Shown: piece by piece, positions 1 to 22,245 of the stretch
How positions within the stretch are numbered: position 1 is the stretch's first letter
Layout of the letters: each line of letters begins with the position of its first letter
Virus record (IMG/VR): IMGVR_UViG_3300042337_000081
Span: 1 to 22,245 of that record
Source: a virus
DNA: 22,245 bases
Reading direction: 5' to 3' (one strand)
Translations under genes and position numbers: made by a program
Notes under the pieces: generated by a model
Told to the model about the DNA's origin: nothing
What the model saw: only the letters and a program-made list of their open reading frames with translations
Databases searched by the model: none

Positions 1-60
1 GCCTATGACGCATCAGGCGCTTCTGTCATTATGGCTCAATATAAGGCCATGAAGATATGA
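1..60 (+). CDS. 3' end of an upstream phage gene (partial)
   Basis: Frame 1 is open from the window edge to a TGA at 58-60 and encodes 19 residues ending in QYKAMKI. Its stop overlaps the next start as ATGA, the same coupling used throughout this operon, so it is probably the end of a real gene. By position it should belong to the head or head-tail connector set, but the fragment is too short to identify. Confidence 0.6.
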   Translation, partial: AYDASGASVIMAQYKAMKI

Positions 61-827
61 CATATCCCAGCAGTCTCGACATTGCGCGCGGGCTGGCTTC
101 GGGTTGTCGGTCGTTCAACAAGTTCGGGCGCAATATTTCCATCGGTTCCAGCTTCACGCCTGTCACACGTTCAGGCTTCTATCGCACGCCCCAAGCGAAT
201 GCGGCGGTTAATCTCCGCATCAAGGCAGGTGGTAATGCGAACGACACGGCTAACGGTTCCGGCGGCAGAGAGGTCACGCTCGTAGGGATCGATGCCAATG
301 GCAACCAGCAAGTCGAGGCGCTTGCCACTGCTGGGGCTTCAGCGAGTGCGGCCACGACCACATCATTCATCCGGTTGCTCGATGCCTACGTCTCAAAGTC
401 TGGAACCTATGCGACTCAATCCGCCGGATCACATGCCTCTACAATCGTGATTGAGAGGTCTACAGGCGGCGAGGATTGGGCAACCATTGCGGATGGCGCA
501 CTAGGCCGTGGCAAGACTGAGATGGCGGTTTACACAACGCCGCGTGACAGGAGCGCAGCACTTCGCAACGTGACCATCTCAAGCGATGCTGATAAGAAGG
601 CGAATATCGTCCTGTACAAACGCGAGAACATCCTTGAGACGGCGGCACCATATACCTCGCTGCTGCTCGTCACCGAGTATCCGCAAAGCGCAGGACTGTT
701 TGACGTTGTTTTCGATCCGCCGCTGTACTTCCCGCCGTTATGTGATTTCGGTTTCCTTGCCAATGTATCGGCCAGCACCGTTGACGTTTCCGTGAATATG
801 GACATCGTGGAGTTCATTAGTCGATGA
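57..827 (+). CDS. Putative phage structural protein, unknown family
   Basis: A 256-residue protein with no family I recognise. It is rich in Ala, Ser, Thr and Gly, has alternating beta-type sequence, and lacks a signal peptide or membrane segment. That composition suits a virion surface or decoration protein. It begins in an ATGA overlap with the preceding gene and ends in an ATGA overlap with the head-tail adaptor. In related phages the space between capsid and connector genes is often filled by decoration or head-fibre proteins. Coding status is firm because of length, coupling and codon use like its neighbours. The specific role is inferred from position only; a minor capsid protein or a head-proximal fibre are equally possible. 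Confidence 0.75.
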   Translation: MTYPSSLDIARGLASGCRSFNKFGRNISIGSSFTPVTRSGFYRTPQANAAVNLRIKAGGNANDTANGSGGREVTLVGIDANGNQQVEALATAGASASAATTTSFIRLLDAYVSKSGTYATQSAGSHASTIVIERSTGGEDWATIADGALGRGKTEMAVYTTPRDRSAALRNVTISSDADKKANIVLYKRENILETAAPYTSLLLVTEYPQSAGLFDVVFDPPLYFPPLCDFGFLANVSASTVDVSVNMDIVEFISR

Positions 828-1171
828 TGAAATGTTGCGACATGAATTCCGGCAAGCTGAAAGAGCCGGTGACTTTCCAACGCCGCACCTTGACTAGCGA
901 TGGTGCAGGAGGTCAGACGGAATCCTGGGCCACGGTTTCTGGCGCACCGACCCGCGCCTATGTGGTGCCGGTCGGCGGCTCGGAGCGATTTGCCCATGAC
1001 CGCACCGAGGCAACCGTTAGGTTGCGTCTTGTTGTTCGCTACACCTCAACATTGCTAGACTCCGACCGCGTGCAGATCAGAAACAAGATTCACAACATCC
1101 GGTTCCTCGATAACATAGAGTTCGCAAACAAGTGGCTTCAGATCGACGTTGATGGCGGGGTCGCGGCGTGA
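824..1171 (+). CDS. Head-tail adaptor / joining protein (SPP1 gp16-like)
   Basis: A 115-residue protein of the Phage_H_T_join type (PF05521). Members close the head portal after DNA packaging and form the docking surface for the tail. Recognised by the N-terminal pattern around LKEPVTFQRR, a following Gly-Gly-Gln loop, a central beta barrel with VRLRLVVRYTS, and a C-terminal strand set ending in a Trp-Leu pair, all typical of this short family. Translation could start at 824 (ATGA overlap with the previous stop) or at an in-frame ATG at 842. The latter fits the usual family N-terminus (MNSGKLKEPV), but 824 keeps the coupling seen elsewhere. The next gene starts inside its stop codon. Its place before the HK97-gp10-like and DUF3168-like genes is the standard order. 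Confidence 0.85.
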   Translation: MMKCCDMNSGKLKEPVTFQRRTLTSDGAGGQTESWATVSGAPTRAYVVPVGGSERFAHDRTEATVRLRLVVRYTSTLLDSDRVQIRNKIHNIRFLDNIEFANKWLQIDVDGGVAA

Positions 1172-1632
1172 CCGATGTCAAGGTCGAGATCAAGGGCTTA
1201 AAAGAGGTCAACGCGGCCTTGCAAGCCTATGGAAAAGACCTTGGTAAATCTCTGGCTCTCATTGTCGATGCCACCGCCTTGGAAGCCGTCACGGACGTCC
1301 GTAAGGCTATACAGGGGCCACCCAAGACAGGCAGGGAATATGCCAGAGGCGTGAACAACGATAAGGTTCACCGAGCATCTGCTCCGGGCGAAGCACCGGC
1401 TACCGATAGCGGCGGGCTTGTCATTTCGATCTACAACGAAAGCCGTGGCAAGTATTCCAGAGCCATCGGAAGCCGTCTTGACTATGCCTACTACCTAGAG
1501 TTCGGCACCTTCAGAATGGGCAAACGTCCGTCTTGGATTCCCGCCGTCGAGCGGGCGATTCCAAAGATGCTGAAACGGGTCGAAATTGCAATCGCCAAGG
1601 CCAAGGCACGCGCGGAGAAGACAACGAAATGA
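1168..1632 (+). CDS. HK97 gp10-like tail completion / neck protein
   Basis: A 154-residue protein of the HK97-gp10 family (PF04883), which sits at the head-tail interface and helps complete the tail end. Seen: an opening VKVEIKGLKEVNAAL motif (residue-wise substrate-like helix), a middle segment with HRASAPGE and a following DSGGL, then YYLEFGTFRMGKRPSWIPA, the hallmark 'Y-x-EFGT...RP' block of the family, and a basic helical tail. The start is GTG at 1168 in a GTGA overlap with the previous stop. The gene ends in an ATGA overlap with the DUF3168-like gene. Length and order match the family. The exact structural role in this phage is inferred from homologues. Confidence 0.88.
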   Translation: MTDVKVEIKGLKEVNAALQAYGKDLGKSLALIVDATALEAVTDVRKAIQGPPKTGREYARGVNNDKVHRASAPGEAPATDSGGLVISIYNESRGKYSRAIGSRLDYAYYLEFGTFRMGKRPSWIPAVERAIPKMLKRVEIAIAKAKARAEKTTK

Positions 1633-2057
1633 AATCTGATGATCTCCAGACGGCAGTCTACAACCGGCTTAACGATAGCGCCGTCACCAGCCTTCTTAGC
1701 ACCTATTACAGCCCGCTCGTGGCGATCTTTACCGATGTCCCCCAGGCGGCTGACAGTGAATTGGAATCGGCATTCCCGTTCATAACCATCGGAGCTGATA
1801 CGATCAATCCGTTCGACAGCAAAGATGACCTTGGCGGATCGGCAATCGTTCAGATTGATGTATGGGACCGCGCCGCATCCATGCTCGATCTAAAGACTGT
1901 AGTCGATGCCGTGGATGGCAGGATGCGCCGCCAGCCGCTTTCCATCGCGGGCGTCACGCACATCACCACCGAACTCGATTCTTGCAACTTCTCGCGCGAT
2001 CCTGATGGCAAGACCAAGCGCGGCCTCATCTTGTACCGTGTATTGTGGATTGCATAG
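1629..2057 (+). CDS. DUF3168-like tail terminator / completion protein
   Basis: A 143-residue protein resembling the DUF3168 family (PF11367), a tail-terminator-like protein that caps the tail tube and docks to the head. Seen: an N-terminal helix (LQTAVYNRLN), a short loop with IFTDVPQ, a strand FPFITIGADT, a VQIDVWDR strand and a C-terminal helix/strand pair, following the family layout. The reading frame is open further upstream to 1533, but that stretch is a shadow of the previous gene. The ATG at 1629 lies in an ATGA overlap with the preceding stop and gives the normal family length. A 39-base gap with a ribosome site follows before the tail-tube genes, so the connector block ends here. 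Confidence 0.85.
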   Translation: MKSDDLQTAVYNRLNDSAVTSLLSTYYSPLVAIFTDVPQAADSELESAFPFITIGADTINPFDSKDDLGGSAIVQIDVWDRAASMLDLKTVVDAVDGRMRRQPLSIAGVTHITTELDSCNFSRDPDGKTKRGLILYRVLWIA

Positions 2058-2096
2058 TTTCCGTGATATAATCACGGCCAAAGAAGAGGTTCTTGC

Positions 2097-2777
2097 ATGG
2101 CTATTTCTGGCCGATCAGTTCGCATAAGCCGCAACGGCTCCAACATCGTGGGCGCTCGTGCTGACAGCGTGACGATCAATAATGAGCCACTCGACATCAC
2201 GGACAAGGATGATGCTGGTTGGCGCACCATGCTGGGCGATGTCGGCTTGCGCTCCGTCTCTTGCGAGATCGAAGGCGTGCTGAAGGATACCGTCCTCTTG
2301 GCGGATTCCGTAGGCACCGCCACCACGGCGCTTCTCAAGGAGTGCGTGGTCACGATCTCTGGCATCGGCACCTTGACCGGCGACTTCATGCTTCAAGGCC
2401 TTCAGATCGGCGCGGAACAGGCTGATGTCGTGACATTCACCGCCACACTTGAGAGCGGCGAAAACATGACCGCCACCATTGGTCCCTACAATACCGTTCT
2501 CCCGGCGATCACCGGCACGCTTTCCGGAACCAACGTCCAGACCACGACAAACGGCACATGGGCTGGCGATGCCACGATCACATTCGCCCGCCAGTGGCAG
2601 CGCGGCAATGATGCTGATGCCAATGACCCGTCATGGGCCAACATCGCCTCTGCTACCGGAACGACTTACACACTCACAGGCTCCGACACCGGAAAGTATA
2701 TTCGGTGCCGTGTAACCGCCACCAATAGCGTAGGGTCTACGGTGGCCTTCTCTAACATCCGTGGACCCGTGACCTAA
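2097..2777 (+). CDS. Major tail (tube) protein with C-terminal Ig-like domain
   Basis: A 226-residue protein. Residues 1-128 are a tail-tube domain of the TP901-1 major-tail type (GARADSVTINNEP, ITDKDDAGWR, LTGDF motifs). Residues about 135-226 form an Ig-like domain with WQRG, SWANI, TYTLTGSDTGKYIRCRVTAT and a closing strand. Such domains decorate the outside of phage tails and may bind host or environmental glycans weakly. A ribosome site (AAGAAGAGG) lies before the ATG. The next gene encodes a second tube protein, about half identical over the tube domain but with no Ig domain. The pair suggests a mixed tube in which only some subunits carry the decoration, comparable in outcome to SPP1, where a frameshift produces a long and a short form. 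The stoichiometry is inference. Confidence 0.85.
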   Translation: MAISGRSVRISRNGSNIVGARADSVTINNEPLDITDKDDAGWRTMLGDVGLRSVSCEIEGVLKDTVLLADSVGTATTALLKECVVTISGIGTLTGDFMLQGLQIGAEQADVVTFTATLESGENMTATIGPYNTVLPAITGTLSGTNVQTTTNGTWAGDATITFARQWQRGNDADANDPSWANIASATGTTYTLTGSDTGKYIRCRVTATNSVGSTVAFSNIRGPVT

Positions 2778-2792
2778 GAAAGGAACTGAAAC

Positions 2793-3182
2793 ATGCCCGC
2801 AATCGCTGGACGCAAAGTCCGTATCAAGCGCGGTTCGACTGCCGTGGCTGGTGCTCGTGCCGATAGCTTCACCATCAACAACGAGCCGATTGACATCACT
2901 GAAAAGGATGACAACGGTTGGCGCAAGATGCTGGCTGATGTCGGTGTCCGCTCCATCGATGCCGAAGTCGAAGGCATCCTTGAGGACACCACTTTCCTGG
3001 CGCTGGCCGTCGGCACCGCCTCGGCGCTGCTCGAATCCTACACCATCGAACTGCTTGGCCTCGGATCGTTCACCGGCAACTTCTTCCTTGCCAGCTTCGC
3101 TGTGACCGGCGAACAGGCAGACGCCACGACCTTCACGGCCTCGATCCAGTCTTCTGGCACAATTACGTTCACGGCCTCGTAA
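2793..3182 (+). CDS. Second major tail (tube) protein, no Ig-like domain
   Basis: A 129-residue tube protein closely related to the N-terminal half of the preceding gene product. Both share GARADS, TINNEP, KDD-GWR, DVG-RS, FTG/LTG and EQAD-TFTA blocks. A hand alignment gives about 68 identical positions in roughly 127. It stops where the neighbour's Ig-like domain would begin. A ribosome site (AAGAAAGGAA) precedes the ATG at 2793, and only 15 bases separate it from the upstream gene. The shorter form is the more likely main tube subunit, but which one is abundant cannot be read from sequence. It probably arose by tandem duplication followed by gain or loss of the C-terminal domain. Confidence 0.85.
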   Translation: MPAIAGRKVRIKRGSTAVAGARADSFTINNEPIDITEKDDNGWRKMLADVGVRSIDAEVEGILEDTTFLALAVGTASALLESYTIELLGLGSFTGNFFLASFAVTGEQADATTFTASIQSSGTITFTAS

Positions 3183-3184
3183 TC

Positions 3185-3562
3185 ATGGCAATTTTTCGGG
3201 AGCTAACAATCAAGTGGAAGGGTGAAGAATATCGCTTCGTCCCTTCCATGAAGCTAATGCGATCCATCGAGATGGGCGACATATCCTTCACGGACATTGC
3301 CGTTCGCACAAGCCAAGGTCGCCCGCCTGTCAGTCACATCGCTTTCGTTCTTTCCAAGATGTTGCAATCGGCAGGTGCCAAGGTTACGGACGAACAGGTC
3401 TATGAGGAACTTGTCACGGGCGATCAGGAAAGCATCACTTCCTTGATCAGCCTTGTGCTCACATCGTTCTCTCCGACTGAAGACAAGTCAAAAAATCCAG
3501 ACGCCCAGACCGAAAGCCAGTCGAAGGCGAGGGCGAAGATCATGGAGAGTATGGAGAACTAG
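3185..3562 (+). CDS. Tail assembly chaperone, short (frame-0) form
   Basis: A 125-residue protein resembling the GTA-gp10-like tail assembly chaperone family (PF11836). These proteins coat the tape measure protein before the tube polymerises and are absent from finished virions. Seen: FRELTIKWKGEEYRFVPSM at the N-terminus, a helical middle (HIAFVLSKML, VTDEQVYEEL) and a polar, low-complexity C-terminal tail from about residue 97. It lies directly before the tape measure gene, the standard place. There is no clear ribosome site; the start is 3 bases after the previous stop, so translation is probably coupled. The run A_AAA_AAT at codons 103-104 allows a -1 shift into a second frame, giving the long form described separately. 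Confidence 0.8.
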   Translation: MAIFRELTIKWKGEEYRFVPSMKLMRSIEMGDISFTDIAVRTSQGRPPVSHIAFVLSKMLQSAGAKVTDEQVYEELVTGDQESITSLISLVLTSFSPTEDKSKNPDAQTESQSKARAKIMESMEN

Positions 3563-3753
3563 ACTGGAACGGGATGTATCTATGGGCGAGGGAATGGGGA
3601 ATTCAGCCTAGCGATTTCTGGGAGATGACCATTCCCGAGTGGTGGTTGGAATACGAGTTGAAGAAGCCGAAAGAGCCAGGCGAAACATACGCAGGGAAAC
3701 TGACTAGGGCCGATGTAGAGGAACTAAAGGAACTGTTGCATGGCTCAAGTTAG
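3185..3753 (+). CDS. Tail assembly chaperone, long form by -1 frameshift (G-GT type)
   Basis: A -1 shift at 3490-3496 would join residues 1-104 of the short chaperone to 85 codons of a second frame (3496-3750, stop TAG 3751-3753), giving a 189-residue fusion. The second frame is open back to a TGA at 3478-3480. It encodes an acidic linker and then WNGMYLWAREWGIQPSDFW followed by EMTIPEWW, which resembles the GTA-type chaperone family PF09550 (P-x-x-FW-x-MT motif). This is the lambda G/GT arrangement, where the rarer fusion recruits the tape measure protein. The fusion overlaps the tape measure start by 14 bases. The frame also has an ATG at 3574, so separate translation of a 59-residue protein is the alternative. 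Confidence 0.75.
3490..3496 (+). promoter_or_regulatory. Programmed -1 ribosomal frameshift slippery site A_AAA_AAT
   Basis: The heptamer A AAA AAT is phased exactly as X XXY YYZ in the chaperone frame: the codons are TCA-AAA-AAT. Slipping back one base places the ribosome in the frame that stays open to 3753. No strong downstream hairpin was obvious by eye. Confidence 0.72.
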
Positions 3754-5668
3754 CGGAATTGAAGTCAACATCACCGGCAATTCGTCTGGCCTTGATCGAG
3801 CACTAGGCAAGGCAGAAAGTTCATTAAGCAGGTTTGCGAAAGGCGCTGCGGCTGGAATTGCCGGGGCACTTTCCGCTGGTGTGTTTGTCGCGGCTAGTAA
3901 GGCGGCGATCAACTATGCCGACAGCATTGATGAGATGGCCGAGAAAGTCGGAATTGCTGCCGAGGAGCTTTCCGCGCTCACCTATGCCGCAAAAGTAAAT
4001 GGCGTATCGACAGAGCAACTGCAAACTGGGCTGACCATGCTCATCCGCAGCATGGGAGAAGGTGCCGAAAAGTTTGATGCACTAGGCGTCTCGATCTATG
4101 ACAGCAACGGCCAGTTGCGTTCTGCCAATGATGTTCTTGTTGATGTCGCGGACAAGTTTGCATCAATGCCAGAGGGCGTTGGGAAATCCCAATGGGCGCT
4201 TGAGCTTTTCGGACGTTCCGGTCTCAATCTCATTCCGATTTTGAACCTTGGCGCTCAAGGGCTTGCGGATGCTACGGAGCAAGCGCGATTGTTCGGGCTT
4301 GTAGTATCCGGCGAAACAGCAAAAAGCGCCGCAAATTTCAATGACAATCTTGTCAGGCTGCAACAATATGTATTGGGGGCAACAACCAGTTTTGCAACTG
4401 GAATGCTCCCTGCACTAGAAGGCATTACATCCGCTCTCATTAATAGCGCATCGTCAACTGATAGCTTCAAGTCTGCGGGAGAAACGGCTGGGCGCATCCT
4501 TGAAGGTATGGCCCGCGCTGTCATTGTAGTGAAAGATAATCTCGGCCTTCTGAGCGATATGCTCAAAGGCCTTGGGCTTGTTCTATTCACCCGCTACATC
4601 TTTGGCGCTGCATCTGGTTTCGTGGCGTTTGCACAAGCAGTAAAAGCCGCGACCATAACAATGACGGCATTTAACGCCGCCAAGAAGATTGGCCTTGTCG
4701 GGTTCATTACACTAGCGGCTGGCATTGCAATCGCCACCGACAGCGTAGATGAACTCAAGAAGGGTTTAGATTTCGTTTATCAGACTGCTCAAGACATGGT
4801 GCCAGGAATGGCAGAATTCGGAAAGCAGATTTCTGACGCAATTGGAATAGACTTATCAGGTCTTCAAGCCGACCTTTCTGCGGCTCGTGCGATGGTCGAG
4901 AAGTCAAATGCTGGCGCTTTCATTCCGGAAATCCCCGGAAAAGATGGCGAAGCTGGAAAAATGAAAGAGCCTGGTATCTATCGAGAGGAAGACCCGTTCT
5001 TCGTTGATAGACTCCAAACTATTCGTGACCAGTTCGCAACTGAGCGTGAAATTCTTGCGGAAGAATACGCGCTCAACCAAGAAACTCTTGACGGAGCACT
5101 GGCGAACAAGCTGCTTTCCGAGCAAGAATACTATGACCTATCACGCAAGCTGGCCGAAGATCATGCTACATCTCTTGCTGCCATTCAGTCTCAGCGTCTT
5201 GATGGTGATCTGACTGCCGCGTCTTCATTCTTTGGCTCTATGGCGCAAGTCGCACAAGCGGGCGGAAAGCGTCTGCTTAAAGTGGCGAAGGCCGCAGCAG
5301 CCGCACAAGCAATCGTTGACACCATTCGCGCAGCCGTTAGTGCGATGAATGATCCAACGGCCATCACGCCCATTCAGAAGTTCGCCAATTATGCCGCCGT
5401 CTTTGCCAAGGGCATGAGTGCCGTGGCGGCTATCAAGGGCGTCTCCGAAGGCGGTGGCGGCGGTAATGGAGGCGGTGGCGGTGGTGGCCGTCGAGGCGGT
5501 GGCGGTGGTGCATCCGCAGCCCCGGCAGCGGCATCGCCAACGACCACGTTCCAGTTTACAATGATGAATGATCCGATGGGCTTTGGCGAGAAGTTCGCCA
5601 GGCAGTTCATCGACCAGCTTAACAGCACGCAGCGCAACGGCGGCACAATTCGCGGAGTGATAGCCTGA
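3740..5668 (+). CDS. Tail tape measure protein
   Basis: A 642-residue protein that sets tail length and later leaves through the tube during DNA ejection. Seen: an N-terminal segment typical of tape measures (VNITGNSSGLDRALGKAESS, then Ala/Gly-rich helices), long alpha-helical stretches, hydrophobic segments around residues 275-335 that could insert in the host membrane, a charged helical region about 420-495, and a Gly-rich low-complexity hinge near residues 573-592 before a short C-terminal domain. It follows the chaperone and overlaps its long form by 14 bases. At about 0.15 nm per residue the length would predict a tail near 95 nm, a rule-of-thumb estimate only. The end shares one base with the next start (TGATG). 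Confidence 0.92.
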   Translation: MAQVSGIEVNITGNSSGLDRALGKAESSLSRFAKGAAAGIAGALSAGVFVAASKAAINYADSIDEMAEKVGIAAEELSALTYAAKVNGVSTEQLQTGLTMLIRSMGEGAEKFDALGVSIYDSNGQLRSANDVLVDVADKFASMPEGVGKSQWALELFGRSGLNLIPILNLGAQGLADATEQARLFGLVVSGETAKSAANFNDNLVRLQQYVLGATTSFATGMLPALEGITSALINSASSTDSFKSAGETAGRILEGMARAVIVVKDNLGLLSDMLKGLGLVLFTRYIFGAASGFVAFAQAVKAATITMTAFNAAKKIGLVGFITLAAGIAIATDSVDELKKGLDFVYQTAQDMVPGMAEFGKQISDAIGIDLSGLQADLSAARAMVEKSNAGAFIPEIPGKDGEAGKMKEPGIYREEDPFFVDRLQTIRDQFATEREILAEEYALNQETLDGALANKLLSEQEYYDLSRKLAEDHATSLAAIQSQRLDGDLTAASSFFGSMAQVAQAGGKRLLKVAKAAAAAQAIVDTIRAAVSAMNDPTAITPIQKFANYAAVFAKGMSAVAAIKGVSEGGGGGNGGGGGGGRRGGGGGASAAPAAASPTTTFQFTMMNDPMGFGEKFARQFIDQLNSTQRNGGTIRGVIA

Positions 5669-6273
5669 TGGCCGACATCAAGATTAGCGCACTATCAGCA
5701 CTGACCGGGGCCAACACGGCCACGGATGACCTTTATGTGGTGGTGGACACAAGTGTTCCCGAGACTAAGAAGCAGACGCGCGCGGAACTGTTTCAGAATA
5801 TTCCTGCGGCATCCTTCGCAGGGGCTAACGTCTTTAATGATGCTGGAGCTGATGTAGATCAACGCATCGAGGGTGACACAGATGCCAACCTTGTCTTTGT
5901 AGACGCATCCACGGATCGCGTTGGCATCGGCACGGCAACGCCGACTGCGAAGCTACAGGTGAACGGATCGTTTGCCCTTGCCGCTCCGGTGACTGTCACG
6001 ACAGATTACACAGTCGCAGCTGGCGTGACATTCATCATCTCTAATCGTGGATCATCACCTAATACAATCACGCTTCCTGCCGCCGCTTCCAGTGCTGGTC
6101 GCATTCTCGTGATCTCTACTATTCAAGCGTTTACCGTTGTGTCTGCATCGTCTAATGTTGTGCCGCGTGAAGGTGGATCAGCCAGCACTGCTATTTTACC
6201 AGCGACAGATGGCGCATGGGCATTGCTTGTTTGTGACGGGACCAACTGGATTGAAATGGCAGGAACGCCGTGA
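5668..6273 (+). CDS. Putative tail fibre / tail-tip surface protein
   Basis: A 201-residue protein. The N-terminus (MADIKISALSALTGANTATDDLYVVVD) is a motif common at the start of phage fibre and head-fibre proteins. Residues about 90-101 contain RVGIGTATPTAKLQVNG, a motif frequent near the ends of trimeric beta-structured fibres. The remainder is beta-rich and ends with a WIEMAG strand. No membrane segment or signal peptide is visible. Coupling to the tape measure (TGATG) and to the next gene (GTGA) places it in the tail-tip block. A role in host contact is likely from the motifs but not shown. It is short for a whole receptor-binding fibre, so it may work with the later fibre-like proteins at 8851-10025. 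Confidence 0.7.
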   Translation: MADIKISALSALTGANTATDDLYVVVDTSVPETKKQTRAELFQNIPAASFAGANVFNDAGADVDQRIEGDTDANLVFVDASTDRVGIGTATPTAKLQVNGSFALAAPVTVTTDYTVAAGVTFIISNRGSSPNTITLPAAASSAGRILVISTIQAFTVVSASSNVVPREGGSASTAILPATDGAWALLVCDGTNWIEMAGTP

Positions 6274-7052
6274 CCATAAGCACAGCCGGATATACCGTCT
6301 CCACGAATGAGCCGCTAAATCATGCCCGCATCTTGTGGGACATGATAACTGGCACTGTCTCTGGCGATGGAACCAATCCGGCTTATGCTGCCAATGACTA
6401 TACATCGCAGCGGTGGGAGCTTGCGCCAGGCTCGAACAACTGGACGCTTGTAGCAGCGGCAGACGCATCTATCGATTGCGTCTTCATTGCAGCGCACAAC
6501 CTATCTGGCAAGACCGTCACGATCTCTACGGCGGCAACAGTCGGAGGTGGCCACACCACTCGTGCGACGATCTCGCCAACTGACAACTCGACCATTGCAG
6601 TGTTCTTCAACAACGCTGGAACACTCTACACCGTCCGCGAAGTGCGAGTTAACGTGAATGATGGTACAGACATTGCTATCGGCATCATCCGCGCGGGCGC
6701 TGCATTGCAAATGCCGATTCCGATCTACGGAGGACACAGGCCGCTCAACCTCAACCGCGTCACGGAAGCACAGCAACAGTTCTCTGAAACCGGCCAATGG
6801 CTAGGGCGTATCATCAAGAGGCGTGCTGTCACTTCGTCTTATGATTGGGAGTATCTAACTACGACTTGGTACGACACTTATTTTGAGCCGTTCGCTCAGA
6901 CGCTTCCATTGCAGCCGTTCTGCATCGCTGGCAATCCGTCCAAGATAACAACCGATGTCGGCTTCGTCTGGACCGACCGAGACGTTGAACCGGTGAACAT
7001 GGGCATCAAGGCTTATCGATCAGTGAGCCTCGGCGTCACGGGATATTACTGA
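6270..7052 (+). CDS. Distal tail protein-like (Dit / lambda gpM position)
   Basis: A 260-residue protein. Residues 1-135 look like a beta-rich surface domain (repeated WELAPGSNNW and TVTISTAATVGGG style strands). Residues about 145-260 have an RPLNLNRV-x-GQWLG-R pattern, then WYDTYFEPF, LPLQPFCIAG and a final SVSLGVTGYY strand, which resemble distal tail or tail-tip completion proteins joining the tube to the hub. The start is GTG at 6270 in a GTGA overlap with the previous stop. The gene sits between the tape measure/fibre pair and the hub, where lambda gpM or a Dit protein would be. The family is assigned from position and a loose pattern, not from a decisive motif. A fusion of a fibre-type N-terminus to a Dit-type C-terminus is possible. 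Confidence 0.6.
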   Translation: MTISTAGYTVSTNEPLNHARILWDMITGTVSGDGTNPAYAANDYTSQRWELAPGSNNWTLVAAADASIDCVFIAAHNLSGKTVTISTAATVGGGHTTRATISPTDNSTIAVFFNNAGTLYTVREVRVNVNDGTDIAIGIIRAGAALQMPIPIYGGHRPLNLNRVTEAQQQFSETGQWLGRIIKRRAVTSSYDWEYLTTTWYDTYFEPFAQTLPLQPFCIAGNPSKITTDVGFVWTDRDVEPVNMGIKAYRSVSLGVTGYY

Positions 7053-8851
7053 TGACCTTTGCCGCGCGCCCCGTCGAGATTGTCGAGATCATCCAGCCGC
7101 TCTGCTCACGCACGTTCGGCGTCTCGCCGTGCAATGCAACGGGAGATGCTTGTTGGAATACGGATCGCACCTGCAAGTTTCTATCGGCTCTCGATCTGAG
7201 CAAGTCATTGACGCTGCGGTTTGTCAACGATGACGTATACGAATGGCAGGACAACAACACCAATCTGTTGACCGAGAATGGCAACACGCTCGTCACCGAA
7301 GCGGGCGATCCGTTCCTAATCGATTACATTTACCAACCCGCACTCGCCCTCCCGGCAATGCAGAACTATCAGACGGCTCCGACCGTCCTCAACGTGGCCT
7401 CTGGATCGCGTAATAAAAGCCCGCTAGGCTATCGCGCCGTGAGTAATGTCCGCATCAAAGACTTCCCTTGGAATGACGTAGGCACCGATCCTTACGTATC
7501 CACGAGGGCTTATGATCCAGACCAGATCGGCAGCTTCTGGAGCAAGTGGCTTGCCCGCAATCCGTATCATATTGGATACACTCTCAACATCTATGAGGGA
7601 CTGATAGGCGAACCGCTTTCAACTATGACGCAGCGTGAATATGTGATCGAGAAGATCGACGCCGGTCGCAATGGCGTTTCGATCACGGCTAAGGACATCC
7701 TGCGAAAGATCACGGACACCAACCTGACGGCACCGTATCTAAGCCGTGGCGAACTGGCCTCGAACATCACCAACGTAGCAACAGCCATGACCGTGGCTGG
7801 CGCAACTTTGAGCGACTATCCTGCAACTGGATATGTCAGGATCAATAGCGAGGTGATCCAATATGCGCAACGTTATGAAACGACTGGCGGAAACATCTAT
7901 TTCGACGGACTGACACGAGGCCTGGCCGGAACAACGGCAGCGGCTCAAAGTCAGAACGACCGCGTTCAGCGTGTGATCTATTACAACGCCACGCCATTCC
8001 ATGAAATCCTCTATGATCTTCTCGTCAACTGGGGCGGCATCCCCGCGAAGTACATCAACTTTACGGATTGGGCGACGGCGAAAACCACATATCGACCCGA
8101 TTACAATTTCACTGCTTGGATCACCGATCCTGACAAGATAGAAGAACTCTTAGCTGAGGTGTGTCTCCAGGCCGTTTCTAATCTGTGGTGGGACGAGCGA
8201 GTCCAGAAAATCCTTATGGAGCCGGTGAGGCCGCAGCCGTCACCTACGCTTTTGACTGATGACGATGCGATTGTTGCTGGAAGCTTCTCAATCGAAGAGA
8301 AGCCGGAAGAACGCGCATCTCAGACGCATGTCTACTATTTGCAGCGCACGCCGATCCCGAGCGTGACAGAGAAGAGCAATTACTCCCGCGTATCGGTCTA
8401 TATCGATGTCCTCAAGCAAGTGCAGTATGGCGGAGAGCCGCAGATCAGAGAATTGTTCTGCCGGTTCATTAGCACACAGGCAATCGCCAACTCCTTGGCC
8501 CAGACCTACCTTGACCGCTTCTCCGATGTTCGCAAGGAAATCACCTTCGACCTATCGGCCAAGGATGCAGCGAACATCTGGACCGGATCAGTTGTTCAGA
8601 TAAGGCATTATCTGGATGTCGATTTCACAGGTGCGCCACGTGATGGCGAATGGCTTATCACCTCGGCAGAGGTAGCCCGCAACGGCCTGACATATCGCTT
8701 CACGGCGGAAGATAACGAGAAGGGCGGCGTGATTTGGTCTTGGCTCACGGATGCTGGGCTTGACGGCAATGGCGTTGCCCAGCCGTGGCGTTGGCTCAAT
8801 GATAGTGGTAATGATGGAAGCGGGACTCCTCAACCGTATAGGTGGCTTTGA
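7052..8851 (+). CDS. Tail-tip / baseplate hub protein with N-terminal Cys cluster
   Basis: A 599-residue protein, the largest after the tape measure in the tail module, likely the hub closing the tail tube. Cys18, Cys27, Cys34 and Cys41 give spacing C-x8-C-x6-C-x6-C, resembling the iron-sulfur cysteines of lambda gpL-type tail-tip proteins. Next come a LLTENGNTLVTEAGDPFLI segment and a long beta-rich hub region with YVIEKIDAGRNGVSITAKD (about 195-215), a region holding RINSEVIQYAQR, and a helical/beta segment to about 560. The last 40 residues carry two imperfect repeats: WSWLTDAGLDGNGVAQPWRW then a WLNDSGNDGSGTPQPYRW copy. It may combine jobs split between gpL and gpJ in lambda. It couples to both neighbours by TGATG/1-base overlaps. 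Confidence 0.75.
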   Translation: MTFAARPVEIVEIIQPLCSRTFGVSPCNATGDACWNTDRTCKFLSALDLSKSLTLRFVNDDVYEWQDNNTNLLTENGNTLVTEAGDPFLIDYIYQPALALPAMQNYQTAPTVLNVASGSRNKSPLGYRAVSNVRIKDFPWNDVGTDPYVSTRAYDPDQIGSFWSKWLARNPYHIGYTLNIYEGLIGEPLSTMTQREYVIEKIDAGRNGVSITAKDILRKITDTNLTAPYLSRGELASNITNVATAMTVAGATLSDYPATGYVRINSEVIQYAQRYETTGGNIYFDGLTRGLAGTTAAAQSQNDRVQRVIYYNATPFHEILYDLLVNWGGIPAKYINFTDWATAKTTYRPDYNFTAWITDPDKIEELLAEVCLQAVSNLWWDERVQKILMEPVRPQPSPTLLTDDDAIVAGSFSIEEKPEERASQTHVYYLQRTPIPSVTEKSNYSRVSVYIDVLKQVQYGGEPQIRELFCRFISTQAIANSLAQTYLDRFSDVRKEITFDLSAKDAANIWTGSVVQIRHYLDVDFTGAPRDGEWLITSAEVARNGLTYRFTAEDNEKGGVIWSWLTDAGLDGNGVAQPWRWLNDSGNDGSGTPQPYRWL

Positions 8852-9465
8852 TGACAACATGGACGAGCATCTCAAACGCAGCAGTGGCCGTCGGCGGCAT
8901 CCCGTCCAGCACGACCGTGACGGCATTGCGCGACAATCCTTCGGCTATTGCAGAAGCATCTTCTGGTGCGCCTGTCATGGTTTCTGGTTGGCATCCGCAT
9001 GACAAGTTGACGATTGGCGACGGCAAGACGGGACTTATTTATGACTTCGCTGTGACGGGTACGGTGAGTTCCTTCGTCACGCCAGACTTTGTGGATGGTT
9101 ACGAATACCGCGTCATTGCGCATTTGATGGAAAGCGATGCCGGTGCAACCGTGCGACTAAATCTTGAGGCATTCTTTGAAACAGACGCCGCCTATCGCAG
9201 GCTTGCTTATACTGCTGATGAGTCTAGTTTAGGCAACGAGTTTGGATATGATGTTGAAATTTTGATGCCGCGCATTGCCACAAGAACGCATTTGGTAAAA
9301 GGAGAGGGCTATTCCGATAGCAATGTGGGGCTTGGAATTGATGGCGCATCTTACGATACAACATTGCAAAAAGTGTTGCGCGCCCGCGTAAGATTTACGG
9401 CTGGCAATATTATCGGCGGAAAAATCTGGATGTTCCGCCGCCGCGAATACGCTTCACTGCCATAA
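8851..9465 (+). CDS. Putative minor tail / fibre protein
   Basis: A 204-residue protein that begins MTTWTSISNAAVAVGGIPSS and then TALRDNPSAIAEA, an N-terminal pattern often seen in phage tail-associated proteins. The rest is beta-rich with no membrane segment. The reading frame also has a GTG at 8842, but ATG at 8851 shares one base with the hub stop (TGATG), the same junction as at 5668, and is preferred. It follows the hub gene, where side fibres or receptor-binding proteins are usually found. No enzymatic motif is visible. The virion role is inferred from position. Confidence 0.65.
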   Translation: MTTWTSISNAAVAVGGIPSSTTVTALRDNPSAIAEASSGAPVMVSGWHPHDKLTIGDGKTGLIYDFAVTGTVSSFVTPDFVDGYEYRVIAHLMESDAGATVRLNLEAFFETDAAYRRLAYTADESSLGNEFGYDVEILMPRIATRTHLVKGEGYSDSNVGLGIDGASYDTTLQKVLRARVRFTAGNIIGGKIWMFRRREYASLP

Positions 9466-9477
9466 AGGAATAAAGCA

Positions 9478-9819
9478 ATGGCAACGCCCATCACCAAAAC
9501 GATCACATTCAAGCGCGGCGATACTCTTTCGTTGTCATGCCAACGCCTCACCGCAGTTCCGGCATCGTTTAGCCTTATTGGTTACACGGTTGCGGCAATG
9601 GTGCGGAATGGCGGCTTTTCCCAATCCTTAACGGTTACGATTAGCGCACCAGCAACTGGCAGCTTCACGCTTTCGCAGACGGCAGCGAATACCGCATTGT
9701 GGCCGGTGTCTGACGAAGACAACGATAGCATCATGTATTGCGATATTCAGTTCACAAGTGGCGGCGTTGAAAGCACCGAAACATTCAAGATCGATGTGCG
9801 CGAGGACATCACGACATGA
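9478..9819 (+). CDS. Small phage structural protein, unknown function
   Basis: A 113-residue protein opening with TITFKRGDTLSLSC, then a YTVAAMVRNGG strand and a closing TFKIDVREDI strand. This 'RGDT...C...G.tv.a.vR' layout is familiar from small proteins after tail fibre genes in many phages, and looks like a compact beta-sandwich. It has its own ribosome site (AAGGAAT) before ATG 9478, after a 12-base gap. The next gene begins in an ATGA overlap with its stop. It could be a fibre-attachment or accessory tail protein. No function is proven for the type. Confidence 0.65.
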   Translation: MATPITKTITFKRGDTLSLSCQRLTAVPASFSLIGYTVAAMVRNGGFSQSLTVTISAPATGSFTLSQTAANTALWPVSDEDNDSIMYCDIQFTSGGVESTETFKIDVREDITT

Positions 9820-10025
9820 CTGTTTCGCTAATCGTCAACAATCCGGCTCAGACCATCAGTCTGGACATGAACCAAGAGCAACCTACGCAATCGCTTTCGC
9901 TTATCGTTGGAAGCGGAACGGTCAGCATTGCGCGGCAACCATTGCCTCCGACAGAGATGCTTTTGTTCGGAGAAAGTGGCTTGGCAATTGACTTCATGCT
10001 AAATCAATACGCAGTCAAGATATGA
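9816..10025 (+). CDS. Small protein, unknown function
   Basis: A 69-residue protein with two beta-type segments (VSLIVNNPAQTISLDM and SLSLIVGSGTVSIARQ) that look like a weak internal repeat. There is no signal peptide. It is joined by ATGA overlaps on both sides, between the last tail-type gene and the lysis genes. It may be a small structural or assembly protein. Coding status rests on coupling and frame length. Confidence 0.55.
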   Translation: MTVSLIVNNPAQTISLDMNQEQPTQSLSLIVGSGTVSIARQPLPPTEMLLFGESGLAIDFMLNQYAVKI

Positions 10026-10279
10026 GTGGTGCGATTATGATTGACGATCAAACCTTCAAAGTGCTCGGGGCCATCATGCAATGGATCATCGCGCCAGTGG
10101 CCGCGTTTGTTTGGATTATCTACCGCCAGCAACAGGCGCATGAGACGGCCATTGCGGTTCTCCAAGCACAGACTGAAACATCGCGTACAGCGCACGACCG
10201 TGAGATCAAGGAGATCCGCGAGACGAGCCGCGCGATCATGGCGAAGCTCGACAGCATCGAGGAGGCACTACGCAAATGA
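10022..10279 (+). CDS. Membrane protein with coiled coil (lysis cassette, holin- or XhlA-like)
   Basis: An 85-residue protein with one membrane segment at about residues 15-34 (VLGAIMQWIIAPVAAFVWII) followed by a long charged amphipathic helix, residues 37-83, probably a coiled coil. A single membrane anchor with a cytoplasmic or periplasmic coiled coil resembles hemolysin XhlA-type and spanin-like lysis accessories. It lies directly before the endolysin and overlaps it by ATGA, so a lysis role is likely. An alternative start is the ATG at 10037. There is no lipobox. A dedicated holin appears two genes later, so this may be an accessory or a second holin component. Confidence 0.65.
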   Translation: MSGAIMIDDQTFKVLGAIMQWIIAPVAAFVWIIYRQQQAHETAIAVLQAQTETSRTAHDREIKEIRETSRAIMAKLDSIEEALRK

Positions 10280-10683
10280 AACTGCCATCATCGTCTCTTG
10301 CGAAATTGTGGGGCGTGCATCTTGATATGGTGCGTGTGGTTAACCGATGCGCTGCCGATTGGAAGGATGCTGATACGGGATTCATTGTTACCTGCGGATT
10401 GCGCACGTTGGAGGAGCAGAAGATTCTCAAGGCCAAGGGCGCATCAAAAACGCTTCGTTCTCGGCATCTTACCGGCCATGCTGTTGATCTGGCTTGCACA
10501 ATCAAGGGCCAGGTGCGCTGGGACTGGCCTTTATACGATAGTCTTGCTAAGCGAATAAAGGCGGCGGCAAAGGCTGAGAATGTTCTGCTAGAGTGGGGCG
10601 GTGATTGGGTTTCGTTTAGGGACGGTCCACATTTTCAACTGCCGTGGAAGCAATATCCCGGCACAACAAAAGGAAGCAAGTGA
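10276..10683 (+). CDS. Endolysin, M15-type peptidase
   Basis: A 135-residue peptidoglycan peptidase of the M15 (VanY / L-Ala-D-Glu peptidase) type, which cuts the stem peptide during host lysis. Seen: SRHLTGHAVDLA at residues 62-73, the S-x-H-x2-G-x-A-x-D signature giving zinc ligands His64 and Asp71; DGPHFQL at 116-122 gives the third ligand His119 with Asp116 three residues before it, as in T5 endolysin. No signal peptide or SAR anchor is present, so export should depend on a holin. The start is ATG in an ATGA overlap with the membrane protein gene. The next gene, the holin-like one, begins in a TGATG junction. Length is close to the T5 enzyme. Confidence 0.92.
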   Translation: MKLPSSSLAKLWGVHLDMVRVVNRCAADWKDADTGFIVTCGLRTLEEQKILKAKGASKTLRSRHLTGHAVDLACTIKGQVRWDWPLYDSLAKRIKAAAKAENVLLEWGGDWVSFRDGPHFQLPWKQYPGTTKGSK

Positions 10684-10844
10684 TGACAAAAGAAATGGTT
10701 TGGGGCGTTGTTCGCGCCGTTCTCGCAGCTGGTGGCGGTTATGTTGTAGGCACCGGGGCTATTGATGCTACATCCATGAACGAGATCATCGGCGCGCTTG
10801 GCGTCATCTTCGCCGCTGGCTGGTCTGTCTGGGCCAAGAAGTGA
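10683..10844 (+). CDS. Small holin (Pam3-gp28-like)
   Basis: A 53-residue protein with two hydrophobic segments, about 6-24 (VWGVVRAVLAAGGGYVVGT) and 33-50 (NEIIGALGVIFAAGWSVW), a short polar turn and a charged end (AKK). The layout and the closing 'W-S-V-W-x-K' pattern match the Pam3-gp28 type of putative phage holin. The reading frame can be extended upstream, but the ATG at 10683 shares one base with the endolysin stop and gives the usual length. It would form the membrane hole that releases the M15 enzyme. The gene ends in a GTGA overlap with the next one. Confidence 0.8.
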   Translation: MTKEMVWGVVRAVLAAGGGYVVGTGAIDATSMNEIIGALGVIFAAGWSVWAKK

Positions 10845-11071
10845 ACTGGATCGAGATTGCCGCCATCGTCGTGCTGTTGATCGGCATTGGCGCTGGCGGC
10901 TTTCTCGTTGCTCAAAGGCCATCTTTCTGGTTAGGCCTTGGCGTTGTTATGTTCAAGGCAGCATTGCCTTTTCTTGCGAAACGAATGCCTCCTGAGAAGG
11001 AACAGGAGTGGCGGGATTGCATCCGCCGTGGTGGGGAGTGGGATCATCATCGGAAGCGGTGTAAGAGATAA
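10841..11071 (+). CDS. Small membrane protein at the end of the lysis cassette
   Basis: A 76-residue protein with two hydrophobic stretches, about 4-24 and 30-46, and a strongly charged cytoplasmic-type tail with two cysteines (WRDCIRRGGEWDHHRKRCKR). It starts with GTG at 10841 in a GTGA overlap with the holin-like gene. It is the last gene of the plus-strand late operon. A lysis-accessory role fits the position, but no spanin signature (lipobox or long periplasmic coiled coil) is seen. Its last 119 bases overlap, antisense, the end of the minus-strand gene at 10953-11312. Confidence 0.65.
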   Translation: MNWIEIAAIVVLLIGIGAGGFLVAQRPSFWLGLGVVMFKAALPFLAKRMPPEKEQEWRDCIRRGGEWDHHRKRCKR

Positions 11072-11312
11072 GCCACCGCTCGCCTAGCGTGGCATAACCA
11101 GCGATGTCACGCCAGTGATCAATCTCGTGCGGGTTGCCTGACAGGATGCGCCCAATCTTGCTAGCGATCATCTCCAACGACTCGCGTTGAGGATCATCAA
11201 GTTCCTCCCAATTCTTTCCGTGACGCATAGCGTCTTTTAACGACTGAGCCATTGCAGACACTTGATAATAATCGCCGTGGGTCTTCTCGCGTTCGTTTAG
11301 AATGTCACTCAT
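10953..11312 (-). CDS. DUF6378-like phage protein
   Basis: A 119-residue protein resembling DUF6378. Seen: EREKTHGDYYQVSAMAQ near the N-terminus (the 'ER-x-KTHGDF' opening), a helical middle with ESLEMIASKIGRILSGNP, and HWRDIAGYATLG around residues 66-77, the conserved end of the domain. The last 40 residues are probably a variable tail. The function of the family is not known to me; it is common among phage accessory genes. The start overlaps the previous stop by 8 bases (ATGAGTGA). It is the final gene of the minus-strand operon and overlaps the plus-strand lysis gene antisense by 119 bases, within the variable tail. Confidence 0.75.
   Translation of the reverse strand: MSDILNEREKTHGDYYQVSAMAQSLKDAMRHGKNWEELDDPQRESLEMIASKIGRILSGNPHEIDHWRDIAGYATLGERWLISYTASDDDPTPHHGGCNPATPVPSQEAFVSQEKAMLP
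11055..11080. repeat. Inverted repeat at the convergent gene ends
   Basis: AGCGGTG at 11055-11061 and CACCGCT at 11074-11080 are perfect 7-base complements around a 12-base loop, spanning the stop of the plus-strand lysis gene. It could form a hairpin in either transcript, but there is no following T-run, so an intrinsic terminator is not supported. Confidence 0.35.
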
Positions 11313-11541
11313 CTTTCACCACCTTTACCGTCAGTTTCATACCCAGAACGTTATAGCATGCCTCCAGTTCTGCAACGCGCGGGCAGTGCCGCGTTCGCCA
11401 GCCCTTGAACGTGTTTCTTGCGATGCCCGTCCGCTCAGCCATGTCAGTAACGCCGATCCGCTGGCTGTTCATCTCCGCGTACAGCCGCCGCACCAGCGGG
11501 TGCGCGTGCTGCGGGATGGGCATGTGGCGAAACCGCCTCAT
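11305..11541 (-). CDS. Small helix-turn-helix (XRE-like) regulator
   Basis: A 78-residue protein with an XRE-like HTH: HPLVRRLYAEMNSQRIGVTD, then MAERTGIARNTFKGWR (recognition helix around residues 40-48), then an RVAELEACYNVLGMKL helix, a common layout for short phage regulators. The start is ATG 11541 in an ATGA overlap with the preceding stop, with AGGAGA before it. It is near the end of the accessory operon rather than beside the main switch, so it may regulate this operon itself. Small HTH proteins in operons of short phage genes can be Aca-type autoregulators, but this one has no demonstrated link. Confidence 0.75.
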   Translation of the reverse strand: MRRFRHMPIPQHAHPLVRRLYAEMNSQRIGVTDMAERTGIARNTFKGWRTRHCPRVAELEACYNVLGMKLTVKVVKDE

Positions 11542-11720
11542 GGCGTCTCCTGCGGCAAAATCAGTTCGATCCAGTCCTCAGTGCCGTCAGTGTGGATTTC
11601 TATCCCCGGCCATGCTGCGATAGCGGCGGCGATAGCTACAGCCTCATCCGTTTCGCCGTCCAGCAGAACGGCACGCAGCTTCATCTTGACCTCATAAGGC
11701 ATCTGTTCAGGCTTGATCAT
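11538..11720 (-). CDS. Small acidic protein, unknown function
   Basis: A 60-residue protein, strongly acidic (about 12 Asp/Glu against 4 Lys/Arg by eye), predicted to be a helix (DEAVAIAAAIAAW) between short strands, ending in WIELILPQETP. The open frame has a TTG two codons further up (11726), but ATG 11720 shares one base with the previous stop (TGATG). It sits directly before the small HTH gene and ends in an ATGA overlap with it. Not recognised. Confidence 0.6.
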   Translation of the reverse strand: MIKPEQMPYEVKMKLRAVLLDGETDEAVAIAAAIAAWPGIEIHTDGTEDWIELILPQETP

Positions 11721-11884
11721 CAGCAACTTCCATCACAAGGGCTATGGTTACAAGTTTTGCACTCCACCGGAGAATAAGCGCACTGCCAATAAGCCTCACC
11801 ATCAACAGTGTCCTCACCGCAATCAGGACACTTGCCATTCGGCTCCTCTTGTGGTTCCCATTCAACTTGCGCACAGCAACTCAC
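11720..11884 (-). CDS. Small zinc-ribbon protein
   Basis: A 54-residue protein too short to be caught by usual ORF cut-offs. It starts with GTG at 11884 in a GTGA overlap with the preceding gene's stop and ends at TGA sharing one base with the next ATG. The sequence has nine cysteines: CC near the N-terminus, CPDC at residues 19-22 with CAY at 35, then CKTC at 42-45, and C50 and C54 near the end. Two CxxC knuckles suggest a zinc ribbon. Seamless coupling on both sides supports a real gene. Function unknown; protein- or nucleic-acid-binding is the usual expectation for such ribbons. Confidence 0.72.
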   Translation of the reverse strand: MSCCAQVEWEPQEEPNGKCPDCGEDTVDGEAYWQCAYSPVECKTCNHSPCDGSC

Positions 11885-12219
11885 AGTCCTTCCCCCTCTT
11901 CACAATCAATAACCAACTTCACACAGGCGATGCGGTTTTGTTGTGCCACAGCGTCAGCGGTGGCTTTGTTGCGGTGAATAACGTCAGTGACTTGACTGGG
12001 ATACACATTCACCCACACCTCACGATGGATGCGGGGCTTCACTTCAATGAGGCTGTTGATGTGCAATGCACCCACGCCACCCTGAAGCCAAGAGGTCGCA
12101 ATCCATTCATCACCTTCACGGATCGCGCCGTGAACGGGCTTATGCCCACCCCCATCCACCGCATAGATGCGAACCTCGCGGCCATCCCTAGTCCTGTACT
12201 GCTTCTTGGGGTCAATCAT
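11881..12219 (-). CDS. Hypothetical phage protein (RTRDGREVRIYAVD type)
   Basis: A 112-residue protein whose start, MIDPKKQYRTRDGREVRIYAVD, followed by PVHGAI, a W-x5-G segment and SLIEVKPR, is a pattern I associate with a widespread, uncharacterised phage accessory protein. The first 65 residues look like a small beta domain; the rest is helical (DVIHRNKATADAVAQQNRIA). The start overlaps the previous stop by 8 bases (ATGATTGA). It is part of the tightly coupled accessory operon. No enzymatic motif is visible. Confidence 0.7.
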   Translation of the reverse strand: MIDPKKQYRTRDGREVRIYAVDGGGHKPVHGAIREGDEWIATSWLQGGVGALHINSLIEVKPRIHREVWVNVYPSQVTDVIHRNKATADAVAQQNRIACVKLVIDCEEGEGL

Positions 12220-12526
12220 TGCTTGTCTCCTTCAGTGCAACGGTGGCTGGGTTGGACGCCATTGCCTGAGCCAATTCCTTCTGGCTGTATGGATGGTCGC
12301 CCGGATATTCCATCCGGTAGTAGGCATTCAGTTCCGTCTCACACTCACGCAGCGCCGCGTCCCTCCTCTCCACCTCTGCGGTGAGGCGGGTGATCTCGTC
12401 TATTGCTCCTTGAAACCCTCCAGCGGGCCGCCGATGGAGCCATGAGACCAGATCAAGATCGTCATTCCAATCCGGCGCTCTCATCCACTCGTTCGCCGCT
12501 TGCAGCCTCTCCACAACATCACTCAT
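12212..12526 (-). CDS. Hypothetical protein with central coiled coil
   Basis: A 104-residue protein. After a short N-terminus (MSDVVERLQAANEWMRAPDW) it has a heptad-like stretch around residues 42-66 (IDEITRLTAEVERRDAALRE) that matches a segment in the next upstream gene product (DEIKRLTAEVEWHKK), so the two are probably distant relatives. A C-terminal helix follows. The start overlaps the upstream stop by 8 bases. The 'EI-RLTAEVE' motif is common in small phage proteins of unknown function. Confidence 0.65.
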   Translation of the reverse strand: MSDVVERLQAANEWMRAPDWNDDLDLVSWLHRRPAGGFQGAIDEITRLTAEVERRDAALRECETELNAYYRMEYPGDHPYSQKELAQAMASNPATVALKETSND

Positions 12527-12920
12527 GCTTGTCTCCTGAGAGTGCGGCGCGGGCTTCTATGATGGCTTTCTTGAGCGCCAGCGGTATCGGCTTCTTTGCC
12601 GTCATTGCGGCCTGTAAGACGTCCAGCGCCGCCCGCAGCTTCTCGTTCTCGGCTAAAACCTTGTCATGCGCGTCACGGGCAAATTGATAATCCCGGCCCA
12701 GCTTCTCGTTTTCTGAGGTGAGGCGGGCGACTTCTCTCAAGTGCGCGGCTTGCGTGTCCTGCCACTTGTCGCTGTTCTTCTTGTGCCATTCAACCTCTGC
12801 GGTGAGCCGCTTGATCTCGTCCAGCATTTCCTCCGCGCTTTCACGGCTCAACTCGACAGATGTTGCATCGGCATCCCGGTCAAGCACGCTGCGAAGTCGA
12901 ATCCATATTGGCTTGCTCAC
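12519..12920 (-). CDS. Hypothetical coiled-coil protein
   Basis: A 133-residue protein, mostly a long charged coiled coil from about residue 25 to 105 (EIKRLTAEVEWHKKNSDKWQ, then EVARLTSENEKL and KVLAENEKLRAALDVLQAA), with a basic linker near 107-115 and a short helix ending in GDKHE. GTG at 12920 is in a GTGA overlap with the preceding stop, with GGAGG before it, and is preferred over a TTG one codon upstream. It shares its heptad motif with the gene downstream. Possibly an assembly or scaffold-like accessory; no function recognised. Confidence 0.65.
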   Translation of the reverse strand: MSKPIWIRLRSVLDRDADATSVELSRESAEEMLDEIKRLTAEVEWHKKNSDKWQDTQAAHLREVARLTSENEKLGRDYQFARDAHDKVLAENEKLRAALDVLQAAMTAKKPIPLALKKAIIEARAALSGDKHE

Positions 12921-13081
12921 CAATCCCTCCCTGCGGCTATTGCCGCTGCTCTATGTGCCTCTGCCAACTCCTCTCGAAGCCTCCGGATTCTTCTGTCAGC
13001 ATCGGCCAAGTCTTTCTGCAATTTCCTCACCGTCTCGCCCAATGCGCGATTGACGGTTTCAAGATCAGGTTCTCTGGTCAT
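12917..13081 (-). CDS. Small coiled-coil protein
   Basis: A 54-residue protein starting MTREPDLETVNRALGETVRK and continuing as a charged amphipathic helix to a short Ala-rich end. The frame is open far upstream, but that part is a shadow of the transglycosylase gene. The ATG at 13081 shares one base with that gene's stop and has GAGGAG nearby. Three neighbouring genes all encode short coiled coils, suggesting a related family. Confidence 0.62.
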   Translation of the reverse strand: MTREPDLETVNRALGETVRKLQKDLADADRRIRRLREELAEAHRAAAIAAGRDW

Positions 13082-13473
13082 CAACGTCTCCTCTTCTTTT
13101 TGCCGTACAGGACTGAGACTCCAACCTGGTGGCATCGCTTCGCCAAAGCCGCATTGCCTCGCGCTCCGCGCCAGCACATAGCCAAGTGCTTCATGCCATA
13201 ATGCGTCTGCGTAGCGCATGAAGCACGCCGAATGTCGCCTCGGTAGCCCATAGCTCGCGCTGTGCCGCGTAGAACCTGCAAGGGGCCGGATGCACTGCTT
13301 CGCTTGTTGTGGTTGTGGCATCGAACACCACTCTCGATCTTTGCCATCTTCAAGGCGAATCCAACCGGCACGCCTTGCCGTCTTGCCTCCGATGTAACCA
13401 ATCGAGTCGCATCCGAAGCATGTGCCAAGACACTCCCAGCCGTCATCGCGGCGATCAAAACAAGATACCTCAT
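13081..13473 (-). CDS. Exported lytic transglycosylase-like protein
   Basis: A 130-residue protein with a signal peptide (residues 1-19, LVLIAAMTAGSVLAHA) and a compact SLT-type lytic transglycosylase domain. Seen: GVPVGFALKMAKIESGVRC with the likely catalytic Glu47, then ASGPLQVLRGTARAMGY (residues about 60-76), the G-x-x-Q-x-x...TA-x-x-x-G block. Four cysteines in the mature part could form disulfides after export. A very basic end (GKKKRRR) follows. The domain is short for the family, so it may be a minimal form. The start is ATG 13473 in a TGATG junction with the upstream gene; GTG 13476 is an alternative. It lies in the accessory operon, not the lysis cassette, so a role other than final lysis is plausible, such as opening peptidoglycan or superinfection control. 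Confidence 0.78.
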   Translation of the reverse strand: MRYLVLIAAMTAGSVLAHASDATRLVTSEARRQGVPVGFALKMAKIESGVRCHNHNKRSSASGPLQVLRGTARAMGYRGDIRRASCATQTHYGMKHLAMCWRGARGNAALAKRCHQVGVSVLYGKKKRRR

Positions 13474-13685
13474 CACGGCCAGTACACTCCCATCAGGAAG
13501 CCAAGACCAACCATGATTGGGCCGCAGATCAGCCAGTCGATCAGGGAGAGCCGAGGGGCACAGCTCTCCCTGACCTGGGTAGACTTGGCATACCGCTGAT
13601 CAGCAGCGGCCACTGAACCGGACAGCACGCCCGGATCACCATGAAGCCACTCTTCTTGTGTGGCATCGTATTCATATTTCGCCAT
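13473..13685 (-). CDS. Small membrane protein, unknown function
   Basis: A 70-residue protein with a soluble N-terminal part and one C-terminal membrane segment at about 49-67 (IDWLICGPIMVGLGFLMGVY). The ATG at 13685 has a strong ribosome site (AAGGAGG) and follows a 111-base gap that may hold a promoter, so it is probably the first gene of the accessory operon. Its stop is joined to the transglycosylase start. The N-in orientation suggested by charges and coupling to an exported peptidoglycan enzyme hint at a shared job, but nothing identifies the family. Confidence 0.65.
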   Translation of the reverse strand: MAKYEYDATQEEWLHGDPGVLSGSVAAADQRYAKSTQVRESCAPRLSLIDWLICGPIMVGLGFLMGVYWP

Positions 13686-13717
13686 GACGTTCCTCCTTGA
13701 AACTATGGCAAGCCTAG

Positions 13718-13747
13718 ATTAGAATTCTCAATCAATCGTTAACGCAA
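13718..13747 (-). promoter_or_regulatory. Candidate promoter for the accessory operon
   Basis: On the minus strand a TTGCGT (13747-13742) lies 18 bases before TCTAAT (13723-13718), upstream of the strong ribosome site of the gene starting at 13685. The -10 element matches the consensus at five of six bases, the -35 at three. Weak evidence. Confidence 0.3.
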
Positions 13748-13775
13748 GCATCCGGTCTGCTCGCTCCCGGATGCT
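13747..13775. repeat. Perfect 9-base inverted repeat in the 13686-13796 gap
   Basis: AGCATCCGG (13747-13755) and CCGGATGCT (13767-13775) are exact complements around an 11-base loop. It lies between the VRR-NUC gene and the accessory operon. No T-run follows on either strand, so it may be a weak terminator, an operator or a processing site. Confidence 0.6.
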
Positions 13776-13796
13776 AGGGGCGGTGACTATCCTCCT

Positions 13797-14159
13797 TTAG
13801 TTGCCGCCCCTCCCCATATTCAAAAGGGACAGCAGCTTGTCGCTGGCATCGGTTGCGCCATAACCCACAATAACGCGGTGGCCGATACTTTCCAAGTATG
13901 AAATCATGTCATCCTGATCGGATGAAGTTCGTCCACCCTTCTGACGCTTCATCTCGATCCAGATTCCCCATGCCGGAATAAACAAGTCAGGCACGCCAGG
14001 AACTACACCCTCCAGTTTCAGTTTCTTTGCCGTCGAGATGTTGCGCTTGCCGCCGTTCGGTACTGCAAAGATCAATACACGAGGCCACTTGGCGCGGAAC
14101 CATTGAACGAATCCGGCTTGCTCGTTATGCTCAGAAGGGAGGGAAACCGTTGAACGCAT
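13797..14159 (-). CDS. VRR-NUC domain nuclease
   Basis: A 120-residue nuclease of the VRR-NUC family (PF08774), a PD-(D/E)XK-fold group that includes Holliday-junction-type resolvases of phages. Seen: an N-terminal helix (SEHNEQAGFVQWF), then AVPNGGKRN, GVPGVPDLF (Pro57-Asp58), IEMKR (Glu69-Lys71) and a following Gln82, the family's catalytic D...ExK...Q set. The frame extends to an ATG at 14222, but that adds a hydrophobic leader untypical of the family. ATG 14159 has AGAAGG five bases ahead and is preferred. Located after the helicase gene, it probably processes DNA during replication or packaging. Confidence 0.85.
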   Translation of the reverse strand: MRSTVSLPSEHNEQAGFVQWFRAKWPRVLIFAVPNGGKRNISTAKKLKLEGVVPGVPDLFIPAWGIWIEMKRQKGGRTSSDQDDMISYLESIGHRVIVGYGATDASDKLLSLLNMGRGGN

Positions 14160-14239
14160 CGCAGCCTTCTTTCTGTACCTCATCAGGTACAACGTCACGC
14201 CAATGAGTGCAATATCGAGCATCGTACAGGCTCACGCAA

Positions 14240-15865
14240 TCAGAACAGCGGCTCTTGGAGTTCTGCCAACTCTTCGGCGGTGAGCCGCTTTGGTTGGCTG
14301 TAATCGAGTTGTACAATGTCGTGGAACTTGTCATTCGGCTTCACCTTTATCCTGCGCGGCTTGATCCAATGGTCGCACTCTTGCATGGCGTCTTCGGTGG
14401 TCATGGCAGACGCTCTTAGCGATGGCATCCGCTTCTGGTATCGCTCCGCAGCATAGCCTCCGTGGTCAGGACATAGCCATTCTGAAACTTTGATCAGTCC
14501 ACAATAATAGGTGACGCGAATGCTATCTGGCTTGCCTTCCTTGCGCCAGCGGGAATAGCCCACATCGTTAACGTCAACCCATTCCGCTTCTACCTGTGTG
14601 GAGATCATCGCGCCAGAATATGCCTTCGTTCCGTGATTGAACTGCGGAGGCGGGAATTCATGGCCGCACTCGATGCACACTCTAACGGCGGCATGATTGA
14701 CAGTCAAACATTCCGGGCATTTCTTGACTGGCGCTTCGCCGTCTTCGGTGCGACCTTTGATCTTTGGCTTGATCTTGTCGATGAATCCGTGGCGCATCAC
14801 GTTGTCGCCGTAGTCCAGCACCAGGCAATTCTCTTTCCCCGGCGCAATGCGTGTGCCGCGTCCAACAATCTGGATGTATAGGCCGGTGCTTTCGGTGGCC
14901 CTCACGATTGCCACAAGATCGACATGCGGGACATTGAATCCGGTAGTCAGCACGTTCACATTGATCAGGCATTTGCTGCCGCCACGCCGGAACCGCTCGA
15001 TCTTGTCGGCGCGTTCGCTCATGCCATCGGCCCCTGTCACGACATCCGCCTCGATGCCGTGCGCCTTGAACTCGGCACGCAGCAACTCGGCGTGATTGAC
15101 ACCGCAAGCAAAGACCAGCCACGCCTTGCGCTCCGCACCATAGCGCACAATTTCTGCAACTGTTTCTGTTACCAATTCCGGATCGGATGCAGCCTTGGCT
15201 AGTTCGCTTTCGATATACTCCCCGCCGCGTTTGCCGACGTTCGAGAGGTCGATGGTCTTGACGCCGCTCTTGCTAATCACTGGGGCTAGGAAGCCCTGCT
15301 CCATGAGATCGGCAACCGGGATGTCGTATGCAATGCCGTCAAAGATCGCGTTGTCGCCTTCGTGCAGCCAGCCACTATCGAGCCGGTAGGGCGTGGCCGT
15401 AAGACCGACCACCTTCACACCGCGATTGCATATGCGAAGGTCCGAGAGAAACTTGTTGTAGCGTGTGCCGTAGTTCTTCGGAATCAGGTGCGCCTCGTCT
15501 ACGATCACCAGATCGGGCGCTGGCACCATCTGATAAGCCTTCTTGTGGATCGACTGGATGCCCGCAAACGTGATCGGCTTCCGCAGCACCTTCTTCTTGA
15601 GGCTGGCGCTGTAGAAGCCGACATCTGCCTCGGGATAAAGCGCCACCAATTCACTGGCGTTCTGCTCCAGCAACTCCTTGACATGCGTCAAGATCAGAAC
15701 GCGCGTGCCGGGATAACTCATCGCATCCTTGATCAGGTGCGCGATGATCAGGCTCTTGCCAGAGCCAGTCGGAGCAACGATGATGGGGTTGTCGCCCTTC
15801 TTGTCGGACCAATAATTGTATAGCCCATCAATGGCGGCGCGTTGATAGGGGCGGAGTTCTAGCAC
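14240..15865 (-). CDS. SF2 DEAD/DEAH-box helicase with zinc-finger-like C-terminus
   Basis: A 541-residue SF2 helicase of the type common in phages. Seen: RPYQRAA (residues 5-11, Q motif-like), Walker A APTGSGKS (31-38), DEAH (123-126), TAT (156-158), TTGFNVP (307-313) and QIVGRGTR (332-339, motif VI). After the helicase core, Cys383, Cys386, Cys397 and Cys400 form a CxxC-x10-CxxC zinc-ribbon-like cluster, followed by about 130 residues of unknown fold. Starts with GTG at 15865, overlapping the nuclease stop by 7 bases (GTGCTAG), so the helicase and the Cas4-like nuclease are co-translated and likely work together in recombination or origin opening. Confidence 0.9.
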   Translation of the reverse strand: MLELRPYQRAAIDGLYNYWSDKKGDNPIIVAPTGSGKSLIIAHLIKDAMSYPGTRVLILTHVKELLEQNASELVALYPEADVGFYSASLKKKVLRKPITFAGIQSIHKKAYQMVPAPDLVIVDEAHLIPKNYGTRYNKFLSDLRICNRGVKVVGLTATPYRLDSGWLHEGDNAIFDGIAYDIPVADLMEQGFLAPVISKSGVKTIDLSNVGKRGGEYIESELAKAASDPELVTETVAEIVRYGAERKAWLVFACGVNHAELLRAEFKAHGIEADVVTGADGMSERADKIERFRRGGSKCLINVNVLTTGFNVPHVDLVAIVRATESTGLYIQIVGRGTRIAPGKENCLVLDYGDNVMRHGFIDKIKPKIKGRTEDGEAPVKKCPECLTVNHAAVRVCIECGHEFPPPQFNHGTKAYSGAMISTQVEAEWVDVNDVGYSRWRKEGKPDSIRVTYYCGLIKVSEWLCPDHGGYAAERYQKRMPSLRASAMTTEDAMQECDHWIKPRRIKVKPNDKFHDIVQLDYSQPKRLTAEELAELQEPLF

Positions 15866-16788
15866 TTGCTGAACTCCCTGCCCTTGTTCCGCACGATCTC
15901 GCCGTCTTCGTTGATGTAGTCGATCCAGTCTTCTCCGGTGTCGTGCACCGGCAGCTTCACCAGAGCCGGATTGTATATGTGATCACCGCAGCCGCTACGC
16001 TGGTCGATCTCATCGAGTGCCTTCTTGTGCCTGGCGCAGGACCAGCCTTGAGTCTCTGCCGTCGAGAAGGCGCATGTGCGGCAGTTCAGTTCCGCAGCGC
16101 CATCTCCGTGGCATATCGAATGATACGGACAGAACTTGCACTCGAACCACGCCGGATCGTTGCTGATTCCAAGCGGTGGCCGTTCGGTCGATATGATCTT
16201 TCTTGCCTTCTCGATAAGCGACTCTGCAAAGGCATGATCGACCTTTAGCCGCTCTGCGTAAATCTCATCGGTGTTCTTGTTGATTGAAATGAACAGGCAC
16301 CGATCCAGTCCACTCAAGTGCATTCCGATCTGGCACTGTGCGTAGTAGACCGGCTTCGCCTTCTCGACGCCGAGGTTGCACAACACCTTGAAATACTTCT
16401 CGCTCATGGTTTTCACTTCGAGCGTGTGCGGCTGCGTGCTATCCGGCAAGCCTTCGACAACTCCGTCCAGGCTCAAGGCAAAATGCCCGCCAACCGCCGT
16501 ATATCGGAACTGCTGGCCTGTTGCCGGATCGCGATCCCAGACCGTGCAACCGGCAGCGCGCAGGTTCTGGATCACCCGCAGTTCCTCGCGTTCGCCAGTC
16601 TCAAAGAGGCGCAAGATGCGGCCTTCGTGCTTCTCGGTATATGTCCACCGGAATTGATACCAAAGCGCACGAGAGCAGATGTTCCCGATTTGCGACCCGC
16701 CAAGATGCGGCCTGTGTGCGTTGCGGCGGTTCTCTTCGTATCGCTGGTATATCGCCCTTACGATTGTCGATGTCATGTCTAGTTTCAT
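15859..16788 (-). CDS. PD-(D/E)XK nuclease, Cas4/RecB-like with Fe-S cysteines
   Basis: A 309-residue nuclease. Seen: Cys38 in a GNICSRALWYQF motif, Asp108 (SLDGVVEG), Glu124-Val-Lys126 (LEVKT) and a Tyr-x-Gln-x-Gln helix at 149-153, the RecB-type catalytic set. Cys217, Cys220 and Cys226 (CKFCPYHSIC) would join Cys38 in a [4Fe-4S] cluster, as in Cas4 and AddB. A second cluster follows: Cys236, Cys239, Cys251 and Cys267, probably zinc. No CRISPR genes or repeats are near, so this is a phage recombination nuclease rather than a CRISPR adaptation protein. ATG 16788 has GAGGGAA just upstream. It is co-translated with the helicase by a 7-base overlap. Confidence 0.85.
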   Translation of the reverse strand: MKLDMTSTIVRAIYQRYEENRRNAHRPHLGGSQIGNICSRALWYQFRWTYTEKHEGRILRLFETGEREELRVIQNLRAAGCTVWDRDPATGQQFRYTAVGGHFALSLDGVVEGLPDSTQPHTLEVKTMSEKYFKVLCNLGVEKAKPVYYAQCQIGMHLSGLDRCLFISINKNTDEIYAERLKVDHAFAESLIEKARKIISTERPPLGISNDPAWFECKFCPYHSICHGDGAAELNCRTCAFSTAETQGWSCARHKKALDEIDQRSGCGDHIYNPALVKLPVHDTGEDWIDYINEDGEIVRNKGREFSKC

Positions 16789-16790
16789 TC

Positions 16791-17255
16791 TTATTCCCTC
16801 CCTGTCACGCTCTCAACCAACCTCCGCTCGTAGCCCATCAACAGGCAAATGGTTTTAACTGGTGTGGCTTGATCATGCAGCCACTTGATGATCTTCATCC
16901 GCCTGATTGTGACTTCCTTGGTCATGTTTGCATCTTGCTGGGCAATTATGCGCTTGTAGTAATCGCTTGTGGCCGTGTCGCTTGCTCCGAAGTTCCTGGC
17001 AATGTCCTTCCATGATCTGCCCTTGATCCGCAGCTTCTCCATCCGCTGAAAATCCTCCATCGACCAATCGCGGCGAACGATTTGCGCCTTGGGCCGATCT
17101 TCCTCGCCGTCAGTCCATGTGTAGCGTTTGAACTGCGGGATGAAGTCAACCGCCACATCATTCCAGACGATCCGGCCTTCGACATCGAAGCTCCAGAAGT
17201 TGCCGTCCAGCTGTTGCTTCATAAGGCGTTCGATTGCGTAGGTGTCGGTGGTCAT
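16791..17255 (-). CDS. HTH-containing DNA-binding protein, unknown
   Basis: A 154-residue protein. Residues 64-90 (DWSMEDFQRMEKLRIKGRSW then KDIARNFG) resemble a Myb/GcrA-like helix-turn-helix ('W-x-x-x-x...G-x-S-x-x-x-I-A-x-x-F-G'). The last part, MKIIKWLHDQATPVKTICLL followed by GYERRLVES, looks like a second HTH-like segment. The N-terminal 60 residues are of mixed strand type. There is no enzymatic motif. The ATG at 17255 has an AGGGAGG ribosome site and is preceded by a possible pseudoknot at 17275-17304. It lies between the recombination genes and the nuclease, so it could regulate the block or direct the nuclease to DNA. Confidence 0.68.
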   Translation of the reverse strand: MTTDTYAIERLMKQQLDGNFWSFDVEGRIVWNDVAVDFIPQFKRYTWTDGEEDRPKAQIVRRDWSMEDFQRMEKLRIKGRSWKDIARNFGASDTATSDYYKRIIAQQDANMTKEVTIRRMKIIKWLHDQATPVKTICLLMGYERRLVESVTGRE

Positions 17256-17274
17256 GTGATCCTCCCTTGTAATT

Positions 17275-17304
17275 GGGGCGACCCGTAAGAGCCGCCCCGC
17301 TCTT
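17275..17304 (-). promoter_or_regulatory. Nested complementary segments, possible RNA pseudoknot
   Basis: In the minus-strand transcript AAGAGC, GGGGCG, GCTCTT, a 6-base gap and CGCCCC follow in order. AAGAGC pairs with GCTCTT, leaving GGGGCG as the loop; GGGGCG pairs exactly with CGCCCC. This is an H-type pseudoknot arrangement, or two exclusive hairpins, ending 20 bases before the start codon of the HTH gene at 17255. No T-run follows. Confidence 0.4.
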
Positions 17305-17316
17305 TAATATGCTGCG

Positions 17317-17769
17317 CTACTTCTTCTTCCAGGGTGGCGTTGCAGCAGCCGCAGGTGCAGCCGCCGGTGATCCACCTTCGCACGGCTCGTATCCGGCAAT
17401 CTCATTCGATGCCTGATAGTTGCCCTCTGCTGGCTTGACCTTGACCGTAATCATCATCGGCTTGTCGTGAAGGTCAGAACTTTCGTTCGGCATCATCACA
17501 CCAACCGAGCGGCAGATGGCCGAGAGCGTCCGCTGGGCGATCTCCTCGGCAGTCTTGTTCGGGTTGTTGAGGTTGAGCCGGTCCATCAAACTAACGCCCT
17601 GGTGAGGCCCCTCGATGATCTGGCAGGTGAGCACCAGCATCGAGCCGGTCTGTGCCTTGGTGGGGCGCTCCTCGCTCTTCGTGATCACGGCCTTGTACTT
17701 GCCAGCCGGGATGACTTCGCGTGGCGCACTTGGCTCCACGACATTCGCATCGAATCCATTCAGTCTCAT
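17317..17769 (-). CDS. DUF669-like protein, putative single-strand DNA binding
   Basis: A 150-residue protein of the DUF669 type (PF05037). Seen: an IPAGKYKAVITKSEERPTK strand-turn region, MLVLTCQIIEGPHQG, LMDRLNLNNPNKTAEEIAQR and a closing helix-strand (ICRSVGV), the core of the family, which looks like an OB-type fold. The C-terminal 25 residues are an Ala/Pro-rich linker ending PPWKKK. Proteins of this type usually accompany phage annealing or recombination proteins and may serve as an SSB analogue. The gene begins 9 bases after the Sak4-like gene, so the two are probably partners. Binding to single-strand DNA is inference. Confidence 0.78.
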   Translation of the reverse strand: MRLNGFDANVVEPSAPREVIPAGKYKAVITKSEERPTKAQTGSMLVLTCQIIEGPHQGVSLMDRLNLNNPNKTAEEIAQRTLSAICRSVGVMMPNESSDLHDKPMMITVKVKPAEGNYQASNEIAGYEPCEGGSPAAAPAAAATPPWKKK

Positions 17770-17778
17770 TCTCTTCTC

Positions 17779-18534
17779 CTACTTTGCTACAAAGGCTTCG
17801 AAAGGGTTGCCGCTCTCAAATGTGAACGGCAATGGCTGCGTGATATTGAAACGGTTCTTCGTCACGCTCGACGCTTGCGGGAAGCAGATGATTTCCCGGT
17901 CGCCTGTGCTGATCGCCCGTTTCTTGTCGCCATCACCTCGGACGTAGGTCTTGAGACGGATCAGGCCCACGAGGTCCACGTTGTCAGTGTAATGCGGCAG
18001 TGACTTCTTGTGCATGCGCACGGTGTATCTGGCAAACGGGTCGAAGTCTGGCAGATCAAGCGTCTCAGTGTCAGCGTGGCCGATAAAGACCACGTTCATG
18101 CCGCGTTCGTATGCCAGTGCGCCAGCCCACTCCCGCACCTGCCGGTGCTTCTCGGCGGCGGTGTTATAGCCCGCTCCGTAACCGCCACCGGCTTGGTTGA
18201 TGCTCTTCGCCTTGGGATCAGCGGCAACAATCTCATGCTCGATCATGGTGGCAAGCTGCGTGATGCTATCCAGCACGACCGTCTTGAAGTCATGATCCTG
18301 AGTTGCCAGTGCTTCGATCTGATCGAGCACTTCCTGGCTCGATGAGACCAACGGGAAAAGCATCACTTCATCGTTGCCAGCCAAGCTGGCGGTGCCGTCT
18401 TCGGTGCGAATGAACACCGGCCTCGGGAACATCGCAGCCAGCGTGCTCTTGCCCATACCTCCCTCACCGAATACCGTTGCGATGATGGGCCGTTGCCCTT
18501 TCGGGCGCTCTAGTTTCTTCAGATCAATTGCCAT
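17779..18534 (-). CDS. AAA_24 ATPase, Sak4-like recombination protein
   Basis: A 251-residue P-loop ATPase of the AAA_24 type (PF13479), the family that includes phage Sak4 single-strand annealing proteins related to the RecA core. Seen: Walker A GEGGMGKST at residues 23-31, Walker B VVLDS at 86-90, a following Thr/Gln region (ITQLATM), a Gly-rich loop with QAGGGYGAGYN near 113-123, and a VVFIGHADTE strand at about 148-157. The ATG at 18534 overlaps the previous gene by 11 bases. Sak4 proteins usually work with an SSB; the DUF669-like gene directly downstream fits that role. The phage probably uses it for replication-linked recombination. Confidence 0.85.
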   Translation of the reverse strand: MAIDLKKLERPKGQRPIIATVFGEGGMGKSTLAAMFPRPVFIRTEDGTASLAGNDEVMLFPLVSSSQEVLDQIEALATQDHDFKTVVLDSITQLATMIEHEIVAADPKAKSINQAGGGYGAGYNTAAEKHRQVREWAGALAYERGMNVVFIGHADTETLDLPDFDPFARYTVRMHKKSLPHYTDNVDLVGLIRLKTYVRGDGDKKRAISTGDREIICFPQASSVTKNRFNITQPLPFTFESGNPFEAFVAK

Positions 18535-18697
18535 CGTTCTCGGCCTCCTTAACTCCGAGTATCCTCATAGCCTCGCGCAGGTTTTCAACAGCGCACCGCA
18601 CATGATGGTCGCGATTCACCTTGTCAGTCTTTGCAATGACCAAGTGGTCACGGGCATACTGCAAAGCGTCTGCTGCTCCGTAGATGTCCTTACTCAT
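18524..18697 (-). CDS. Small helical protein, unknown function
   Basis: A 57-residue protein starting MSKDIYGAADALQYARDHLV and continuing as a charged helix ending in EAENDGN. It starts with ATG at 18697 overlapping the previous stop by 8 bases (ATGAGTAA type), and ends inside the Sak4-like start with an 11-base overlap. This length falls below usual ORF limits. Coupling on both sides and the frame's good fit support a real gene in the recombination operon. No family recognised. Confidence 0.7.
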   Translation of the reverse strand: MSKDIYGAADALQYARDHLVIAKTDKVNRDHHVRCAVENLREAMRILGVKEAENDGN

Positions 18698-19073
18698 CCG
18701 CCACCACCTTCACGCCGATCTTCCCCGGCGTGGCCGTGATTGCCTTGGCAGCGATAGACCAGAGATCGGGCCGCTCCTTGATGAGCCACTTGCATCCGGC
18801 ATCGTCTACCTCGATCTTGACCTTGATCGGCCAAGCCTCGGCGGGCATGTCGTGCTTGACGGTCTCCCAGATGCCCAAATCGATCTTGCGATAGATCGGC
18901 TGGGTGAGCGTCACCCGATACGGCTCGACCTTGTGCGTGATTGCGCCTTCGGTCTTGGCGTCCAGTGCTTCGGTGATGTCTTGCTCGATCTTTCGACGCG
19001 CCTCGATGGCTTCGTCTTCGCGGCGTTTGGCTTCAAGCCAGGCCCCGCATAGCCCTGTTACGTTGCTGCTCAT
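18690..19073 (-). CDS. DUF7173-like phage protein
   Basis: A 127-residue protein. Seen: an N-terminal helix with a W-L-x-A-K-R-x-E-x-x-A pattern and RRKIEQDI (residues about 12-33), then EGAITHKVEPYRVTLTQP, YRKIDLG, a strand with PIKVKIEVDDAGCKWL, and ITATPGKIGVKVV at the end. This matches a family I associate with DUF7173, often found beside Sak4-type genes. Function unknown to me. It is the first gene of the minus-strand operon, with AAGGAGG before the ATG at 19073, and faces the divergent control region. Confidence 0.68.
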   Translation of the reverse strand: MSSNVTGLCGAWLEAKRREDEAIEARRKIEQDITEALDAKTEGAITHKVEPYRVTLTQPIYRKIDLGIWETVKHDMPAEAWPIKVKIEVDDAGCKWLIKERPDLWSIAAKAITATPGKIGVKVVADE

Positions 19074-19169
19074 TGTCAGCCTCCTTTTCTCTCAACGGAA
19101 TGGCTTATTGCATATTTCTGAAATGCGTGCAATAGAAAAAATTGCAATCACCAAACAGGAGACTGACCA
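19074..19169. promoter_or_regulatory. Divergent control region with ATTGCA operator-like sites
   Basis: This 96-base gap separates the minus-strand recombination operon from the plus-strand regulator. It holds ATTGCA at 19107-19112, its inverse TGCAAT at 19128-19133 (centres 21 bases apart, two helical turns) and the palindrome ATTGCAAT at 19141-19148. On both strands a TTGCA(T/C) box stands 17 bases before an AATA box, weak promoter-like pairs overlapping the sites. Ribosome sites lie at both edges. Confidence 0.5.
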
Positions 19170-19343
19170 ATGCTATCCATCGAAGACATCCGCGCCCGCC
19201 TTGCCGGGGCTGATATTCCCGAAATCGTCAAGGCCACTGGCCTTTCCTACAACACGATCAAAGCCATTCGGGATGGCGCTCCCGGCGCTCGATACGAGAC
19301 GATCAAGCTGCTCACGGAGTTTTTTGAAGGGAAGCAGCAGTGA
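19170..19343 (+). CDS. Small HTH (Cro-like) regulator
   Basis: A 57-residue protein, shorter than usual ORF limits, with a complete HTH: IEDIRARLAGADIPEIVKAT then GLSYNTIKAIRDG (recognition helix about residues 25-36), followed by RYETIKLLTEFF, a layout of short phage repressors or Cro-type proteins. The ATG has AGGAG ten bases before it. It sits directly at the divergent control region with ATTGCA repeats, so it probably binds there and controls one or both directions. The start of the methyltransferase-like gene overlaps its stop as GTGA. Confidence 0.78.
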   Translation: MLSIEDIRARLAGADIPEIVKATGLSYNTIKAIRDGAPGARYETIKLLTEFFEGKQQ

Positions 19344-19894
19344 GGGTATTGGTCGCTTGTGAATACTCTGGCACGGTGCGGGATGCCTTCGCTGCCAGAG
19401 GCCACGATGCTTGGTCTTGTGATCTGCTGCCGACCGAACGCATTGGTAATCATATCCACGGAGATGTGCTTCAGCATTTGCACCGCAACTGGGACTTGAT
19501 GATCGCTCACCCGCCTTGCACTCATCTCGCCGTTTCCGGCGCTCGATGGTTCAAGGATAAGCAAATCGAACAGATCGAGGCGCTCGACTTTGTTAGACGC
19601 TTGTTAGACGCTCCCATACCACGCATTGCATTGGAGAACCCGATCAGCATCATATCGAGCCGCATCCGCAAGCCAGACCAGATCATCCAGCCGTGGCAAT
19701 TCGGTCATGGAGAAACAAAGGCAACTTGCCTTTGGCTCAAGAACCTGCCGAAGCTGCTGCCGACGAACATCATGGAAGGCCGAGAGGCGCGCATTCACAA
19801 GATGCCGCCGGGGCCAAATCGCTGGAAAGAACGCAGCAGGACGTTTGAAGGCATCGCACAAGCGATGGCTGAACAATGGGAAGGCCGTCCTTAA
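19340..19894 (+). CDS. Compact DNA cytosine-C5 methyltransferase-like protein
   Basis: A 184-residue protein. Seen: MRVLVACEYSGTVRDAFAAR and GHDAWSCDLLP (SAM-binding motif I and II region), PPC at residues 58-60 (C5-type motif IV, Cys60 as the candidate nucleophile), ENP at 99-101 (motif VI), and a C-terminal segment with IQPWQFGHGETKATCLWL. Full C5 methyltransferases are commonly over 300 residues, so this compact phage type lacks a clear target-recognition domain. Whether it methylates DNA, for instance to avoid host restriction, is inference. GTG 19340 overlaps the regulator's stop (GTGA). A tandem 11-base repeat lies at 19590-19611. Confidence 0.78.
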   Translation: MRVLVACEYSGTVRDAFAARGHDAWSCDLLPTERIGNHIHGDVLQHLHRNWDLMIAHPPCTHLAVSGARWFKDKQIEQIEALDFVRRLLDAPIPRIALENPISIISSRIRKPDQIIQPWQFGHGETKATCLWLKNLPKLLPTNIMEGREARIHKMPPGPNRWKERSRTFEGIAQAMAEQWEGRP

Positions 19895-19895
19895 C

Positions 19896-22226
19896 ATGAC
19901 CATCATAGCGAGCATCAAATCCTACACCGAACTCGGCTGGTATCTTGTCCCGATCCCGGCAGGGCAGAAGGGGCCGACATCATACGGCTGGAATCAGAAG
20001 GATAAGGCACTTACCGGCCAGGGTGCCATCGACTTCTATTCCAAGAATCCGACTTGGAACGTCGGCCTCATTCATCAATGGACAGGCACCTGCGCGATCG
20101 ACATCGATCACATGGAATGGACCCGGATCATCTTTGAGGGGCTGGGGCTTGATCTGGATGCCTTGATGGCATCAACCGCCAGAATTCGTGGGCGGGAGGG
20201 CCGTGGCAAACTCATCTTCCGCGCTCATCGGGATGACCTATCTCGCCATTCCATTGCGTGGCCGAACAAGGATGGCAGGGGCAACACGACCGTCTTTGAG
20301 TTGCGCGGTGGGCCGGTGCAAGATGTCCTGCCGCCGTCGATCCATCCCGACACGATGCAGCCATATGTGTGGGAAGGGTTGCCCTTCGATCAGATTCCGA
20401 TCCTGCCGAAGCAGTTGCAGGTCATGTGGGACGAATGGGACAAGTTCCGTCCGCAAATGATGGACTTGTGCCCGTGGAAGGTTCGGCCCGAGTATCAGGC
20501 CCCGGTTCGGGTTCGCGCGCCTAATCCCGGCACATCAGTGATCGATGCCTATAATGCGGCGCACAATATCGGTGAGTTGCTGGTCAAGTATGGCTACAAG
20601 CGCACCGCACCGAATCGGTATCTAAGCCCCAACAGCGGCACCAAGCTAGCCGGTTGCAATGTGTTCGATAACAACACGGCATTCAGCCACCACGGCTCCG
20701 ATCCGTTTGGCAATGAACACGCATTCGACTGCTTCGAACTTTACCTCCAGTTCGAGCACGCCGGGAACATGAGTGCGGCGATCAAGAACGCAGCCGCCTT
20801 CCTCAACATCACGACCGATCCGAGCCATGAGTGGACGCCCGAGGCAAAGGTTCAGATTGATCACGGCAAAGCGGCAACTCCCGGTGTGCTGCCTTCCAAA
20901 CGCACCACCAGTGCCGCGCCAGACAATCCGCTGGCATCTATCCCGGCGCATCTGCTCTCGATCCCTGGCGTGCTTCAAGACGTTGTGCGGTACTACGAGA
21001 CGACCGCCATCAAGACGCAGCCGCAGTTTGCCGTGCAAGCCGCCATTGCCCTTGGTGCCGTTGCAATGGGGCGGCGATGGACAACGAGCCAGCGCAACTT
21101 CAGCAACCTGTACCTGCTCAATATTGGCGAGACTGGTTGCGGCAAGGAACACGCCAAGACGGTCATCGAGGCCATGCTTGATGCAGCCCAGCTAGGGCAT
21201 CTGCTAGGGCCAGCCGGTTACACTAGCGCCAGCGGCGTCTTCTCGGCGCTCATCTCCCGGCCTATTCACGTTTCCGTGATCGATGAACTAGGCCGAACCC
21301 TCAAGTCTGCCGCGAATCGCTCGATGCAGCACAAGGCTGATAGTCTCACGGCCATCATGGAATGCTTCGGGCGGCAGGATGGCGTCTTGCGGCCACAAGG
21401 ATACGCCACCATCGGCCTTACGAAGGAACAGGCAGAGGCATTTGAGAAGGTCATCAGAAGGCCGTCCTTGACGCTCCTAGGCATGTCTACGCCATCGGAG
21501 TTCTACGGGGCCATCTCGGGCGGTGACATCGCATCTGGCCTTCTCAACCGGTTCTTGATCGTCAAGTCGGAGATCGGCGTTCAGATGAGCCAGGAGCGGC
21601 GGATCGTGCCGATTGGCGACCGCATCATCGGATGGCTTCAAGAACAGGCACAGGCGCACTCTGGGGCTGGAAACCTCACCGGCACCAATACCTATGACAT
21701 GCCGCCCGATCCCGTCGAGGTGTCCTTTACAAGGCCAGCTATGGACATCCTGCGGGACTATGAGGCCGAACTGGTCGCGGCGATCAAAGCTGAGAACGAA
21801 ACCGGCCTCGAAGCGATGTACAACCGCAGCCGCGAGATCGCCATGCGGATCAGCCTGATTGTCGCTAGGTCATTGGGCGAGACCGAGATCGGACCTGAGC
21901 CTATGCAGTGGGCGATTGATTATGTCAGGTTCTACAACCGGCGCGCCATCGCCATGTTTAGGGACAACATGGCCGAGAGCAGCCATCAGGCGATCTGCAA
22001 GGCAGTCATTGCCAAGCTGAAGACATCCGGTCTCAAAGGGCTGACAGAGGCAGAGCTGGGCAACCGCATCTCGGCGTTCGATGCCTTGACGCTCCGAGAC
22101 CGGGGCCAGGTGATGGACAAGTTGGTTGCCGACTACGGCATCCAATGCCGCCACACGAACAAGGGCCAGCGGGGAAGGCCTCGCATGGCGTGGTTCATCC
22201 CGGCACCGGAGACCACTGAAGATTGA
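19896..22226 (+). CDS. Primase-polymerase / helicase fusion (replication protein)
   Basis: A 776-residue protein. Residues 1-170 form a prim-pol type primase (PF09250-like): AIDIDH with Asp69 and Asp71 as metal ligands, an R-x-G-R-G-K-L-I-F strand (about 100-108), and ELRGGPVQDVLPPSIHPDT with His150. Residues about 350-640 carry a P-loop helicase-type domain: Walker A GETGCGKEH (411-419) and Walker B VSVIDE with Asp463-Glu464. A winged-helix-like tail follows (about 700-776). The frame is open to 19626, but that stretch overlaps the methyltransferase; ATG 19896, two bases after that gene's stop, gives a full primase domain. It likely starts and unwinds phage DNA in replication. Confidence 0.88.
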   Translation: MTIIASIKSYTELGWYLVPIPAGQKGPTSYGWNQKDKALTGQGAIDFYSKNPTWNVGLIHQWTGTCAIDIDHMEWTRIIFEGLGLDLDALMASTARIRGREGRGKLIFRAHRDDLSRHSIAWPNKDGRGNTTVFELRGGPVQDVLPPSIHPDTMQPYVWEGLPFDQIPILPKQLQVMWDEWDKFRPQMMDLCPWKVRPEYQAPVRVRAPNPGTSVIDAYNAAHNIGELLVKYGYKRTAPNRYLSPNSGTKLAGCNVFDNNTAFSHHGSDPFGNEHAFDCFELYLQFEHAGNMSAAIKNAAAFLNITTDPSHEWTPEAKVQIDHGKAATPGVLPSKRTTSAAPDNPLASIPAHLLSIPGVLQDVVRYYETTAIKTQPQFAVQAAIALGAVAMGRRWTTSQRNFSNLYLLNIGETGCGKEHAKTVIEAMLDAAQLGHLLGPAGYTSASGVFSALISRPIHVSVIDELGRTLKSAANRSMQHKADSLTAIMECFGRQDGVLRPQGYATIGLTKEQAEAFEKVIRRPSLTLLGMSTPSEFYGAISGGDIASGLLNRFLIVKSEIGVQMSQERRIVPIGDRIIGWLQEQAQAHSGAGNLTGTNTYDMPPDPVEVSFTRPAMDILRDYEAELVAAIKAENETGLEAMYNRSREIAMRISLIVARSLGETEIGPEPMQWAIDYVRFYNRRAIAMFRDNMAESSHQAICKAVIAKLKTSGLKGLTEAELGNRISAFDALTLRDRGQVMDKLVADYGIQCRHTNKGQRGRPRMAWFIPAPETTED

Positions 22227-22228
22227 AT

Positions 22229-22245
22229 AAAAAACCCCGGTGATG
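22229..22245 (+). terminator. Left half of a probable terminator at the window edge
   Basis: Three bases after the primase-helicase stop, AAAAAACCCCGGTG begins: six A then CCCCGG. This is the usual left arm of a two-way intrinsic terminator, but the second arm lies outside the window. Confidence 0.4.

Follow-up and report, generated by a model that had tools for sequence, protein, structure and literature searches.

A −1 ribosomal frameshift, apparently dispensed with in related gene transfer agents, probably yields two forms of a tail assembly chaperone in an uncultured tailed phage

The DNA analysed here, a window of 22,245 nucleotides, belongs to an uncultured tailed phage in which a single gene probably gives rise to two forms of a protein that assists tail building. 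We consider it very likely that a programmed −1 ribosomal frameshift at the heptamer A_AAA_AAT produces a minor fusion protein, GT (189 residues), beside a major short form, G (125 residues), and, from a comparison of their loci, the related gene transfer agents (GTAs) seem to do without this frameshift. In the proposed mechanism some ribosomes would slip back one base at A_AAA_AAT, both the slippage and its rate being predicted, and the slip rate would set the ratio of G to GT. By analogy with phage lambda, G would coat the tape measure protein; tail tube subunits would be recruited by the T part of GT, present in few copies, both binding partners being assigned through the same analogy.

The features of the window are collected in Table 1. 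Read in codons from the ATG at 3185, the heptamer AAAAAAT falls on TCA (3488–3490), AAA and AAT, in exact X_XXY_YYZ phase, as the earlier note had claimed. The −1 frame has a TGA just ahead of 3481, is open over 3481–3750 and closes with TAG at 3751–3753, the 0-frame stop of G being TAG at 3560–3562. Translation of a tandem −1 slip joins 104 + 85 = 189 residues, which reproduces the hidden frame and the fusion that had been predicted; the motif P-x-x-F-W-x-M-T, attributed to the extension on the same occasion, was found there within QPSDFWEMT. In-phase X_XXY_YYZ heptamers occupy 2 of 2880 codon positions in the 11 structural ORFs of the window, and the long open frames of the loci retrieved gave 280 in 176,104 (0.16%); given this background and its conservation among relatives (below), the heptamer in phase is more than chance.

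Table 1. Features of the window, by position
Feature	Position	Strand	Basis
Tail tube protein A with C-terminal extra domain	2097–2777	+	PF06199, E 2.9e-13
Tail tube protein B	2793–3182	+	PF06199, E 1.3e-15
Upstream ORF, G-like tail assembly chaperone, 125 aa, Phage_TAC_11 / GTA gp10 related	3185–3562	+	ORF list and PF11836 match
Slippery heptamer A_AAA_AAT, in phase	3490–3496	+	sequence read in frame from ATG 3185
Predicted T-like extension after −1 slip, 85 aa and stop	3496–3753	+	frame open since 3481; PF09550 match
Dual-frame overlap, heptamer to 0-frame stop	3497–3562	+	substitution pattern leaning to the −1 frame
Internal ATG of the −1 frame, unsupported as start	3574–3576	+	Shine-Dalgarno-like match absent in 20/20 representatives
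Tape measure protein	3740–5668	+	PF10145, E 3.5e-11; PHROG tape measure families
Helicase	14240–15865	minus	
YqaJ-like protein, just under Pfam cut-off	15859–16788	minus	
AAA protein	17779–18534	minus	
Prim-Pol protein	19626–22226		

The genes follow the order tube, tube, G, T and tape measure, with the start of the tape measure gene (3740) overlapping the end of the T frame. The chaperone pair thus lies between the tube and tape measure genes, which is the usual place of tail assembly chaperones in long-tailed phages. The G of the window matched PF11836 (Phage_TAC_11, GTA gp10) at E 1e-4 and 22.7 bits, below the 27.8-bit curated cut-off, and its T part matched PF09550 (Phage_TAC_6) at E 0.0045–0.018 and 15.9–17.8 bits, below the cut-off of 23.4 bits, which is exceeded by the frameshift-type relatives PB15 (29.9 bits) and L282 (27.4 bits). 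At E ≤ 0.1, PF11836 was matched by 15 of 16 aligned G sequences, and PF09550 was the only Pfam family among the aligned T sequences, in all 16. The proposal that two families are joined here fits the matches of the aligned members, while the scores of the window itself stay under the Pfam cut-offs; as regards TIGR02216, which the earlier note had named for a check, NCBIfam (release 20.0) showed no family at E ≤ 1 for G or the T part. Taken together, the gene order and the weak PF11836 and PF09550 matches fit a tail assembly chaperone of the lambda-like G/GT type.

The predicted structure of G (mean pLDDT 79) matched nine viral predicted structures at E ≤ 0.001, eight of them unnamed and one uncharacterized; weaker matches, above that E-value, carried both names, tail tube protein (best E 0.0096) and tail assembly chaperone (best 0.012). 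Foldseek comparison of the G model with the PDB returned no match at E ≤ 0.001 and a second look with VIA-align reached a best Z of 3.4, neither of which shows that the fold differs from solved chaperones. Searching solved structures with the A2 profile returned two matches, at chance level. The T model was of low confidence (mean pLDDT 60.8); the T alignment contains a D-W motif in which W is invariant and D is present in 90% or more of the sequences.

Elsewhere in the window, the tandem tube genes (2097–3182) encode products 54% identical over 126 residues, the first having about 96 extra C-terminal residues, and they may possibly supply decorated and plain tube subunits from two genes. Of 66 loci tried (L002–L067, not all distinct phages), 64 gave matches, and 60 of these showed a pair of tube genes; at least one of the four others (L010) begins inside the region. 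The stretch 14240–22226 carries replication and recombination genes.

To collect relatives, viral contigs were scanned with each half of the fusion and then with alignments of each, one alignment-based scan contributing the best 80 of its 260 matches. Many fetched loci were overlapping cuts of the same contigs and were hence reduced to distinct sequences. In a first set, 121 loci (L059 was left out, its gene running off the contig) gave 59 distinct sequences, all 59 with an in-phase X_XXY_YYZ. In a larger set of 284 sequences (the window and 283 loci), profiles of both halves built from 16 of these sequences, which can miss very divergent relatives, found both halves in 273. These reduce to 71 distinct sequences, which fall into 30 clusters when grouped by G frame at 90% identity. 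G only was found in three sequences, namely L059, L267 (contig end) and L283, which is phage GJ44 (T missed by the profile), and T only in eight, namely L101, L113, L114, L164, L176 and L177 (cut at the start), L282 and L281.

Conservation of the heptamer among relatives, a check that the earlier note had proposed, extended to every case: in all 71 distinct sequences T is read in −1 relative to G, and the G/T overlap contains a heptamer in phase. The letters vary, as AAAAAAT (46), AAAAAAC (13), CCCAAAA (4), AAAAAAA (4), GGGAAAT (3), GGGAAAA (3), AAAAAAG (3) and CCCAAAG (1), some sequences carrying two; the GGGAAAT, GGGAAAA and CCCAAAG versions indicate that the X_XXY_YYZ pattern is kept, and not the A-run as such. 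GJ44 and L282, which lie outside the 71, also carry an in-phase heptamer, placed at the end of the G gene and immediately followed by the stop, which in L067 comes one codon on. The pattern that had been set against a frameshift, namely loss of the heptamer with a ribosome site kept before the ATG, was found in 0 of the 71. One exception stands apart: L281 (4597–5177), a second locus of the Rhodovulum kholense genome, has a G-like gene and a separate T-like gene that overlap in GTGA, with a tape-measure-like ORF after the pair, and the heptamer is absent.

The extension could instead be made as a separate short T gene, by a start or reinitiation at ATG 3574 after the stop at 3560–3562, giving a 59-residue protein. 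An ATG is present at this place in 18 of 20 representatives, 11 nt past the G stop in the window, GenBank gives T a gene of its own in GJ44 and in PB15, and separate G and T genes do occur in GTA-type loci and in L281. Yet by our own pattern a Shine-Dalgarno-like match precedes this codon in 0 of 20 representatives, L064 has CTG and L065 TTG at this place, and L067 has no start codon there. Moreover, a start at 3574 would remove the conserved D-W of T, which in the listed GTA-type loci, too, comes after the start of T, and a separate T gene leaves the heptamer unexplained. The overlap bears on this point as well, since it sits upstream of ATG 3574 and a start there cannot account for a −1 pattern within it. 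Over 179 pairs from 20 representatives, which share sequences and are not independent, differences per site at −1-frame positions 1, 2 and 3 of the overlap were 0.31, 0.29 and 0.41; the wobble position of the −1 frame, equivalent to position 2 of frame 0, thus changes most, and that of frame 0 less (0.31). As controls, the same pairs gave 0.28, 0.20 and 0.57 for G-only sequence and 0.22, 0.15 and 0.48 for T-only sequence, each in its own frame. Among the 79 overlap changes counted in 14 non-overlapping pairs, 32 were silent in the −1 frame and 14 in frame 0, while the position test on the same pairs (37 vs 24 changes) was not significant (p = 0.12). Amino acid identity in overlaps of equal length was 60% in the −1 frame vs 48% in frame 0. 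The substitution pattern upstream of ATG 3574 thus leans to the −1 frame, and we regard a separate T gene as very improbable.

Even less probable, in our judgement, is transcriptional slippage on the A-run, with the altered mRNA translated normally: runs of 6 to 9 A are found in most members, but that of the window counts just 6, and the relatives with GGGAAAT, GGGAAAA or CCCAAAG hold the phase with 3 or 4 A. A G/GT-type −1 ribosomal frameshift, as first suggested for this locus, is instead favoured by the conserved heptamer with varying letters, the −1 substitution pattern, the gene order and the family matches.

As for the RNA around the heptamer, RNAalifold and single-strand folds revealed no conserved downstream stimulator, with no covariation, compensatory change in 0 of 14 consensus pairs and inconsistent stability (z −0.51 in the window; z < −2.5 in 3 of 10 sequences). 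A GGAG-like stretch lies 5' of the heptamer in some relatives and is weak in the window. Directly past the heptamer, positions 3500–3511 (GACGCCC, then CC) are invariant or nearly so in 14 aligned sequences including the window, a constancy that may reflect constraint on the proteins of both frames or else an element of the mRNA.

The comparison with GTAs was made in the family of Rhodovulum kholense, which we take to be Rhodobacteraceae. A PF09550 search of 61 genomes of this family gave matches in 44 genomes at 47 places, and 48 loci were examined, these 47 and one further place. By their two proteins, a label that does not extend to whole head-tail clusters, 45 were GTA-type and one prophage-like (L316), and two (L315 and L317) were without an adjacent upstream ORF. 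The upstream ORFs fit a gp10-like pattern in 43 of the 45, although this pattern was devised after viewing part of the loci and is not independent there. Relative to G, T lay in the −1 frame in 30 GTA-type loci, in +1 in 14 and in frame 0 in one (32, 12 and 1, respectively, if the upstream ORF, chosen automatically in both counts, is taken by another rule). In 45 of 45, a codon that could start T lies no more than 30 nt from the G stop; since such codons are common by chance, the better figure is that of the stop-start overlaps, found in 28 of the 30 −1-frame loci (ATGA 23, GTGA 4, TTGA 1). The statement that the two families are separate genes in GTAs accordingly holds for these 45 loci. A productive heptamer, that is, in phase within the last 90 nt of G and with T in −1, occurred in 1 of 45 (L292, GGGGGGC); this count leaves aside heptamers farther than 90 nt ahead of the stop of G (L286, L292, L313, L323 and L329) and that of L321, a +1-frame locus.

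The high GC of GTA loci also makes A-rich heptamers rarer, and the better control is given by genomes that hold both designs, of which there are two. G014 has a split pair (L304) and a frameshift-type locus with AAAAAAG (L316), and G002, a metagenome-assembled genome whose two loci may belong to different organisms, has a split pair (L332) and a frameshift-type locus with AAAAAAA (L278). We give an even chance to the reading in which phages and most prophage-like loci keep a −1 frameshift that yields the GT fusion at a fixed ratio and alphaproteobacterial GTAs dropped the fusion, making two separate, translationally coupled proteins. We go no higher because of L281, a split locus without the heptamer that is not GTA-type and speaks against a simple phage/GTA rule, and because the same-genome controls are just two.

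The window is a well-supported addition, from a new phage group, to the known G/GT kind of frameshift, with slippage as the predicted step; the difference from GTAs is the more surprising result. The result corrects gene calls in this uncultured phage group and in GJ44 and PB15, whose T is listed as a hypothetical gene of its own. It also suggests that the chaperone pair of GTAs corresponds, in split form, to the G/GT pair joined by frameshift, and comparing the two would be a natural way to ask why a fusion at a set ratio is needed by most tailed phages. If the GTAs did lose the frameshift, this loss would be a mark of domestication, and the covalent link between G and T would be dispensable in a tail of the same type.

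In the GTA of Rhodobacter capsulatus (RcGTA), as given in the available parts of the sources, g10 and g10.5 are tail chaperones 1 and 2, with a pfam11836 domain in g10 (PMC11409702), and a short gene at that place is named g10.1 (PMC9765227); we infer that the second gene belongs to PF09550 and that g10.5 and g10.1 are two names for the same gene. The GTA-type loci resemble this pair, since in all 45 the PF09550 match adjoins a gp10-like ORF, and they differ from the window in having two genes whose stop and start overlap or adjoin, with no productive heptamer in 44 of 45. In a limited literature search, in which absence is weakly tested, no statement of a phage-versus-GTA contrast in frameshifting was found: within the accessible text, the word frameshift is absent from the main text of PMC11409702, the words looked for have 0 occurrences in PMC7296036 and PMC9662315, and no link of a frameshift to the pair appears in PMC10783043, PMC9765227, PMC3711429, PMC10885494 or PMC4276943. 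In both GJ44 (Oceanospirillum phage) and PB15 (Alteromonas phage), G is followed by T in the −1 frame as in the window, with in-phase AAAAAAG and CCCAAAG, respectively, at a distance of 37.7% identity over part of G for GJ44 and 35.6% over part of T for PB15. GenBank gives G and T as two genes in L283 2501–3027 (GJ44) and L284 2109–2716 (PB15), despite the joining heptamer.

A conserved frameshift in tail assembly chaperone genes was reportedly described by Xu, Hendrix and Duda in 2004, and the slippery heptamer of lambda is GGGAAAG. The lambda mechanism, its 30:1 molar ratio, the gene order around the chaperone and the wide conservation of the frameshift are set out in the portions available of PMC5009743. 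As far as the accessible text of the following sources goes, a frameshift is usual in tail chaperone genes and present in most R. capsulatus phages studied, RcZahn excepted (PMC8601537), 6 and 7% frameshifting was measured for two HK97-like tail chaperone genes (PMC3711429), and 39 heptamers (61%) are slip-prone in E. coli without a stimulator (PMC4066793). In gp12/gp13 of Acinetobacter phage Loki, a slip is predicted on AAAAAAC directly beside the stop of the upstream chaperone (PMC5313236, available in part), a likeness in arrangement to L282 and GJ44. The window, known here from sequence alone, differs from lambda G/GT in its PF11836- and PF09550-like proteins and in its heptamer A_AAA_AAT, and it is like lambda in the place between tube and tape measure genes, in the X_XXY_YYZ −1 slip site near the end of the upstream ORF and in the predicted pairing of a long fusion with a short form.
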